DNA from: Roseimaritima multifibrata
Lineage (GTDB): Bacteria; Planctomycetota; Planctomycetia; Pirellulales; Pirellulaceae
Length of the DNA: 64,000 nucleotides
Reading direction: 5' to 3'
Assembly: GCF_007741495.1 (NCBI RefSeq)
Contig: NZ_CP036262.1
Coordinates: forward strand, 6,696,001-6,760,000
The notes beneath the pieces are model-generated. The model was not told the origin of the DNA, did not search any database, and saw only the letters and a list, made by a program, of their open reading frames with translations. Position numbers and translations under genes: made by a program. Of the stretch, positions 1-64,000 are shown one piece after another (within the stretch, counting starts at the first letter, position 1; every line of letters begins with the position of its first letter).

Positions 1-1286
1 CCACAATCCTCAAACGTCAAGCTTTCCGCTTCTAGCGCGGAGCGGATTTCCTTATCGCTATAATCGGGCCCCAAGTAAGCATTTGGCAAAGGGCTACTTT
101 GCGGCATCTGATCCTCAAAAGCAAGCATCGCGGCCCCCGATCCGCAACCGCCGTCGCCCATATTTGGATAGATAAAAACGCTTTCGACTTCATCGATCTC
201 AAAAATACGTTGGTTCAATTTGACGTTGGCGTGAACGCCACCCGACATCACGACACGCTTCAGACCTGTTTTCTTCAGCCAATAGCTGGCACTCTGACAG
301 GCGACATATTCCAGGACACTTTGATACGCAGCCGCAATATCCCGTTTGGAAAAGTGCAACGCCATTGCACGGGTGATTAGATAGTTCTGCGCACCAAGGA
401 TTTTAATATCTCCTTGTTCACATTCAAAGCGACTTTTCAATAGATCCGAAAGCAGCTCCGGACGCCCATAAGCGGCCAACCCCACAATTTTTCCCTCGTG
501 CCGACTCGGGCGAAAGCCTAGTGCGCTTGTAACCTGTTCGTAAAAGATCCCAAGCGAATACGGAAACCGGTAGCGATGCAAATTGGTAATTCCACTAGCA
601 CCCGCACGATAGACCCCTCCACAACAACCGGAACCATACCCATCCAAAACCAGGCAGAGTGCATCGTCAAACCCTGAGGCATAAAAAGCGTTCGCTGCAT
701 GGGTGTCGTGATGCTGAAACCGTTTCAACTTGTCCTTCAGGCCGTAAGCATCCAGCCCCTCTTCTAGCTCGTTTGACCATTTCCCGTGATCTGCGACGGC
801 GGTTTGGACCCACTCACCGAAGTATTTGCCATGCGCAAAATGATCCAGTGCTGGCACTCGGGCAGTCGCTTCATAAACTGCACGCTTCCACCAAGTTTTA
901 GGCGGCATGAACTCATCGGCCTTGGATTCCAATCCAGGGATCTTAATCTGTTCATCCAGTTCATAGTCTTTTGACCGCAGGGCACGGTAACGATCGGCTG
1001 ACGCCCTTAGCTTCTTCGTTGACTGAAACGCCTTATCGTGTGCAGCGGCTTCATGAATCAGTCTTGCCTCTTCATTTCCGTCGAAAAATGCGTATGCAAC
1101 GGTATCAATACTCTCCGGAGTCCAGCCAGTACGCTCGAGGCCCAGCTTCAAGGCTTGGTGCGGAAATCCACTTTGTAATTTCACCCGGCTCAACCGCTCT
1201 TCACCGCAAGCGAAAACGATCTGCCCATCTTCCATAAATGAAACAGAAGAATCCTTATCCAAAGGACTAATTCCTAGAACGCGCAT
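1..1286 (-). CDS. Carbamoyltransferase, NodU/CmcH family (3' end beyond window)
   Basis: This is an open reading frame of 428 codons with no stop before the left edge. It starts at the ATG complementary to 1284-1286. The translation begins MRVLGISPLDKDSSVSF and carries an HHDTHAANAF segment near residue 215, a glycine-rich LCLVLDGYGSG stretch, and later SGGVHANVKLNQR and GDGGCGSGAAML. These match the N-terminal ASKHA-like domain of O-carbamoyltransferases, which move a carbamoyl group from carbamoyl phosphate to a sugar or antibiotic hydroxyl. Family members are about 570-600 residues, so the C-terminal third is missing here. Its start lies inside the last codons of the upstream deacetylase (20-nt overlap), so the two are probably translated together. 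Decoration of an exopolysaccharide sugar is the likely role, inferred from context. Confidence 0.85.
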   Translation of the reverse strand, partial: MRVLGISPLDKDSSVSFMEDGQIVFACGEERLSRVKLQSGFPHQALKLGLERTGWTPESIDTVAYAFFDGNEEARLIHEAAAHDKAFQSTKKLRASADRYRALRSKDYELDEQIKIPGLESKADEFMPPKTWWKRAVYEATARVPALDHFAHGKYFGEWVQTAVADHGKWSNELEEGLDAYGLKDKLKRFQHHDTHAANAFYASGFDDALCLVLDGYGSGCCGGVYRAGASGITNLHRYRFPYSLGIFYEQVTSALGFRPSRHEGKIVGLAAYGRPELLSDLLKSRFECEQGDIKILGAQNYLITRAMALHFSKRDIAAAYQSVLEYVACQSASYWLKKTGLKRVVMSGGVHANVKLNQRIFEIDEVESVFIYPNMGDGGCGSGAAMLAFEDQMPQSSPLPNAYLGPDYSDKEIRSALEAESLTFEDC

Positions 1287-2253
1287 CGTATTGGCTCTCC
1301 AATTTTTGGGCGACTTCTGTCACGGTAGCTGATTGAAATTCAGGCCATTGCCCCAATTGCTCTAACGAGGATGCCAAACGTCGATACAGTCGACTCAAGT
1401 CTGCGTCCGTTTTGGTATAGGCATTCAACCCAGGAACCAATGAAGAACTGTGCATGGTAAAATTGATGCAGGGCAACTGCTCACGGCGCAAAACAGGCAG
1501 TAAACGATTGGCAAATTCCCCCAAGGGATGCTCTAAATTCAACCAAATTCGCTTCACAAACAACCGCTCTGCGATCCCAATGCAGCGCAATTGCCGCAAT
1601 GGAGCAAACTCACCCACTTGATAAAATTTTTGCCAAAATGACCACGGCTTTCGAGTATACGCAAGCGTCAGAGGAATCTCCCACATGCCAGCCGCACCTT
1701 CCTTGATCGACCGACGACGAGGCATCAAATTTCGATCACGAAAGTCGGGTGCTCCGTCATCCGGCCATGTCGTAAATGGCAAAATGGAGGCATCGGCGAT
1801 GAAGCCGTGGGAGTGCAGATATTCTTGAATCCAGTCGCTTGTCGAATACCGCCCACCTCTAAAACTTGTTGGCTTCAGATCACAGGCATGAAACGCATCT
1901 AACACGCTGTCAAGTTTTGCAATTGCTTGATCACGAGGAAGATTCTGCAAAAAACTATTGCGAACCGACTCTTCTGCTTTGTCGGCGAGCGGTGGCGTAT
2001 TCCACGAATGAATATGGAAGCCGATTTCAACGTTTGACCGAGAAGCCAACTGCCTGATGACTGCGGCAGCCTGCGGATTATCAAGCACTGCATGATTGAC
2101 AAAATAAGTGACCTTAGCACCAAAACCGTCACAAGCTTCCTGAAATGCTGGCAGTGCCTTAATATTCTGAACCGAACGACTGTGCGTCGGATAGCCGGAA
2201 GACCAGTCCCACTCCTCTTCGGTGTCAACCGTAATTGTGTACTGAGTTGTCAT
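1267..2253 (-). CDS. Polysaccharide deacetylase (NodB-like), divergent
   Basis: A 329-residue protein starting MTTQYTITVDTEEEWDW. The in-frame extension to 2331 is Arg-rich and non-conserved, and a G-rich stretch lies just before 2253, so that start is preferred. TVDTEEEW (residues 8-15) is the NodB catalytic-Asp motif. EIGFHIHSW (77-84) supplies the paired metal-binding histidines, and FRGGRYS is the third motif. The family removes N- or O-acetyl groups from polysaccharides. Its last 20 nt overlap the carbamoyltransferase start. It lies within the exopolysaccharide locus, so it probably modifies a precursor or the secreted polymer. No signal peptide is seen, which suggests cytoplasmic or membrane-peripheral action. 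Confidence 0.82.
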   Translation of the reverse strand: MTTQYTITVDTEEEWDWSSGYPTHSRSVQNIKALPAFQEACDGFGAKVTYFVNHAVLDNPQAAAVIRQLASRSNVEIGFHIHSWNTPPLADKAEESVRNSFLQNLPRDQAIAKLDSVLDAFHACDLKPTSFRGGRYSTSDWIQEYLHSHGFIADASILPFTTWPDDGAPDFRDRNLMPRRRSIKEGAAGMWEIPLTLAYTRKPWSFWQKFYQVGEFAPLRQLRCIGIAERLFVKRIWLNLEHPLGEFANRLLPVLRREQLPCINFTMHSSSLVPGLNAYTKTDADLSRLYRRLASSLEQLGQWPEFQSATVTEVAQKLESQYDARSRN

Positions 2254-2415
2254 CCCGCCCCCCCACTCGCTTCGCTCTTGTTTACTAGCCCACACATTCC
2301 AATTAACCCTTCGATCGATTCTCGAACCCAAGTTCTCTCGGCGCGCACTTCGTTCCTGTGGGTGACAGCCCCTCCTGAAGACAAAACCCAGGGGCTGACC
2401 AGCAAGCGTAGTTGC

Positions 2416-2997
2416 TCACTCGCGTGAGGCTAGTGGGCGAGCAGGATTTCCGACTACGATGACACGCGGTCCGGTTGGCTTCGTAACGATACTACCGGCT
2501 CCGACGACAGTCTGCTGTTGCACATCGGCCAAAACAATGCTGCCACCTCCGATCCAACTATCTCGTCCGACGGTAATTCGCTGTCGCTGGCCTGGCTGAC
2601 TGCGAATCGACACGTCCAGCCGCTCGATCCCATGCGTCATGGGCCCACTGGGAATTTGGACTGCGGGACCTAACAAAACGTCTGCCTCCAGGGTAACTAG
2701 CCCTAAAATACAGCGAGGGCCGATGTAGACATGAGCGGCTAGACGGGTCTCCGCCTTGGAGATCAAAGCCCCGAAACCGACGATGACCGTGGGATGACAT
2801 TCCGCCAATGTCCAGCGGTAAAAGGCCGTCCGCAGCCAATCGCCCGATGTGCCGGGCAACAGACTAACCCACTGGGAATGGGACTCCAGAGAGACATCCA
2901 CTCCAACGAGGGGCGACCAAACTTTGTGACTGATTACCCACGGCAGGATCAGCAACATCGCGATAGAGCGGATCGCGGCGAGAATGAGAGATTTCAT
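2416..2997 (-). CDS. Hexapeptide-repeat (left-handed beta-helix) acyltransferase, WcaF-like
   Basis: A 193-residue protein. The N-terminus is hydrophobic (residues 1-22), followed by WLRTAFYRWTLAECHPTVIVGFG and then hexapeptide repeats of the [LIV]-G-x4 type from about residue 73 to 180 (VIVGFG, AHVYIG, ADVLLG, WIGGGSIV, QTVVGAGSIV, VVGNPA). The ending VVGNPARPL is typical of colanic-acid-type sugar O-acetyltransferases, which use acetyl-CoA. Length is normal for the family. It lies 162 bp upstream of the deacetylase on the same strand, so it fits as the acetylating partner in polymer decoration. The exact acceptor cannot be read from sequence. Confidence 0.82.
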   Translation of the reverse strand: MKSLILAAIRSIAMLLILPWVISHKVWSPLVGVDVSLESHSQWVSLLPGTSGDWLRTAFYRWTLAECHPTVIVGFGALISKAETRLAAHVYIGPRCILGLVTLEADVLLGPAVQIPSGPMTHGIERLDVSIRSQPGQRQRITVGRDSWIGGGSIVLADVQQQTVVGAGSIVTKPTGPRVIVVGNPARPLASRE

Positions 2998-3094
2998 GAC
3001 AAGGATTTTAGCTGTTTGCTTCTGTACGAAAAGACTCGACTAAGAGCAATGCTTGGGCGAAAGTCGTTGATATCGATTTTCGTTAAGTTGTGAG

Positions 3095-3995
3095 GTGCTC
3101 TGTTTCGCAGCATTCTCCGCCTCGGAGAGGCGGAGCTGCGAGAGGCGGAGCTGCGAGAGGCGGAGCTGCGGCTTGCGTCCGCCGGAGCTGCATCGCTGTC
3201 GCTCTTTGATCCGGCCTACTTCTTGCTTGGAGGGCGAGGGGAGCCAGATTTTCTTTACTTGTTCTTATCATGCAAGGCAAGCTGGCATGGGGCCGATCTC
3301 GCTTGGAGAGGGCAATCGGTCGTATGGAAACAGCACGTAGTAGAGTCTCTCCGAGACTCGTGCCTGCTGCATCCTCCGCATCGGAGAGGCGGAGCTGCGG
3401 GTTGCGTCCGCCGGAGCTGCATCGCTGTCGCTCTTTGATCCGGCCTACTTCTTGTTTGCAGGGCGAGGGGAGTCAGACCTTCTTTGCTTATTCTTTTCAT
3501 GCCAGGAGAGCTGGCATGGGGCCGATCTCGCTTGGAGAGCGGCAATCGGTCGCATGGAAACAACACGTAGTAGATTCTCTCCGAGACTCGTGCTTGCTGC
3601 ACTCTCCGCCTCGGAGAGGCGGAGCTACGAGTCGCGGAGCTGCGGCTTGCGTCCGCCGGAGCTGCATCGCTGTCGCTCTTTGATCCGGCCTACTTCTTGT
3701 TCGGAGGGCGAGGGAAGGCAGATTTTTTTTGCTTGTTCTTATCATGCTAGGCAAGCTGGCATGGGGCCGATCTCGCTTGGAGAGCGGCAATCGGTCGTAT
3801 GGAAACAACACGTAGCAGAGTCTCTCCGAGACTCTGCTTGCTGCATTCTCCGCATCGGAGAGGCGGAGCTACGAGGCGCGGAGCTGCGGCTTGCGTCCGC
3901 CGGAGCTGCATCGCTGTCGCTCTTTGATCCGGCCTACTTCTTGTTTGGAGGGCGAGGGGAGCCAGATTTTCTTTTCCTACTGCTTTCACATCCCG
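3095..3995. repeat. Family A tandem array, four units of about 229-245 bp
   Basis: This fills the 1.03 kb gap between two co-oriented genes (2998-4031). The anchor GATCCGGCCTACTT recurs at 3208, 3437, 3682 and 3926 (spacings 229, 245, 244), and CACGTAG at 3334, 3564 and 3809. Each unit holds the modules in the same order: GAGGGCGAGGGGAGCCAGA; a palindrome around CATGCCAGG; the hairpin GAGTCTC-TCC-GAGACTC; the hairpin CTCCGCCTC-GGAGAGGCGG; and a GCCGGA...TCCGGC-bounded stretch with CATCGCTGTCGCTCTTTGA. The first unit also has three direct copies of a 14-nt GAGAGGCGGAGCTGC motif (3131 onward). Open frames run through it in several phases only because repeat lengths are near multiples of three; none resembles a protein. 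Confidence 0.9.
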
Positions 3996-4031
3996 AGCGA
4001 AAGACGACAAATTAATTTCCATCTCGGGATT

Positions 4032-5183
4032 TCACTTCGCCTTACTTGCCAGTTGGCTGTAAAGGTTGGCGTACTCTGCGATGACATCATCCAGTTCGAA
4101 ATCCTGCAAAACCCGCTGGCGGGCGGCTTTACCCATTTTCTTCGCGGTTGCCGAATCGGTTAACAATTGCTCCAGTCGCTTTGCAATTTGCTGGTCATCG
4201 CCTCGCGGGGCCAAGTATCCGTGCTTCCCCTCGGTGACATGCTCCGCGTTGCCACCTACCGCGGTAAGCACTGCAGGGCATTCGCTTGCCATCGCTTCCA
4301 GCAGCGTTAACGATGCAGCTTCGCTGACGCTGGTGAGGGTAAAAACGTCGATCGCTCGCAAGATATCTCCAACATCCTTGCGGATCCCCCAGAATTCGAC
4401 GCTGGACGCTACCCCAAGCTCTTCGGCAAATTGCTCACACGCCTTTCGCTCGGGGCCATCACCGACCAGCAGCAAACGGGCGGCCGGCAGTGCTTGCTGG
4501 ACGTGCTGCCAGGCTCGCAGCAGAGTCCGATGATCTTTAACAGAATGGAACCTTGCGATGCAGGCTGCGTAGGGACGATCAAGATCCAATCCCAAACGCT
4601 CACGCAACGCATGTTGCTGTTCGGCATTACCTCGTCCCGGCAAAGTATCGATATCAACGCCGTTGACCAACGTGACGGCTCGGGGAAATCCTTCGACATG
4701 CTGTAACGCTTCGGTACTGAAATCGCAGCAAGCGGTGGTGATGTCAGCATATCGTTGCAACACCAATCGATTGATCCAGCGGCGTTTCGGAGAAACAATG
4801 TCGGGGTAATGACGCCCGTGTTCAGTAAACAGAACGCGTGCCTTACTGCGATAACGCAGGCGAGCCAGCGCTGTGTAAAAAAAGGGTGTGTATTGATGAG
4901 CATGCAGGACCTGGATTTTTCGATCAGCAACTTCGGCGGCCAACCGCTTTGCTACCGCCAAATCGAGGCCAGGCTTGCGATCCAAACAGACGACGGGAAC
5001 ACCCTCGGCCTGCAACCGCTCTCCTAGCTCCCCAATGGCATCCAAGCAAAAAACCGTTGGCTCGATTTGCCGTGCCAGCTTTTTGATAACTTGAGTCACC
5101 AGTACCTCGGCACCGGCAACCTGCATCACATGCATGACAAAGCCTACACGGACTGGAGAGCTATGCGTGTTGTCTGCAGTCAT
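4032..5183 (-). CDS. GT4-family glycosyltransferase
   Basis: A 383-residue GT-B glycosyltransferase. The N-terminal Rossmann domain (residues 10-175) starts VRVGFVMHVMQVAGAEVLV with the GG/AGAE-type loop. The C-terminal domain has AACIARFHSVKDHRTLLRA, LLLVGDGPER and SEAASLTLLEAMASECPAVLTAVGGNAE, the E-x7-E retaining-transferase signature that holds the nucleotide sugar. No membrane segment is visible, so it acts at the cytoplasmic face on a lipid-linked glycan. It precedes, in transcription order, the acetyltransferase across a long repeat array. The donor and acceptor sugars are unknown. Confidence 0.9.
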   Translation of the reverse strand: MTADNTHSSPVRVGFVMHVMQVAGAEVLVTQVIKKLARQIEPTVFCLDAIGELGERLQAEGVPVVCLDRKPGLDLAVAKRLAAEVADRKIQVLHAHQYTPFFYTALARLRYRSKARVLFTEHGRHYPDIVSPKRRWINRLVLQRYADITTACCDFSTEALQHVEGFPRAVTLVNGVDIDTLPGRGNAEQQHALRERLGLDLDRPYAACIARFHSVKDHRTLLRAWQHVQQALPAARLLLVGDGPERKACEQFAEELGVASSVEFWGIRKDVGDILRAIDVFTLTSVSEAASLTLLEAMASECPAVLTAVGGNAEHVTEGKHGYLAPRGDDQQIAKRLEQLLTDSATAKKMGKAARQRVLQDFELDDVIAEYANLYSQLASKAK

Positions 5184-5416
5184 ATCAAAGCGATGCGAGA
5201 TTGAGCGGATGAAGATTGAGCGATCATGCTTGAGTTAACGGGAGAGCTTGATCGCGGTGTTGAATTGCGCGTATGAAGTGAAATTGCATGGTCCGGCGGC
5301 TGGGACTTGCGATTGAATGCGTGCAGGAGACGGATTAGTCGATTGCGATAGTCCAAGACTCTTGCGAACAGCTCTGGCGAGCGTTTGCTACAAGAGGCGA
5401 AAGTCAGGCTCGCCTC

Positions 5417-5520
5417 GCCCCCTCTCCCCCAAAACAAGCCATTGAATCGCAGTCAATTGGACCAGCTGATTAACCGATAATCCAACATCAAACCTGACTT
5501 AAGCAAGCGTGTCTTGCGTG
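5417..5520 (-). repeat. Family D element (truncated, minus orientation) in a 390-bp gene-free gap
   Basis: On the minus strand this reads CTTGCTTAAG...TTTGAT...CAATTGACTGCGATTCAATGG followed by CTTGTTTTGGGGGAGAGGG. It matches the first half of the elements at 23821-24060 and 36027-36240. The rest of the 5184-5573 gap holds a family A fragment (GGGAGCCAGATTATCTTTGC, 5526 onward) and no gene-like sequence. Confidence 0.7.
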
Positions 5521-5573
5521 CGAAGGGAGCCAGATTATCTTTGCTTATTCTTTTTACGCCCAGGCGAGCGCAG

Positions 5574-6833
5574 TTACGGTGAATTTGGATCTTGCGTGAT
5601 TAGACTCTGCATTCCGCTGAGGGCAGCTTGCCACGTGTGCTTGGTGCAGACGCATTTGCGTGCTGCGTTTGCGATGCGACGGCGGTGCTGGGGGTCGGCA
5701 CACACGGCCTGGATGCTTTGCTGCCATTGCTCGGGAGTGCTGGCGACCAACAAATCTTCTCCGCTGGTTGCTCCGATCCCTGTCGCTGCGGCGGGAGTTG
5801 CGATAACGGGCATCCCCATTGCCATCGCTTCCAAGACCTTGTTTTGGACTCCGCGTGCGATCTGCAGCGGTACAACAACAATATCGGCGTCGTAGATGGC
5901 AGGTCGGACGTCGGGGACCTGGCCGATGACCTTAATCCCCGGACGATCACCCAACTGCTTGATCGCTGCCCCGGGATGCTTGCCGACAATCGACAGCGTG
6001 GCTTCTGGATACTGCTGAATAACTTTTTCCCAGACGTTGTCGGCGAACCACGTGATGCCTTCGACGTTGGGCTGGTAATTCAACACACCGACAAAAACGA
6101 ATCGTGGATCGGTCAGCGGAACACTCGATCGCTTCTGACGCTGTGCGTACAGGTCGGGCTGAGCCTGCTCGGTGAGCGGTGCGAAATAATCGACATCGAC
6201 TCCGTTGGGGATCCCGTGGATCGGATAGTCCTGGGAATCAATTGTTTGCCTCAGCACATCGGCTTCAGCTTCGCTGACTAAAGTTACGGCAGCCGAGGTG
6301 CGGGCAGCATGGTGCTCCAAACGGCGTACGCGTCTGGCTTCGGTGCGGTATATGGCTCGCTTCCATGGGGAAGCGGACTGGGCGTACTGGAAGAATTTTT
6401 CGCTATCGACGTCGACTAGGTCGACGAATCTGCGGATGTGGGTCAGGCGGGATGAACTGGCGTATTTCAGCATGCTGCTGCAGTAAATCCAAAGCGCATC
6501 AAATTCTTCGGTCCGTGCCCACTTATTGATGACTCGCTTCAATTTCGGTGACCAAAAGAGACCTTCGGTTAACGATCGACCACGAGCGGCCGACATCCCG
6601 GCTCGCACCCAACGGGTTCGTGGCCCGACAGGGACGATTTCAAATTGGTAGCAGACGGAGCGGAGTTTTTCTTGCGTTTCCGGCGTTACCGGTTCGTCGG
6701 TTAGGCAGCCTAGCGAAACGCGATGAGTCTTGGCCAAATGCTGCAAGATGTTCCAGGCTCGGATTCGGTCGCCGCGGTCCGGCGGGTACGGGACCCGATG
6801 GGTGAGCATCAGGAGAGAAGGTTTGGTTGTCAA
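5574..6833 (-). CDS. Glycosyltransferase, PEP-CTERM/EpsH1-associated (Stp1-like, TIGR03087 type)
   Basis: A 419-residue GT4 glycosyltransferase. The N-terminus MTTKPSLLMLTHRVPYPPDRGDRIRAWN is characteristic of the sugar transferase subfamily that co-occurs with exosortases (LTHR-PYPPDRGD-IR). Middle motifs are VTLVSEAEADVLR and GIPNGVDVDYFAP. The nucleotide-binding half has FVFVGVLNYQPN, LSIVGKHPG and GVQNKVLEAMAMGMPVIATPAAATGI. Membership of this subfamily links the gene to the exosortase at 19411-20460. It is predicted to add a sugar to the lipid-linked repeat unit, with unknown specificity. Confidence 0.88.
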   Translation of the reverse strand: MTTKPSLLMLTHRVPYPPDRGDRIRAWNILQHLAKTHRVSLGCLTDEPVTPETQEKLRSVCYQFEIVPVGPRTRWVRAGMSAARGRSLTEGLFWSPKLKRVINKWARTEEFDALWIYCSSMLKYASSSRLTHIRRFVDLVDVDSEKFFQYAQSASPWKRAIYRTEARRVRRLEHHAARTSAAVTLVSEAEADVLRQTIDSQDYPIHGIPNGVDVDYFAPLTEQAQPDLYAQRQKRSSVPLTDPRFVFVGVLNYQPNVEGITWFADNVWEKVIQQYPEATLSIVGKHPGAAIKQLGDRPGIKVIGQVPDVRPAIYDADIVVVPLQIARGVQNKVLEAMAMGMPVIATPAAATGIGATSGEDLLVASTPEQWQQSIQAVCADPQHRRRIANAARKCVCTKHTWQAALSGMQSLITQDPNSP

Positions 6834-7012
6834 AGCTGTGGAACAAGTTTTTTTAGGTGACGACAGGGCTTGGGTTGGTAAATAATAGCTTAGGTTATCG
6901 ATCGTGGAGCGGCCGGATTGGCCAGTGTCGCCTTTTGCTAAGCAAAGGTAATGTTGATGGGCGGGTCTTTCACAGGGGACGTCGATTTAATTGTTGTGTA
7001 GGACGGATCGGC

Positions 7013-7250
7013 ACGTAGTAGAGTCTCTCCGAGACTCGTGGTTGGCGAGCTCTCCGCCTCGGAGAGGCGGAGCTAAGAATCGCGAGGCCACGAGTTGTGT
7101 TGGTTAGATTGAAGTGCGGTAAAGACGAAGATCCTGTAAACGTTGAGTCGGGAGCGTCCGCCGGAGCTGTATCGCTATCGCTCTTTGATCCGGCCTACGT
7201 TCTGAGCTCTCCGCCTCGGAGAGGCGGGGCTACGAATCGGAGTGTTGGCT
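7013..7250. repeat. Family A fragments (two hairpin clusters)
   Basis: Part of the 876-bp gap 6834-7709. CACGTAGTAGAGTCTCTCCG recurs at 7013, followed by CTCCGCCTCGGAGAGGCGG (7053 onward), then GTCCGCCGGAGCTG...TTTGATCCGGCCTA (7157-7199) and a second CTCCGCCTCGGAGAGGCGG (7209 onward). These are the same modules in the same order as the tandem arrays, but interrupted and diverged. No gene is seen in the gap. Confidence 0.75.
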
Positions 7251-7315
7251 GGATTGAGGTGCAAGCGATTTGGTTGATGCTGCCTTTTGCTCTGGACGTT
7301 GATTTTATTAGGAAT

Positions 7316-7500
7316 CGGCCCCATGCCAGCTTGCCTGGCATGAAGTAAAGATTTGAAGTCAGATCACGTGCTTTGAATCACTTCTGCTTCCGGTTCGCGT
7401 TGCCGCTTTCAGCGGCAACGCGAACCGGAAGCAAGACGCTGAAGGGGGACCGCTTCTAATTTCAAATCTTTCGTTCCTGTCGGGTAAACCGACGAGGGGA
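7316..7500 (-). repeat. Family C composite palindromic element, copy 1
   Basis: In order on the plus strand: a 21-bp palindrome CATGCCAGC...GGCATG (7322-7342); an outer arm AAGATTTGAAGTCAGA (7348-7363); a perfect 21-bp inverted repeat (7386-7406 against 7412-7432) with loop TTTCA; the matching outer arm TCTAATTTCAAATCTT (7455-7470); and a GTCGG-GTAAA-CCGAC hairpin (7480-7494). It is the reverse of copies 2 and 3. The core TTGCCGCTTTCAGCGGCAA is shared, while outer stem bases differ and are compensated. Confidence 0.88.
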
Positions 7501-7635
7501 CGCTGTGCTAGGAAATTTAGGTAGTCAATATTTGTTGCACCATCCAAGGCGAGCCCAACGGAAACAGGCGAGCTGTCGCAATCCTAACCCGCTGCGTAAC
7601 GGCTTGTTGATTTAACGAAAGCGGAGAAAGATTGC

Positions 7636-7693
7636 TGCCTTTTGTTCCGCGAAAGTAACGTTGGTGGGCGTTCTCTCGCGGAGCGAAAGGCGA
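7636..7693. repeat. Family B double-hairpin repeat
   Basis: An inverted pair: GCCTTTTGTTCCGCGAAAG at the left and CTCGCGGAGCGAAAGGCGAC at the right, separated by about 18 bp. Each half contains its own small stem of the CTTTCGC/GCGAAAG type. It lies just past the stop codon of the deacetylase at 7710-8714. Confidence 0.75.
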
Positions 7694-7709
7694 CAAAAAA
7701 ACTCACTCT

Positions 7710-8714
7710 TTAGGGAGCGCCGGACGGCTCTATGGCTTGCAGTGTTTGGTTTAGGGTGGCGAAGGGGACGGTGGTTAGTAGGTTGCGGAGTTTCTTTTCG
7801 GTCTTCTTTAGGCCTACGTAGTGACGGAGGCGACTTTTGGCTCCTACGTCTTTGACTCGCGGTTGATCGGGGTCGATCTCCCACGGGTGAATGTAGAACA
7901 TTGCAGGACGCCCTTGCGACTGGACTCTTGAGATTGCGTGCTTTGTGACGGTTAAAGGGAAGAGTCTGAAATAACCGCCTCCGATCGGGACGTTGCCTGA
8001 CCGGCTGGTCCAAAAGGATGGAGGGACTTCGGTGATCGGGCCGGCCGTCGTTTGTCGCTCGTGGATCTGAGGCAACGCGTCAGGGACTCCGTATCGATCG
8101 TGCCTGATTGGGAAAATGCTGCTGTCGACGGTGTACCCTTCCTCGACCAAGATATCGAGGGCCCACATCGATCGCTGCACGATTGAAAAACTGGGAGCCC
8201 GATAGGCGGTGACGGGAACGCCGCCGGTTTGCTGCAGAATGTCGCGACTGGTGCGGACGTCGGTGCGAAATTCATCGGGCGTGAGGTCGTAGACCAGTTG
8301 ATGCCAGTATCCGTGCGAGGCTAGTTCGTGGCCGGCCGCGACAATCCTTTGCACAAGCTGGGGGTATCGCTCGGCAACCCAGCCGAGAACGAAAAAGGTA
8401 CCCAAGACGTTGCAGTCGTCGAAGAGCTGTAACATCCGGTCGGTGTTTTTTTCGACGCGGCATTCTCTTGCGTCCCATGTCGATCGGTCGATGCGATGCT
8501 CGAATGCGGAGACTTGGAAGTAGTCTTCGACGTCGACGGTGAGGATATTAGGGAGCAAGGGTTTTGGGCGCGTGCGGTTGTTGCGTGGGGATGTTTTTGG
8601 GAGTGTGCTGATGCAGGGAGTGTAGCCTCCTTTTTCAGGAGACGGGAGTATGTCGCCATTCGCTCCGCGAAAGTTGTGTTTTGGCGGGCGTTCTTTCGCA
8701 GCGTAAGGCGACAA
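7710..8714 (-). CDS. Polysaccharide deacetylase, PEP-CTERM-locus subfamily (DUF3473 type)
   Basis: NodB-fold deacetylase of the exosortase-locus subfamily. NILTVDVEDYFQVSAFE holds the catalytic Asp. HELASHGYWHQLVYDLTP gives the metal histidines, AYRAPSFSI is motif 3, and MFYIHPWEIDPDQPR is the C-terminal subfamily signature. The only ATG, at 8714, lies inside a family B repeat, so about the first 50 residues are repeat-derived and Pro/Lys-rich. A TTG at 8558, giving MLPNILTVDVEDYF, is a more natural start. The protein probably deacetylates the exopolysaccharide whose export is coupled to the exosortase. Confidence 0.87.
   Translation of the reverse strand: MSPYAAKERPPKHNFRGANGDILPSPEKGGYTPCISTLPKTSPRNNRTRPKPLLPNILTVDVEDYFQVSAFEHRIDRSTWDARECRVEKNTDRMLQLFDDCNVLGTFFVLGWVAERYPQLVQRIVAAGHELASHGYWHQLVYDLTPDEFRTDVRTSRDILQQTGGVPVTAYRAPSFSIVQRSMWALDILVEEGYTVDSSIFPIRHDRYGVPDALPQIHERQTTAGPITEVPPSFWTSRSGNVPIGGGYFRLFPLTVTKHAISRVQSQGRPAMFYIHPWEIDPDQPRVKDVGAKSRLRHYVGLKKTEKKLRNLLTTVPFATLNQTLQAIEPSGAP
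8647..8714. repeat. Family B double-hairpin repeat overlapping a gene start
   Basis: GTCGCCATTCGCTCCGCGAA at the left and CTTTCGCAGCGTAAGGCGAC at the right form a diverged inverted pair of family B. The right half supplies the in-frame ATG of the deacetylase on the minus strand. Confidence 0.75.
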
Positions 8715-8881
8715 GCGCCAACAGGACCGAAGCCCGTTAGGCTAGGTGCTTGTGAACCCACGGCTCGGAGAGACGTGCGATTTATAAGTTGACGGTTTGG
8801 CAAGCCACGAGAACAGAGCAGTCTTCACTCTCCCCTGGGATGTGAAATCTATAAATGACGGAGAAGATCCGACCACCAAGT

Positions 8882-9060
8882 CCCCTTGTCGGCTCGTCCG
8901 ACAGGAACGCAAGATTTGAAATTAGAGGTGGCTCACCCCCAGGTTATCGCATCCAGTTCGGATTGCCGCTTTCAGCGGCAATCCGAACTGGATGCGTTTT
9001 TTTGAGGCATGCGAACTAATTTCAAATCTTGGCTTCATGCCAGGCAAGCTGGCATGGGGC
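8882..9060 (+). repeat. Family C composite palindromic element, copy 2
   Basis: A CTTGTCGG-CTCGT-CCGACAGG hairpin (8885-8905); outer arm AAGATTTGAAATTAGA (8911-8926); a perfect 22-bp inverted repeat (8948-8969 against 8975-8996) with loop TTTCA; outer arm CTAATTTCAAATCTT (9016-9030); and a CATGCCAGG...TGGCATG palindrome (9036-9056). It sits in the 544-bp gap 8715-9258, which holds no gene. Confidence 0.88.
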
Positions 9061-9080
9061 CTTTTCTCGTTGCCACACAT

Positions 9081-9129
9081 GCAACTTATTTATCCACGTC
9101 TCGGAGAGACGTGGATACGTGAAAGTTGC
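9081..9129. repeat. Perfect 12-bp-arm hairpin with CTC-GGA-GAG apex
   Basis: Positions 9091-9102 and 9106-9117 are perfectly complementary around GGA. A further 7-bp outer stem is GCAACTT (9081-9087) with AAGTTGC (9123-9129). The apex GTCTCGGAGAGAC is the one used in family A arrays, but the distal stem sequence is different. Confidence 0.8.
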
Positions 9130-9258
9130 GTCCCCTGCAGCAGACGCGTTGATTTGCTGCAAACGTGAGATAGGCTGCTCGCATGCCAGGCCCCTATGAC
9201 AGGCTGGCAGCCGGCACTACTGAATAACGGCGACAGTCTGTCGCTTTGGGCTGACGAT

Positions 9259-10110
9259 TTACTTGGGTAGGTGCGGGGTGGCGCGGGCCGCGTGCGGTGG
9301 GTCGATGGCCCATTCGTTGCGGTATTTGCGTTGCTCTAAGAGATCGGTCAGCTTGGTTGGTTTCTGATTTGGAGCCAGTGCCGGACAGTCTTTTAACAAG
9401 TCCTTACGATCTAAACCCAGCGTGCGAACCAAACGTTCATTGCTGATGCAGCAGAGCCGCAAAGCGGTCACCATGACCATCCGCGTGTCCAACCAAGCAT
9501 TGGCGGTGTCGATGTGGTGCAGATCCAGAATCTGCTTGCGTTCGACACATCGCAGCCCACAGTCGGGTGGCAAATTGATTTGAGCTAGCCCAGTGATGCC
9601 TGGCTTAACCCACAGACGACGACGGTAACCGGGGATCTCTTCACTTAGAATCCCGACAAATTCAGGACGCTCCGGGCGAGGCCCCACCAAAACCATCTCC
9701 CCTTTGACAACGTTGATCAACTGGGGCAATTCGTCCAGATGCAAGTTGCGAAAGATTCGCCCTACGCGGGTAATCCTTGAATCCCCTTTGACCGACCACT
9801 GCGGCCCATCCGCTTCCGCGTCCTGTCGCATCGTTCGCAGCTTATAAACATCAAACAGCTGCCCCCCTAAACCGACTCGCGTTTGCTTGAAAAAACCTGG
9901 GCCCCTCGAGGTCATCCGAACCGCTAGCCAGCAGGCCAGGATGACAGGCGCGGCAGGGATTAAGAGAAGGGCTCCGGCGAGTCGTTCGACGCCGTTTTTA
10001 ATTTGAAAATACTCGTGGCGGCGATGCAGTTCGGGCAAGCGAACCGGTCGCTCCATAATTTTTTCGACTGCGTATTCTGGCTCCAATGCCAATTGATCAA
10101 CAGTTACCAT
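9259..10110 (-). CDS. Initiating sugar-phosphate transferase (WcaJ/WbaP-like, PF02397)
   Basis: A 283-residue bacterial sugar transferase that transfers a sugar phosphate from a nucleotide sugar to undecaprenyl phosphate, the first step of repeat-unit assembly. One hydrophobic segment (about residues 40-62, LAGALLLIPAAPVILACWLAV) is the reentrant membrane helix. It is followed by the family motifs GPGFFKQTRVGLGG, VYKLRTMRQDAE, LDELPQLINVVKGEMVLVGP, RPERPEF and KPGITGLAQI. It lacks the long N-terminal membrane domain of full-length WcaJ, so it is the short form common in exosortase loci. It ends 544 bp from the deacetylase gene. Confidence 0.9.
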   Translation of the reverse strand: MVTVDQLALEPEYAVEKIMERPVRLPELHRRHEYFQIKNGVERLAGALLLIPAAPVILACWLAVRMTSRGPGFFKQTRVGLGGQLFDVYKLRTMRQDAEADGPQWSVKGDSRITRVGRIFRNLHLDELPQLINVVKGEMVLVGPRPERPEFVGILSEEIPGYRRRLWVKPGITGLAQINLPPDCGLRCVERKQILDLHHIDTANAWLDTRMVMVTALRLCCISNERLVRTLGLDRKDLLKDCPALAPNQKPTKLTDLLEQRKYRNEWAIDPPHAARATPHLPK

Positions 10111-10734
10111 CCTAAATGCCTGTGCGGGTTTTCGAATCGTTATTCATGATGTCTTCGTCGAGTCATTCGATGGGAGGGATGGTTTGTCTCGTCATGAGAC
10201 AAGGTGGGGTCGCGGCAGGGATGCCGCGGCGTTCAAATTGAAAATCTAAGGTGTTTTGATTGGCTGGACCGAACATGTTAATGCCTGCTGGTCGGTTGCG
10301 GTTGTTTTTTGCTTGCCGCTCATCGCTCCGCGAACAAACGCTCCGTTAGCGAACGATTGCGGCGTAAACAGCGACATTATTTTGCGTGTTATTGGAAAAG
10401 TTTTTTGGCTTTCGATCGCGGTTTGTGACGTATGGTTCATTGGTGGGATAGGTTCTTGCGACAGAACTTTCGCGGAAGACGTAAAATCTATTCGCGACTT
10501 ATTGCCGGTCTGTCCACGTTCTGGCGAACGTAGCTACGTGAATGCCATCGCTACCGTCGCCAGACGGTGTTTCCCATCCGGAAACCATCACTTATTGATT
10601 TCATGCCCCCCGCGAAAGGCTACACTCTTTGGCGGCACCACCCCCCCCCTCCGTGGGGCCAATTACAAACAATCCTGCAGGGCTATCTCTTTCTTTCGTA
10701 ATACCCTACCCACGCCGGGTCAAAAAAACAAGTT
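10111..10734. other. 624-bp gene-free gap with one family G hairpin
   Basis: No open frame here resembles a protein. The clearest structure is GCTACCGTCGCCAGACGGTG at 10550-10569 (stem ACCGTC/GACGGT, loop GCCA), which recurs at 56048-56067. A GCGGCA-GGGA-TGCCGC hairpin lies near 10211-10226. The region upstream of the sugar transferase start (10110) may hold its promoter, but no convincing -35/-10 pair was found. Confidence 0.6.
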
Positions 10735-11424
10735 TTACGGGTGCATCTTCGATTTTAGTTCGGGTAAAAAATCTTGCAAAAAATCATTGATGGGAGATTC
10801 GCCTGTTTCTTGGTTTAAAGCACTTGCAACCTGGATCTTGTAAAGCCGGTCGGTCATCCAGACTCGGGGATAATCAACCGCCTGCCAAGCTCCACCATCA
10901 CTCCACCCATACCAGACCTCTAGATGATTCTGGTTCGCTCCGCGTTGTTTGAATTGTGTCTTCCAAAACCGATCGGAACCCGCGATCGCTGCCTGGACTC
11001 GGTCTCCAGCGGGCTCGGTCCCTTTGCTGCTGTAACAGACTTCGGGGGTATGGACGGCGATGGGCCCGCGCGGCCCAAACAGTACGGCCAAATTGACCCG
11101 TTGGCCAGTGGCAGGCTGGACATATTCACGGACCGTTGATCCATAACATTGCAAAAGATCGGCCGCATTCGATTCCAAATCGGTCTCGGCAACGAGTTCC
11201 CAATCACCACATTTTTCAGGAAGTTGATTCAGTTCACTTCCCAAGGCCTGGACGTCGACCTGGTCGACCCAGCGTCCGTCCAAGTAACCATGGACGATCC
11301 CGGAAATCAGAATCGCTCCGACCACGACAATTAGGGCCTTGCGGCGACTGCCGAACCGAGGCCCCGGGTCGGTTGCTGGCGCGTTTTTATTTTCGTTTTC
11401 GATTGGGTTGGTGTCCGTGGTCAT
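10735..11424 (-). CDS. Exosortase-associated EpsI family protein (DUF3485)
   Basis: A 229-residue protein with a cytoplasmic N-terminus (1-28), one membrane segment (about 29-47, ALIVVVGAILISGIVHGYL) and a periplasmic domain. The domain has the EpsI core: LPEKCGDWELV, NLAVLFGPRGPIAVHTPEVCYSSKG with the conserved His and Cys, and LEVWYGWSDGGAWQAVDYPR. In many loci this domain is fused to, or next to, exosortase. Here it is a separate gene 145 bp downstream of the TPR protein on the same strand. Its biochemical role is not established for the family; co-function with exosortase is inferred. Confidence 0.85.
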   Translation of the reverse strand: MTTDTNPIENENKNAPATDPGPRFGSRRKALIVVVGAILISGIVHGYLDGRWVDQVDVQALGSELNQLPEKCGDWELVAETDLESNAADLLQCYGSTVREYVQPATGQRVNLAVLFGPRGPIAVHTPEVCYSSKGTEPAGDRVQAAIAGSDRFWKTQFKQRGANQNHLEVWYGWSDGGAWQAVDYPRVWMTDRLYKIQVASALNQETGESPINDFLQDFLPELKSKMHP

Positions 11425-11469
11425 TTTGTATTGATTGGTCTAGCGGTAAGGAACCGATGCTTTGGTTAT

Positions 11470-11524
11470 GTAGTGGACGAGGCCACGAGTCCCGTTTTGC
11501 AGGACTCGTTGCCTCGTCCACTAC
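11470..11524. repeat. Long intergenic hairpin (14+8 bp stem, 9-nt loop)
   Basis: GTAGTGGACGAGGC (11470-11483) pairs with GCCTCGTCCACTAC (11511-11524). After one mismatch ACGAGTCC pairs with GGACTCGT, leaving loop CGTTTTGCA. No T-run follows on the minus strand, so it is not a normal terminator for the TPR gene. A family B half-copy (CTTTCGCGGAGCGAAAG) follows at 11544-11560. Confidence 0.75.
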
Positions 11525-11568
11525 GCTATTTAAAAAACGACACTTTCGCGGAGCGAAAGACGACATTG

Positions 11569-14500
11569 CTACGTTGGCCGGTGGGCGGCGAACTTTTCTT
11601 GCATGGCTTCTAGGTCTCGTTTTTCGCTCGGCGTTAAGACGCTCTTCTTTAGTTCTCTTAAATCTAATTGGGCCCACTGCGATCGGGCGGTCTGTTCGTC
11701 TCCGCTTCGTATCAATGCCATCAGCAGATGAAAGCGATACCTTGGGTCGTCCGATGCGGAAGTTGCTTCACTCAGCGCTTCGATGGCTTCGGGCAATCGA
11801 TCGTTTCTTAGGAAAACCAATCCCTGCGTGTCCAACAGTTCGGGACTGCGACCGTATAGATCGATCGCCTTTTGGATTCGTGGGATTGCGTCTGCGGTTC
11901 GATCGGGAATTTCGCTTAAAGCCATCGCCAAGTTGTTCAGAACTCGGACATTTTGCGGAGCCAATTGTTCGGCCCGTGTGTACAGACTGATCGCTTCGGG
12001 GTACCGCTGCTGCGAAAGCCTTAAGGTCCCTAACGATTCGACCAACCTGGGGTCCGATCCAAAACGTTTCAGCGTCGCTGTGAACAACGCTTCCACGTCT
12101 TCGGGCACTTCGTTAACCTTGTCGGCGATAATAACCACGTCGGCCATCAGGGCGACCGCGTCGGGATGCTGTTCACGCTGAAAATGGTCGCGGCACACCT
12201 GGATGGCTCGCTGGAATTGCCGTCCACGGGCCAACCCGACAACATACACGCGGAACGTTGTGGGATCGTCCTTATAAGCTTGCCCTAACCATTCCAGGGC
12301 TTCTTCATGAAAACCTAACTTCGACAAAGTTCGACCCGCGGTCTCCCACGCACCGGCCTCCCGGAAGGTGCCCCCTTGGACGGCCTGTTTGGCCCACTGT
12401 TCGGTCAACTGTTTGACTTTATCTTCTTCACCATTTTGCCGGGCCAATCGCAATCGCACATCGAGGGCGATCGGGGACCCTTGCGTCAACTGGTCCAGCT
12501 GATCCGCCAGAGCGTTTACATCGGCCGTCTGTTCGGCTCGTAGCAAAAGATCGGCAAAACGATACAAGTCCATCGGCGCCGGTTCCGGGCGACGGGTCAG
12601 CAGGCCGTATAACCGGCGAGCCTCTCCCAACGCACGACGTGCATCGCCCGACTGATTTGCTTCGCTCGCGATTGCCCAGCGACGGCGTTCTAGCGCGGCC
12701 AGCATTCGCGTCGCATCGTCCGCCTGGGAGCCACCGATACGAATCAGCTCACGCAATATTTTTGCGGCCTGATCCTGACGATCTGCGTCGCCGCGATTGA
12801 TCAAGATCAGGGCATGCAACAATTGATTTTGGGTACCGCTGCCTGTTTCTTCCGTCAAGATTTTTTGCAAACGTTCCCACGGCACTTCGGCTCCCTCACG
12901 CAGCGCGACAGCCAGCGCCAATCGGTTGCGAACATCGGCGCGTCGGGGGGCCACTTCAAAGGCTTTTTCCAGCATCGCAATCGATTCGGTATCCTGTTGC
13001 ATCAGGCGATGGTACTCGGCCATCGCCAAGTATCCATCCGCGTTTTCCGGGGCGATTCGCAAGACACGCTGGATCGCGGGCAGAGCCGCCTGAAAATCAC
13101 GAAGTTCCAAATAGGTGACGCCCACAAACAAGGACCGCTGGGGTTCAGAGACTTTACTTTTTGCGGCAGCCAACAATTCCTGCTTGACCTCCTCATTTTT
13201 CCCCAGCGTTGCCAGCAATCGCATTCTCGCTTGGTAGGCCGCTAGGCTGGTGTCGCCGGAATACTGAATGGCAGCGGCGTAAGATTCCATCGCCTCGTCG
13301 ACCAACGCGGTTTTCGCAGGCCCTTCCTCAGCGGCACGTGCTGCGTAGGCGGCCGTTTGCCCCAATAACAACCAGGCCGAAGTATCACGCGGGTTTTGCT
13401 TGGACCCACTGCGGGCCAGTTTTAGGCTCTGTTCGTAATCCCCTTTCTGAGCCGCGATTGCGACCCCCAAGGTTCCGATCATCGTGCTCCGACTGGACAA
13501 CTGCTCAAAGCGGCTGAATTCGGCTTCCGCTTCAGCGACCCGGTTGGCCTGCGTTAATTCAGCAACCAACAGCAAGAGGGTTGAGATGCGGCGATCGCCT
13601 GCAGCGATCCCTTCTCGAAGGGAGGTAATGGCCCGTCCGGTTTGGCCACGCCGAGCGGCAATTTCACCAGCCAACGTCAACCCCATTCCCCATCGCGGCC
13701 GGTTGTTACGCAGTTCGGCCTGCAGGAATAATGCATCCTGCAACTTCTGTTCGCGTCCAGGGTCGGTACGCCCGGTATGATCCCATTCGGCCAGCAGTCG
13801 TTTGGCTCGTGCTAGCCGCCACCACGAACCACCCTCCCCTTCTTGTTCGCGAATACGATCTTCCAAATCGACCAATGACTTTTTGGCGGCAACAAAATCT
13901 TCCGCCGAACTGCTCACCTTGCTAAAAGTGGACAATGCGATTTGGAATCGCTGATACGTTTGCTCGGGCGTTTGCTGCTCTGTTGGAATCGATTGCAAAA
14001 GTTCATCCGCTTGCTGCGACGCATCGTTTGCCATCGCAATGTCCGCCGCCAATTTCAATACATCGGCCGCCTCCTCAGGCTGGGCCTCTGCAAATTTCTG
14101 CAGCCGCGTGACCGCCCCTTCCCACTCCTTTCGCTGAGCCAGGATACGTGCCTGGGTTGAAACATAAGCCAACGAATCGGCCCCGGCAGCGGTTTCCAGA
14201 CGGCTTAACGCTGACTTGGCACCGTCAATGTTTTCAGCAGCCGCCAATCCGACCGCAGCGGCGGCTTGTAATTCGATGACGTCAACGTACTGCTTTGACA
14301 ATTCTTCCAAACGTTCGATCGCGGGCTTGGCTTCACTTGATTGCGACTGTGGCAAAGCCAGGGCAAGCAGTTCGTTTCGTGCCTGTAGTTCCGACAAATT
14401 TTCCGGCGGCGAATCCGATTCCGCCAATTTGGTCAATCGAGATCGAAGTTGATTTATCCCCTGTTCCAAGCGAGCATAATTTCGCTGGGGCGCAGGTAAA

Positions 14501-16389
14501 GTCAACTGGCCGTTCAGTTCCGTCTGCAGTTGAGCCAAGGCGACCCCTGGATCGCTTCCCCCAATCGAAGCCCATTGGCCTGCGGCACGGTCGATGTCAC
14601 CGGCTCGCATCCACGCCTGAGCGGCCTGAGCCCGCAGGGCGTCTTGTTCAGGGGACAGATTGATCGCTCGTTCATAAGTCGAAGCCGCTTGATCCCATGC
14701 TTGGATTTCTTCGTACCCTCTGGCAAGCAAAACGGTCGCTGCGACACGCTGTGCTGTATCCACCTTCGCCTGCGATTCCAAAACGGTGCTCAGACGGCGA
14801 ATCGCTTCGGGATACTTTCCTTGCTGAAAATCGGCTTGCCCTCGCATGCTTTCGACCATCCAACCGGCTCGATCAAGCACTCCCTGCTGCTCACGCCGGG
14901 CGTTTGCCGACAGTCGAGATCCCTCGGGTCCAGCCAACCGAACCGACAAGCGGCGAACCAAGCTGTTCAATTTGTCGGTCGCTTCCACGGCTTGTGCCGG
15001 TTTCTGTAATTGGAGCAACAACGATGCACGAGCCAACTGCAGGTCAAGGCTATCGTCGGCCAAACGCTCCACACCCTGATTCCACAATTCGAGCGCTGGC
15101 CCCATTTTTTCATCCAAAATCCACTGCCGACCGCGAGCCAAATAGGTTCCCTGAACGACCGAAGCGGGAACATCGATTTGCGGCAACGCTATCAGTGCGT
15201 CCAGCAAATCGGTTGCCGCTGCATCCACAGCATCATCTGCAGAACCGGTGGCAGCGAACAGAACCAATTCATAATCCCAACGAGGCTGATAGCCCTGTTC
15301 ATCCGAGGCCTGATTCTTAGCAGCATCTTTCGCCGCCGAACCTTTTTCTTCCCCATCGGTTTGGGGCAAATTTGCAGCGTGAGCTTGAAGGCGTGCAAGG
15401 GCGTCAGGAGCGATTTCTTTTAGAAATGCAGGCGTTTGGTCAGGATCGACCGACTGCTTATACTGCGCCACAATCCAGAGGGCACGCCCTTCGTCCTTCT
15501 GTTCAGCGATCGTACTGGCAACCTCCGCTGCCAGCGTCTGCAATCTTGCGTCGGTATCGGCCGTCGTCGCCGTTGAATCCGCTGAATCGATTTCCGCAAT
15601 AAACGTTTCTGGACGGTTCACACAGAGATCAATCAGCTGTGCGGCAAGCGTTAAATCATCGGGATTTGCCTGCCACGCAGATTCCATCAAAGGACCAAGG
15701 GCCTGCTTAGCGGCCGTCTGCCAGAATGCACTTACAGGATTGGATTCATCGATTTGAGCCGACTCATCATCCGCACTACTGACAGGATTGGCTGTCGCTT
15801 CGGATTGCTGAGAGGCGATCGAGTACTTGGCAATCGCAAGCGCTCGCAACATTTCAGGATCATGAGCGGTGGCGTTGCTGGCCAGAACCTGGGCTTCGAT
15901 TTGATTCGCGTACAACCCACCGTACTGGAGCAAACGTTTGATCAAGCGGCGTCGGAGGTCCTCTTCAGTTCCCTGAGCAACCTGCTGGGATTCTTCCGCA
16001 TCGTCCGGAACGTTATGGATTGCGGCCAATGCATCCCGCAGGAATCGCCTAGCGCGATCGACTTTGCCGATGTCCTGACTGGTCGCTGAACCAGCCGCTT
16101 TGTCGGCAGCTAACCCTAATTGAATCGCAGCGTCGACATCCCCTTGCTGGAGCATCTGTTGTCGCCGCAACCACTTGATTTGCTTTTCCCAGTCCTGGGC
16201 TTCGCCCGCTTGTTCAACCTGCGTCGACAGCGAACTAACCAACTGACTCGACTGCCGCCAGTAAAGGCCTCCCGCAATCATTGCAACTACCAGGGCAGCG
16301 ATCACCGATTTAACAAACAGCGAAAGGTTGAACTCCCACCGTGTTTTGCGGGAGCGTCGGCGAGTCGACGTTTTCGTAGGAGTATTCAT
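11569..16389 (-). CDS. Giant membrane-anchored TPR-repeat protein
   Basis: A 1606-residue protein. A basic N-terminus (TKTSTRRRSRKTRWEF) is followed by one membrane anchor (about residues 27-46, SVIAALVVAMIAGGLYW). The rest is a periplasmic solenoid of TPR-type helical pairs, clearest at AATVLLARGYEEIQAWDQAASTYERAINLSPE, VTYLELRDFQAALPAIQRVLRIAPENADGYLAMAEYH and the last 200 residues (SLGTLRLSQQRYPEAISLYTRAEQLAPQNVRVLNNLAMAL). Large TPR proteins occur in PEP-CTERM/exosortase loci and in Wzx/Wzy export machines. It lies between EpsI and the tyrosine kinase, so a scaffold for periplasmic polymer assembly is likely. Its length is far above the usual 900 or so residues of PrsT-type proteins. Confidence 0.85.
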   Translation of the reverse strand: MNTPTKTSTRRRSRKTRWEFNLSLFVKSVIAALVVAMIAGGLYWRQSSQLVSSLSTQVEQAGEAQDWEKQIKWLRRQQMLQQGDVDAAIQLGLAADKAAGSATSQDIGKVDRARRFLRDALAAIHNVPDDAEESQQVAQGTEEDLRRRLIKRLLQYGGLYANQIEAQVLASNATAHDPEMLRALAIAKYSIASQQSEATANPVSSADDESAQIDESNPVSAFWQTAAKQALGPLMESAWQANPDDLTLAAQLIDLCVNRPETFIAEIDSADSTATTADTDARLQTLAAEVASTIAEQKDEGRALWIVAQYKQSVDPDQTPAFLKEIAPDALARLQAHAANLPQTDGEEKGSAAKDAAKNQASDEQGYQPRWDYELVLFAATGSADDAVDAAATDLLDALIALPQIDVPASVVQGTYLARGRQWILDEKMGPALELWNQGVERLADDSLDLQLARASLLLQLQKPAQAVEATDKLNSLVRRLSVRLAGPEGSRLSANARREQQGVLDRAGWMVESMRGQADFQQGKYPEAIRRLSTVLESQAKVDTAQRVAATVLLARGYEEIQAWDQAASTYERAINLSPEQDALRAQAAQAWMRAGDIDRAAGQWASIGGSDPGVALAQLQTELNGQLTLPAPQRNYARLEQGINQLRSRLTKLAESDSPPENLSELQARNELLALALPQSQSSEAKPAIERLEELSKQYVDVIELQAAAAVGLAAAENIDGAKSALSRLETAAGADSLAYVSTQARILAQRKEWEGAVTRLQKFAEAQPEEAADVLKLAADIAMANDASQQADELLQSIPTEQQTPEQTYQRFQIALSTFSKVSSSAEDFVAAKKSLVDLEDRIREQEGEGGSWWRLARAKRLLAEWDHTGRTDPGREQKLQDALFLQAELRNNRPRWGMGLTLAGEIAARRGQTGRAITSLREGIAAGDRRISTLLLLVAELTQANRVAEAEAEFSRFEQLSSRSTMIGTLGVAIAAQKGDYEQSLKLARSGSKQNPRDTSAWLLLGQTAAYAARAAEEGPAKTALVDEAMESYAAAIQYSGDTSLAAYQARMRLLATLGKNEEVKQELLAAAKSKVSEPQRSLFVGVTYLELRDFQAALPAIQRVLRIAPENADGYLAMAEYHRLMQQDTESIAMLEKAFEVAPRRADVRNRLALAVALREGAEVPWERLQKILTEETGSGTQNQLLHALILINRGDADRQDQAAKILRELIRIGGSQADDATRMLAALERRRWAIASEANQSGDARRALGEARRLYGLLTRRPEPAPMDLYRFADLLLRAEQTADVNALADQLDQLTQGSPIALDVRLRLARQNGEEDKVKQLTEQWAKQAVQGGTFREAGAWETAGRTLSKLGFHEEALEWLGQAYKDDPTTFRVYVVGLARGRQFQRAIQVCRDHFQREQHPDAVALMADVVIIADKVNEVPEDVEALFTATLKRFGSDPRLVESLGTLRLSQQRYPEAISLYTRAEQLAPQNVRVLNNLAMALSEIPDRTADAIPRIQKAIDLYGRSPELLDTQGLVFLRNDRLPEAIEALSEATSASDDPRYRFHLLMALIRSGDEQTARSQWAQLDLRELKKSVLTPSEKRDLEAMQEKFAAHRPT

Positions 16390-16881
16390 AGACTATGAAA
16401 TTTTATGGAGAAGGTTGTGAGCAGCGTTCACGACCCGCTGGGTAGGTTTTGAGTTTTGAGTCTTCAGAAAAACGTGACGGGCAGTCGGTTGGAGTTTGGT
16501 CGCCTTTCGCTTCGCGAAAGAACGTCTTCATTAAAGCTACTTTCGCGGAGCGAAAGGCGACAAACACTCCGCGAAAGAACGCCTTCTTAAAACTACTCTA
16601 GCGGATCGAAAGGCGACACACGCCCCTCTCTAAACGTTTTTCATTGGATATCTGTACCCTTAAAACCTGCCACTCGGTTTTCAATACAACCCTCGTACGG
16701 AGGGTGACAGGGATGGGACATTTGCAAAACAGGAACCATTGATCCCTGCTCGCGGCGGGTGGTTATGACAACAAAGTGCGTCAGCGGAACGCACTTTAAA
16801 ACCACGACTCCCCTGTGGAAGCTTCCAATCGAAATACCTTGTCTCAGCGATATCCGCAGCACGCCCAACGTGGGCGTTTCG
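16390..16881. repeat. 492-bp gap with three family B half-elements (16497-16615)
   Basis: GTCGCCTTTCGCTTCGCGAA at 16499, CTTTCGCGGAGCGAAAGGCG at 16542, CTCCGCGAAAGAACGCC at 16567 and a diverged GCGGATCGAAAGGCGAC near 16599 form a tandem, mutually inverted cluster. The rest (16616-16881) is upstream of no gene in either direction (it lies 3' of the kinase and 5' of the TPR gene). No further signal was seen. Confidence 0.7.
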
Positions 16882-19158
16882 CTACTTGATCGCTGGCTGG
16901 TTTGCTTCGGGAGCCATCAGATAGTTGTAATCGCCATAGCGATAGGAGTACTGCTGGTAGGGGACGCCACTAAAGACCGACCCGACCACGTTTGCTCCAG
17001 CAGCTTCCAACCTTCGCTGGCTGCGGATGGCGGTATCGGTACGGCTGAGGTCTCGCATCATGCAGACCAGTGTCGCGTCCGTTTCGGCAGCGATCGCCAG
17101 CGTCTCGCCAGCCGCCAACACGGGGGCGGTATCGATCACCACGTAGCGGTACTTTGCCAACGCTTGATCCAAGAGGTCTCGAATGGCCGATGAATTGAGC
17201 AATCGATGAGGGCTTTGATGCATCAAGCCAGCCGGCAGGACGTGCACCAAGTCTCCAAGCGATTTATCGACCGCGTCCTCCAATTTCACATCTTCGGAAA
17301 GAACCCGAGTCAAACCAGGCCCCATTTCCAAACCAAAGATCGCATGCTGATCCGGTTTGCGAAGGTCGGCATCGATCAACAGGATCGTTTCGCCGCAAGC
17401 TTTTGCAAGCGAGATCGCTAGCTGCGAGGAAACACTACTTTTCCCTTCACCCGACAGGCTACTGGCAACGGAAATCGTCCGAACATCACGCGTATCTTTG
17501 GAGAGCATCAGATTCGCCCGGAGCGTGTCGATACTTTCTTCAAAGACCCGTTGCCGTTTGCTGCTACCGGCTCGCGATGGCAAGCGAGCGACTTCTCCAA
17601 TCACGGGAGCGAGCGATTGTCCGTCGAACCCACTGGCATCACAGATACGCTGTGAGCGGAATTCCAGCAACAATCCAAGCAGGAAAGGAATCATAAAGGC
17701 GGCCCCACCCGCGACAACCATCTTTTTCACAGGGACAGGAACCAGCGGTTTATTAGGCGGCTTGGCCGCAGCCAAAGTCTGAATCGTCATTCCACGTCGA
17801 CGTTCGGTTCGAATCGCGGCCAAGCGTTCGTTCAACTTAGCGAGAATCCCTACTGCAATTTCACGATCTTCCTGCGCGAATCGAAGGTCTGCGGCATCGC
17901 CCCCCTTCTGCTCCAATCGCCCTTTCTCAAGATCGTACTCTTGCTGCAAAATCGAACGCTTGGATTTCAATTCAGCCAATTGAACTTCTTGGCTTGCCAG
18001 TGAAGCCTTCGTCGACACTTCCAGATTGGCCAATTGTGATTCGCGTTCACGCTGAGCAAGTTCCATCGCATGTTTCTGCAGAACTTCCGGCGCACGATCG
18101 CGGGCCACTTTCTCGGCCGCTTGAACTTGCTTGCGAAGTTCATCCGCTTGCTTTTTCAGATCTTCGTAATGATCTTGCCGAAGCGAAGCAAAACCAGCAT
18201 CCTCCATTCCACGGATCTTTTTCTCACGATCCGCCAGCAAGCCACGATGCTTGGCGACTTCACCGTCGGAAGAAACGTACCGAGCAATCTCGGCCGATGT
18301 CGGCTCTGGAATTGTAATTTCAGGAAGCGTTTTCACCACTTCTCGAATATCTTTGCCCCCCGCCTTTCGCATCGCAATTTTGGCTTCCAGTATGGACTCC
18401 TCAACAATCAAATCTGCCAAATCACGCCGCAAAGAGCCAAGGACCGACAAATCATTCTCTAATCCCTCGACACGCATGGTTGGATCAAAACCGTAGGCTG
18501 CTTTACTTAGTTCACGGACACGTCGCCCATGCCCAGCGACCTCCTCCTTCCAAAGATCGATCGAGGGAGACAGCCAACTTTCCAGATTCGCAACGCGTTC
18601 GTTATCAAATTGCTCGCGGCGAGCTAAATAGGCTTCCACAATCTCATTGCAAATCAAAGCAGCGTGCTGTGGATCCGGGTCTTGATAGCTGATCGTCAAC
18701 GAAGCGGAACCAGCACCGCTGACTCGCATATATTTACGCATTGTATCTTTTGCTAATTGCGTGTCCGCAAATGCAGGCAACGACTGAATTTCAGGCTTTG
18801 CCAACACTTCATCCAACACCATATCGGTGTAAATCAACTGCCGCTCGCTGCCTGCCAAATTTGCCGAAGTAGGCATCACCCCTTCAAAAACGACATAATC
18901 CTGATTCTTTTCTAGCAAATGAGTTGCTTGATACATCGGGACAAAGGTTGCAAAAACTGCATATGCAGCAACCGATGCGAGCGCCAGACCAAGCGGCACA
19001 GCCCACAACCAGCAACGACGGAACGTCACCCAAATGAGTCGGGGATCAAACTCTTGCCCCTTTGCAGCTGGCGGCTCTACGCGCCGTTCGACGGGCCCAC
19101 GTGGCGCGGCCGAACGGTCGACCCGATATTCGTTGGAGGGGGTTATTCTATTATCCAC
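16882..19158 (-). CDS. Polysaccharide co-polymerase with tyrosine autokinase domain (Wzc-like)
   Basis: A 758-residue inner-membrane protein. The first membrane helix is near residues 47-68 (WVTFRRCWLWAVPLGLALASVAAYAVFATF). A Wzz domain with long coiled coil (about 180-440) follows, then a second helix near 487-505 (KMVVAGGAAFMIPFLLGLLL). The C-terminal BY-kinase domain has Walker A SGEGKSS (Lys573), Walker A' LLIDADLRK (594-602) and Walker B VVIDTAP (673-679). It ends in a tyrosine cluster (Tyr734, 737, 739, 741, 744, 746) that is the usual autophosphorylation site. It controls chain length and polymer export, with phosphorylation cycling its oligomers. It lies between the exosortase and the TPR gene on the same strand. 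Confidence 0.93.
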   Translation of the reverse strand: MDNRITPSNEYRVDRSAAPRGPVERRVEPPAAKGQEFDPRLIWVTFRRCWLWAVPLGLALASVAAYAVFATFVPMYQATHLLEKNQDYVVFEGVMPTSANLAGSERQLIYTDMVLDEVLAKPEIQSLPAFADTQLAKDTMRKYMRVSGAGSASLTISYQDPDPQHAALICNEIVEAYLARREQFDNERVANLESWLSPSIDLWKEEVAGHGRRVRELSKAAYGFDPTMRVEGLENDLSVLGSLRRDLADLIVEESILEAKIAMRKAGGKDIREVVKTLPEITIPEPTSAEIARYVSSDGEVAKHRGLLADREKKIRGMEDAGFASLRQDHYEDLKKQADELRKQVQAAEKVARDRAPEVLQKHAMELAQRERESQLANLEVSTKASLASQEVQLAELKSKRSILQQEYDLEKGRLEQKGGDAADLRFAQEDREIAVGILAKLNERLAAIRTERRRGMTIQTLAAAKPPNKPLVPVPVKKMVVAGGAAFMIPFLLGLLLEFRSQRICDASGFDGQSLAPVIGEVARLPSRAGSSKRQRVFEESIDTLRANLMLSKDTRDVRTISVASSLSGEGKSSVSSQLAISLAKACGETILLIDADLRKPDQHAIFGLEMGPGLTRVLSEDVKLEDAVDKSLGDLVHVLPAGLMHQSPHRLLNSSAIRDLLDQALAKYRYVVIDTAPVLAAGETLAIAAETDATLVCMMRDLSRTDTAIRSQRRLEAAGANVVGSVFSGVPYQQYSYRYGDYNYLMAPEANQPAIK

Positions 19159-19337
19159 GCGTGATTCCTAATGAAAACTTTGGTTCACACAAACCGTAAA
19201 ATAGATCAATCCATTTCACTCGCGGTTGATTGCACCGCGGTGGTCGGCTCCGTCCGAACAAGGAATTCAATTGCCTGACGGCGACTGGATCCCACTACCT
19301 GCTGTATTCTCTAAAACACTTTTGAAAGTGTCGCTTT

Positions 19338-19402
19338 TTTGTCGCCTTTCGCTCCGCGAAAGAACGCTTGGGGACGCATCTTTCGCGGAACGAAAGGCGA
19401 CA
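19338..19402. repeat. Family B double-hairpin repeat, best-preserved copy
   Basis: GTCGCCTTTCGCTCCGCGAA at 19340 and CTTTCGCGGAACGAAAGGCG at 19380 are inverted copies about 20 bp apart. The copy fills most of the 252-bp gap between the kinase and exosortase genes and ends 9 bp from the exosortase stop. Confidence 0.85.
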
Positions 19403-19410
19403 CTAACTCT

Positions 19411-20460
19411 CTATGCACCTTCCGTGGCTGCCCGGACCCGTTCCGTCGGATCGTGTATTTCCAGTGGCCGGTATAAATGTTCCCAATAAATCTTGACGCA
19501 CCACAACAGAGCGGCCGCCACGGGGATCATTAAATACCCTGACCAATCATGGATCACATGCCTTGCCCCTGGCGTTTCAAACCACTGATACAAAACTCCG
19601 GTCGCTGTGATCCGAAGTGCGTTGACAAACAACGCCATTGGAATCACCGCCGCGAAGATTACCAGTCGATCCAGCCAGCTTCGCTTCACCGTTGCCGCCC
19701 AGAAAAAGGCGAGGGCAAACATACCGACAAAGATTCGCATCCCCGAACAGGCTCGTTCGACCATCAATTGGGAATCGTTCACCCAGATCGTATGCCCCTC
19801 GGAGACGGCAGGCAAACCAACGATTCGTAACATCCCCGTACTGATCGCCGTGGCGACCCCCTGCAATTTCCAGCTCAACATCGTTTCGGCACGATAAGGA
19901 AGCGGAACCAACATGATCAGAAACACGATTGCCGGAGCCGCCCAGCGGAGCGCTGGCCAACCGAGCAACAACCAGACGATTCCAGCGACTAGCGGAACCA
20001 AAGACCAACCATCAAAGAAGTCCATGTAAGCCAATCGGCCTACCACCCGCATCGCAACGGCTACCAGGATAAGACTGACTCCACGCCAATCGACCTGAGC
20101 TTGAATCCCCGGGAAAGTCTCCCACCGCATCCACAATATCAACAACGATAGCGGGACCACGATGTACCCGTGCGAATAGTCGGGCTCACGATCCCAAGCC
20201 TGTTCTAACCAGCGGAACGTGGGCCAGAACGCGTAAAGCGTCACCACCACCAGCATCGCAACCGTTCCCCACAACCAGGGACTCGCCCAAGCGATCCGAT
20301 CGGCCGCCAACAGAGGAGACTTCTCCCGTCGGCGAGACGATCGGCGTTTTTTTTTAGGTGCGTCGCTAGATACCTCACCACCCGAGGATGGCTTGACACG
20401 AGCAAGGGGTGACCGAGGCGACTGGCGCTTACGAGTGGAACGCTTAGACAACCGAAACAC
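19411..20460 (-). CDS. Exosortase (EpsH/Xrt family) transpeptidase
   Basis: A 349-residue polytopic membrane protein from the GTG at 20460. An ATG at 20556 adds 32 Arg-rich residues that look non-conserved. A Lys/Arg/Ser-rich cytoplasmic tail (1-50) precedes about eight membrane segments. The catalytic triad is present: Cys238 in VERACSGMRIF, Arg283 in VNALRITATG and His304 in ARHVIHDWSGY. YSHGYIVVPLSLLILW is the family's N-terminal signature. Exosortases cut proteins bearing a C-terminal PEP-CTERM-like tripartite signal and are thought to transfer them to an extracellular glycan. No substrate with such a tail is seen in this window, so its targets must be encoded elsewhere. Confidence 0.9.
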   Translation of the reverse strand: MFRLSKRSTRKRQSPRSPLARVKPSSGGEVSSDAPKKKRRSSRRREKSPLLAADRIAWASPWLWGTVAMLVVVTLYAFWPTFRWLEQAWDREPDYSHGYIVVPLSLLILWMRWETFPGIQAQVDWRGVSLILVAVAMRVVGRLAYMDFFDGWSLVPLVAGIVWLLLGWPALRWAAPAIVFLIMLVPLPYRAETMLSWKLQGVATAISTGMLRIVGLPAVSEGHTIWVNDSQLMVERACSGMRIFVGMFALAFFWAATVKRSWLDRLVIFAAVIPMALFVNALRITATGVLYQWFETPGARHVIHDWSGYLMIPVAAALLWCVKIYWEHLYRPLEIHDPTERVRAATEGA

Positions 20461-21070
20461 CTTTGCGGAAATCAAAACTGAAGGAAAACGTGCAACGCCC
20501 CAGCGGCGCGCACTTCGTGCTCCTCGGTGACACAAACGCGTCCCTAGAGCAACCAAAACAACGGGGACTTAACTGCCTCAAATCGGCAACTTTCGTCGAA
20601 AAAGGGGGAGTCATTCCCCGCAAGAGAGGCAACGGCCAAATTCCATGCCATCAACACTACCCCCTCCCCTAGAGTGGTAATCATAGTAGGTCGCAAAATG
20701 GAAAACGTCAATCAACTGGTCCATCTTTCCCCTACTTCGTTGGCAAGGCCGTCCGGTTCTAACGATCATTCCGGCAAGAAGAATTAAAACGATTTCAACG
20801 GCCGGACATTTTGGATGAACCAGCATCCAGTTTAGTTCCCCGCCTCTCGAAGCGGGAGACGCAGCAGCAATACGAAGGCATCGGACTCCGAAATCGGCCA
20901 GTAACAAGTCCAAATTTGCGGAGACGCCCCTTCCAGGGGAGCAGAAAACAACAAAAAGAAGTAAAGGAAACGGGTGTCCGACGCCCCAAAACAAGCTCCC
21001 ATAAATCCAAATTTAAAATTGAACCAACGATTCGTCAGTTGGTTCAATCGGCTGCGATTAATAAGGTTGT
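20461..21070. other. Divergent gap between exosortase and O-antigen-ligase-like gene
   Basis: About 610 bp separate the two oppositely transcribed polysaccharide genes, so promoters for both directions are expected here. No convincing -35/-10 pair, operator or structured RNA was recognised. Short frames within it lack protein-like composition. Confidence 0.5.
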
Positions 21071-23746
21071 TTGAGGCGACAATGGCCGGACGGCTGGAGC
21101 CCAATACCAAGTACTTTGGCATTTACGGGCGGATTCCCTAGCGGATCGGAGCAAGCCAGCCGGCAAATTCAAAGTGTTTTCAAAGCGATTGCCGGACAGC
21201 CCGCGCCGCGAAGAAAGCATCCAAGAAAAGGGCCGGACGGCTCGCGCCGTACCGCTAAGAAGGTGACCGGAGGGTGCCAGACCAGCCCGCCTGCCCCCAA
21301 TCCACCAACCAACACAGCAACGACCTATAGTAGTTCCAGCACGGCACCAACTCCTTCACTCCTTCACTCCTTCACTCCTTCACTCCTTCACTCCTTGTCT
21401 CCTTGTCTCCTTGTCTCCTTGTCTCCCAACTCCCACTCACCCTTGAACACCACCGCCCCCTCTAAAAAACACCCCACCGCCCTAGCCCTACTCCTAACCC
21501 TACTCCTCGCCGGGACCACTATCTGGACGGCTTGGGACAATGGTGGCGGGCATCGATCGACTCAGGCGACGGCTGCGGGTCTGCTTTTGCTGCTTTTTCC
21601 GCTGGGGTTGGCGTTGGTGGCAGCGAACTGGAAGGCGGCACCCCGTTTTCGCGTTTCTCCTTTGGTCGCGCTGGCATGCTTGGCTTGGTTCCTTGGTTTC
21701 TGCCAAACCATTCCGCTACCCAATAGCCTCCTTGGCATCCTCAGCCCCGGCAGCTTGGCGGCTTACCAAGACTTTGTGCCTGCGGGCTTGCTGGCGGAAG
21801 CCGAAGCCCAAGGGATCGAACCCGCTGGCGGCGGATCACGTCACCCGATCAGTGTCGCCCCTCTGCACACTCGCATCGCACTGACCATTCCGGCAGGGTT
21901 TGCCGTTGCCTGTTGGCTATCGACGCTTTGCTGCCGAGAGAAACGTTGGGGGGTGATTCTGCTTCTAAGCATCGCGGGAGCGGGAACTCTTTTCGCCTTT
22001 TTTGGGCTGGCGGATTCGATTCGCTTGGCTCGAGATTCCAGCGAGGAATTACGTCAACGACTGCTCATTTCCCCGGTCGGAGTTGGCGACCCGTTTGGTC
22101 CTTTTATTAACAACAACAATTGTGCGGGATACTTAAACCTGGCAATTGCCGCAGCGATTGGCCTACTTCCGCTTTCGATTCGCCGCCCTCCTGGATCCGA
22201 AACGACCTCGGAGACTCCACCGGCCCCCAAGGCCACCAATCCAATCCCTGCCGCATCGCAGTGGCGAACGATCGGAATCTGCCTGATGATCGCGATCTTG
22301 GTGGGGGGAATTTTGGGAAGCCAATCCCGCGGCGGAGCCCTAGGGATGCTGGCGGGAGCAAGCGTCCTGGGACTTTACCTGTTCCGCAGCGGTGCCAAAT
22401 TTCGGACGCTGGTCGTCGCTGCAGGCACCATCGCAGCGGCGATCCTGTTGCTCAGCTGGCTGGGAATGACAACCGATGTCCGCAACCGACTGGAGACGTT
22501 GACCAGCGGGGAATCGATGAACGACCCTCGCCTGGAACATTGGCAAGACGGGCTGCGAACCGCAGTCGCTCATCTGCCGGGTGGAGCTGGCCTGGGGACG
22601 TATCGCTTTGCCCACCTACCTTTTCAAGCATTTGAAACCAATCTTTGGTTTTACAACGCGGACGGGATGCACGTTGAATGGCTGGTCGAGGGGGGGTTCT
22701 GGTGGATCCCTATCATTCTAGCAGGCCTTTATTTCCTGATCCGAGACACTCGAACCCTCGCGAGTGACCAGGATACCACGTCGCCCGACCAACGCTCCTA
22801 CCGGCAAGGACTGGTATTGGCCAGCCTGTTCTTGATTCCTTCGATGATTATCAGCCAGTCGTTTGACTTCGCGATCGCGCTCCCTCCGGTCTTGCTGACG
22901 GTTGCCTGCTTGGCCGGAGCCATTAGCGGAGCAGCTAGCGAAACCACCCAATCCTTAGCGGATCGCCGAGAGACGAGCGGCAAAGGGGAGTGGTTTTTAA
23001 GGCTGTTGCCGGACGGCTTGCGCCGTTCCGCTAAGAAGATGAGTGCCATTGGTGGCGAACCGTCTGGCAGCACTCGAAATCGACAGGCAACCATCGCCAG
23101 CCTGCTCGTCCTGGCGATTCTGATCTTTGCCCAAGCTTCGGCATACGTTTTCATGGACCGAGGCGCGGAGGCCGAGCGAGCCAACTTTGCTCACAACAAA
23201 CACGCAGCAACGCCGGCGGACCGTTTGCCGGACTACACCGCTCGCTTCCAAGGCCTGGAAAATCAGATTGCCGGCGGGACTTTGATTGCTGACGGAGACC
23301 TGGGGATGGCGCGATGGATTGTCAATGAACAACGTCGTGCCGGAGCAAAATGGCTCGTCGAACAAAAACTAGCCGACTCCAAACAAGCCGACCGCATCGT
23401 TTCGCCCCGCACCCTCCGCAGGGCACTTCAACAGGCTGCGGTCGACGAAACGGGGCAAACCCTTCAAATGGAAGATTTGCTAACCCCCACCCAAAGCCTG
23501 CAACGATACAGGGATGCCCGAGACCACGCCTTAGCCGCAATGTTGCAATCGCCTCTGGACGACCGACCCAAAGAGATGCTGATCGAGCTGGACTTTCTTG
23601 ATCCCAACGCCGAGGAGAACTCGCCACAGTTGCTGGAGCAAATCAAGAAGCTCCGTCACACCAACCCGGCAATCATGAGAAGAATCCAACGTCTGAAAAT
23701 GCCAAACAAAGAGAACAGGCCGCCAACCTCAGCAGAGGGAAGGTGA
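21071..23746 (+). CDS. O-antigen ligase/polymerase-like membrane protein (Wzy_C type)
   Basis: A polytopic membrane protein. From about residue 130 onward it has 11-12 hydrophobic segments and the Wzy_C-like core ILGSQSRGGALGMLAGASVLGLYLF plus NNNCAGYLNLAIAAAIGLL. Family members ligate or polymerise lipid-linked glycans in the periplasm. The start is uncertain. The 21071 TTG gives an N-terminus built from repeats (family F copies at 21083 and 21231, and short tandem repeats at 21351-21437 read as SLLHSFTP). A TTG at 21442, LNTTAPSKKHPTALALLL, just before the first helix, is a better candidate. A further family F repeat (23007-23038) is read in frame in a hydrophilic loop as LLPDGLRRSAKK. The last 200 residues form a periplasmic, TPR-like tail. 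Confidence 0.82.
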   Translation: MRRQWPDGWSPIPSTLAFTGGFPSGSEQASRQIQSVFKAIAGQPAPRRKHPRKGPDGSRRTAKKVTGGCQTSPPAPNPPTNTATTYSSSSTAPTPSLLHSFTPSLLHSLSPCLLVSLSPNSHSPLNTTAPSKKHPTALALLLTLLLAGTTIWTAWDNGGGHRSTQATAAGLLLLLFPLGLALVAANWKAAPRFRVSPLVALACLAWFLGFCQTIPLPNSLLGILSPGSLAAYQDFVPAGLLAEAEAQGIEPAGGGSRHPISVAPLHTRIALTIPAGFAVACWLSTLCCREKRWGVILLLSIAGAGTLFAFFGLADSIRLARDSSEELRQRLLISPVGVGDPFGPFINNNNCAGYLNLAIAAAIGLLPLSIRRPPGSETTSETPPAPKATNPIPAASQWRTIGICLMIAILVGGILGSQSRGGALGMLAGASVLGLYLFRSGAKFRTLVVAAGTIAAAILLLSWLGMTTDVRNRLETLTSGESMNDPRLEHWQDGLRTAVAHLPGGAGLGTYRFAHLPFQAFETNLWFYNADGMHVEWLVEGGFWWIPIILAGLYFLIRDTRTLASDQDTTSPDQRSYRQGLVLASLFLIPSMIISQSFDFAIALPPVLLTVACLAGAISGAASETTQSLADRRETSGKGEWFLRLLPDGLRRSAKKMSAIGGEPSGSTRNRQATIASLLVLAILIFAQASAYVFMDRGAEAERANFAHNKHAATPADRLPDYTARFQGLENQIAGGTLIADGDLGMARWIVNEQRRAGAKWLVEQKLADSKQADRIVSPRTLRRALQQAAVDETGQTLQMEDLLTPTQSLQRYRDARDHALAAMLQSPLDDRPKEMLIELDFLDPNAEENSPQLLEQIKKLRHTNPAIMRRIQRLKMPNKENRPPTSAEGR
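21231..21263 (+). repeat. Family F hairpin repeat, upstream copy
   Basis: GGCCGGACGGCTCGCGCCGT followed by ACCGCTAAGAAGG. The ACGGC-TCGC-GCCGT hairpin plus the CCGCTAAGAAG tail recurs at 23007-23038 and 59758-59791, with partial copies at 21083-21108 and 21188-21215. Confidence 0.75.
21351..21437 (+). repeat. Family E short tandem repeats (octamers)
   Basis: Five to six TTCACTCC octamers, then four TTGTCTCC octamers, then CAACTCCC. The block lies immediately before the most plausible start of the O-antigen-ligase-like protein, and in the longer reading frame it would be translated as a Ser/Leu/Pro-rich repeat. Confidence 0.9.
23007..23038 (+). repeat. Family F hairpin repeat inside a coding region
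   Basis: TGCCGGACGGCTTGCGCCGT then TCCGCTAAGAAG, nearly identical to the copy at 21231, sits inside the O-antigen-ligase-like gene with the frame kept open. It encodes residues in a charged loop between the GAISGAASE and TIASLLVLAILIF hydrophobic segments. Confidence 0.85.
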
Positions 23747-23773
23747 GGTAATTGTCGCCTTTCGCGGGGGACG

Positions 23774-23811
23774 TGAAGAGCGAAGAGCGAAGAGCGAAGA
23801 GCGAAGAGCGA
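23774..23811 (+). repeat. Short tandem repeat of GAAGAGC
   Basis: Five heptamer units of GAAGAGC lie just after the stop of the O-antigen-ligase-like gene. They differ in sequence from the CTCC-containing family E blocks. Confidence 0.85.
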
Positions 23812-23820
23812 AAAAATCTG

Positions 23821-24060
23821 GCTCCCCTCGCCCTCAAAACAAGCTTGCTTAAAGCAAGTTTGACATCAAATCAACAGTTCGCCAGCCAGTTCAAATGACT
23901 ACAGCCAAAAGGCTTGTTTTGGGGGGAGGGGGGCGGGGGGGGGGGGGGCCGATTGCGGTAGGGAAAGACGTGACATACCCGCTTGAAACACCAGGCATTC
24001 ATCGCGTCTTCGCTGCAAAATCGCCGCGTAAAACACCCCCTCCCCCCCAGCCCCTCTCCC
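23821..24060 (+). repeat. Family D element, long copy with G-run
   Basis: Starts CTCCCCTCGCCCTCAAAACA, then GTTTGACATCAAATCAAC and GCCAGCCAGTTCAAATGACT. It continues with CTTGTTTTGG and a 28-nt tract of almost only G (23921-23948), then GACATACCCG, CATTCATCGCGTCTTCGCTG and a C-rich end. The same blocks occur in the same order at 36027-36240, and in truncated reverse form at 5417-5520. CAAAACAAGC near one end is complementary to GCTTGTTTTG in the middle. Confidence 0.85.
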
Positions 24061-24241
24061 CCAAGCAAGCTCCGCAAAATCGAACCAAAAGGGAGAGATC
24101 ACGCATTAAGCCAGCAAAGATTTCGTCCGCTACAAAGAGCTTGCTTAGGGGCGAGGGGAGCCAGATTTTTGCCTGTCGCCTTTCGCGAGAGACACGGAAG
24201 TAGCCTTTAAGGACATTCCTTCACGGAGTGAGAAAAAAACT

Positions 24242-24376
24242 TCTCCCCACTCCCCACTCCCCACTCCCCACTCCCCACTCCCCACTCCCCACTCCCCACT
24301 CCCCACTCCCAACTCCCAACTCCCAACTCCCAACTCCCAACTCCCAACTCCCAACTCCCAACTCCCAACTCCCAAC
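24242..24376 (+). repeat. Family E short tandem repeats (heptamers)
   Basis: About nine CTCCCCA heptamers followed by about ten CTCCCAA heptamers. The complementary strand reads as an endless GVGSWEL repeat with no stop, which is an artefact of a heptamer in three frames and not a gene. The block lies 118 bp upstream of the Wzz-like start. Confidence 0.92.
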
Positions 24377-24493
24377 TTGTCTTGCGAGATGTTTGACAAA
24401 TCGACGTTGGAGGACATCTGGTTTTAGTATGATAGGACCTCGGCCGGTGCGATGTCCCCTGCCCCCTTATTCTCTGATTTGCGTTATTTACCT

Positions 24494-26035
24494 ATGTCAT
24501 CGACTGCTCGCCGGACCGTTTCTCGCATCCTTGGAATTTCCGCCTGGGGTCTGCTGGGGATGTTGGTTGGACTGGGGGTCGGGTACTTCATGTACGTTAA
24601 GCAGCCGGCGGTCTTCACTTCGACCTCCACTTTTGAGATCGCCGGAAACCCTGCGGGCAGCCGTCCCGCCAGCACCGATCCTGCCGAACTCGCCAATGAA
24701 GCGCCCTCTACGCAACCGGCCGGTCCGTTCCTGTTCAGTCAGACGATCATTGCCCAAGCGATCGATTCCGAAAACCTGTTGCGACAACTCTCCTCAAACC
24801 GATCGGCTACGGCGGACCAGGTGGCCGGCCAATGGATCGCGGCGGGAAACATTTCGACCGAGGCTTTGGGGTCCTCTGGCAAAGGAGCCCTCCTTCAGCT
24901 TCAAACCAAAGCCCCCACTCCTTCGGTGGCAACACGGCTAAACCAAGCGATCCTAGCCACATACCAATCTCAGAATACCGATAACAAGGAATTCGTTCAG
25001 TGGAATGAATCGATCGAGCTGCTGACCACCGCTCGCGCCGAAATCCAAAAACGACAAGCGGAACTGGAAGCGTTTGCACAAAACCTTGAAATTCCTGCCG
25101 ATGCGGTTTGGATTGACGGTAAGGTCGAATCGGCTGCAGCGACTCGGCTGCCCACCTTGAAAACGGAACTGCAGCAGCTGACCGCCCAACAATCGGCACT
25201 CGCCAAACGGTTGATTGAAATCGAAGCGATGATCGCCCAAGGGTCCTCGGCAGAACAGATTCTGGTGGTGATGGGGCAACCTGTACCAACTTCGCCCCCT
25301 GAACCCGAAAATGCGAGCGACGAATCAGCGGCTAGGGCATACGCTGCGGAACTGGCACGACGCGAACGAGCCGAACGGCGTGCAAAATGGGAAACCGAAG
25401 TTATTCCGCTGGAACAAGAATTAGAAAAATTGCTGACCAAAGTCGGGCCAGCTCACCCGGCTGCCGTCGCTCTCAAAAGCCGGCTGGCAAAAGCCCGCGA
25501 TGATTTCGGTGCCCCGGGCAACAACGAAACCGCCCCTGCAGACAAACCGAACAGCCCGTCTTCGCCAGACGCCAAGGAAGGTCCAGCCGACGTGGAGGCT
25601 GAGGCCCCGCCAAGCAATGGGCAGCGGATTTCGACGTTGCTGAAACAACTGCGAGCCCAAAAGCATCGCCTGGACCAACAGCGGAGCCGAGCGGAAGAGG
25701 AGCAGTCACAGGTCCTTCTTACCCTGACGTCGGAAGAGCAAAAGCTAAGGTTGGCCGATTCGATTCAGCAAGATCAGGCTCAGCAACGCCAATTGCTCGC
25801 GTCGGTGATCACAAAACTGGCGACCTTGGAAGACGCCAGCCCGATCCTGCCCGCCATTCTGACCACGACCTCCCCACCCTCCGAAGGAATCCAAACCGAT
25901 CCCCAGTTACGCCCCTACCTATTAACCGGTGGAGCCGTGGGGCTTGCTTTGGGCATCTTAGCTGCGATTTTGCTATGGGGAGCCAGCCTGATGACTACAG
26001 ACGGAATAACCCAGGAAAAGAGTACAACCATTTGA
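24494..26035 (+). CDS. Wzz/GumC-like chain-length determinant protein without kinase domain
   Basis: A 513-residue protein. An N-terminal membrane helix (about residues 8-33, ISAWGLLGMLVGLGVGYFMYV) leads into VKQPAVFTSTSTFEIAG, the Wzz entry motif. The large periplasmic part is a coiled coil (about 180-440) rich in Glu/Gln/Arg. A second helix near the end (LLTGGAVGLALGILAAILLWGAS) closes the protein. No Walker motifs follow, so this is a polysaccharide co-polymerase without kinase. The helix-coil-helix layout is as in Wzz. An ATG at 24452 would add 14 residues. It follows the O-antigen-ligase-like gene on the plus strand and probably works with it. Confidence 0.82.
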   Translation: MSSTARRTVSRILGISAWGLLGMLVGLGVGYFMYVKQPAVFTSTSTFEIAGNPAGSRPASTDPAELANEAPSTQPAGPFLFSQTIIAQAIDSENLLRQLSSNRSATADQVAGQWIAAGNISTEALGSSGKGALLQLQTKAPTPSVATRLNQAILATYQSQNTDNKEFVQWNESIELLTTARAEIQKRQAELEAFAQNLEIPADAVWIDGKVESAAATRLPTLKTELQQLTAQQSALAKRLIEIEAMIAQGSSAEQILVVMGQPVPTSPPEPENASDESAARAYAAELARRERAERRAKWETEVIPLEQELEKLLTKVGPAHPAAVALKSRLAKARDDFGAPGNNETAPADKPNSPSSPDAKEGPADVEAEAPPSNGQRISTLLKQLRAQKHRLDQQRSRAEEEQSQVLLTLTSEEQKLRLADSIQQDQAQQRQLLASVITKLATLEDASPILPAILTTTSPPSEGIQTDPQLRPYLLTGGAVGLALGILAAILLWGASLMTTDGITQEKSTTI

Positions 26036-26199
26036 TTGACTTCAATCCGTAGCGTAGGTAACGTGTAGTAACTAGAGAACTTTAATGACGTATACGATGT
26101 CCCACTTCCAGGGCCATTTGGGCCGTTCAGCTTCGCCCTGCAGTGATTAAAGCGAAGCGAAACGTGCAACACCTCGTCTTTTACCTTGGAAATCATCCC

Positions 26200-27450
26200 G
26201 TGCTAAAACGACTATTGACCTCCGCCAGCCTCTGCTTCTTACTGACCAGCGTCGCCGCTGCTCAAGCTCCGGCAATTCCCAGTCTTTCGGAAGCCCTTCC
26301 AACACCTGCGGGCGCTCCCGCCGATGTTACGGATTCGGTACCGGAGAGCTTTTTTGCGTTTACCGATAATGGTAATTTGCATCTGCGAGTGTTGAATCTG
26401 CACGGAGGTGAAGGCCCCGCAGTCGAAGGGCAACCGGTCGCACGCGAGATCCAATTGTTCTCGCGCGGTGGTGTTTCATGGCGGGCACCGATTTCTGCCG
26501 ATGGACTCGCTCGCTTTTCAGGCGTCGCTCCCGGGCCTTACGGAGTCGTGATCTCGGGACCTGGCATCTATGCGGTTGTCGCCATCGCGGTCGTTCCCAA
26601 GCCTGCCGACGTCCAAACGTCTGCGCCATTTGAGATCCCTGTCATCCCCAATTCCAGCGACTTGCAAATTCGCAACTATGCCAGCTACATGGCAAACCCC
26701 GATCCACGAAACTACAACTTCAGCTTGGACTACAACAAAGTCAAACACCGGTCGAAACCCTTCTACCAAGGCGAACTCGATTCGGACGGCTTGCTTCATG
26801 GCCGGATTTACGGATTTGTCGACCCTTCGCAGGTTCTTGACCGTTCAGGCCACAAAATCACGATCTGGCGTCAAAGCGTGAAAATCGATGAAGTCGCCAC
26901 CGACGATAATGGTTGGTTTGTTGTCAGCGGTCTTTCCGTAGGCGTTTACAACGCAATTGCAACAGGCCCTCTAGGTTACGCAGCCTTCACGTTCCAAATC
27001 ACCGGATCCGCCGTCAAACCAGCCGAAGCGGTTGAAGGCACTCCAGTGGTTCGCCGAGCGAGCTTCCGCAAAGCGGCCAACTTCCGCACGATTGCGATGC
27101 AAAGCCCCGGCATTTCACCTCCCATCGATATCCTGATGCTACCACCTGAATTTGTCGCATCGGTTGAAGAAGGCGTGAACGACGACCTCACCAATCGTGG
27201 CGAAACTCCAGGCACCACACCTCCAGGTGGTGCTTCCGCTGGCGGCCCAGGAACGGGCGGCGGTGGTGGTGGCGGAGGAGGCGGTGGTGGCGGAGCAGGC
27301 GGCATTGGTGCATTGGCCGGACTTGCCGCCCTAGCTGCAGCAGCCGGGGATGGCGGTGGCGGAGCAAGCGTAGATACCGGAGCCATGTCCGATGCCACAG
27401 TGATTACCATCGACCCAGTAATTCCTATCGATCCGGTAGACATTCCGTAA
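26200..27450 (+). CDS. Secreted protein with Gly-rich C-terminal region, function unknown
   Basis: A 416-residue protein from the GTG at 26200, which gives a clean Sec signal peptide (LKRLLTSASLCFLLTSVAAAQA). An upstream GTG at 26143 adds 19 residues. The mature part has two carboxypeptidase-regulatory-like or transthyretin-like beta segments: one around REIQLFSRGGVSWRAPISADGLARFSGVAPGPYGVVI, another around HGRIYGFVDPSQVL...DDNGWFVVSGLSVGVYNAIATG. It ends with a run of about 13 glycines, an Ala/Leu/Gly stretch and TIDPVIPIDPVDIP. It has no PEP-CTERM motif and no basic C-terminal tail, so it is not an obvious exosortase substrate. Its position 164 bp after the Wzz-like gene suggests an envelope or matrix role. 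I do not recognise the family. Confidence 0.75.
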   Translation: MLKRLLTSASLCFLLTSVAAAQAPAIPSLSEALPTPAGAPADVTDSVPESFFAFTDNGNLHLRVLNLHGGEGPAVEGQPVAREIQLFSRGGVSWRAPISADGLARFSGVAPGPYGVVISGPGIYAVVAIAVVPKPADVQTSAPFEIPVIPNSSDLQIRNYASYMANPDPRNYNFSLDYNKVKHRSKPFYQGELDSDGLLHGRIYGFVDPSQVLDRSGHKITIWRQSVKIDEVATDDNGWFVVSGLSVGVYNAIATGPLGYAAFTFQITGSAVKPAEAVEGTPVVRRASFRKAANFRTIAMQSPGISPPIDILMLPPEFVASVEEGVNDDLTNRGETPGTTPPGGASAGGPGTGGGGGGGGGGGGGAGGIGALAGLAALAAAAGDGGGGASVDTGAMSDATVITIDPVIPIDPVDIP

Positions 27451-27506
27451 GAGAAGCGACCTGCAGCATCACCAAGCCGCCCGGCGACGCGATTCGTCGG
27501 GCAGCC

Positions 27507-27536
27507 GCGGCCGTTTCGAATAGAGAGAACGGCCGC
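27507..27536. terminator. Possible terminator hairpin after the secreted-protein gene
   Basis: GCGGCCGTT pairs with AACGGCCGC across a 12-nt loop, 56 bp past the stop at 27450. There is no T-run, so an intrinsic terminator is only possible. Confidence 0.3.
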
Positions 27537-27558
27537 CAACTCTTCAGCTGAAAAAGAA

Positions 27559-27631
27559 TGCCCCCGGCAGGAATTGAACCTGCGACACCCGCTTTAGGAA
27601 AGCGGTGCTCTATCCCCTGAGCTACGAGGGC
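27559..27631 (-). tRNA. tRNA-Arg (anticodon CCU)
   Basis: On the minus strand 73 nt fold as a normal cloverleaf. The acceptor is GCCCTCG/CGGGGGC (one G-U) with discriminator A. The D-arm contains AGCTCAGGGGATAGAGC. The anticodon stem CCGCT/AGCGG encloses TTCCTAA with anticodon CCT. The T-arm is GCAGG-TTCAATT-CCTGC. It decodes AGG. No encoded CCA is present. Confidence 0.95.
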
Positions 27632-27747
27632 GGGCCTTGTCAGCATTTGCTGACAAGATGCGGCATTCTAATCAAACTTTCAGCCGTATGCAGTCCCACG
27701 GCAAGGATTCCCAGAAGCCCGCTTGGCGGCAGCATATCGAAGCCTTA

Positions 27748-27955
27748 GAAAAGTAGGCCGGATCAAAGAGCGACAGCGATGCAGCTCCGGCGGAAACACC
27801 GCCTAGCTCCGCCTCTCGTACCTCCCCCTATCGACTCGTGCGATTTATTAGAAAAGTAGGCCGGATCAAAGAGCGACAGCGATGCAGCTCCGGCGGAAAC
27901 ACCGCCTAGCTCCGCCTCTCGCACCTCCCCCTCTCGACTCGTGCGATTTATTAGT
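27748..27955. repeat. Family A repeat, two units of about 103 bp
   Basis: GTAGGCCGGATCAAAGAGCG occurs at 27754 and 27857, each followed by GACAGCGATGCAGCTCCGGC and the CTCCGCCTCTCG...GACTCGTGCGATTTATTAG segment. The orientation is opposite to the 3-4 kb array. The gap 27632-28323 also holds a family C element (next entry) and no gene. Confidence 0.88.
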
Positions 27956-28013
27956 TGGCGGTTTCCTAGCGGAATGCAGCGGAAGCGAGAAACGTCTGCC
28001 CCCCAGGTCCCCT

Positions 28014-28184
28014 GATCGGTTTATCCGACAGGAACGATAGATTTGAACTTAGCAGCGGTCACCCTCATCGCATTGCCTCCGGTTCGGCTTGCCGCTTTCA
28101 GCGGCAAGCCGAACCGGAGGCGCGACCTATTCAAAACAGGATCTAACTTCAAATCTTTGCTTCATGCCAGACAAGCTGGCATGG
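28014..28184 (+). repeat. Family C composite palindromic element, copy 3
   Basis: CGGTTTATCCGACAGGAACG (28017 onward), outer arm AGATTTGAACTTAG (28039-28052), a perfect 21-bp inverted repeat (28075-28095 against 28101-28121) with loop TTTCA, outer arm CTAACTTCAAATCT (28143-28156), and the palindrome CATGCCAGA...TGGCATG (28163-28183). It has the same order and orientation as copy 2, and the stem bases differ in compensated pairs. Confidence 0.88.
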
Positions 28185-28323
28185 GGCCGACTCCGTTTGG
28201 ATACCTGAAGATCGACTATTTATAAAATCGACGCCCCCCGAGGCGGAGAGCTCAGCAAGCACAAGTTTCGAGGGATGCCGAAAAGAATAAGCAAAGAAAG
28301 CCTGGCCCCCTGTCCGCAGATGA

Positions 28324-29064
28324 TCACTCTGCCTTGGACTTCAATGCTTTGCGGATCTGAGCAGCCACCTCTGCTCCCAAGATCGCGGAACCCGCGGCGG
28401 TGTAGTGCACATCGGCTGGCTTTTGAATCTTCCGTTTGTGCTCTTTTGCAAACGTGTAAAGGTCGTCGATAGCGACCTGATTCGCTTCCATCACCTCGGC
28501 AGCGATCGCGTTGTATTCAACCGAATCGCCGACGTTACGACCTCGAGCCCCTTCGGGGACGGGGGTCGTTGAGCACCAGATCAATTCGGCTCCGGTTTGC
28601 TTCAAACGATCGACCAACTTTTGCAGATTGGCTCGGTAATCTTCCGGCGTCACCTGCCGCCGGCTGTTACTCGCTTCAACCGCCACCAACGACTTTCCAT
28701 CTTTCCCCACATGCTTCAGGTCATGCAGCCCAAAATTGAAATGGATCACGTCCCATTTCCCCTCTCCCAGCCAAGCCTCTAAATTGTCGATCCCACGAGT
28801 GGTCGGACCACAATTCATCAGCGGGCGAATAACGTTTGCTTCCCCTTTCATATTTGCACGAACGGCCACGGTATAGCCAATCGAAATCGAATCACCAATC
28901 AAAAGGACTCGAGGCAAATCAGGGTCTTCCTGAACCGGCTTCATCGGTTGATCCGCGACCGTTTTTTTAGCCGCCACAGGCTTCGCATCCTGAGCCCCAA
29001 CCAGTCCCGAAGCAAACCCAACCAATAAAATCGCACCAACAGCGAAACGCAATTTAAATGACAT
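28324..29064 (-). CDS. Secreted SGNH/GDSL-type hydrolase
   Basis: A 246-residue protein. The ATG at 29064 gives a signal peptide (SFKLRFAVGAILLVGFASGLVGAQ), whereas longer frames run into short tandem repeats. Block I is LLIGDSISIGY with the Ser nucleophile. Block III is FNFGLHDLKH, with His where most family members have Asn (GxND). The last block is DVHYTAAG with the catalytic Asp/His pair. These enzymes remove acyl or other ester groups from carbohydrates or lipids. It stands alone, divergent from thiE, with repeats on both sides. Confidence 0.85.
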   Translation of the reverse strand: MSFKLRFAVGAILLVGFASGLVGAQDAKPVAAKKTVADQPMKPVQEDPDLPRVLLIGDSISIGYTVAVRANMKGEANVIRPLMNCGPTTRGIDNLEAWLGEGKWDVIHFNFGLHDLKHVGKDGKSLVAVEASNSRRQVTPEDYRANLQKLVDRLKQTGAELIWCSTTPVPEGARGRNVGDSVEYNAIAAEVMEANQVAIDDLYTFAKEHKRKIQKPADVHYTAAGSAILGAEVAAQIRKALKSKAE

Positions 29065-29138
29065 CAAGAAGTCACACCCAAGCGAGGAAAGAAACAAAGT
29101 CCAAGAAAGCATTATAGTACCCCCACTCCCCAAAACAC

Positions 29139-29192
29139 CTCTCCGTGTCCCCGTGTCCCCGTGTCTCCGTGTCTCCCAACTCCCAACTCCCA
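29139..29192 (+). repeat. Family E short tandem repeats abutting the thiE start codon
   Basis: CTCCGTGTCC, CCGTGTCC, GTGTCTCC and then CAACTCC units end directly at the ATG of the next gene. The repeat thus takes the whole 5' leader, including the ribosome-binding region. Confidence 0.9.
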
Positions 29193-30242
29193 ATGACAAC
29201 CGCGATCTACCGCATCCTCGACGCATCCTTCAACCGCATCGGCGAAGGCTTCCGCACGCTCGAGGACTACGCGCGATTCGCTTTGAATGACGCGTTGCTT
29301 GCCGAGAGCGCAAAGGGACTGCGGCATGATCTAGCGACTGCCGCTTCGCAGTTGCCGCGGCGCGAACTACTTGCCGCGCGCGACACACCGGGCGACGTCG
29401 GCACGGACCTACAAACCAGCGGCGAACAGACGCGCGCGGCCCCGGCGTCGGTCGCCGTCGCAGCCGCCACACGCTGCCAACAAGCCCTCCGTTCTGCGGA
29501 GGAATACGCCAAATGCATTTCCCCGAACGTAGCGGTTCAACTTGAAAAGATTCGCTACCAAACCTACACGCTTGCGGCCGCGATCGAAACTTTGCCCGAT
29601 CGCTGCAACCGACTGGCCGACCGGAACCTATACGCATTGATCAACGGTGCGGACGGCAAAGATTCATTCCTCAAAAACCTGCGATCACTGGCCGAGGGTG
29701 GCGTCGACATATTTCAGCTACGCGACAAACAGTTGAGCGACCGCGAACTGTTCGAATATGGGTCCGCGGCGATGACCGCGTTGCGACAGATGCCGGGGCA
29801 ACGTCCGCTATTGATCATCAACGACCGAGCCGACATTGCGATCGCATGCCAAGCGGACGGGGTCCACGTCGGACAAGACGAATTGCCGCTCGCCAGCGTT
29901 CGAAAAATGATGCCCCCGGCAAGCCTGATCGGAGTCTCCACACACTCTTACGCCCAAGCTGAAACAGCGGTTTTGGGCGGAGCGGATTACATCGGCTGCG
30001 GCCCCACTTTCCCCAGCCAAACCAAAACGTTCGACGAATTTCCCGGATTGGATTTCCTCAAGCAAATTGCCGCGTCGATCTCGTTGCCCGCGTTTGCAAT
30101 CGGGGGCATCAACCAAGAGAACCTGAACCAAGTCCTACAAACCGGAATCCGCCGGATCGCAGTCACCGCCGCCCTCCAATCCGCAGCCGCCCCTCAACAA
30201 GCCGCCGCCGCCCTCAAGCAAAGCCTAAGCAAAGCCCAATAA
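29193..30242 (+). CDS. thiE: Thiamine-phosphate synthase with extra N-terminal domain
   Basis: A 349-residue protein. The C-terminal half (about 145-349) is a TIM-barrel thiamine-phosphate synthase with IFQLRDKQLSD, LIINDRADIAIACQADGVHVGQDELP, LIGVSTHSYAQAETAVLGGADYIGCGPTFPSQTK and FAIGGINQEN. It joins HMP diphosphate to the thiazole phosphate to give thiamine phosphate. The N-terminal 140 residues (AIYRILDASFNRIGEGFRTLEDYARFALND) form an alpha-helical domain found in a subset of bacterial ThiE proteins; its role is not known to me. The N-terminal region is richer in GC and CGCG than its neighbours. The ATG at 29193 is chosen because upstream sequence is all short tandem repeat. Confidence 0.92.
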   Translation: MTTAIYRILDASFNRIGEGFRTLEDYARFALNDALLAESAKGLRHDLATAASQLPRRELLAARDTPGDVGTDLQTSGEQTRAAPASVAVAAATRCQQALRSAEEYAKCISPNVAVQLEKIRYQTYTLAAAIETLPDRCNRLADRNLYALINGADGKDSFLKNLRSLAEGGVDIFQLRDKQLSDRELFEYGSAAMTALRQMPGQRPLLIINDRADIAIACQADGVHVGQDELPLASVRKMMPPASLIGVSTHSYAQAETAVLGGADYIGCGPTFPSQTKTFDEFPGLDFLKQIAASISLPAFAIGGINQENLNQVLQTGIRRIAVTAALQSAAAPQQAAAALKQSLSKAQ

Positions 30243-30326
30243 CGCGAGCGATCTCTCTGAAGACAATGGTTCCAATTGTTTATTCGCCTGCCTACCGCGG
30301 GACGTCGACTGCATCAGAAAGTAAAA

Positions 30327-30860
30327 AGTAGGCCGGATCAAAGAGCGACAGCGATACAGCTCCGGCGGACGAATCGCGTAGCTCCGCCTCTCGGGACGCG
30401 CGATTTATAAGCCGACGGTTTTCGCTTCCGCTGGGCTTGCGAAACAATCGACGTCCCCCGAGGCGGAGAACGCAGCAAGCACGAGTCTCGGAGAGACTCT
30501 ACTACGTGCTATTTCCATTCGGCCGATTGCAGGTCTCCAACGGGACGCTGCGAAAGGGCGTGTAAAAAGTAGGCCGGATCAAAGAGCGACAGCGATACAG
30601 CTCCGGCGGACGAATCGCGTAGCTCCGCCTCTCGGGACGCGCGATTTATAAGCCGACGGTTTTCGCTTCCGCTGGGCGTGCGAAACAATCGACGTCCCCC
30701 GAGGCGGAGAATGCAGCAAGCACGAGTCTCGGAGAGACTCTACTACGTGCTATTTACATTCGACCGATTGCAGGTCTCCAACGGGACGCTGCGAAAGGGC
30801 GTTTAGAAAGTAGGCCGGATCAAAGAGCGACAGCGATACAGCTCCGGCAGACGAATCTTA
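30327..30860. repeat. Family A tandem array, three units of 241 bp
   Basis: GGCCGGATCAAAGAGCGACA recurs at 30331, 30572 and 30813 with exactly 241-bp spacing. Units differ at only a few positions (for example GCTATTTCCATTCGGCC against GCTATTTACATTCGACC), so the duplication is recent. It fills the 677-bp gap between convergent thiE and the MBL-fold gene. No gene lies within it. Confidence 0.92.
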
Positions 30861-30919
30861 CACGTCCGAGGCTATCGCGTGCCGTCGCTTCGCGACTTCT
30901 GTATCGTGGCCGGTGATCC

Positions 30920-31711
30920 TTAGCCCAAACCTTCGGGCAGGATTCCGTCGGCGACTTCGTCTTCCCATTCGTCGATCAACGGCCATGATTCGGCCAGCGT
31001 GCCAAAATCGGCCATCGTCAAATAGCCTTTGACTCGATCGATCGTTTTGTTCAGCATGGCGACATCTTTGCGAAAGATTGGTCCATGACTTGGCAGCAGC
31101 CACTCGATATCGCTGTCACGGATACGTTCCAACGATGTGATGAACGCTTTAATGTCACTTCCGTGGTGTGCGTCCAGAGCTCCGATACAGCCGTCGCGAT
31201 AGATGTTGTCACCGCTTAGCAAAATGTTGTCGATACGGAAGGCCAACTGGCTGTCGGTGTGTCCCGGGGTATGCCAGACCTCGATCTTCTTATCACCGAC
31301 TTGGATGATCGTTCCCTCATCGATCTGATGCTCGATCTGGACCGGCGGCATATCCATCTTCAATCCCTGAGCCGCGATCTCGGCCAAGGTCAGCAGCGCG
31401 TCACCGCTCTCCAGTGGTTTTACGGCATTGGGGTGCGACATGACCTCGGTCCGCAACACCTGCTTTGCTTTGGCCAGACCTTGGATGTGATCCACATCCG
31501 CGTGGGTTGCGATCAATGCCTTGCATCGAGACAACGGGAAATCGAGCCTTCGAATGATCTCGATGTAATCGTCAACCGTCTCTTCGTAGCCGATATCGAT
31601 CAACACCCATTCGTCTTGATCGTAAATCAAATAAACGCTGCAGCCGAGCACCTCGCCAGCTTGAAAATTCAATTCGATCACACCCGGAAAAATCGGTTTG
31701 CGAGAGAGCAT
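30920..31711 (-). CDS. MBL-fold metallo-hydrolase with HxDxDH variant motif
   Basis: A 264-residue protein. The start is the ATG at 31711, which overlaps the stop of the upstream epimerase gene as TGATG. The metal motif is THADVDHIQG: His70, Asp74 and His75 are present, but the usual middle His is Asp72. HTPGHTDSQLAF (His151) and LLSGDNIYRD (Asp168) complete the site, with a late SHGPIF. The fold includes glyoxalase II and many hydrolases; the substrate is unknown. The pair with the NAD-dependent epimerase is probably one transcript. Confidence 0.85.
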   Translation of the reverse strand: MLSRKPIFPGVIELNFQAGEVLGCSVYLIYDQDEWVLIDIGYEETVDDYIEIIRRLDFPLSRCKALIATHADVDHIQGLAKAKQVLRTEVMSHPNAVKPLESGDALLTLAEIAAQGLKMDMPPVQIEHQIDEGTIIQVGDKKIEVWHTPGHTDSQLAFRIDNILLSGDNIYRDGCIGALDAHHGSDIKAFITSLERIRDSDIEWLLPSHGPIFRKDVAMLNKTIDRVKGYLTMADFGTLAESWPLIDEWEDEVADGILPEGLG

Positions 31712-32637
31712 CAGGTAGTAGACTCCGCTGAAGAAAAAGGCGTGGGGATGATCGACTGCAGCCCCTGCTGATAGTTGTTGTATAAGAATTGCGATTGAGC
31801 GTAGAGATCCGTCTGCAAACGCAAATTCCAAATTCGCTTATGGCCTCCGCGCTGCGGCCCCGGCCTAGCACTGGCGGCGTTTTCGAACCGAACGACCGGA
31901 CTGTGGGTCATCTGAGCCACCGCACGATAAAAATCGCCACGCAGGACCGGATTCCCATCGGAAACGACATAATAGCGACGGCGAGCCGCTTGCCCAGCAC
32001 GCCAAGCCGCCATCACGATCGCCGCCGCGTCATCGACATGGATCAGGTTCAAATACTGATCCGGATCGGCCGTCAACGCTTTCCCGGCGACCACATCGGC
32101 AATTCGCGGCACTCTTTGTGGACCATAGATACCAGCCAACCGCAAAACGGTCCAGTCAGCCCGAGGCCGATAACGCGAAAGCAGTTGCTCCGCTTCTAAG
32201 TGAACTCGGCCCGCTTCGCGTGGAGGCCGACACGGGGAAGCCTCATCGACCCAGCGTCCGTCCGCTTGATGGTAGACGCCCGTCGTGCTGATGTAACACA
32301 AATCGGCCGCCGGATCGGTCGCTTGCAATAAATTCCGAAATCCCCCGACCTGACTGTCATAGCGGCTGACCGAACTGTGCGGATCGTACGCGACCGCCAC
32401 CAGCATTCGGTCATGGCCGGGCAACGACCGCAGGCTCCGCCGATCGGTCCAATCGACCACCACAGGCTTCGCACCGACTGCACTTAACTCTTTTGCTCGA
32501 CTAGACTTGCGAGTCGTCGCGAAGACTTCCCAGCCATCGGCGATCAACCGCTGAGCGACCCGTTTGCCCAGATAACCACAACCAACGATCAACGCGGTGC
32601 CAGCAGAATTGGCGGAAGGATGATTTAAGCTAGACAT
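31711..32637 (-). CDS. NAD(P)-dependent epimerase/dehydratase (SDR, YeeZ-like)
   Basis: A 308-residue Rossmann-fold protein. ALIVGCGYLGKRVAQRL (residues 15-31) is the GxGxxG dinucleotide loop. CYISTTGVYHQADGRWVDE carries the conserved Ser/Thr and Tyr region of atypical SDRs, and LRLAGIYGPQRVP and YLNLIHVDDAAAIV are the extended-SDR motifs. The usual YxxxK is not clear, so catalysis may differ from sugar epimerases. The stop overlaps the start of the MBL-fold gene, which suggests translational coupling. Confidence 0.85.
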   Translation of the reverse strand: MSSLNHPSANSAGTALIVGCGYLGKRVAQRLIADGWEVFATTRKSSRAKELSAVGAKPVVVDWTDRRSLRSLPGHDRMLVAVAYDPHSSVSRYDSQVGGFRNLLQATDPAADLCYISTTGVYHQADGRWVDEASPCRPPREAGRVHLEAEQLLSRYRPRADWTVLRLAGIYGPQRVPRIADVVAGKALTADPDQYLNLIHVDDAAAIVMAAWRAGQAARRRYYVVSDGNPVLRGDFYRAVAQMTHSPVVRFENAASARPGPQRGGHKRIWNLRLQTDLYAQSQFLYNNYQQGLQSIIPTPFSSAESTT

Positions 32638-32748
32638 TGGATAATAAAGTCGCTGGTTTTCTCGCCAGTGGTTGCTTTTCGGTTAGAATGAGGAATCAGT
32701 ATATCGCGTTTCGCCGATTCTCCGATCCCCACAAACTCGTTTGGTGCT

Positions 32749-33813
32749 ATGGAATCAGCAGGCTATCACTTATCGAAGATCGTCCTAACCAGCCTGTTGC
32801 TCTTTTCCGGAGTCGCGATTGCTGAACCCCCCAGCAATGGTTCGGGGAGCACTTACCTAGCCTCTCCGGAATCGCTTGTCAGCATCGTCAAATCCGGCGG
32901 CGTCCCCTCCACACTGCAGCAACTGCGTGATCTTGAATCCCAGCAACAGGCGATCGCCACGCGGGCTGCCGCATGCACGGTCAACATTCAGATCGATGGG
33001 CACGAAACGGGCAGCACTCAAGGGTGTGGAGTCATTATTTCTGGCGACGGAATCATCCTGACGGCGGCCCATGTCGCCGAACGCCCTGGATTAAAAGTGA
33101 AGATTACGCTCAGCGATGGCACAACCGCCACCGCAACGACTCGGGGCATGTACCGCGAAGTCGACGCGGGCCTGATCAAACTGGATGACGATCAAAACGA
33201 CGGCCAACCCTGGCCCCACGCCTCCCTGGGAAACAGCAACCTGCTGGAACAGGGCATGTGGTGCATCGCCATCGGACACCCCGGCGGCTACGACCCCGTC
33301 CGTGGACTGGTCACGCGCGTCGGTCGCATCCTTGCCATTCGCAAAGGATCGATCGTCACCGACTGCACTCTGACCGGTGGAGATAGCGGAGGCCCGCTGT
33401 TTGACATCGAAGGCCGTTTGATCGCCATCCACTCACGCATCGGGAACGACGTCGCCGACAACCTTCACATTCCCGTCCAGTACTACGAAGAGAAATGGGA
33501 CGACCTCTACGCCGGCAAAGCTTGGGGGTTCTTACCCGGATTCCGTCCAATCTTGGGCGTCCACGGCGAACAGGATAACCCCATCGCCCTGATCACCGAC
33601 GTCCGCGACCAATCCCCCGCCGCAAACGCGGGTATCCAAGTCGGCGACGTGATCGAAAAACTGGGGGATGACCTGATCTCGAACTTCGATTCTCTCCGCG
33701 AAGCCGTGGCGCAAACGATGCCCGGCAAGCGGGTCATCGTCCGCCTGAAGCGAGGCGGGGAAACCAAACGAGTGATTGTCGAAATCGGACGCGACCCTCG
33801 CTTTACCGAATGA
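32749..33813 (+). CDS. HtrA-type serine protease with C-terminal PDZ
   Basis: A 354-residue secreted S1C protease. A signal peptide (about 1-25, IVLTSLLLFSGVAIAEPP) and an acidic linker precede the trypsin-like domain, with His108 in ILTAAHVAE, Asp139 in EVDAGLIKL and Ser213 in TGGDSGGPLF. A PDZ domain spans about residues 262-345 (RPILGVHGEQDNPIALITDVRDQSPAANAGIQVGDVIEKL). It is a periplasmic quality-control or processing protease by family. It is followed 150 bp later by a degenerate relative on the same strand. Confidence 0.9.
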   Translation: MESAGYHLSKIVLTSLLLFSGVAIAEPPSNGSGSTYLASPESLVSIVKSGGVPSTLQQLRDLESQQQAIATRAAACTVNIQIDGHETGSTQGCGVIISGDGIILTAAHVAERPGLKVKITLSDGTTATATTRGMYREVDAGLIKLDDDQNDGQPWPHASLGNSNLLEQGMWCIAIGHPGGYDPVRGLVTRVGRILAIRKGSIVTDCTLTGGDSGGPLFDIEGRLIAIHSRIGNDVADNLHIPVQYYEEKWDDLYAGKAWGFLPGFRPILGVHGEQDNPIALITDVRDQSPAANAGIQVGDVIEKLGDDLISNFDSLREAVAQTMPGKRVIVRLKRGGETKRVIVEIGRDPRFTE

Positions 33814-33963
33814 TTCCCGCCTTCCGTTCCGCGACCGAATGCTCCCGCAGCATGCTTTCGCAAACTGAAAAACGTCTCCGCAGAAAAGCGTCTCGATAAA
33901 AAACAACTCCGAAGAACCGCTCGCTGCTTACCACTGCCTGAACTTCCGCTGGTGACTTTAACG

Positions 33964-35073
33964 ATGGCGAACTCCTCAAGCTCCTCAAGCTCCTCAAACC
34001 TCTTGAACTCCTCAAACCTCTCGCACTATGGCGTTCGCACCATTCGCTTTGCGGCGATCGGATGCATCGGAGCTGTTGTCTGTTTGCTTACCGATGCGGC
34101 ACCGCTGACGGCTCAGGAGCCTAAAGCCCCGGCTTGGATCCAGGAGCAGTTCGGAATCCAATTATCGAACCGCCGCGATAACGGTTCGATGATGAAGCTG
34201 GTAACGCCTCTTTCCGTTCAGGCAGGACAGGCGACCGTACAGGTTCTGTCCAACGGCAAACCGGTCGCCTTGGGCGCGATCGTGGCAACCGACGGGTACG
34301 TCCTGACCAAGCGAAGCGAACTGAGTGCCGATCCGCTTCGAGTCCGTTTAGCCGACGGACGATTATTTCACGCCCGGATCGCAGCAGTACGACGATCGAC
34401 CGATCTAGCCCTTCTGCATATCGACGAAGTCCGCAAACTTCCCCGCGTCGATTTTGATACCGAAGAACCTGAAATCGGCAGCTTTCTTGTCAGCGCCGGA
34501 CGAGGCAAAACACCAATCGGGTTAGGGGTTGTCGGAGCGGTTCCACGCGCCATCGACCACAAGGGACGGTTGGGCGTCGCCCTCCAGAACGACAGCCGAG
34601 GGCAAGCCCGCGTCGACGTCGTCTGGCCCGATAGCGGAGCGGATGAAGCGGGCGTGCTACGCGGCGACCGAATCATTGCGGTCAACGGACATGAGGAAAC
34701 GGGGCAACAGCAAGTGATCCTCGCACTGCGGGGACTCTATCCAGGCGAAACCGTTCACTTAACCCTTCAGCGAGAAGAATCGACCGTCGAAGTCGAGGCT
34801 CAGATTCGCGATTTCCGACTGATGCAAGAATCGGAAAACGAAGTTCGAGTCAACGGCGCCCGCAGCCTTCGGCTGAGCGGATTCGACCGAGTCCTCCAAC
34901 ACGACACGGTCCTAGAACCCGACCAATGTGGAGGCCCCGTGCTCGACACCAGCGGGAAAGTGGTCGGATTAAACATCGCCCGAGCCGGCCGGATCGTCAG
35001 CTACGCACTTCCCGGATCGATCATCCGCCCCCAGCTGATCGAAATGCTCCAAGAAGCCAGAGCCCAAAAGTAA
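33964..35073 (+). CDS. Catalytically dead HtrA-like protein with PDZ nested in the protease fold
   Basis: A 369-residue exported protein. The Ser-rich N-terminus comes from a 9-nt repeat (33968-34019), and a signal anchor follows (FAAIGCIGAVVCLLTDAAPLTAQ). Numbered from a 373-residue upstream GTG frame, the first beta-barrel half shows VATDGYVLTKRSEL, with Lys-Arg where the catalytic His would be, and RRSTDLALLHID, which keeps the Asp (151). A PDZ-like segment (about 205-285, VVWPDSGADEAGVLRGDRIIAVNG) comes next. The second barrel half comes only after it, ending LEPDQCGGPVLDTSGKVVGLNI with Cys326 in place of Ser. It therefore lacks the serine-protease triad and probably binds peptides. It may regulate or assist the active protease just upstream. 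Confidence 0.82.
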   Translation: MANSSSSSSSSNLLNSSNLSHYGVRTIRFAAIGCIGAVVCLLTDAAPLTAQEPKAPAWIQEQFGIQLSNRRDNGSMMKLVTPLSVQAGQATVQVLSNGKPVALGAIVATDGYVLTKRSELSADPLRVRLADGRLFHARIAAVRRSTDLALLHIDEVRKLPRVDFDTEEPEIGSFLVSAGRGKTPIGLGVVGAVPRAIDHKGRLGVALQNDSRGQARVDVVWPDSGADEAGVLRGDRIIAVNGHEETGQQQVILALRGLYPGETVHLTLQREESTVEVEAQIRDFRLMQESENEVRVNGARSLRLSGFDRVLQHDTVLEPDQCGGPVLDTSGKVVGLNIARAGRIVSYALPGSIIRPQLIEMLQEARAQK

Positions 35074-35079
35074 ACAGCA

Positions 35080-36003
35080 CAGCTCCGCGATTCGTAGCTC
35101 CGCCTCTCCGAGGTGGAGAATGCAGCAAGCACGAGTCTCGGAGAGACTCTACTACGTGCTATTTCCATACGACCGATTGCAGCTCTCAAAGGGAACGCGG
35201 CGAAATGGCGCTTAGAAAGTAGGCCGGATCAAAGAGCGACAGCGATGCAGCTCCGGCGGACGTACCCCGCCTCTCCGAGGCGGAGAATGCAGCAAGCACG
35301 AGTCTCGGAGAGACTCTACTACGTGCTATTTCCATACGACCGATTGCAGCTCTCAAAGGGGACGCGGCGAAATAGCGCTTAGAAAGTAGGCCGGATCAAA
35401 GAGCGACAGCGATGCAGCTCCGGCGGTCGCACCCCGCAGCTCCGCGATTCGTAGCTCCGCCTCTCCGAGGCGGAGAATGCAGCAAGCACGAGTCTCGGAG
35501 AGACTCTACTACGTGCTATTTCCATACGACCGATTGCAGCTCTCAAAGGGGACGCGGCGAAATGGCGCTTAGAAAGTAGGCCGGATCAAAGAGCGACAGC
35601 GATACAGCTCCGGCGGACGCACCCCGCAGCTCCGCGATTCGTAGCTCCGCCTCTCCGAGGCGGAGAATGCAGCAAGCACGAGTCTCGGAGAGACTCTACT
35701 ACGTGCTATTTCCATACGACCGATTGCAGCTCTCAAAGGGGACCCGGCGAAATAGCGTTTAGAAAGTAGGCCGGATCAAAGAGCGACAGCGATGCAGCTC
35801 CGGCGGACGCACCCCGCAGCTCCGCGATTCGTAACTCCGCCTCTCCGAGGCGGAGAATACAGCAAGCACGAGTCTCGGAGAGACTCTACTACGTGCTATT
35901 TCCATACGACCGATTGCAGCTCTCAAAGGGGACCCGGCGAAATGGCGTTTAGAAAGTAGGCCGGATCAAAGAGCGACAGCGATGCAGCTCCGGCGGACGC
36001 GTT
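35080..36003. repeat. Family A tandem array, five to six units of 167-190 bp
   Basis: GGCCGGATCAAAGAGCGACA recurs at 35222, 35389, 35579, 35769 and 35959 (spacings 167, 190, 190, 190). Each unit holds CAGCTCCGCGATTCGTAGCT, CTCCGCCTCTCCGAGGCGGA, the AGCACG-AGTCTC-GGA-GAGACT-CTACTA-CGTGCT hairpin, CATACGACCGATTGCAGCTC and the GCCGGA...TCCGGC module. The 1.17-kb gap 35074-36241 lies between convergent genes and holds only this array and the next repeat. Confidence 0.93.
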
Positions 36004-36026
36004 AAGAATAAGCAAGCAAATCCTTG

Positions 36027-36240
36027 CTCCCCTCGCCCTCAAAACAAGCTCGCTCAAAACAGGTTTGACATCAAATCAACGGGTCGCCAGCCAGTTCAAT
36101 TAACTGCGATTCAAGAGCTTGTTTTGGGGGAGAGGGGGCAGACAGAGCTGGGCAAGACATGACATAACCGTGTGAAATACGAAACATTCACCGCGTCTTC
36201 ACCGCAAAATCGCTGCGAGAAAATCCCCCCCTCTCAAAAC
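36027..36240 (+). repeat. Family D element, second long copy
   Basis: Blocks CTCCCCTCGCCCTCAAAACA, GTTTGACATCAAATCAACGG, CTTGTTTTGGGGGAGAGGGG, GACATGACATAACCGTGTGA and ATTCACCGCGTCTTCACCGC match the copy at 23821 in the same order. It ends just before the stop codon of the alpha/beta hydrolase. The G-run is shorter (GGGGGAGAGGGGG). Confidence 0.85.
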
Positions 36241-36241
36241 C

Positions 36242-37078
36242 TCACTTGCCCTCTTGCGTACCGAAGATCCACTCCAGCTCGGCGTAATATTCTCCGGCAT
36301 CTTTTTCTTCAGGGACCTCGTGATGCTCCAGACCTTCCCAGACAACCAGTCGATGCGGCCCGGCGTAAGCTTGCCGGACCTTTGCCTGGAGCTCCGGCGG
36401 CACCAATGAATCGCCGCTGCACTGAACAAACAAGGCGGGGGCAGTGCACTTAGGAGCTGTCTGCAGAATATCGAGCGCCGCGGGAATCCCGCGGCCGACC
36501 CAACGTGCCGGCAAGCGAATCAGCGACTGATACAAACGTGAACGCTGGCGAGTCGCCACATTCAAAATCGTCGCAGAAAGAGGAGGCGGATTTCGCAAGA
36601 CCAACCCATCCACTTCGCGGTTAGCTGCCAGCCACATCGCGACCGCACACCCCAGGCTATTGCCCATCAAGACCACACGAGTCTTTTCGCCTCGCCTCAT
36701 TTTTGTGACGGCATCAAAGAACGCAAGCGAAGCGACCGGTAGCTTTTTCAAAGAGGCCTTCCCCGAACTGCCACCATACCCCGGAGGATTCCAAGTCCAA
36801 ACTTCACTCGTTCCACTAAAACGAACCGCCGAAGGCAAAGCGGGCGAACGTTCCGCACGCCCACCGGTCCCGGGCAGCTTCAGAACCAACAGATCAGGAA
36901 AGAGGCCCTCGGCGATCCGCTGGGGATCGACGTGAGCAAAAGCTTCGATCGACTTCGACGATTTTCCAGCGGGCAATTGGAAACGAACCTGAGCCCCCGA
37001 ATCGATCGCATGCGAAGTCGGTCGCAAAACAAATCGCCCCGCCAACCAAGTCGCCAACCGGCCTCCCTCACCCGCCAT
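36242..37078 (-). CDS. Alpha/beta hydrolase (serine hydrolase fold)
   Basis: A 278-residue protein from the ATG at 37078; the longer frame would run into a tRNA and terminator. VVLMGNSLGCAVAMWLA is the nucleophile elbow (GNSLG), WNPPGYGGSSGK is the oxyanion-loop region, and FVQCSGDSLVPPELQ and WEGLEHHEVPEE give the acid and His candidates. The nearest known group is FrsA-like or lysophospholipase-like hydrolases, so the substrate is unknown. No signal peptide is seen. It is preceded by a tRNA and terminator, so it has its own transcript start. Confidence 0.82.
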   Translation of the reverse strand: MAGEGGRLATWLAGRFVLRPTSHAIDSGAQVRFQLPAGKSSKSIEAFAHVDPQRIAEGLFPDLLVLKLPGTGGRAERSPALPSAVRFSGTSEVWTWNPPGYGGSSGKASLKKLPVASLAFFDAVTKMRRGEKTRVVLMGNSLGCAVAMWLAANREVDGLVLRNPPPLSATILNVATRQRSRLYQSLIRLPARWVGRGIPAALDILQTAPKCTAPALFVQCSGDSLVPPELQAKVRQAYAGPHRLVVWEGLEHHEVPEEKDAGEYYAELEWIFGTQEGK

Positions 37079-37139
37079 ATGCACTTCTCCCACCGAAACA
37101 GAAATCAAACAAAAGGCGACCCTCGGCCCAACCTCCAAT

Positions 37140-37173
37140 AAAAAAGCCCCTGTCTTCCAAAGGAATACAGGGG
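37140..37173 (-). terminator. Intrinsic terminator of the CAU tRNA gene
   Basis: On the minus strand GCCCCTGT pairs with ACAGGGGC around an inner TTCC/GGAA stem and a TTT loop, followed by six T. It lies 4 nt after the tRNA end. This is the clearest rho-independent terminator in the window. Confidence 0.88.
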
Positions 37174-37176
37174 CGA

Positions 37177-37250
37177 TAGGCCAGGCAGGACTCGAACCCG
37201 CGACCAAGGAATTATGAGTTCCCTGCTCTAACCGACTGAGCTACTGGCCC
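37177..37250 (-). tRNA. tRNA with CAU anticodon (elongator Met or Ile2)
   Basis: 74 nt fold normally: acceptor GGGCCAG with CTGGCCT (first pair G-U), a D-arm containing AGCTCAGTCGGTTAGAGC, anticodon stem GGGAA/TTCCT around CTCATAA (anticodon CAT) and T-arm GCGGG-TTCGAGT-CCTGC. It lacks the three G-C pairs of initiator tRNA. The stretch after the anticodon (TTGGTCGC) resembles the lysidine-modified Ile2 tRNA of E. coli as much as elongator Met, so identity is left open. Confidence 0.9.
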
Positions 37251-37516
37251 TCTTTGCGTTCGCATTCTACGCAATCCATCCGGATCCATGAAGACGCTGA
37301 GGGCTTGAGACGAAAATCTTCTCTCAATTCAAAAAAAATCTTCCCCGCCCAAATCTGCTGGGACCACGCTCCGGCTTCTCCTTAACTGCTGCTTGAACTC
37401 CGGTGGGAACCTGCTAACAGCGGACTTCTTCGCCATAGATCAAACCCGCCTTAATTAGCAACGCTAATGAACATGCGACACAAGGATTTAGTTTACGAAT
37501 AATTTACGTCGCAAAT

Positions 37517-37544
37517 TTGCAGCCTTGCACCAACGATCTATATT
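37517..37544 (+). promoter_or_regulatory. Possible sigma70-type promoter before the DUF1559 gene
   Basis: TTGCAG (37517-37522), 16-bp spacer, TATATT (37539-37544). This implies a leader of about 240 nt before the ATG at 37787. Planctomycete promoters are poorly characterised, so this is only a candidate. Confidence 0.3.
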
Positions 37545-37649
37545 GTATTCTAGGCTCAACGACGGCCCCGGTTTTGGCGATGAAGCTTAGGACTTCACTC
37601 CATTGAGCAGGGGGTTCGCAACCTGCCAATTGACCGTTAAGGGCGAGTC

Positions 37650-37679
37650 AAAATCACACCAGCTAATGGTAATGATTTT
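37650..37679 (+). other. AT-rich hairpin in the long leader of the DUF1559 gene
   Basis: AAAATCA pairs with TGATTTT, with an inner ACCA/TGGT around GCTAA. It lies in the 536-bp gap 37251-37786, which otherwise shows no gene. It could be a weak terminator or a leader structure. Confidence 0.35.
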
Positions 37680-37786
37680 ACCCCACGCGGCCTCTGAGAT
37701 TTGTTATTGTCTGTTTGATTTGTTTGTTTCCCTCCGCTACTGAATCACGGCATTCCTACCTCCGTGATTCGCAAAGGACTGACACC

Positions 37787-38737
37787 ATGCCCTCACTTAC
37801 GTTGGCTCGGGTACCGCAGCGCAAAGCGTTTACCCTCGTTGAATTACTTGTTGTGATTGCCATCATTGGCGTCTTGGTTGGCTTGCTGCTCCCCGCCGTT
37901 CAAGCAGCCCGCGAAGCTGCCCGACGGATGCAGTGCAGCAACAACCTGAAGCAGCTTGGCTTGGCCATGCACAACTATCACGACACCTACGTGAAATTCC
38001 CTACCGGTGGTATCGCAAAAGGCGGATACTTCATCGGTTGGCCAGCTCGCCTATTCGATTACATCGAGCAAGGCAATCGTCTGGACCTCATCGACACCTT
38101 CACCCCTGGAGCTCTTGTAACCATTCAACCCTATCGATTCACGACGGCACCTCACAACGGTAGTCACGAAATTTTCTCGTCCCCAATGCCCAGCTACATC
38201 TGCCCGTCATCCCCATTGGGTGACCAGGCCAACGCCGCTGGTCAGATTGGCATCAAGCAAGCGGCCCTGCATTACCGGGCTAACGCTGGATCGATCAATG
38301 TTGGAATGGTTGCCGGTTCGGCTTCCTCTCGAGATTACAGTACCTCGGGCGTGATTTATCCCCTCAGTGACACTCGGTTTGCATCGATTACCGATGGCAC
38401 CAGTTCGACCTTGCTGTTCGGCGAAACGTCGGCGCAATTGGACTGGACCGATGGCCAACTGAACGGATGGGGCGGGATCCTGCCTTGGACCTGGGGCTTC
38501 TATCAGTACTCAGCCGGCGGTGGCTTCCTGCAAATTGACAACAAATACGTTCAATTCCCAATCAATTACTCGGGATCCTTCAACACCAACGCGACTCCTT
38601 ACCGCAGTGCTCATCCCAGCGGAGCCCAGTTCAGTTTTGCGGACGGTAGCACCCACTTCCTTTCAGAGACGATCAACATGAACGTCCTGCACGGGCTAGC
38701 GACTGCGAATCAAGGCGAAATTGTCCAACTGCCGTAA
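37787..38737 (+). CDS. DUF1559 prepilin-type secreted protein
   Basis: A 316-residue planctomycete-type pseudopilin. [28 protein letters not shown] (from about residue 12) is a type IV pilin cleavage and N-methylation motif with Ala in place of Gly before the cut. It is followed by [27 protein letters not shown], the DUF1559 core. The C-terminus has [19 protein letters not shown], the conserved family end (DG-x-H/V-FL). Planctomycetes carry tens to hundreds of paralogs; the function is unknown, with processing by prepilin peptidase expected. The ATG at 37787 is preferred over an upstream frame. A lipoprotein gene follows after 35 bp, a common pairing. Confidence 0.92.
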
Positions 38738-38772
38738 AGCCTTCCTTCGCCTCCTCAACTGGTACCTACCGA

Positions 38773-39225
38773 ATGAACTACCTAAATCGATTTTATAAAA
38801 CCGCGACTGCGGCAAGGTATTTTACCCTTTCGCTTTCCGCAGCCCTGATGCTTACAGCGGTCGGCTGTGGGCCTCCAGCCAATGAATTCCCAACGGCTCC
38901 CACCAAAGGGATCGTGACCTACAAAGGTGCTCCGGTACCAACAGGCACGGTAATGCTGACGCCTGTTGGCAACGGCCCGCCCGCAACGGGCAACCTTGCG
39001 GAAGACGGCACCTTTGTCCTGAAATCTTACGGGGAAGACGACGGTGCGGTCATTGGAGAGCACGGGGTGACGATCACCGCCCTGGAAATGGGCAGCGGAC
39101 TGCCGGAGGATATTGCTTCCGAACCGAAACAACTAATCCCTCAGCAGTACGGCAACGCCAACAAATCGGGCCTGACGGCCACGATCACCGAAGGCGACAA
39201 CATGCTTGAATTCCATTTGGAATAA
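38773..39225 (+). CDS. Small transthyretin-like lipoprotein
   Basis: A 150-residue protein. The signal region (about 17-31) ends in a lipobox LTAVGC with Cys32. The mature domain (IVTYKGAPVPTGTVMLTPVGNGPPATGNLAEDGTFVLKSYGEDDGAVIGEHGVTI) is a beta-sandwich of the carboxypeptidase-regulatory-like kind. Such proteins regularly follow DUF1559 genes in planctomycetes. It is predicted to be anchored to a membrane by the lipid-modified Cys; which membrane, and its binding partner, are unknown. Confidence 0.85.
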   Translation: MNYLNRFYKTATAARYFTLSLSAALMLTAVGCGPPANEFPTAPTKGIVTYKGAPVPTGTVMLTPVGNGPPATGNLAEDGTFVLKSYGEDDGAVIGEHGVTITALEMGSGLPEDIASEPKQLIPQQYGNANKSGLTATITEGDNMLEFHLE

Positions 39226-39258
39226 GCCTGTTGCCGCCGTGATGTAGCGACCGCGAAG

Positions 39259-41340
39259 CTATTCGTTACGGATGGAAATACTATCCAACCGACCTTCGAA
39301 ATTCGCTTCGTTGTCACTGCGTCCGCCAAAGAAGACGTGAGGTATCGTGCCACTGTTGGCCGATACCGTGGCGGTCAATTCAGGTGCCTCTGCACCGTTC
39401 AAGTAAACGTTTACTTGATCCCCTTTGCGAACCATTCGAACTCGGTTCCAAGTCCAACGCTCAAGCGGCGTCGATCCGACAACAACGTCACCGTTACCTT
39501 GCTGGAAGATCAAACACCCCGGCTTAGAGGCAGTCCCGCCAATCCCAAGGTGTTCGCCCTGCTCAGAAAGGGCATCATCATGGTCGCGAGAAAAGATCCA
39601 TCCAGTCGTTTCACGCCCCTCGTTTGGCATCCCATTCCAGACACTCACCTGCACGGAATAGTCGCCAGACAGATTATCCAGGCTGGTCCTCATTCGCCCG
39701 CCAGCAAAGTGGGCAGCTCGCCCCTGTGCGCGAATGTTTGGTTCGGCAGCGGGATCCGCCCCTTCTAGAAAGAACACGACTCCGTCTTCATAAGTCGCAC
39801 TGCGTTGAGCGCCCGACGCGTCGACGGCGGTTGGTCCTGCGAATTCATCCAACCGCCAAAACGCCAGCGGTTTCTCCTTTAACAACGCTTGCTCATGATC
39901 GCTAAAGGGAGCGGCGTAGGTCTGCCGAGGCTTACCGGCAACCGTTTCCAACAGCGATAACCCTGTGGCAGCAATGCGAGGTTCGGCGGTCACTTCCAGA
40001 CCTGCAGAGCGTGCGGCCCAGGTGTTATACCCACCGAGAATATGTTGCTCGGGAGGAGGAATGTAACCGTCACCACCATTGGCCAATTCGATCACGATGG
40101 TCTTCGCCAGCGGGCTTTGGAACTTCAGTTTCAAGCCGGTCAACGCATAGGTTTCGTTAGGCGTCGTGGCGATCCCGATTTCACCGATTCGGATCGCCTG
40201 CACGACCACTTCGGTCTCCTGCATTTGATGCAAAGCAATTTGCTCGCGAGCATAAACCTGCTCGGTAGTCTTAAGAGGGTTGTCCCCCAGATCGGCCATA
40301 ATTTTCTCGGCCCATTCCAATCGCTGTTTGGTGGGAACGCGATACTTCATCGGTAACCGTTGCTCGGCCATCTCCAGATCCGCGTCGGCGTCATACTTCA
40401 CCGTTTGATACGTATCCATCGCGATGTCGACCAAGGCGTCTGTGTAGGACTGGATCGTGTACTGAGGTTGCTGATCCTCAGGAATCGTATAATCGCGACG
40501 CCAAATATCGCCACTGCAACCGTGCGACATGATCACCACAGGCGACACGGCCTGCGAATCATTTACCTCGTCTGCCAAGCGATCCTGAATGGCGTTGCAA
40601 AACAAACCAAAATAGTCGGCACTGATCGGTGTATCACTGAAATAGTGCATCGAGTAATTAGCAAGCACAGCTAAAGGGCTGCCGTCCAAAGCCTGAAACG
40701 CGATCAGCGAAAGCTCTGGATCCTCAGGCCCTGAGGGGCCCGTCACATTATCCCAATTCTTCGCCGAATGCATGTTCGCGCGGACCGTCGGATTACCAAA
40801 CGGATCGTTGTCCACACGGTCACTGCGGCGAACCCACCGTCGCAAAGCGGTGTATGGCTCGGCATCGCCAACGGCGAACCCGACTTTAGCGGGTTGCAAA
40901 TTCTTTTCTGCCTGGACGATCGCTTCCACCAATTTCTCACGAAAGAACGAGACATACGCTGTGTCGACATCGGTCCCCAACGCATTCATGCAGGATGGAG
41001 CGGTGTGAGTGTGCGTGGCCGAAATCATCATATGATCGGCGGAAATCTTTGTTCGTTTTGCGGCCAACTGTTTCGCGTCGTCCAGCAACGGACGGGGCAA
41101 CATGCAACTATCGACAACAACCATTGCCAAACGTTTCTGACCGTCATCGACAACGATAGCGCGAGCCGAAACGGGAGTGTTCACGCTGTCAGCGGTGCGT
41201 GACAACATTCCGCCGTTGACCAGAACCGGAAAGGTTGGCGGGGTCACGTCAACAATGGTCGCTCCAACTTGAAGCTCTGCAGCGGCGGGTTGCACCAGCC
41301 AACCCGCGAGCAATATGAGCAAAACAGGACGATAAATCAT
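39259..41340 (-). CDS. Neutral/alkaline ceramidase-domain protein with C-terminal LamG
   Basis: A 693-residue secreted protein with a signal peptide (1-21, VLLILLAGWLVQPAAA). The N-terminal domain (25-450) matches the neutral/alkaline non-lysosomal ceramidase family: GATIVDVTPP, ATHTHTAPSC (metal-binding His pair), NYSMHYFSDT and VIMSHGCSGDIWRRDY. A LamG/concanavalin-like domain (about 485-690, PLAFWRLDEFAGPTAVDASG...GRSDNEANFEGRLDSISIRN) follows. In planctomycetes such proteins are numerous and their substrates are uncertain, so ceramide amidase activity should not be assumed. The LamG tail suggests carbohydrate or surface binding. Confidence 0.87.
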   Translation of the reverse strand: MIYRPVLLILLAGWLVQPAAAELQVGATIVDVTPPTFPVLVNGGMLSRTADSVNTPVSARAIVVDDGQKRLAMVVVDSCMLPRPLLDDAKQLAAKRTKISADHMMISATHTHTAPSCMNALGTDVDTAYVSFFREKLVEAIVQAEKNLQPAKVGFAVGDAEPYTALRRWVRRSDRVDNDPFGNPTVRANMHSAKNWDNVTGPSGPEDPELSLIAFQALDGSPLAVLANYSMHYFSDTPISADYFGLFCNAIQDRLADEVNDSQAVSPVVIMSHGCSGDIWRRDYTIPEDQQPQYTIQSYTDALVDIAMDTYQTVKYDADADLEMAEQRLPMKYRVPTKQRLEWAEKIMADLGDNPLKTTEQVYAREQIALHQMQETEVVVQAIRIGEIGIATTPNETYALTGLKLKFQSPLAKTIVIELANGGDGYIPPPEQHILGGYNTWAARSAGLEVTAEPRIAATGLSLLETVAGKPRQTYAAPFSDHEQALLKEKPLAFWRLDEFAGPTAVDASGAQRSATYEDGVVFFLEGADPAAEPNIRAQGRAAHFAGGRMRTSLDNLSGDYSVQVSVWNGMPNEGRETTGWIFSRDHDDALSEQGEHLGIGGTASKPGCLIFQQGNGDVVVGSTPLERWTWNRVRMVRKGDQVNVYLNGAEAPELTATVSANSGTIPHVFFGGRSDNEANFEGRLDSISIRNE

Positions 41341-41401
41341 TTGGTAGGACTCAAAAGGTGGGAAGAAACAAAGTGGCGTCCATCAAGCAGGCGAGGACGC
41401 A

Positions 41402-42298
41402 CTACCTATCTGCAGAATCTCTTAGCAACGGAAAGAATCGACCGGCAAGTGGTTCGCCACATGCGATCGAATCGGCTCCCGCCAGCAACGGTTCGTCTGT
41501 CTGCGAGCAGACGCCGTCGCGAACAACGTTTAAGACCGTCGCTCGGCGCGGTCGATCGGTATGGTTTGCATAAGATCCGTGGACCATCAACGGGTGATGG
41601 AAAGTACATTCCCCCGCTTTTAATTCGATGGCAACGGGATGCTGGAACTGCTCCCACTGGGATTCGGACAAAACCTCCTGAATCGCCTCCATGTCGCCCG
41701 CCAATCCGGTGATCGGCAGCAGATCCCAACGTTGGCTTCCGGGGATGTACTGCAAACAACCGTTGTCGACCGAACTATCGTCCAGTCCGATCCAGCAGGT
41801 CAAATGGGCCATCGGCGTCGTTCGCGTCCAGTACGAATAATCTTGATGCCAGGCGACAACGCCTCCATGTTTTGCTGGTTTACAGAACAATTGGTCATGC
41901 CAAAAGCGGACGCTTCCCCCCAGCAATTGACTAGCAGGAACCGTGAAAGCAGGATTCCAAAGCAGGTCATGGAACCCCGGGCGCAGACGCCACGCACCGA
42001 GGGCATGAAACAAGACAGAATTCGGATCGGCCGATTCGTTGGTGTGATATTCATGCCACCACTGCGATCCGCTGTGCCCTGGCGAGAAGAATTCGCTTAG
42101 CTCTGCCCGCAATTGTTCAATTTGGTTGTCATCCAGGACCCGAATTCCGGCAAGGTACCCGTTCGTTTCAAAAAATTGGATTTGCTCCGCATCCAACAAA
42201 AACTGCGACAGCGGCGAATCTTGGACTTTCTTTAAGAAGGAAGAATCGACCGGCTGATGAAAGGAGGCATAGTCCGTAGCAGAATCTGTATTCATCAT
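41402..42298 (-). CDS. Phytanoyl-CoA dioxygenase (PhyH) family oxygenase
   Basis: A 298-residue Fe(II)/2-oxoglutarate dioxygenase. Iron ligands are His151-x-Asp153 in [11 protein letters not shown] and His240 in [12 protein letters not shown]. Arg250-251 in [10 protein letters not shown] is the 2-oxoglutarate-binding position. [24 protein letters not shown] is the family signature. It hydroxylates a small-molecule substrate. Its start overlaps the stop of the sulfatase upstream by 4 nt (42295-42298), so the two are one operon and probably act in the same catabolic route. Confidence 0.9.
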
Positions 42299-43728
42299 TT
42301 TTTCCTTTGAGGTTCCTCGGCAAGTCCATCGGCCTGAAGGGTCGCCAGCATTTCTTGCACTCGAGCTGGGTGTTTTGCTGCCAAGTTCTTTTGCTCACCG
42401 ATATCTTCCGCCAGATTGTACAGACGCCAATCGCCACCGCGGTACTTTACCAGTTTCCAATCGCCCGATCGAACTCCGACGGACGTCTTCCCTTCACTGC
42501 TTCCCCAGTACAGGTAGTCATGCCGCTGCTGATTTTTGTGATCGCCTAACAAGGTCGGCAAATACGAAATTCCATCCGTATCGGCAGGCGCGGAAGCTCC
42601 GGCCAGTTCACACGCGGTGGGGAGAAAATCCCAGAAGGCCGAGGGAAGATCGGTCGTGGTTCCCGGAGCGATTTTGCCCGGCCATTTGGCGATCAGAGGA
42701 ACGCGGATCCCCCCTTCATGCATCGATCGCTTGATCCCCGTCAAAGGTCCGCTGCTTTGAAAAAACGTGGCATCATGATTCCCTTCTTGATGAGGCCCAT
42801 TATCGGAAGTAAAAATCACCAAGGTTTCTTCGTCAATCTTCAGCTCTTTCAGCAATCCGACCAACCGCCCGACGTCCCCATCCATGCGGGTCATCATCGC
42901 AGCAAACCCTTTTTCGGGATTGGGCCAATCGCGGTCGGCATAGATTCCATAATCGGGGACCTCCATCCCATCCTGGTTGACTCGACCACCTTCGTTGTTC
43001 GCGTGGGGAATCGTCCAGTGGATGTGTAACAGAAACGGATCTTGGTGATGGTCCCGCACGAATTGCAGAGCCTTCTCCGTCATGACGTCGTGGGAATAGG
43101 TCACCTTCTTGGCCGACACCCTGCCTCGTGCATTGGGGGCTGTACTAAGCTCATTCCCCGGCAACGTAACCTGTGTCTTGTTTTCCCACAGATAGGGTGG
43201 GTAATAGTTATGCGCGTTGCCTTGGTTCATATACCCAAACCAATAGTCAAATCCATTGTTGTTTGGATGGCCCGGGTTATCGATATCGGCAGGGGAATCG
43301 ACATTTCCCAAAGCCCACTTCCCTACCCCACCGGTGACATAGCCCTTCTGTTTCAACAACTGGGCAACCGTCGCTTCGGATCCGGTCAAAGATCGGCTTG
43401 CATTGCCAACCAACCCTGTATGGCCAACATGCTGACCGGTCCATAGCACCAACCGAGACGGTCGGCACACCGTATGCCCGGCGTAGTGGTCGGTGAACCG
43501 CAGCCCGTCGGCGGCCAGTTGATCAATATTAGGCGTCTGAACCACTTGCTGGCCGTAACACCCTAAGTCTCCGTACCCCAAGTCGTCCGTCATGATGTAA
43601 ATCACATTGGGCAACCGGCCGGGCGAGTCAGCTGCATGGGCATCGGTTCGCATACAAACGGTTAGCAGACCGGTTACCGCGGCCATTCCCCAAAAAACCA
43701 CCCCTGCGGGACGGGAGACACAGAACAT
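42295..43728 (-). CDS. Secreted formylglycine sulfatase
   Basis: A 477-residue arylsulfatase-type protein with an N-terminal signal (about 1-32). [19 protein letters not shown] gives the Asp metal ligands. [13 protein letters not shown] (Cys88) is the CxPSR motif whose Cys becomes formylglycine. GKWALGN and [10 protein letters not shown] complete the active site. The enzyme cleaves sulfate esters of carbohydrates. Its stop overlaps the PhyH gene start. Pirellulaceae carry very many sulfatases for algal polysaccharides, so this fits, but the substrate is not readable. Confidence 0.92.
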
Positions 43729-43971
43729 AGGAATTCCTGAACAATCGAGTCAAATGCTTGATGAATTGGTTTTCTATCCTACCAAGCCGGCGATCGTTCG
43801 GTGCAATTTCACCGCCTGCCATTACGACCATGCGAAGGGTGTGATTTCCATTTTCTCAGGGGGAGACCCGTTCTGCGGCCGCGGAAAGACTATGGCGACG
43901 ACCATTTGCCAGTAGAATGGACCGTAAACTTTACGCACTGCAATTGCTGGGAGCCTGTCTTGATCCACAAC

Positions 43972-46155
43972 ATGAATTCTCGCTGGTCCATTTCTCGTCC
44001 TCTGTTGCTAGGGTTTCTTGCGACCGGAGCGTTCTTTAGCATGCAAGGGATTCGCAGCGACCTGGCCGCTCAACCTGCTCCTCCTTCTTCGAATGAAACG
44101 GAATCACCAGTGACTTCTCCCTATCCGGTTAGCAAAAAAACCGAGATCACTGACAACTATCATGGAACCACGATCGCGGACCCTTACCGCTGGCTGGAAG
44201 ATACGGAAAGTGACGACACGGCCGCCTGGGTCAAGGCTCAGAACGAACGGACACAGGCATACCTAAAAAAATTGCCAGAGCGTGAAGCGATGCGAACGCG
44301 ACTGGAACGGCTGTGGAATTACGAACGTTTCGGAATGCCCGCACACCGCGGTTCGACTTACTTCTATTCTCACAACGACGGGCTGCAAGATCAGAGCATT
44401 CTGTACAAAGCCACATCGCTGGATGCCCAACGAGAAATTCTGATCGACCCCAACACGCTCAGCGAAGATGGGACAGTCGCACTCGCCGGCTGGGCTCCCA
44501 CCGACGATGGCAAACGGGTCGCTTATGCAACGGCCGATGGTGGCAGTGATTGGCGAACCTACCGCGTCCGTGATGTCGCAAGCGGCAAGGACCTAGACGA
44601 TGTCGTGCAGTGGGTAAAATTTAGCGGAGTCGCCTGGAAAAAAGACGGGAGTGGTTTCTTCTATGGTCGCTATGCGGCGCCCGCAGCCGGCGAAGAATTG
44701 CTGGGAACCAACTACAACCAACAACTCTACTTCCATCAGTTAGGGACTGACCAAAAAGACGACCAACTGATCTACGAGCGTCCCGATCATCGCGAATGGG
44801 GATTCCAACCGGAAGTCAGCGAAGACGGACGGTGGCTGATCATCAACAACTGGAAAGGAAGTGAACCGCAATCCCAGATTTTTGTCAAAGACCTTTCCGA
44901 CCCCGATTCCAAAGTCCGCGAACTGATCACTGGATTTGATGCGGAGTACACGTTTGCGGCAAATGATGACGACACGCTGTACATCCTGACCGATCACGAA
45001 GCGCCACGCCGCCGTGTCATCGCCGTCAACGGGAACGACCCTGAACGCGACAAGTGGCAGGAGGTCATCGCCGAGCAGAAAGAGGTCATCGAATCGGTTC
45101 ACTTGTTGGGCGATCGATTCTTTACTGTCAGCCTGGACGGTGCAATCAGTGTTGCCAAAATCTTTTCGATGGACGGCAAGGAATCCAAAACGATCGAACT
45201 ACCGGGACTTGGATCGGTCGGTGGATTTGGTGGCCGCCGCGATGGCAGCGAAACGTTCTTCAGTTTCACCAACTATGTAACGCCTCCTTCGATTTATCGC
45301 TTTGATCTGGGCGACGATTCGATTTCAAAGTGGCGTCAACCCGAAGTCGAATTTGATCCTTCCGCGTACGAAACGGTACGAGCCTTCTGCAAGAGTGCTG
45401 ACGGGACCGACGTCCCTGTGATCATCACCCATCGCAAAGGGCTGAAGCGGGACGGCACTCACCCCACGCTGCTGTATGCATATGGTGGTTTCAATATTTC
45501 CATCACTCCTGGATTCTCACCTGCCGTCGCCGGCTGGTTGGACGCCGGCGGCATCTACGTGGTCGCTACGCTACGTGGCGGTGGAGAATACGGGCGAGAA
45601 TGGCATGAAGCAGGGATGTTAGACCAGAAGCAACGCGTCTTCGATGACTTTATCGCAGCTGCCGAATACTTGGTCGCCGAAAAGTACACTCAGCCAGAAC
45701 ATTTGGGGATCTACGGTCGCAGCAACGGCGGCTTGCTGGTGGGAGCGGTCATGACACAGCGGCCCGATTTGTTCGGAGCCTGCTTACCTGCCGTAGGCGT
45801 CATGGACATGCTCCGGTTCCACAAATTTACCATCGGCTGGGCATGGGTCGGTGAATACGGAAGCAGTGATGATCCGGCTCAATTTTCAAATCTGCTGAAG
45901 TACTCGCCGCTGCATAACATTCGGCCGGGAACGTGTTACCCACCAACCATGGTCATCACCGCCGACCGAGACGACCGCGTCGTCCCAGGGCACAGCTTTA
46001 AATTTGCAGCGGCCATGCAAACCGCTCAATCCTGCGACAACCCAATCCTGATTCGGATCGAAACAAGAGCGGGCCACGGTGCGGGAACCCCGGTAAGCAA
46101 ATCGATCGAGCAGTACGCCGACATGTGGTCGTTCCTGTTAGAAAATTTGAAGTAG
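43972..46155 (+). CDS. Prolyl oligopeptidase (S9A family)
   Basis: A 727-residue protein from the ATG at 43972, with a signal-like start (SRPLLLGFLATGAFFSMQG). The N-terminal segment YPVSKKTEITDNYHGTTIADPYRWLED is the family signature, followed by a beta-propeller. The catalytic domain has the Ser in LGIYGRSNGGLLVGA, the Asp in VITADRDDRVVPGHSFKF and the His in ETRAGHGAG. It cuts peptides of up to about 30 residues after proline. Its size is normal. It is divergent from the sulfatase operon and convergent with the kinase gene. Confidence 0.93.
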   Translation: MNSRWSISRPLLLGFLATGAFFSMQGIRSDLAAQPAPPSSNETESPVTSPYPVSKKTEITDNYHGTTIADPYRWLEDTESDDTAAWVKAQNERTQAYLKKLPEREAMRTRLERLWNYERFGMPAHRGSTYFYSHNDGLQDQSILYKATSLDAQREILIDPNTLSEDGTVALAGWAPTDDGKRVAYATADGGSDWRTYRVRDVASGKDLDDVVQWVKFSGVAWKKDGSGFFYGRYAAPAAGEELLGTNYNQQLYFHQLGTDQKDDQLIYERPDHREWGFQPEVSEDGRWLIINNWKGSEPQSQIFVKDLSDPDSKVRELITGFDAEYTFAANDDDTLYILTDHEAPRRRVIAVNGNDPERDKWQEVIAEQKEVIESVHLLGDRFFTVSLDGAISVAKIFSMDGKESKTIELPGLGSVGGFGGRRDGSETFFSFTNYVTPPSIYRFDLGDDSISKWRQPEVEFDPSAYETVRAFCKSADGTDVPVIITHRKGLKRDGTHPTLLYAYGGFNISITPGFSPAVAGWLDAGGIYVVATLRGGGEYGREWHEAGMLDQKQRVFDDFIAAAEYLVAEKYTQPEHLGIYGRSNGGLLVGAVMTQRPDLFGACLPAVGVMDMLRFHKFTIGWAWVGEYGSSDDPAQFSNLLKYSPLHNIRPGTCYPPTMVITADRDDRVVPGHSFKFAAAMQTAQSCDNPILIRIETRAGHGAGTPVSKSIEQYADMWSFLLENLK

Positions 46156-46299
46156 CAGAAATCTGCCGAAAGCGTTTCATCTCCGGGCTTGCCCGGAAAT
46201 GGACAAGCCCGACAGAAGCGAACAAGTCGCCTTCGCCTGAGCTGCAATCGGTCGTGTAATTGGCACGTAGTCGCGTCTCTCCGAGACTCGTGCTCGCTC

Positions 46300-46661
46300 C
46301 ATTTCCCGACTCGGGGAACGTGTGAATTATTAGTTGGTGTTTTGGCGGCGAGCATAGGCCCCATGCCAGCTTGCCTGGCATGATGCCAAGATTTGAAATT
46401 AGTTTGCATGGCTAAAAAACGCATGCCGTTCGACTTTCCGCTTCCAGCGGCAAGCCGACGAAGGGACGAAGGGACGAGGGGGCCCGACGTTTCTCGCTTC
46501 CGCTGCATTCCGCTGCCAAAACGCCTACTTATAAATCGCATGTCCCGAGAGGTGGAACTACAAATTGCGTCCGCCGGAGCTGCATCGCTATCGCTCTTTG
46601 ATCCGGCCTACTTTAGGTGCGACAGGAACGGAAGTTTTGAGATTTGCGAATGGCATTTCAC
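46300..46661. repeat. Decayed family C copy and family A fragments in a 506-bp gap
   Basis: The palindrome CATGCCAGCTTGCCTGGCAT (46362 onward), the outer arm AAGATTTGAAATTAG (46388-46402) and a degraded stem GACTTTCCGCTTCCAGCGGC (46432 onward) form a broken family C element whose right outer arm is missing. GTCCGCCGGAGCTGCATCGC (46569) and TTTGATCCGGCCTA (46596) are family A. A TCTCCGAGACTCGTGC match lies at 46277. No gene is seen in 46156-46661. Confidence 0.7.
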
Positions 46662-49600
46662 CTAGATGGGGCTGGGCCACTCGACGTCGACTCGTGACTG
46701 CAGCTTGACGGCGACTTTGTGGTTGCCACCTAGGGATTTGATCAGTCGATCAATCATTTCAACCAGTGGAATCGATTGAGCTTCGTGGACCAGAGTCGGC
46801 TGGACTCCTTCGACGATTGTGGTGGTGATGGCCCCTCCATAAGCAGCCTCTAGCGGCGCAGACAATTCTTTTGCTTCACGTTCCGACCCTACGATTAATA
46901 GCAGACGCTGCTTGCCGCCTAAATCCAAAAATGCTGGACGAACGGCCGCTACTGCAGCCTGCACCTGTTCCTCCAAAGTCATTGGTACGGTTTCAGGCTT
47001 GCCCCCTTCCTTCGACGCAAGCTGCATCGAAATCTGTTCCTTCGCACTGTTCAAGCTGACCGACAGCAATGTCTTTTCACTAACTTGTGAATTTTCTTTC
47101 ATCAATGGCATCGCCAACAATCGGCCAACGATATCTAGATGCATCGGTTGACGACACGCCTCCAGTTGCCGATACATTGCTTCACTTAAATGGACTTGAT
47201 CCTCTGCGCCGATCATTGCATCCAACTGGTCGGTCACCTCGGCAACGGCCTCTAAGTGCTGTTTCAAATCCGCAATAAATTGCGTTAGCAACTCTTCCAA
47301 AACATGAACTCGATTGAGCAGGCTTTGGCTGACCGCTTGCTCCAATAGTTTTTCCGTACGATCCAAATTTTGCAAATAGTGATCGGCAGAAACGTTCCCA
47401 GCCAAACCATCAAGAACGGTGTCCGTTCCACTCACATTGCCAGCGACCGTATCGGACTGCAACGGCTTTTGCGGAGCGTTGATTTCCCCACTGCCGGCCT
47501 GCACCTGCGCTAATAAAGTTTGCACGACTTCGATCACCGTATAGAGATCCATTCGCTTATCTTGCAAGCGCACGGTCACTTCTCTGCGCAAACAAGTTAC
47601 ACGATCATGAATCACGCGGTCGTCAGCAGACCCCTCACTCAAACGGCCCAGTTTTTCTTGCAAGCGTTCAAAGACGGGCTGGAAATCGAGACCTTCAGCG
47701 ACATTCTGTTTCCGCAGCCATTGCTCCAGTTCGCCTCGTCTTTGCACGGGGTCTTCTGCAAACGGCTGCCATTTTTGCTGAAGCAACGATTCGACAGAAA
47801 CGCCGCACCGAGCCGCTAAGCGATCGGATATTCCGGGCGCCAATTGCCTCGCTTCGTTCGCGTTGCCCACCCACTCCGCCAGCGTCTGCTTGGCAAGCAT
47901 CGCCGACAAGACGGCCGTTTCGATCTGATCCTGGCAGCTTAAACTGACAACTCCGACCGAACGGGTTGTCGGTCCGGACTGCAGCAAAGTCCCCTCCTCG
48001 GGCACCGGTGGCTTCCTTGCAACCGACAACATCTCGGCAGCGCCCTGACTGCAGCACCAGATGTATTCACTAATCGTTTCAACCGCATTTGCAGCGCCAT
48101 CGATACGATCTGGATTGGCGATTACATAGGCGTTACGCAGTGGAGACCGAGCCGCCGGCACGCTTGGCCAGTTGGCTCCCGGGTCCCCTGAATAGCCATT
48201 TTCGGGTTTTAGATAGTGCCGCAGTTCATTTAGCGCCGCCGCCGAATCGGCATTCCCCAGCGGGTTACGAGCCTGAGGGCGGACCGAATTCGCTGCAAAC
48301 AATGGAATAATATCAGACTGCTCTAGTGCATCACTGTCTAAAAGATGCCGCAGCAAATAGGCGATATCCAGCAGCATTCCACTGCCGGTACCACCGGTCA
48401 ACGATCCGACCAGATAAACCGTCAGCGGCACTCTGGAATCTTTTGCCGTCCGCTTGATTGCTGCCGCCAGCGAATTTCGAATCGCTTCGGAATGGTCGAC
48501 CATCGCCAATCGTCCTAAGGGACGCATCCCTTCGGTCGACCGACTTCGGGGCACGTTGTAGATCCAACGTCGACTGATCGTGCGAAGTTTTTCGGTTCCT
48601 TTGTCACGGTACTGGGACGCTGCCAATAGCGGCGTGTGCACGGTCACACACGGCGAACGCGAATCGGGCCCTTCCAGGCTTCGCAGCAAATACATTTTTT
48701 CGGAATCGGTATCGATCAAAACCGACTCCATCCTGGCATCGGGCGATTTGCCGGACGCTTTCATTTTCTCGTTCAATTCCAGCAACACATCCGCCCCGGT
48801 ACCTCCGATCCCAACGACCAGGCAATTGCCAACCGCCGAAGGATTTTTATTCTCGGGAAAACGTGACAATCCCGGCAGTTCTTCAACAACGGGTGCCCGT
48901 AACTTGCCCGAGGTGGTGATGGTCCCGGCAAGCGTATCGCCACCGATCGATGCGGACTTCCCCGAAGCTCGCAGAGGAACCCCTTGGCTTTGCGAAGCAA
49001 GCAACGCTTCAACCATGTCTCGACAGCAATCGTAACGCCGCTCGGGCTCCTTCTCCAAAGCTCTGGCAACAATCGGGCGATCACATGGAGGCAAAGAATC
49101 CAGATTGGGCGTCGTATGAACATGCTGGGTCGCCAACTGCGCGATCGTCCGGCCCGAAAATGGGCGAGTCCCGGTCAACAGTTCTTGGTACATCACCGCT
49201 AACGAATATTGATCGCTACTTTTGCTAGGTCGTCCATCAAAGACTTCAGGCGGCGCATAAATCGGAGTCAGCCCCCCGATCATCGAACACTGTTCTTCTC
49301 GCAAATCCTTCAACAAACCAAAATCTGCGACCTTAACGTGCCCACCCACCAGCAACAGATTGCCTGGCTTGATATCAAGATGCTGTAACTGAAATTGCTT
49401 ATGCAAATAATCGAGTGCATCCGCTGCATCGTTTAGATAAGAAAGCAAAGCCTGACGAGGGATCCCGCACGAGCCTCTTTCGATATGCCGGTTATACACA
49501 TCCTCCAACGAGCCATCGGCCAATTCACTAACGATCACCAAGCGATCATCAACAAATTCGTATCGTTCCAGCGTCAACAAAAAGGGATGATTGACTCCGG

Positions 49601-49931
49601 TCATATGTTCCAGGGAGCGCAATTCCCGATCCGCTCGCTTTTCGTCTCGAGCACCGTAAACGAACTTAATCGCTTTCTGGAATCCGCCAGGGGCAAGGGC
49701 ACTCCAAACTTCACCGAAGCCGCCCTTCCCTAGGGGTTCCTGGAGGATGTAGCCCGGGATCGGTTCATAGCCCGCCTGCAGTTTCATAGAACCTGAAGTT
49801 GCATTCCCCAGTTCAGGCGCATGACCTGCCAGCTCGCTCTGTTTGACACCAGGCGCATTCAGTCGATCATGTTCAGAGATCTGATTCGATTGCGAAGGAT
49901 CGTTCATAGGACTTTTATCAACAAGCAACAA
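46662..49931 (-). CDS. Ser/Thr protein kinase fused to tubulin-like GTPase domain
   Basis: A 1089-residue soluble protein. The kinase domain (about 60-315) is complete: LGKGGFGEVW loop (67-76), Lys87 in KAIKF, HLDIKPGNL catalytic loop with Asp186 (Leu in place of the usual Arg), VADFGL (201-206) and YAPPE. A linker (316-365) leads to a tubulin-like domain starting LVVGIGGTGADVLLELNEKM (371-390), the nucleotide-binding glycine motif, with LVGSLTGGTGSGMLLDIAYLL (507-527) as the tubulin/FtsZ-type GGTGSG signature. This fits the Tubulin_2-like family (PF13809). The last 400 residues are mainly helical. The start is ATG 49931, or Met9. It lies 30 bp after the AAA+ ATPase gene on the same strand. 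GTP-dependent assembly regulated by phosphorylation is inferred. Confidence 0.88.
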   Translation of the reverse strand: MLLVDKSPMNDPSQSNQISEHDRLNAPGVKQSELAGHAPELGNATSGSMKLQAGYEPIPGYILQEPLGKGGFGEVWSALAPGGFQKAIKFVYGARDEKRADRELRSLEHMTGVNHPFLLTLERYEFVDDRLVIVSELADGSLEDVYNRHIERGSCGIPRQALLSYLNDAADALDYLHKQFQLQHLDIKPGNLLLVGGHVKVADFGLLKDLREEQCSMIGGLTPIYAPPEVFDGRPSKSSDQYSLAVMYQELLTGTRPFSGRTIAQLATQHVHTTPNLDSLPPCDRPIVARALEKEPERRYDCCRDMVEALLASQSQGVPLRASGKSASIGGDTLAGTITTSGKLRAPVVEELPGLSRFPENKNPSAVGNCLVVGIGGTGADVLLELNEKMKASGKSPDARMESVLIDTDSEKMYLLRSLEGPDSRSPCVTVHTPLLAASQYRDKGTEKLRTISRRWIYNVPRSRSTEGMRPLGRLAMVDHSEAIRNSLAAAIKRTAKDSRVPLTVYLVGSLTGGTGSGMLLDIAYLLRHLLDSDALEQSDIIPLFAANSVRPQARNPLGNADSAAALNELRHYLKPENGYSGDPGANWPSVPAARSPLRNAYVIANPDRIDGAANAVETISEYIWCCSQGAAEMLSVARKPPVPEEGTLLQSGPTTRSVGVVSLSCQDQIETAVLSAMLAKQTLAEWVGNANEARQLAPGISDRLAARCGVSVESLLQQKWQPFAEDPVQRRGELEQWLRKQNVAEGLDFQPVFERLQEKLGRLSEGSADDRVIHDRVTCLRREVTVRLQDKRMDLYTVIEVVQTLLAQVQAGSGEINAPQKPLQSDTVAGNVSGTDTVLDGLAGNVSADHYLQNLDRTEKLLEQAVSQSLLNRVHVLEELLTQFIADLKQHLEAVAEVTDQLDAMIGAEDQVHLSEAMYRQLEACRQPMHLDIVGRLLAMPLMKENSQVSEKTLLSVSLNSAKEQISMQLASKEGGKPETVPMTLEEQVQAAVAAVRPAFLDLGGKQRLLLIVGSEREAKELSAPLEAAYGGAITTTIVEGVQPTLVHEAQSIPLVEMIDRLIKSLGGNHKVAVKLQSRVDVEWPSPI

Positions 49932-49960
49932 TTAGCAGACGAGAAACAGGAAACAGAAAT

Positions 49961-51283
49961 CTACAATTCGCTGAAATAGCTTCGGCATGCCATATCGAGA
50001 AACTCAGGACGCAACTGAGGCCGAATTTTTCGATACCTGCAATAGTTACGGACCTGGGTCAGTAGATCGCGTGGATGACAACGCCGCAGGTTACGGTTTT
50101 CACGTCGATACAATTTCAACAGATGTTCCGCTGCTTCCGCCCCGTGTTCAAATCCAAACGCGGCAGCCACCCCTTTCGTAATCGCGCGATACTCCTCCTC
50201 GGAGGGATCATCGACAAAAATCTTGTAGGGGACGCGGCGAAGGAAAGCTTCATCCACCAATTGATCTGGATTCAAGTTGGTCGAAAAAATGATCAACTGT
50301 TCGAAGGGGACTTGGATTTTCTTGCCGGTTGGCAAGGTCAAGAAATCAAGACGATTTTCTAGCGGAACGATCCAGCGATTCAACAGTTCTTCGGGCTGGA
50401 TACGCTGGCGACCAAAATCGTCGATCAACAGGCAGCCGCAATTGCTTTTCATCTGCAGCGGTGCTTCACAGATATTGCTCTGGCGATCGTGGCGAACTTC
50501 CAAATTCTCCATCACAAGTTCACCACCGACAATCACCGTCGGGCGCTGAATTCGCAGCCAGCGGCGATCCCATTCCTGAGAATGGACGACACCGTCGCCT
50601 TCAGGAACCGGAGCGGCACGATGGTAAGCATCGTCCTGCAGTTTGATCAGGTTTCCATCGTCCAAGATCGCATGGGGAATCCAGATTTCCTGCCCTAGGC
50701 ACTGGGTCAGACAGCGTGCGACAGTGGTTTTCCCATTTCCTGGAGGCCCAAACAAAAACATTCCTGCGTTGCTATTTACGGCGGGGCCCAACTGATCAAG
50801 CAATTCATCCTGGTAGGAGATCGCCTGCAGTGCCTGCTGCAATTGATCGCGGTCAATCGGTTCAAGTCCAGCGGTTTGAGCTTCAACACTTAGGACGTAA
50901 TCCGACAATACCACCGGAGCGGGTCCGGTGTACGAACAGTTCTGCATGTGTTGCTGAGCCGCTCGCTGGCCGTTTTCTGAAAGCGAATAGTAATAGTCAT
51001 TGAAGGGTGCAGGACGGACATGCACGACCAGCTTGCGCGTGCGCAGCCGCTCCAGAAGCGGTTCGATGACGCGAAGTGGCAACCCCATCTGCTCGCCGAT
51101 ATTGCGGCCACTGAGGGTTCCAATGTTTAGAACGGTTTTAAGGAGCAAGCTTTCAATAAAAGAGTCGCTCAGACCCGTTTCGGCGGTGTCACGAGGAGTC
51201 ACAGGCCAAAACGTATCATCCGACAACAGGCCGCTAAGCAACCCTGATTCGATCGTATGCGTGTCTCGAATTGCAGTAGACAT
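49961..51283 (-). CDS. AAA+ ATPase with N-terminal winged helix
   Basis: A 440-residue protein from the ATG at 51283. Residues 38-115 (LSDSFIESLLLKTVLNIGTLSGRNIGEQMGLPLRVIEPLLERLRTRKLV) look like a winged-helix domain, and a short linker with PAPVVLSDYVLSVEA follows. The AAA+ domain (about 145-400) has Walker A GPPGNGKTT (179-187), Walker B LLIDDFG (285-291), sensor-1 IFSTNLN and an Arg pair RRVPYK (349-350). CHPRDLLTQVRNYCRYR is a C-terminal lid. It ends 30 bp before the kinase-tubulin gene, so the two form an operon. It may remodel the tubulin-like assembly or act as its regulator; this is inference. Confidence 0.87.
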   Translation of the reverse strand: MSTAIRDTHTIESGLLSGLLSDDTFWPVTPRDTAETGLSDSFIESLLLKTVLNIGTLSGRNIGEQMGLPLRVIEPLLERLRTRKLVVHVRPAPFNDYYYSLSENGQRAAQQHMQNCSYTGPAPVVLSDYVLSVEAQTAGLEPIDRDQLQQALQAISYQDELLDQLGPAVNSNAGMFLFGPPGNGKTTVARCLTQCLGQEIWIPHAILDDGNLIKLQDDAYHRAAPVPEGDGVVHSQEWDRRWLRIQRPTVIVGGELVMENLEVRHDRQSNICEAPLQMKSNCGCLLIDDFGRQRIQPEELLNRWIVPLENRLDFLTLPTGKKIQVPFEQLIIFSTNLNPDQLVDEAFLRRVPYKIFVDDPSEEEYRAITKGVAAAFGFEHGAEAAEHLLKLYRRENRNLRRCHPRDLLTQVRNYCRYRKIRPQLRPEFLDMACRSYFSEL

Positions 51284-51530
51284 AAGGTTTTCACTTGTTC
51301 CGATACATAAACTGAAGCGGTTTCGCTGAAACATAGCTCACACCTTGTGCCGTACCGCAACCTTCTGCCCAACGTTTTCCAAACGCAATTTAGAAACATC
51401 GGAAATTTTGCGATTGCATCCCCCCCGCCCCAATTCCCTGTCCTAAGTTTCGGTGGCTTTCGGGAACCCGAAAGCGAAAAACGGTCCGAAGAATCCTCCT
51501 CACTTCCACCAAGCGTTGCTTTGCATTCAC

Positions 51531-52646
51531 ATGAACTGGTCTCCATCCGTATCGTCCAACGATCCCATGCGGGTTAGCGCGACAACCAAGCCGGATGTTT
51601 GGTTCCTATCGGGTGCGACTCGAGGTGAAGAAGACGTTCGGCATATCCCGATCGACGAAAACCCGTACGTAATCGGACGGCGAGCGGGCGTTGCGATGAC
51701 GCTGCACTTCCCCACTGTCAGCGGGCACCATGCTTCGCTGTGGGTCGAAAATGGCGAACTGTTTGTCAAAGACTTGCAAAGCACCAACGGGACCTACGTC
51801 AACGGAACACGGATCGATCGCCCCACCCCTTTAAACGAAGAGGACCTGGTCCACTTCGCCGAAGCCCCGTTCCGGATCCGCCGGCAATCGGCGTCCAGTC
51901 ACACGATGGGGACGATCGCCGAGAACGTCTGCGATCAAGCCCTGGCACTGGTACAGTTCGATCGCCTGATGGACCAACGCTTGGTCGTTCCACACTTTCA
52001 GTCGATCCTCGACTTAAGGACTCGCAAATCGGTCGGCTTTGAAGTCCTGGGACGCGGCCGAGTCTTTGGACTTGAATCGGTTGGAGCGATGTTCCAAGCC
52101 GCCGAACAACTTAATCTTGAAGTCGAACTAAGCCGCCTGCTGCGATGGGAAGGAGTCCGCGTCGGCCGCGACCTACCCGATCGTCCGACGCTCTACGTGA
52201 ACACTCACCCCAAAGAGATGGCCGGCGAAGGCTTAATTGACAGCCTTGGCAATCTCCGCGACATGGCTGGCAACACGTCGATCGTTCTTGAGATCCACGA
52301 AGCGTCCGTAACCGAACCCGCGATGATGCAAAAACTGCACGCTCGCCTAAAAGATCTGGGCATGCAATTGGCGTACGACGATTTCGGCGCCGGGCAAGCA
52401 CGTTTAGCCGAACTGATCGAAGCTAGACCTGAATTCGTCAAATTCGATATCTCGTTGATTCGAGGAATCGATTCGGCCGATCCGCACCGTGTGCAGATGT
52501 TATCGACCCTTGTCCGAATGGTCCGGGACCTCGACATCCAAGCATTGGCCGAAGGGATCGAAACCGCTGAAGAAGCCCAAGCCTGCCAGGACCTTGGATT
52601 CGATTTAGCACAGGGCTTCTACTTCGGCCGCCCCGCCCCCGCCTAA
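51531..52646 (+). CDS. FHA-EAL fusion protein (putative c-di-GMP phosphodiesterase)
   Basis: A 371-residue protein. The FHA domain (about 40-110) has VIGRRAGVAMTLHFPTVSGHHASLWVENGELFVKDLQSTNGTYVNG, with the Arg and SGHHA phosphothreonine pocket and NGT loop. The EAL domain (about 140-365) has the catalytic Glu in FEVLGRGR (E-x-L-x-R), YVNTHP (Asn), LEIHEA (Glu), YDDFGAG (Asp pair), FVKFDISLIRG (Lys/Asp) and EGIET, so metal ligands look intact. It would hydrolyse c-di-GMP and bind a phosphothreonine protein, plausibly the neighbouring kinase. Starts at 51531 or 51567 (MRVSATT) are both possible. It is divergent from the AAA+ gene with a 247-bp shared upstream region. Confidence 0.85.
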   Translation: MNWSPSVSSNDPMRVSATTKPDVWFLSGATRGEEDVRHIPIDENPYVIGRRAGVAMTLHFPTVSGHHASLWVENGELFVKDLQSTNGTYVNGTRIDRPTPLNEEDLVHFAEAPFRIRRQSASSHTMGTIAENVCDQALALVQFDRLMDQRLVVPHFQSILDLRTRKSVGFEVLGRGRVFGLESVGAMFQAAEQLNLEVELSRLLRWEGVRVGRDLPDRPTLYVNTHPKEMAGEGLIDSLGNLRDMAGNTSIVLEIHEASVTEPAMMQKLHARLKDLGMQLAYDDFGAGQARLAELIEARPEFVKFDISLIRGIDSADPHRVQMLSTLVRMVRDLDIQALAEGIETAEEAQACQDLGFDLAQGFYFGRPAPA

Positions 52647-52889
52647 CAACGCCCGCCTAACAACGGGAATCGGTTCAGACGGAAGCGCCGCGAACGATCT
52701 TCATCGCACGCTAACCTTGCGATCATCCAATATTCACGCCGATATCCGACGATGCCGCCGGGTTCGATACGGAAAAAAGGGCGTCTACCCAAAGCCCATC
52801 TGACTCTTCCGATCGAGTAAACTGGATAACCTTCCAGCCGCATTCCTGCCCCTCTGACCCGCACCCACCTCATTCGTAGTCGACTAAAA

Positions 52890-54923
52890 ATGCGATTCAT
52901 CAGCTTAGCCTCAGCCTGCATCTGTTTGCTTCTTATTCCTACGGCTGTCAAAGCACACGATCCGCCTGGCGGTCCCGCAGGAGCCCATTCGCATCCCCAC
53001 GCGGATGCGAATGGGCACTCGCATGATCATCCGCACCCACCGCAAACCGCTCCGTTCACAACCCGTCCGGACACCCGTGTGTTGCCGCTGGCGAAGGACG
53101 AACAGGTCTTTCACTTTGCCATCTATGGCGACCGTACCGGTGGAGTTCCTGCAGGGCTGAAAGTGCTTGAGCAAGCGGTAAAAGACACCAATTTGCTAGA
53201 TCCCGATTTGGTCATGACCGTGGGCGATTTGGTCCAAGGTTACAACACGACCGAAGAATGGATGCCGCAAATGACGGAATTCAAAGAGATCATGGGAAAG
53301 CTGAAAATGCAGTGGTTCCCGGTCGCTGGAAACCATGACGTTTACTATCGCGGCCCGGCTCCGATTCCTGAAGGGCAGCATGAAAAGAGTTACGAAAAGC
53401 ACTTTGGCCCGCTGTGGTATTCCTTCCAGCACAAAAACGCCGGATTCATTGTCCTGTATTCCGACGAAGGTGACCGAGAAACCAATCGCAAAGGGTTTAA
53501 CGCCGGCGAATTGCAAACGATGAGTCCCGAGCAGCTGGAATTTTTACAGCAGGCATTGGAGAGTTTGTCGGGACTTGATCATGTCTTTGTGTTCCTGCAT
53601 CACCCGCGTTGGATCGGTGGCGGATATACCGGCGGCAACTGGGACAAAGTGCACGAAAAACTGAAAACAGCAGGAAATGTGTCGGCCGTTTTTGCCGGAC
53701 ATATCCACCACATGCGGTACGACGGAGAGAAGGACGATATCGCCTACTACACCCTCGCAACGACCGGCGGCAATCTGTCAGCCGACATTCCGGATGCGGG
53801 TTACCTACATCACATGAACATCGTGACCGTCCGTCCCGATACGATCAGCGTCGCAGCGCTTCCAATTGGTGCCGTGATCGATCCCAAGGAATTCACTCCA
53901 GAATTCACCAAGCAAATTGGCTTGGCTCGTTCCGTTCGGCCGATCGAAAAGAAGAACGATGTGCTGCTATCGCTGGACGGAACCGCGACCGGCACTGTTA
54001 TCTTCCAGCTGAAAAATCCTAGCGACCGGCCTGTTGAAGGGACCGCATCCTTGGTCGCCGGAAGCAGCTGGAGCACTTCCTTAGACCACCAACACTTCGA
54101 AATCGCTGCGGGCCAAGAAATCGAATTCCCGGTTCAACTACGCCGCATCGCCGGCAGTGACTTCGATGTAACTCTTCCTCAGATCCAAATCGAACTAGAA
54201 ATGGTCGGGGAATCCAGCCGAGTGAAATTACCCGCCACGATGACGCCCATCAAACTGCGAATGGCTGGTGTTCCTGCGGATTATTTCACCAACCAGAACA
54301 ACCTTTGCCTTGATGTTCGCAACGAAAAATCCGTCGCCCGCATTGACTCCAGCGAATTGAAATTGCCAAACGGCCCGATGACATTGGAAGCTTGGGTACG
54401 CCCCACGCAGTCAGAAGGGCATCGCGGTCTAATCGCCAAAACAGAAATTTCTGAATTCGCCTTGTTCATGGACGAAGGAGTCCCTCAGTTTGATATTCAC
54501 TTGAATGGCAAATACGTTTCCGCAGAAGCGAAATCACGGTTGCCACTGAACGAGTGGTCGCACGTCGCGGGTGTCTATGACGGCGAAAACGTGGTGCTGT
54601 TCGTCGATGGCAAAAAGGTGGCCAGCAAAAAAGGGACTGGCAAACGCAAAACGAATCGGTTGCCACTTTATGTCGGAGCGGACACCGACAGGGGTGGCCA
54701 ACCATCGCGATCGTTCATCGGTTTGATCGACGAAATGCGCCTGTCCTCCGCCGCAGTCTACTCGGATGATTTCCAGCCCGCCAAACGGCTGGAGCCAACG
54801 GATAGCACTCGGATTCTGCTTCACTTTGACCGCAGCGTTGGACCGTTTATCCTAGACCACTCGTCGAATGCCTCCACGGCTACTCTAGGACGAAGCGCAA
54901 AATTGGTTCCAGTCCCTAAATAG
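52890..54923 (+). CDS. Calcineurin-like metallophosphoesterase with LamG tail
   Basis: A 677-residue secreted protein. A signal peptide (1-22, ISLASACICLLLIPTAVKA) precedes a His-rich segment (AHSHPHADANGHSHDHPHPP, 32-51). The metallophosphoesterase domain (75-330) follows: FAIYGDRTGG (Asp81), VMTVGDLVQ (Asp113), VAGNHDVYY (GNHD 147-150), FLHHPRW and FAGHIHHMRY. A C-terminal LamG-like domain (about 480-670, GPMTLEAWVRPTQSEG...YVGADTDRGGQPSRSFIGLIDEMRLS) suggests surface or glycan binding. The substrate is unknown. It is followed 27 bp later by an alpha/beta hydrolase gene, so the pair is likely an operon. Confidence 0.88.
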   Translation: MRFISLASACICLLLIPTAVKAHDPPGGPAGAHSHPHADANGHSHDHPHPPQTAPFTTRPDTRVLPLAKDEQVFHFAIYGDRTGGVPAGLKVLEQAVKDTNLLDPDLVMTVGDLVQGYNTTEEWMPQMTEFKEIMGKLKMQWFPVAGNHDVYYRGPAPIPEGQHEKSYEKHFGPLWYSFQHKNAGFIVLYSDEGDRETNRKGFNAGELQTMSPEQLEFLQQALESLSGLDHVFVFLHHPRWIGGGYTGGNWDKVHEKLKTAGNVSAVFAGHIHHMRYDGEKDDIAYYTLATTGGNLSADIPDAGYLHHMNIVTVRPDTISVAALPIGAVIDPKEFTPEFTKQIGLARSVRPIEKKNDVLLSLDGTATGTVIFQLKNPSDRPVEGTASLVAGSSWSTSLDHQHFEIAAGQEIEFPVQLRRIAGSDFDVTLPQIQIELEMVGESSRVKLPATMTPIKLRMAGVPADYFTNQNNLCLDVRNEKSVARIDSSELKLPNGPMTLEAWVRPTQSEGHRGLIAKTEISEFALFMDEGVPQFDIHLNGKYVSAEAKSRLPLNEWSHVAGVYDGENVVLFVDGKKVASKKGTGKRKTNRLPLYVGADTDRGGQPSRSFIGLIDEMRLSSAAVYSDDFQPAKRLEPTDSTRILLHFDRSVGPFILDHSSNASTATLGRSAKLVPVPK

Positions 54924-54949
54924 ACTTCCCCTCGAAGGATTTTCACTCC

Positions 54950-56008
54950 ATGCTTTCCACCAAGTTGACCCTTTTAAGCGCGGCATTTGCCGTGCTTTGC
55001 AGCAGCTTCCTATCCGCTGACGAACTGGAATTTAAGGATCCCAGTCCGCAGAGGTACAAACTGTCGGCACGTGCCAGCGAGATCGATTCACGAGTCCAAT
55101 CTCATCCCGAAATCGGTTTTGTGTTGGAATCCGACAGTGGAAAACCTCAGGATACGCAGCAGGCGTCCGTCGATACGCGCGTCGCTCCAAAGGGCAAGTT
55201 GGTGATCTGGTTGATGGGGAACAACGAACCTCTTTTTGAGCGATGGAATAGCTACGGCTTACACGCGATTCGCGTTCATTACGCCAATCGCTGGTTTTCC
55301 CTTTGCTGCCAGGAAAATCCTGTCGGTGAAGAATGCCGAGGCGACATCCGCCTAGAAGCGGCCACCGGCGAAGACTTCAGCGATCAGGTTTCGATTCCGA
55401 AGCCTGACGGCATGATGGAGCGTTCGCTGCAGTTCGTGAAATGGTTGGCAAAAGAAAACCCACAAGGCGGCTGGGAATATTTCCTAACGGCCGACGGCAA
55501 AGGCCTTCGCTGGGAAGACGTGATCGTTAGCGGAAGTTCCCACGGTTCAACCACGGCAGCTCGGTTTGCCAAACACCAACGAGTCAGCCGAGTCGTCGCA
55601 TTGTGCGGACCACGTGACCAGCATCAAACCTGGCAGGCACTTCCTTCAGCCACTCCACCGAATCGTTATTTCGGTTTTTCACACGTACTCGATTCCGGCT
55701 GGACTGGCGATCATTACTGCCGAAGCTGGGAACTGCTGGGCTTGAACGAGTTTGGACCGATCGTCGATGTCGACAAACAAGCACCTCCGTACGGAAACAC
55801 TCGCCGCTTGATCACAGCCTTTGATGTCAACGGCGACGCCAAGAGGGCTCACAGCTCAGTGCAGCCAGGCCGGAGTGCAGCCAAAAACGACAAAGGGGAA
55901 TACCTACACGAAGCGGTCTGGAAATACATGTATACCCATCCCGTAGACAGTGTCGGCAACCCTGTCCCCCGCGACGAAGATTGCGACAAAATCCAAGCAC
56001 AAAACTAG
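54950..56008 (+). CDS. Secreted alpha/beta hydrolase-like protein
   Basis: A 352-residue protein with a signal peptide (1-23, LTLLSAAFAVLCSSFLSADE). The nucleophile elbow is VIVSGSSHGSTTAARFA (GSSHGS), which is typical of a serine hydrolase fold. PKGKLVIWLMGNNEP and SFGPIVD-like stretches surround it. Later HEAVWKYMYTHPVDS may supply the His. This resembles the BPSS1187-type family, named only tentatively. It is on the same strand as the metallophosphoesterase, 27 bp away, so both probably act on the same extracellular substrate. Confidence 0.75.
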   Translation: MLSTKLTLLSAAFAVLCSSFLSADELEFKDPSPQRYKLSARASEIDSRVQSHPEIGFVLESDSGKPQDTQQASVDTRVAPKGKLVIWLMGNNEPLFERWNSYGLHAIRVHYANRWFSLCCQENPVGEECRGDIRLEAATGEDFSDQVSIPKPDGMMERSLQFVKWLAKENPQGGWEYFLTADGKGLRWEDVIVSGSSHGSTTAARFAKHQRVSRVVALCGPRDQHQTWQALPSATPPNRYFGFSHVLDSGWTGDHYCRSWELLGLNEFGPIVDVDKQAPPYGNTRRLITAFDVNGDAKRAHSSVQPGRSAAKNDKGEYLHEAVWKYMYTHPVDSVGNPVPRDEDCDKIQAQN

Positions 56009-56559
56009 TGCGAAGCAACGTGGCATCCGTAGCTAGTGTCTGCCGTAGCTACCGTCGCCAGACGGTGGTTCCATCCGCATGATTGTCCCGACGGCACTCG
56101 TCGCGTTGTTGACTTACACCCCACCCGGAAACGGTGTCGTATTAAGTGTCGCCTTTCGTTCCGCGAAAGAACGTCCACTACGGCACCTTCGCGAGGAACG
56201 CGAAATCTATTGGTAATGGTTTCACAACAAGTTGCTGAGATGCGCCAAGGCACCAAAGGCTCCCATACTTTCTAGGCCCGAAGGGTCGACACAATCTCTG
56301 CCGGGGGTGAAGCCCCCGGAATGGGAAAAAGTGCCAGCGAAAAGGCCCGAAGGGCCGACACAAAGACAGTGGGGAATGCATCCCAATAGCGCAACTTCAA
56401 AACGGATAAGCGAGGAATCGCAAGAACTGGACGCGATCCCTCGCTGACGCAGCGGGTTGGGATTTCCTGAAGCATTGTCGCGCTTCAGCAACCTATTGGG
56501 AAACCGTCATTTATTCTTTCGACGTCCCTCGCAAAAGGCGACACTCAATCCTTGATGGG
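56009..56559. repeat. 551-bp gap with family G hairpin, family B fragments and a local repeat pair
   Basis: GCTACCGTCGCCAGACGGTG at 56048-56067 is the family G hairpin. GTCGCCTTTCGTTCCGCGAA at 56149 is family B. AGGCCCGAAGGGTCGACACA (56275 onward) and AGGCCCGAAGGGCCGACACA (56343 onward) are a local direct repeat. CCGGGGG-TGAA-GCCCCCGG near 56302 is a strong hairpin between them. CGCAAAAGGCGACACTC (56531) is a further family B end. No gene was seen. Confidence 0.7.
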
Positions 56560-58077
56560 CTAGTTATCGATGGGCTTTAGGGGGAAGACCTCTGACGGGC
56601 TATGCTCTTCTTTCATGGCCCTTTCCATCCTTGCGACGATCTTTGGATGCTTCGCTGCGACATCGTTTTGCTCGCCAATGTCTTCCTTGATGTTGTATAG
56701 CTCGGTCTTGATACCTTTTTTCGTCAAGCCTTGCCGAACCGCTTTCCAGTCTCCGGCTCGGAGACTCTGCTGCCCTCCGTAACCTGAAAATTCACGATAC
56801 AACGGTTTGCGTGGCGACTGCTCTTGGCCTTTTAGAGTGGCTGCTAATGAAACGCCATCCGCATCTTCGCTCGCCGGTTCGTCATTCAGGATCTCCATCA
56901 ACGTTGGCATCCAGTCTTCGAACCCGCTAATGCGATCGCTGCTGGAACCGGGTTCAATATGCCCTGGCCAGCGGACAATCGTGGGGACGCGAACGCCACC
57001 TTCATACAACGACCCCTTTAAGCCTCGCAACTCTCCAACGCTGTCGAAGAACTCGTAATCGACCTCTTGCTCAAGGTGCGTTGTCCCGTTGTCGCTGCTG
57101 AAAATCACAATCGTGTTGTCCGCCAACCCTAGTTCATCCAGCAGGTCCAAAACGTTCCCGACATAGCGATCCATGCGGGTGATCATCGCTGCGTATGCGG
57201 CTCGAGGCGTGAAGTGCGGCGTGTAGCCGTAGCCTTTGCTACGCGTAAACGGAGGATCTTTCCAGCCCAAGTCATGGTAGGGTTTTAGATCTTCGTCGGG
57301 GACGTGCAGGGCAACGTGCGGGATCACCGTTGGGTAATAAAGAAAAAACGGTTTGTCTTGATTGGCTTTTACGAACTCAAGCGTCTGAGCGTTGATCCGG
57401 TCCGGTGCATAATCGGTCCCTTTAAAAGGTTCGTAACTTGCGGGATCGGCCGGATCCGCATCCTTTGCAAGGCTTGCATGCCCGGGGATTTCCGGATCAT
57501 TCTGCAGAGCAATCTTTGCTCGATCACTCCACAGATACGAAGGATAGTAGCTATGCGCATGGTACTGGCAGTTGTAACCGAAGAAGCGATCGAAACCTTG
57601 GTCCATAGGATCGCCGGTTGAACTTGGTCCCCCCAATCCCCATTTCCCAAATCCTCCGGTCGTGTAGCCGATCGCATTCATTTTCTTGGCCAGCGTGACC
57701 TCTTCAGCAGGAAGCGGCCACTGTCCCTCGGGCTTGGCTTCGCGGTTATTACGGACGACCGCATGACCGGGATGTTTCCCTGTCATCAACACGCATCGTG
57801 AAGGGGCACAGACGGCGTTGCCGCTGTAATGCTGCGTCAGCCGCATCCCCTGCGATGCCAAACGATCCAGATTGGGGGTTTTGATTTTTTCCTGACCAAA
57901 CGACCCAAGTTCGTTGTAGCCCAGATCATCGGCGAGGATAAAAACGACGTTGGGTTTTTCGGCCGGTTCGGATCGAGCCTCGATACCATCGCAAAATTGC
58001 CAAAACGTGGCGACACAGAGGGCGACAAACAAGCTGCCTCGCCGATGAAATAGACCTCGAAACCGTGACATAGCCAT
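56560..58077 (-). CDS. Secreted formylglycine sulfatase
   Basis: A 505-residue sulfatase with a signal peptide (about 14-35, GSLFVALCVATFWQFCDGIEA). NVVFILADDLGYNELGSFGQ gives metal ligands. NAVCAPSRCVLMTG (Cys90) is the CxPSR motif matured to formylglycine. GKWGLGG, VIFSSDNGTTH and YEGGVRVPTIVRWPGHIEPG complete the family. The C-terminus ends TELYNIKEDIGEQNDVAAKHP, the arylsulfatase C-terminal subdomain. It cleaves sulfate from a carbohydrate; specificity is unknown. It is separate from the 42295-43728 sulfatase and differs clearly from it in sequence. Confidence 0.92.
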   Translation of the reverse strand: MAMSRFRGLFHRRGSLFVALCVATFWQFCDGIEARSEPAEKPNVVFILADDLGYNELGSFGQEKIKTPNLDRLASQGMRLTQHYSGNAVCAPSRCVLMTGKHPGHAVVRNNREAKPEGQWPLPAEEVTLAKKMNAIGYTTGGFGKWGLGGPSSTGDPMDQGFDRFFGYNCQYHAHSYYPSYLWSDRAKIALQNDPEIPGHASLAKDADPADPASYEPFKGTDYAPDRINAQTLEFVKANQDKPFFLYYPTVIPHVALHVPDEDLKPYHDLGWKDPPFTRSKGYGYTPHFTPRAAYAAMITRMDRYVGNVLDLLDELGLADNTIVIFSSDNGTTHLEQEVDYEFFDSVGELRGLKGSLYEGGVRVPTIVRWPGHIEPGSSSDRISGFEDWMPTLMEILNDEPASEDADGVSLAATLKGQEQSPRKPLYREFSGYGGQQSLRAGDWKAVRQGLTKKGIKTELYNIKEDIGEQNDVAAKHPKIVARMERAMKEEHSPSEVFPLKPIDN

Positions 58078-58236
58078 CCTGTATCCCTCAAACCGGTGAG
58101 AATTGGTTTTTCGACTTTACCCCGAACCCATTGTAGCGTGACATCCTGCTTGGCTCGTGCGAGTATAATTGGCAATCTGAACTTACTATGACTCCCTCCA
58201 GGTCAAGCAAACTTTCTAATAACAGGAATGCTATTC

Positions 58237-59607
58237 ATGTCGAACATTCACCACCCGTCGCGTCGTCGTTTCCTACAAGGCGTCGCAGCGGCCGGCACCG
58301 CAGCGGCCCTTGCCAGTTCGCCTAATCGAGCCCTCGCACTTCAATCGCCCAACGAACGTCCCGTATTTGCCACGATTGGGCTGCGAAACCAAGGCTGGGG
58401 AATCACTCAGAAGTCGACCGGCCTGGCCGATTTTGTGGCACTCGCGGACGTCGATTCCAATGTCCTCGGGGAAAATGTCGAGAAATTAAAGAACAAGCAG
58501 GGGAAGGCTCCCGATGCTTACAAAGATTATCGCAAGGTCCTTGATCGCAAGGATATCGACGCGGTCATGATCGCGACCCCCGATCACTGGCACACCAAAA
58601 TTTCCGTCGAAGCGATGTACGCGGGAAAAGATGTCTACTGCGAAAAACCACTGACGTTGACGATCGACGAAGGGAAGCTGATTGAAAAGGTCGTCAAAGA
58701 GACCGGCCGCGTGTTCCAAGTGGGAACGATGCAGCGAAGTGAATCGAGCCAGCGTTTCCTCCAAGCGATTGCGTTGATTCGCGACGGCCGCATCGGGACC
58801 GTCAAGAAAGTGACCTGCGGGATCAATGGGATGGTCGGATCCCCCGTGATCCCAGTCACAGAAGTCCCTAAAGAACTGGACTGGGAATTGTGGCTTGGGC
58901 CGGCTCCGAAAGTCGACTACCGAGCCCTGCCGGAAATGCGAACCGGCTACGGCGGCGGCGTGCCGCTATATAGCAATTGCCACTACGCGTTCCGGAACTG
59001 GCACGAGTACTCCGGCGGCAAACTGACCGACTGGGGCGCTCATCACGTCGACATCGCCTGCTGGGCACTCGGAGCAACCGACACCGGCCCCAGCAAAGTG
59101 ACGCCGCTAAGTTACGACCTGCCTGTTGAATACAAAGATGGGTATCCGGTCGTCAACGATCAATACAACGCGGCCACCAAATTCAAGATCGGTGTCGCCA
59201 TGCCAAACGATGTGGAAATGATCATCACCAGCGAAGGTGATAACGGCATTTTGTTTGAAGGAACCAAGGGCCGATTCTTCGTCAACCGTGGCAAGATCGC
59301 CGGCAAACCGGTTGAGGACCTTAAAGAGAATCCGCTGCCAGAAGGAGCCATTGAGAAAGTCTATGGTGGCCCGATCAGCAAGAACCACACGGCTAACTTC
59401 ATTGAAGGAATGCAATCTCGCAAACAGCCGATTTCCGACGTTTGGTCCCACAACCGAATGCTTGAAATCTGCCACCTTTCAAATATCTCGATGCGTTTAG
59501 GTCGCGAATTGAACTGGGATGCCGACAAGCGAGAAATCGTCGGCGACGCTCAGGCCAATGCATTCTTGTCGCGTGAAAACCGCAAGGGTTACGAGATCAA
59601 CATGTAG
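58237..59607 (+). CDS. Gfo/Idh/MocA-family oxidoreductase with Tat signal
   Basis: A 456-residue protein. The ATG at 58237 is preceded by AGGA at a good distance. The Tat signal SRRRFLQGVAAAGTAAALASSPNRALA (8-34) sends the folded protein across the membrane. NAD(P)-binding starts FATIGLRNQGWG, with DYRKVLDRKDIDAVMIATPDHWH and VYCEKPLTL (the catalytic Lys of EKP). The C-terminal part has GTKGRFFVNRG and SRKQPISDVWSHNRMLEICHLSNI. Such planctomycete enzymes oxidise or cleave sugar derivatives in the periplasm; the substrate is unknown. It is divergent from the sulfatase, 159 bp apart, which fits a shared sugar-use role. Confidence 0.92.
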   Translation: MSNIHHPSRRRFLQGVAAAGTAAALASSPNRALALQSPNERPVFATIGLRNQGWGITQKSTGLADFVALADVDSNVLGENVEKLKNKQGKAPDAYKDYRKVLDRKDIDAVMIATPDHWHTKISVEAMYAGKDVYCEKPLTLTIDEGKLIEKVVKETGRVFQVGTMQRSESSQRFLQAIALIRDGRIGTVKKVTCGINGMVGSPVIPVTEVPKELDWELWLGPAPKVDYRALPEMRTGYGGGVPLYSNCHYAFRNWHEYSGGKLTDWGAHHVDIACWALGATDTGPSKVTPLSYDLPVEYKDGYPVVNDQYNAATKFKIGVAMPNDVEMIITSEGDNGILFEGTKGRFFVNRGKIAGKPVEDLKENPLPEGAIEKVYGGPISKNHTANFIEGMQSRKQPISDVWSHNRMLEICHLSNISMRLGRELNWDADKREIVGDAQANAFLSRENRKGYEINM

Positions 59608-59642
59608 GCTTTGCCGCTTCGTGCAACGCTGGTAAACCTTTT

Positions 59643-59676
59643 CCGTACGCCAAACTCTGCCGAGTTTGGCGTACGG
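59643..59676 (+). terminator. Perfect 15-bp hairpin terminator after the oxidoreductase gene
   Basis: CCGTACGCCAAACTC pairs perfectly with GAGTTTGGCGTACGG around TGCC, 36 bp past the stop at 59607, followed by TGTTCTTATTCT. The T-run is weak, but the stem is strong. Confidence 0.65.
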
Positions 59677-59757
59677 TGTTCTTATTCTAAAGTCTGCGGA
59701 ACGTGAAATTGATAGCTGGCGTAGTGGACGAAAGGCGACTTTTGACGATTGGTTTCC

Positions 59758-59791
59758 GGGCCGGAGGGCTCGCGCCCAATGCCGCTAAGAA
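59758..59791 (+). repeat. Family F hairpin repeat, intergenic copy with changed stem
   Basis: GGGCCGGAGGGCTCGCGCCC then AATGCCGCTAAGAA. The stem is GGGC-TCGC-GCCC where the other copies have ACGGC/GCCGT, and the flanks GGCCGGA and CCGCTAAGAA are kept. Confidence 0.7.
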
Positions 59792-59902
59792 TTTGAGTTC
59801 GTGATCGCCTCTTAGCGGAAGCATGCCGGGGCCCATCATTCGTCTCCAATTGATTTCACGTCTGGTGACTTTCGCTCCGGTTGCCTGTTGCAGAGAGGCC
59901 CC

Positions 59903-60655
59903 ATGCGTCACTCAGCTTTTCAATCCATCGTTCATCGCCCATACCCGTTGGCGAAGACGCCTTGGAGTATTGCGCAACGCTGGTCAGACCTTCTGTTCGC
60001 GCACTGGCCGACAAGCGCAACGGCGCTGCGGCCGTTCATTCCGAAATTTCTGGAAATCGATACCTTCAAGAACCAAGCTTGGATCGGTGTCGTCCCTTTC
60101 ACACTGCGAATCCGTTTGCGTGGGACGCCTGTTGTCCCACGTGTCGGTGCCTTTCCCGAAATCAATGTTCGCACCTATGTAACTTATCAAGGTAAACCGG
60201 GAGTCTGGTTCTTCAGCCTTGACGCGACCAGTCCGCTGGCGATCTGGCTGGCTCGCTGGCAGTACGCCCTCCCCTACTATCGCGCCGACATCGAAACTCA
60301 AACCAAACAATCTTGGATTCAGTTCGACAGTCGTCGCAGGACCAGTGAAACCGAGGCGGCCTTCCATGGAAAATACCGCCCAACCTCCGATCCTTTCCAT
60401 GCCGACGCCGGCAGTTTGGATGCTTGGCTAACCGAACGCTACTGCCTGTACGCCATGAAAAAAGATGGCGGCATCTGGCGAACGGAAGTCCATCACCAGC
60501 CATGGCCTTTGCAGAACGCCGAATGCGTCCTGGATGAAAATTCGATGACCGCCCCACTAGGCATCCCGCTGCAAGGAAAACCCAAACTCCATTTTTCAAA
60601 AAAGATTGAAGTGGTTACTTGGTTGCCGCAGCGAATTGGCGACAACGTCTGGTAG
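59903..60655 (+). CDS. DUF2071 (YqjF-like) protein
   Basis: A 250-residue protein from the ATG at 59903, which has AGAGG a few bases upstream. WSDLLFAHWPTSATALRPFIPKFLEIDTFKNQAWIGVVPFTLRIRLRGTP is the DUF2071 N-terminal signature (LLFAHWP, lipocalin-like barrel). FPEINVRTYVTYQGKPGVWFFSLDA follows, and the C-terminus has ERYCLYAMKKDGGIWRTEVHHQPWPLQNAE. No signal peptide is seen and the function is unknown for the family. It lies on its own between the oxidoreductase and the convergent ABC-F gene, which it nearly abuts (26 bp). Confidence 0.88.
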   Translation: MRHSAFQSIVHRPYPLAKTPWSIAQRWSDLLFAHWPTSATALRPFIPKFLEIDTFKNQAWIGVVPFTLRIRLRGTPVVPRVGAFPEINVRTYVTYQGKPGVWFFSLDATSPLAIWLARWQYALPYYRADIETQTKQSWIQFDSRRRTSETEAAFHGKYRPTSDPFHADAGSLDAWLTERYCLYAMKKDGGIWRTEVHHQPWPLQNAECVLDENSMTAPLGIPLQGKPKLHFSKKIEVVTWLPQRIGDNVW

Positions 60656-60681
60656 CCGCACAGACGTCGACAACTTGCGGT

Positions 60682-62493
60682 TTACCCTTCCGCTTCCAAT
60701 GCTTCCCAACGTGCAAATGCATTGGCCAAATCTTCGTCCAACGCGGTTAAGATCGCTTGATTCTTGGCTTGCAGGTCTCCCGGTTTTTTGTAGTAATCGG
60801 GATCCGCCATTTTTTCATGCCACTCAGCGATTTGTTTCTCTAGCTGTTCAATTTTCCCAGGCAGCAATTCCAGTTCGCGTTTCTCGTTGTAGCTCAATTT
60901 TCTAGCGGGAGCCGCTGGCGGGGCTGCGACAGCTGGCGCCTGGAATTTGGACATATGCTTCTTGCTGTTATCTTTGGAAGCCACTTGATCGGCTTCTCGT
61001 TTTGCGACGGTTCGCTTCCAATCGTCGTAACCACCGATGTATTCGTTTACGCCATCGGGTTCGAAAACGATCGTGCTGGTAACGACATTATTCAAGAACG
61101 TTCGGTCGTGGCTAACAAGCAATACGGTGCCACCAAACTGCGTCACCTGCTCTTCCAGCATGTCCAAGGTCTCGCTGTCCAAATCGTTTGTCGGTTCGTC
61201 CAGCACCAATACGTTGGCAGGCTTGGTCATCAGTTTTGCCAACAGAACTCGGTTGCGTTCTCCACCAGAGAGGAACTTGACCGGCGTCCTCGCTCGTTCA
61301 GGAGTGAACAGGAAATCTTGCAAGTAACCGATGATGTGTTTGTTGGTATCGCCAATACGAACGCGATCACTTCCGTCGGCGATATTATCCTGCACCGATT
61401 TTTCGCCGTCCAACTGGTCCCGCAACTGATCGAAGTAAGCGACTTCGACATTGGTCCCCATCCGGACGTTGCCGGACTGCGGTTCCAAACGCCCCAGAAT
61501 CAGCTTTAGCAAAGTCGACTTACCGGCTCCGTTGGGCCCGATAATTCCGACCTTATCGCCACGCATGATGGTGGTTGAAAATTCTTGCACGATGGGTCGA
61601 TCTTCGTACTTGAAACTGATTTTCTTCACGTCCGCCACCAAAGCTCCACTACGCATCGCTTCCTGGATCTTCAGTTTGGCGGTCCCATCGTTTTTGCGTC
61701 GTAGCGAGCGTTCTTCACGCATCGATTCAAGGGCTCGTACACGGCCTTCATTTCTAGTCCGGCGAGCCTTGATTCCTTTGCGAATCCAAACCTCTTCCTC
61801 CGCCAACCGTTTATCAAAAAGTGCGTTTTGCTTTTCTTCGGCGGCAAGTGCATTCTCTTTTCGGCTAAGGAAGGTCCCATAGTCGCACGACCAGTCGAAC
61901 AATCGGCCGCGGTCGACTTCCCAGATCCGATTCGCCAGTCGCTGCAGGAAAGAGCGGTCATGCGTCACGAACAGCAGCGTCCCATTCCAACGCGACAGAA
62001 ACTCTTCCAGCCAGAGGATCGATTCGATATCCAAATGGTTCGTCGGTTCGTCCAACAACAGTAGGTGCGGACGAGCGACCAGTGCCTTTGCCAACAGGAC
62101 GCGACGTTTCATCCCACTGGAAAGGGTTTCAAACGCGATATCCGGATCCAGATTCATCTGAGAAAGGGTCTTTTCCAGGCGATGAGCCTGTTCCCAGGGC
62201 TCGTCGCCGTCCGCCTCATCCATCCCCGCTTCGACGATTTCGTGGATCGTGCCGCTCAGATCGGCGGGCACATCCTGAATCAGTCGAGCGACCCGCGTAC
62301 CGGCCTCCATCCCGACCCGCCCCCCATCCGGCTGAATCTCTCCAGCCAGCAGCTTCATCAAAGTAGTCTTTCCAGCTCCATTTCGTCCCAACAATCCAAT
62401 GCGTTGCCCCGGTTCAATCTTCGCGGTCACCTCATCCAATAGAGCGGGTCCACGATAACCAATGGTCAATTCTTCAAGCGAAATCAGTGGCAT
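60682..62493 (-). CDS. ABC-F family ATPase (Uup-like)
   Basis: A 603-residue soluble protein with two ABC domains and no membrane segment. The first has Walker A GLLGRNGAGKTT, signature TLSSGMKRR and LLLLDEPTNHLD. The second has GIIGPNGAGKST, FLSGGERNR and VLVLDEPTNDLD. The linker between them is charged and Arg-rich (WIRKGIKARRTRNEGRVRALESMREERSL), as in Uup. The C-terminal 80 residues are a coiled coil (YNEKRELELLPGKIEQLEKQIAEWHEKM). ABC-F proteins act on ribosomes or DNA, not in transport. The ATG at 62493 (MPLISLEELTIGY) is preferred. Confidence 0.93.
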   Translation of the reverse strand: MPLISLEELTIGYRGPALLDEVTAKIEPGQRIGLLGRNGAGKTTLMKLLAGEIQPDGGRVGMEAGTRVARLIQDVPADLSGTIHEIVEAGMDEADGDEPWEQAHRLEKTLSQMNLDPDIAFETLSSGMKRRVLLAKALVARPHLLLLDEPTNHLDIESILWLEEFLSRWNGTLLFVTHDRSFLQRLANRIWEVDRGRLFDWSCDYGTFLSRKENALAAEEKQNALFDKRLAEEEVWIRKGIKARRTRNEGRVRALESMREERSLRRKNDGTAKLKIQEAMRSGALVADVKKISFKYEDRPIVQEFSTTIMRGDKVGIIGPNGAGKSTLLKLILGRLEPQSGNVRMGTNVEVAYFDQLRDQLDGEKSVQDNIADGSDRVRIGDTNKHIIGYLQDFLFTPERARTPVKFLSGGERNRVLLAKLMTKPANVLVLDEPTNDLDSETLDMLEEQVTQFGGTVLLVSHDRTFLNNVVTSTIVFEPDGVNEYIGGYDDWKRTVAKREADQVASKDNSKKHMSKFQAPAVAAPPAAPARKLSYNEKRELELLPGKIEQLEKQIAEWHEKMADPDYYKKPGDLQAKNQAILTALDEDLANAFARWEALEAEG

Positions 62494-62630
62494 CAAATGA
62501 CAGGGAGTATGAAGGAGAAAGAAAAACGCGAACTTCAAGGGAATCCAGCGATCCCTCTATTTTGTAGAACGATCCCGAGACTGGCTAGTGTCGCGTTTCG
62601 GTTTAATTATTTAAGCCAGTCTTGAGGCGG

Positions 62631-62738
62631 GAGCTGGGGAGACAAGGAGACAAGGAGACAAGGAGTTGGGAGTGAAGGAGTTGGGAGTGAAGGAGTGAAG
62701 GAGTGAAGGAGTGAAGGAGTGAAGGAGTGAAGGAGTTG
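62631..62738 (-). repeat. Family E short tandem repeats, purine-rich strand on plus
   Basis: On the minus strand TTCACTCC octamers precede TTGTCTCC octamers, the order seen at 21351. It faces the pyrimidine-rich block at 62826-62998, making a large imperfect inverted pair about 88 bp apart. Confidence 0.9.
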
Positions 62739-62825
62739 CGCGGTCCATAATCATGGTGCTGTAGGCTCGGATTAGACCATGAGCATCGACAAAATGGTTC
62801 CAGCAATACCTGATAGCAGCAATTT

Positions 62826-62998
62826 CCGTGTCTCCGTGTCTCCGTGTCTCCGTGTCTCCGTGTCTCCGTGTCTCCGTGTCTCCCACCTCCCACCTCCCAC
62901 CTCCCACCTCCCAACTCCCAACTCCCAACTCCCAACTCCCAACTCCCAACTCCCAACTCCCAACTCCCAACTCCCAACTCCCAACTCCCAACTCCCAA
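62826..62998 (+). repeat. Family E short tandem repeats, longest block
   Basis: About seven GTGTCTCC octamers, then four CACCTCC heptamers, then about fourteen CAACTCC heptamers. It lies in the 62494-63088 gap, which otherwise holds no gene. Open frames across it (GVGSWEL-type repeats) are artefacts. Confidence 0.92.
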
Positions 62999-63088
62999 AT
63001 ACGCTAAATTCCTGGGGGTGCTCATGGACGGCTTGATTCGTTCCGCTACCTCTTCCTCACGCCCCCTCTAACGTTGCCCGCTGAAACT

Positions 63089-64000
63089 TGTACCTTTCTT
63101 CCCCCGACTTCCGCTGCACGTATTACCGTCTTCAAAATTGCTGGGTGATTGGCTGGCTGCTACTGCTGGCGGTGAGCTGGCGATTGTGGGTTCCCAGCGA
63201 CTTGTTTCCGTCGATTCCTCTGCTCGGCATCCCTTCGCTTCCCCCCGTGTTGGATGTTGTTTTATTGGGGGCCTGGGTTGCATTGCTGCTGGCGGTTATT
63301 GCTTTTGGTAAACGCCACAGAGAAGCCCTCTTTGTTGGCTTAGCCCTCTTGGGCGTTTGCCTGGTTCTGCTGAATCAGCATCGCTTGCAGCCTTGGTTCT
63401 ACCAGGCGATTTTGCTGTCCATTCTGTTTGCTGCACTGAAGCCAGAGCGAGGGTTGGCCGCGGTTCGCTGGTTGACCATTGGGATCTACCTGTTTTCATC
63501 GCTGGGAAAAATTGACTCTCAGTTCCTGCACACGGTGGGTCAACAGTTTTTGCAAACCATCGTTCAGCCGACCGGGATCGACATTTCCAGCTGGCCCGCC
63601 TCGTCCCGGTTGTGGATGGCGGGCCTGTTTCCGGCCGGCGAGTTCGTTATTGTGTTGGGGTTGATGGTTCGCCCCACTCGCAAGCTGGCGGCTTGGCTGG
63701 CAATCGGCATGCACACAACCATGATCCTGGTCCTCAGTCCTCTAGGACTGGGGCACCAACCGGGAGTGCTGCTATGGAACGTGATGATGATCGTGCAATT
63801 GATTGTGCTGTTCAGGCTGCTCGACCGCAGTCCAGCCGATGCAGCCCCAGCCAGTACAGAACCAGCCGCCCAAGCGGTGTCCCTGCCGCCCAAGCGGTTT
63901 GCAGCTCCCTTCGCTCTGGCGATTTTGGCGGCCGCGATGCTGCTGCCGCTGGGCGAACGATTTGGTTTCTGGGATCACTGGCCGTCCTGGGCACTCTATT
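63089..64000 (+). CDS. Multi-pass membrane protein, cut by right edge
   Basis: Open from a stop at 63083 to the window end, about 304 codons. The start is uncertain: TTG at 63089, or GTG at 63145 giving VIGWLLLLAVSWRLWVPS directly before a helix. Hydrophobic segments include WVIGWLLLLAVSW, VVLLGAWVALLLAVIAFG, LFVGLALLGVCLVLL, FYQAILLSILFAA, WLTIGIYLFSSLGKID, EFVIVLGLMV, VLLWNVMMIVQLIVLF and ALAILAAAMLLPLG. YLFSSLGKIDSQFLHTVGQQ resembles the ends of DoxX/MauE-like proteins, but I cannot place the family. Whether it is the first gene of an operon cannot be seen. Confidence 0.7.

Follow-up and report, generated by a model that had tools for sequence, protein, structure and literature searches.

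Genes and domains at the locus

The window analyzed here is a 64,000-nucleotide stretch of contig NZ_CP036262.1 from Roseimaritima multifibrata (positions 6,696,001 to 6,760,000). Three of its genes concern us: KT, which encodes a Ser/Thr kinase fused to a tubulin-like domain; AAA1, which encodes a winged-helix AAA+ ATPase and sits 29 bp upstream of KT on the same strand; and a divergent gene for a protein with FHA and EAL domains. Their features are as follows, in window coordinates.

46662..49931 (-): KT, kinase-tubulin fusion gene; 1089 codons, TTG start, with an ATG at 49907 as the other possible start
48987..49769 (-): Hanks-type Ser/Thr kinase domain of KT, aa 55-315
48837..48986 (-): kinase-tubulin linker of KT, aa 316-365; contains Ser/Thr; model confidence mostly low
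47937..48836 (-): FtsZl1/Tubulin_2 GTPase-like domain of KT, aa 366-665; from the PF13809 match, alignments and the model
46980..47936 (-): long helical, coiled-coil-like region of KT, aa 666-984; modeled helices between 667 and 974
46665..46979 (-): small C-terminal alpha/beta domain of KT, aa 985-1089; from the model and conservation
49961..51334 (-): AAA1, winged-helix AAA+ ATPase of the partner subfamily; probable start near 51283
50930..51166 (-): winged-helix domain of AAA1, aa 57-135; from the AlphaFold model, with MarR-fold matches
50135..50857 (-): AAA+ core of AAA1, about aa 160-400; GPPGNGKT, LLIDDFGRQR, FSTNL, FLRR; model confidence low over much of it
51453..52646 (+): FHA-EAL protein gene, divergent from AAA1
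51666..51857 (+): FHA domain (PF00498), aa 72-135; phosphopeptide-binding residues retained
51912..51914 (+): Thr154 in the FHA-EAL linker, an invariant threonine and candidate phosphorylation site
51960..52634 (+): EAL domain (PF00563), aa 170-394; full catalytic set E197, N, E, D309-D310, K, E, Q

The reading of KT as a kinase-tubulin fusion in the initial annotation held up. Pfam assigned Pkinase (E 9e-32) and Tubulin_2 (E 8.5e-29) to the window protein, the latter (PF13809) at 101.3 bits against a cut-off of 27, and PF13809 matched 19/19 members of sequence set A3 at E 0.01. The canonical FtsZ/tubulin family, PF00091, reached 17.4 bits on the window KT, below its cut-off of 33. Our comparison sample of 93 KT loci came from a PF13809 search alone, from which 100 of 121 match sites beyond the window were retrieved, plus the window itself. 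The window kinase keeps K89, D186, N191 and D203, with HLD replacing HRD. Across the sample, K89, D186 (the HxD Asp) and D203 (the DFG Asp) are retained in 92/93, 91/93 and 92/93 KT proteins, and the HRD Arg is Leu in all 92 rows aligned there (non-RD).

The tubulin part carries a GIGGTG loop, the motifs RRWxYNxP and RPLG (residues 454-473) and, at residue 513, GGTGSG, which represents the FtsZl1 signature loop GGGTG(S/T)G or a near variant. RRWxxNxP marks KT among Tubulin_2 proteins (88/93 KT proteins vs. 0/16 other Tubulin_2 loci). The GGTGSG loop is exact in only 32/93 KT proteins, with GGTGGG in 27/93, and in FtsZl1 no counterparts of the T6-H7 elements of the FtsZ site could be recognized (PMC2875224, section 4), so GTP hydrolysis and filament formation by KT stay predictions. 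R1080, D1082 and W1085 of the C-terminal domain are near-invariant in 19 aligned rows. In the linker, the predicted model has pLDDT values below 50 at residues 316-345 and 361-365, and visual inspection of the kinase-tubulin linkers listed revealed no conserved phosphorylation motif. Fold searches with the whole KT model (Foldseek PDB, BFVD and VIA-align) listed almost exclusively kinase-type matches; because the kinase domain filled these lists, the searches are uninformative about the tubulin part (residues 366-665). A single-sequence phmmer search of residues 358-1089 against the PDB gave no match at E 1; a profile gave non-significant matches only.

AAA1 has Walker A, Walker B and sensor 1 by sequence motif. 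Its Walker B reads DD instead of DE in 76/76 rows, which may mean weak hydrolysis. The window protein scored under the Pfam cut-offs (AAA, 19.0 vs. 21.2; bpMoxR, 18.5 vs. 27), and the best E-value of the 22 members of AAA set A4 against Pfam was 1.6e-4 (AAA_16), a figure taken without cut-off comparison. An AAA1 profile run against the PDB found classical AAA proteins (VCP-like, Msp1, spastin) over short stretches, with a best E of 1.8e-6, and these matches suggest that AAA1 could be a severing or disassembling AAA.

An AAA+ partner and an FHA-EAL protein that could hydrolyze c-di-GMP had also been claimed for this locus; both genes are present in the window, and the catalytic residues of the EAL domain are intact. 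The FHA phosphopeptide residues GRSHNGN are present in 108/108 FHA-EAL rows, a set that mixes two samples and holds some contigs twice (L145/L068, L148/L101, L161/L107, L164/L125, L178/L096).

Linkage and co-occurrence of the three genes

Partner linkage was counted by a six-frame, stop-to-stop search of each stretch. Within the stretch, AAA1 was found at 77 of the 93 KT loci, FHA-EAL at 85, both at 73 and neither at 4; that is, 89/93 KT loci have an AAA+ and/or FHA-EAL gene nearby. Gene orders were <FE AAA KT; AAA <C3 FE KT; AAA KT FE; FE AAA KT; and DGC FE AAA KT. Tubulin_2 was detected in 112 of 296 genomes of the host's order. The AAA1 subfamily occurred in 100/112 Tubulin_2 genomes vs. 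0/184 others, and FHA-EAL in 99/112 vs. 5/184. This survey bears out the earlier proposal that the three genes form a set.

Only KT, FHA-EAL, AAA1 and a REC-GGDEF-CBS gene recurred at over 11 of the 101 loci. Cluster c29, a candidate second neighbor family, was rejected: in the six-frame search its four loci all hold the REC-GGDEF-CBS gene, and c29 is presumably a spurious frame overlapping it. No vWA, P-loop GTPase (TRAFAC) or OmpA gene was a recurrent neighbor of KT at the 101 loci. By Pfam, the six neighbors of the window cassette are a sulfatase, a prolyl oligopeptidase, a metallophosphatase, a PhyH protein, a ceramidase-like protein and one protein without a match, with no vWA, GTPase or OmpA among them. 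As controls, KT or FHA-EAL was found at 0/53 loci of the AAA2 paralogue, a test weaker than its count given that just 23/53 stretches span 4 kb on both sides, 6/53 are short on both sides and L219 lies below the score cut. AAA1 or FHA-EAL was found at 0/16 Tubulin_2 loci without the kinase-tubulin fusion.

Some observations speak against a single unit. Full-score AAA1 is absent from 12/112 Tubulin_2 genomes (some of which carry a partial AAA or Tubulin_2 of another kind), one genome, G264, lacks both partners despite a complete KT, and 4/27 AAA1 loci from the AAA scan (L146, L157, L159 and L162) show no KT within the stretch, which for L157 extends about 10 kb to either side. That the three genes belong together as a unit is well supported, and the cassette is inherited as a unit. 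Very probably, KT, AAA1 and FHA-EAL work as one signaling machine in many planctomycetes. The host group of the cassette we take to be the class Planctomycetia, going by general taxonomic knowledge, sequence records and kinship labels.

Three cassette types

Cassettes fall into types, and on the KT tree these types show strong clustering. Type 0 has an intact GGDEF and an intact EAL; type I, to which the window belongs, has an intact EAL alone; type II has REC-GGDEF-CBS and FHA-EAL proteins, the active sites of both eroded. The EAL catalytic set is complete in the window and in 62/63 type I rows (one D to N), and in 0/39 type II rows, counted as one gene per locus, which keep 0 to 6 of the 9 residues. 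Joint loss of the GGDEF and EAL active sites in those 39 rows left the proteins themselves and the FHA site in place. Since these active sites are incomplete, turnover of c-di-GMP cannot be what every cassette outputs, nor is it the invariant part of the system. The suggested tie to c-di-GMP is consistent with types 0 and I but not with type II.

A linker threonine shortly behind the FHA domain (Thr154 in the window) is present in 69/69 type 0/I rows and is shifted two positions onward in 39/39 type II rows. Threonine is also found at the same place in 15/21 FHA-EAL paralogues unlinked to KT, so it need not be a KT substrate.

Locus L104 has a second REC-GGDEF-type gene with GGEEF kept, outside the 39-row count. 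For the type 0 cyclase, a by-eye reading of the N-terminal half as a CBS domain was discarded, with Pfam giving GGDEF only in 4/4. A full-length orthologue of this cyclase was not found in the window's own genome, where matches cover the GGDEF part only. The same genome holds an unlinked REC-GGDEF-CBS-like homologue (26% identical) at 1.64 Mb.

Comparison with known systems

The fusion of a kinase to Tubulin_2 is not new. Makarova and Koonin described FtsZl1 (Tubulin_2, PF13809) in 2010 with four planctomycete members carrying an N-terminal kinase domain, and their reply to a reviewer places Psta_0487, a diguanylate phosphodiesterase, beside FtsZl1 in Pirellula staleyi (PMC2875224). The word "undescribed" in the initial annotation can therefore apply at most to the cassette, the fusion and one EAL neighbor having been noted there. 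In the literature searched, we found no paper describing these genes as a cassette and no experimental function for the FtsZl1 family. KT shares the tubulin-superfamily domain and the helical tail with that family, but dedicated AAA+ and FHA-EAL proteins replace the recurrent vWA, P-loop GTPase and OmpA partners.

Bdellovibrio DgcB, a precedent for the mechanism proposed below, is an FHA-GGDEF protein gated by binding of the FHA domain to a conserved threonine in its own tail; that study did not identify the kinase (PMC6733907). FHA-EAL likewise fuses FHA to a c-di-GMP domain, but this is EAL rather than GGDEF, the threonine lies behind rather than before FHA, and the same cassette encodes a kinase-tubulin fusion. 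The GAP1-N2 and DO-GTPase conflict systems are described as conserved multi-gene sets whose tubulin-family members carry coiled-coil tails (PMC7159879). The KT cassette resembles them in its coiled-coil-like tail and conserved gene set; it differs in that GTPase, HSP70 and vWA partners are not recurrent and second-messenger domains are found instead. In TubZ-TubR partition, a tubulin homologue is paired with a winged-helix protein. The cassette has this pairing too, but its winged helix belongs to an AAA+ ATPase, its tubulin to a kinase fusion, and the set extends to FHA-EAL and GGDEF proteins.

Proposed mechanism and alternatives

We propose that the three genes form one cassette that works as follows, an account that we regard as close to an even call. 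The tubulin part of KT would assemble with GTP, bringing kinase domains together, and the clustered kinase would phosphorylate Thr154 of the FHA-EAL linker, possibly along with KT itself. The FHA domain could bind phospho-Thr154 in cis or in trans; this binding would switch the EAL phosphodiesterase and change c-di-GMP locally. In type 0, where a GGDEF cyclase is also encoded, synthesis and breakdown would be paired. The winged-helix AAA+ would remodel or dismantle the KT assembly and so reset the system. The initial annotation had phosphorylation gating GTPase assembly, and a kinase gated by assembly fits the evidence at least as well. A related version, which we consider possible though rather doubtful, makes the tubulin-type polymer a GTP-timed platform that activates its own kinase, with FHA-EAL/GGDEF reading the phosphothreonine mark and a dedicated AAA+ disassembling the polymer; the type II enzymes would then be phospho-read pseudoenzymes whose messenger chemistry was discarded. 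If this is true, type II shows a pathway that is moving away from a diffusible messenger and toward contacts between proteins.

The cassette joins Ser/Thr phosphorylation, tubulin-family GTPases and c-di-GMP, fields that are usually apart, in bacteria reportedly lacking FtsZ (PMC10632474). It offers a definite hypothesis of what an FtsZl1 protein does, one small locus naming a candidate kinase, a candidate substrate residue and a candidate reader. The three cassette types supply natural variants bearing on the purpose of the EAL and GGDEF domains.

KT might instead be a phosphorylation-regulated FtsZl1 cytoskeleton for envelope remodeling or budding without FtsZ, tied by FHA-EAL to attachment or a sessile-motile switch. 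Membrane remodeling has been proposed for FtsZl1 systems (PMC2875224), and planctomycetes are reported to divide without FtsZ (PMC10632474). PF00091 has no match in the window's genome (13/14 control genomes match), where PF00091 and PF13809 detect no tubulin-superfamily protein besides KT. We nonetheless think this role unlikely: a domain found in only 112/296 genomes of the order cannot be a general FtsZ substitute, and the vWA, GTPase and OmpA partners that underlie the remodeling proposal are neither recurrent beside KT nor found by Pfam among the six window neighbors. It is more doubtful still that the cassette positions DNA, with the winged-helix AAA+ binding DNA and linking it to the KT tubulin in the style of TubR, TubZ and a plasmid centromere. 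The FHA-EAL and GGDEF partners speak for signaling, and AAA2, a widespread paralogue without a tubulin in its vicinity, also scores with the alignment covering the winged helix.

We give very little credence to a conflict (defense) system of the tubulin/GTPase kind, even though tubulin-containing conflict systems are on record (PMC7159879) and PADLOC kinase models match the KT kinase domain (mad6, 145.7 bits; PD-T4-6, 134.5 bits). The PADLOC matches listed for KT lie on the kinase domain or barely beyond it and are expected of any Hanks kinase, a vWA/GTPase partner is not recurrent beside KT, the cassette types cluster strongly on the KT tree, and second-messenger enzymes, intact or decayed, are unlike effectors. 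Chance linkage of three unrelated genes is scarcely credible. KT-unlinked FHA-EAL paralogues exist (21 were examined), and KT is distant from the AAA1 and FHA-EAL genes in genomes G220 and G261; against this, linkage persists across several gene orders, AAA1 co-occurs even when unlinked, and for practical purposes these counts refute coincidence. Where one genome has two cassettes (n = 3), each keeps its own partners: in 18/18 nearest-neighbor tests (6 copies x 3 proteins), the nearest relative was of the same type elsewhere and not the other copy.

The kinase-tubulin locus and its distribution

The cassette in the window consists of three genes, of which the first encodes a fusion of a Ser/Thr kinase and an FtsZl1/Tubulin_2 domain (KT), the second its winged-helix AAA+ partner (AAA1) and the third an FHA-EAL protein.

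46662-49931, minus strand: KT gene; Pfam matches to Pkinase (residues 62-301) and Tubulin_2 (residues 371-582)
49961-51334, minus strand as KT, 29 bp upstream of it: AAA+ gene (AAA1); Pfam AAA matches sub-threshold only
51453-52646, divergent: FHA-EAL gene; Pfam matches to FHA and EAL

PF13809 has a single match in the entire 7.2 Mb genome. PF00091 (FtsZ/tubulin) has none there, and the same search gave matches in 13 of 14 control genomes. Of six neighbours of the cassette, one has no Pfam match; the others encode a sulfatase, a prolyl oligopeptidase, a metallophosphatase, a PhyH protein and a ceramidase-like protein.

FtsZl1 was defined by Makarova and Koonin (PMC2875224). That paper reports an N-terminal kinase domain in four planctomycete members, and its response to one reviewer mentions that Pirellula staleyi has a diguanylate phosphodiesterase next to FtsZl1. 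The kinase remark recurs in a 2023 paper (PMC9871819), and FtsZl1 is listed in the Gemmata massiliana genome paper (PMC4672568). We found no description of the cassette in the open-licence literature; the 2010 supplement (PMC2875224) may list the AAA gene.

A PF13809 profile search of 296 genomes of the window's order (one per species, some fragmentary) matched 112 genomes in 62 of 121 genera, at 122 places in total. AAA1 scored at least 683 bits and its paralogue AAA2 at most 632 bits, and this gap was used to set the subfamilies apart. Of the 112 Tubulin_2 genomes, 100 carried AAA1, compared with 0 of the 184 genomes without a PF13809 match (Fisher 5e-66, a figure inflated by species relatedness). 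FHA-EAL genes of the cassette family were found in 99/112 and 5/184, respectively. In a thin sample of the phylum (392 genomes), a PF13809 search with a cut-off of E 0.001 matched 22 genomes, of which 15 do not belong to the window's order; among the 11 of those 15 that were fetched, KT was seen in only three, all of the window's class.

Linkage and co-inheritance of the three genes

We fetched 100 of the 121 PF13809 places outside the window and added the window itself. KT was present in 93 of these loci. Within the stretches examined, an AAA gene lay near KT in 77, an FHA-EAL gene in 85, both in 73 and neither in 4. Gene order varies: the window has a divergent FHA-EAL gene followed by AAA-KT, and elsewhere we saw AAA-KT-FHA-EAL, FHA-EAL-AAA-KT, and AAA, a reversed REC-GGDEF-CBS gene, FHA-EAL and KT. 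Two genomes with partnerless KT loci (G220 and G261) carry AAA1 and FHA-EAL genes elsewhere, although an FHA-EAL gene among these may be of the unlinked kind. In a third (G267) the two are adjacent to each other at a distance of about 28 kb from KT, and in a fourth (G264) neither was found in the genome. At one locus (L163), two KT-type ORFs of 635 and 613 residues follow each other beside AAA1, representing either a KT gene divided in two or a frameshift.

The reverse sample started from the AAA gene and covered the best 80 of at least 594 pattern matches. In this sample, KT was present within the stretch at 23 of 27 AAA1 loci; of the four without it, two are on stretches shorter than 14 kb and one (L157) is flanked by about 10 kb in both directions. 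As controls, KT or FHA-EAL was found at 0 of 53 AAA2 loci, just 23 of whose stretches extend 4 kb on both sides, and AAA1 or FHA-EAL at 0 of 16 other Tubulin_2 loci.

Three genomes each hold two cassettes of differing type, giving six copies of three proteins and thus 18 tests, run among 76 loci. The nearest relative was the same type in another genome in all 18 tests and the other copy in none. These genomes are less exposed to species-relatedness bias than the Fisher figures. Pairwise distances correlated at 0.84 for KT and AAA1, 0.53 for AAA1 and FHA-EAL and 0.46 for KT and FHA-EAL, with a contribution from shared species history. That the three genes belong together as a unit is well supported.

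Three cassette types

Cassettes fall into three types, counted as one gene per locus from two mixed samples with a few repeats. Type 0 (6 rows: L125, L229, L230, L231, L156 and L164, the last repeating L125) is a four-gene operon including a GGDEF protein; GGDEF was the only Pfam domain found in each of the four such proteins scanned. Both the GGDEF motif and the EAL set are intact in 6/6. Type 0 cassettes were seen in a single family within the window's order (G009) and in a different family of the same class (G582, G598, G606). Type I, that of the window, has no linked cyclase; the EAL set is complete in 62 of its 63 rows, with one D to N change. In type II (39 rows), a REC-GGDEF-CBS gene (Pfam of examples) adjoins the FHA-EAL gene, and neither an intact GGDEF motif nor a complete EAL set was found (0/39 each); its EAL domains keep 0 to 6 of 9 residues, the alignment being uncertain in the most decayed rows. 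When the count is restricted to the PF13809 sample (85 FHA-EAL rows), EAL is complete in 44/45 type I, 1/1 type 0 and 0/39 type II. Since FHA-EAL paralogues unlinked to KT keep the EAL set in 21/21, the decay is a property of type II cassettes. On a quick KT tree (102 rows, midpoint-rooted for drawing), the three types need 5 changes, compared with a mean of 34 in shuffles.

One cassette (L104) has two REC-GGDEF-type genes beside it, one with a decayed motif and the other with an intact GGEEF; the latter was excluded from the 39 type II rows. The window's genome also encodes a REC-GGDEF-CBS-like protein not linked to the cassette (L132, G000:C1:1639690-1640997), 26% identical to a type II REC-GGDEF-CBS protein over residues 35-466 of the latter; the unlinked protein could serve the cassette in trans.

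The FHA site and a proposed mechanism

The phosphopeptide residues of the FHA domain are retained in 108/108 rows across all types. The linker directly behind this domain is variable apart from a threonine, which in the window is Thr154. Types 0 and I have it in 69/69 rows, and in type II it is shifted two positions further on (39/39 rows). This threonine also occurs in 15 of the 21 unlinked FHA-EAL paralogues. In a genome without Tubulin_2 (G122), a pair of FHA-EAL genes is separated by about 1.4 kb (L247:1-5401), and one of the pair has lost the G-R of the FHA site.

The kinase, tubulin-like domain, AAA+ protein and FHA site are kept across cassettes, and the second-messenger chemistry varies. 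This pattern suggests that the core link of the cassette is the reading of phosphothreonine, and that c-di-GMP is a dispensable output, kept in types 0 and I and dropped in type II. The tubulin domain would drive KT assembly and so switch on the kinase, which might then mark the linker threonine; the AAA+ protein may reset the assembly. The Walker B motif of the AAA+ partner (window 49961-51334) reads hhhhDD, not hhhhDE, in 76/76 rows, which is unusual for an active AAA+ ATPase.

The closest published mechanism we found is that of DgcB of Bdellovibrio, an FHA-GGDEF enzyme that is reported to become active once the FHA domain has bound a conserved threonine of the enzyme's tail (PMC6733907). 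The kinase acting on DgcB was not identified in that study. Here a kinase is encoded within the same cassette.

Related genes outside the cassette

Eight fetched Tubulin_2 proteins fall outside the KT cluster. Four adjoin large related genes of one neighbour cluster, c25 (Tubulin_2 at L063:10041-12719 and L065:5471-8245; c25 also at L120 and L130). The one c25 gene of the four that was scanned with Pfam, at L065, encodes a vWA-PKD protein. These loci likely represent the type of FtsZl1/vWA system reported in 2010.

AAA2, the second winged-helix AAA+ protein, is widespread (L165-L177, L179, L181-L219 and many genomes of the order). Among the best 80 of at least 594 pattern matches, its identity to AAA1 of the window is about 43-53%, and no recurrent neighbour was seen beside it. 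At L190, an AAA2-type match lies within an open frame of 2185 residues at the end of a contig; this frame is either a fusion or an artefact.
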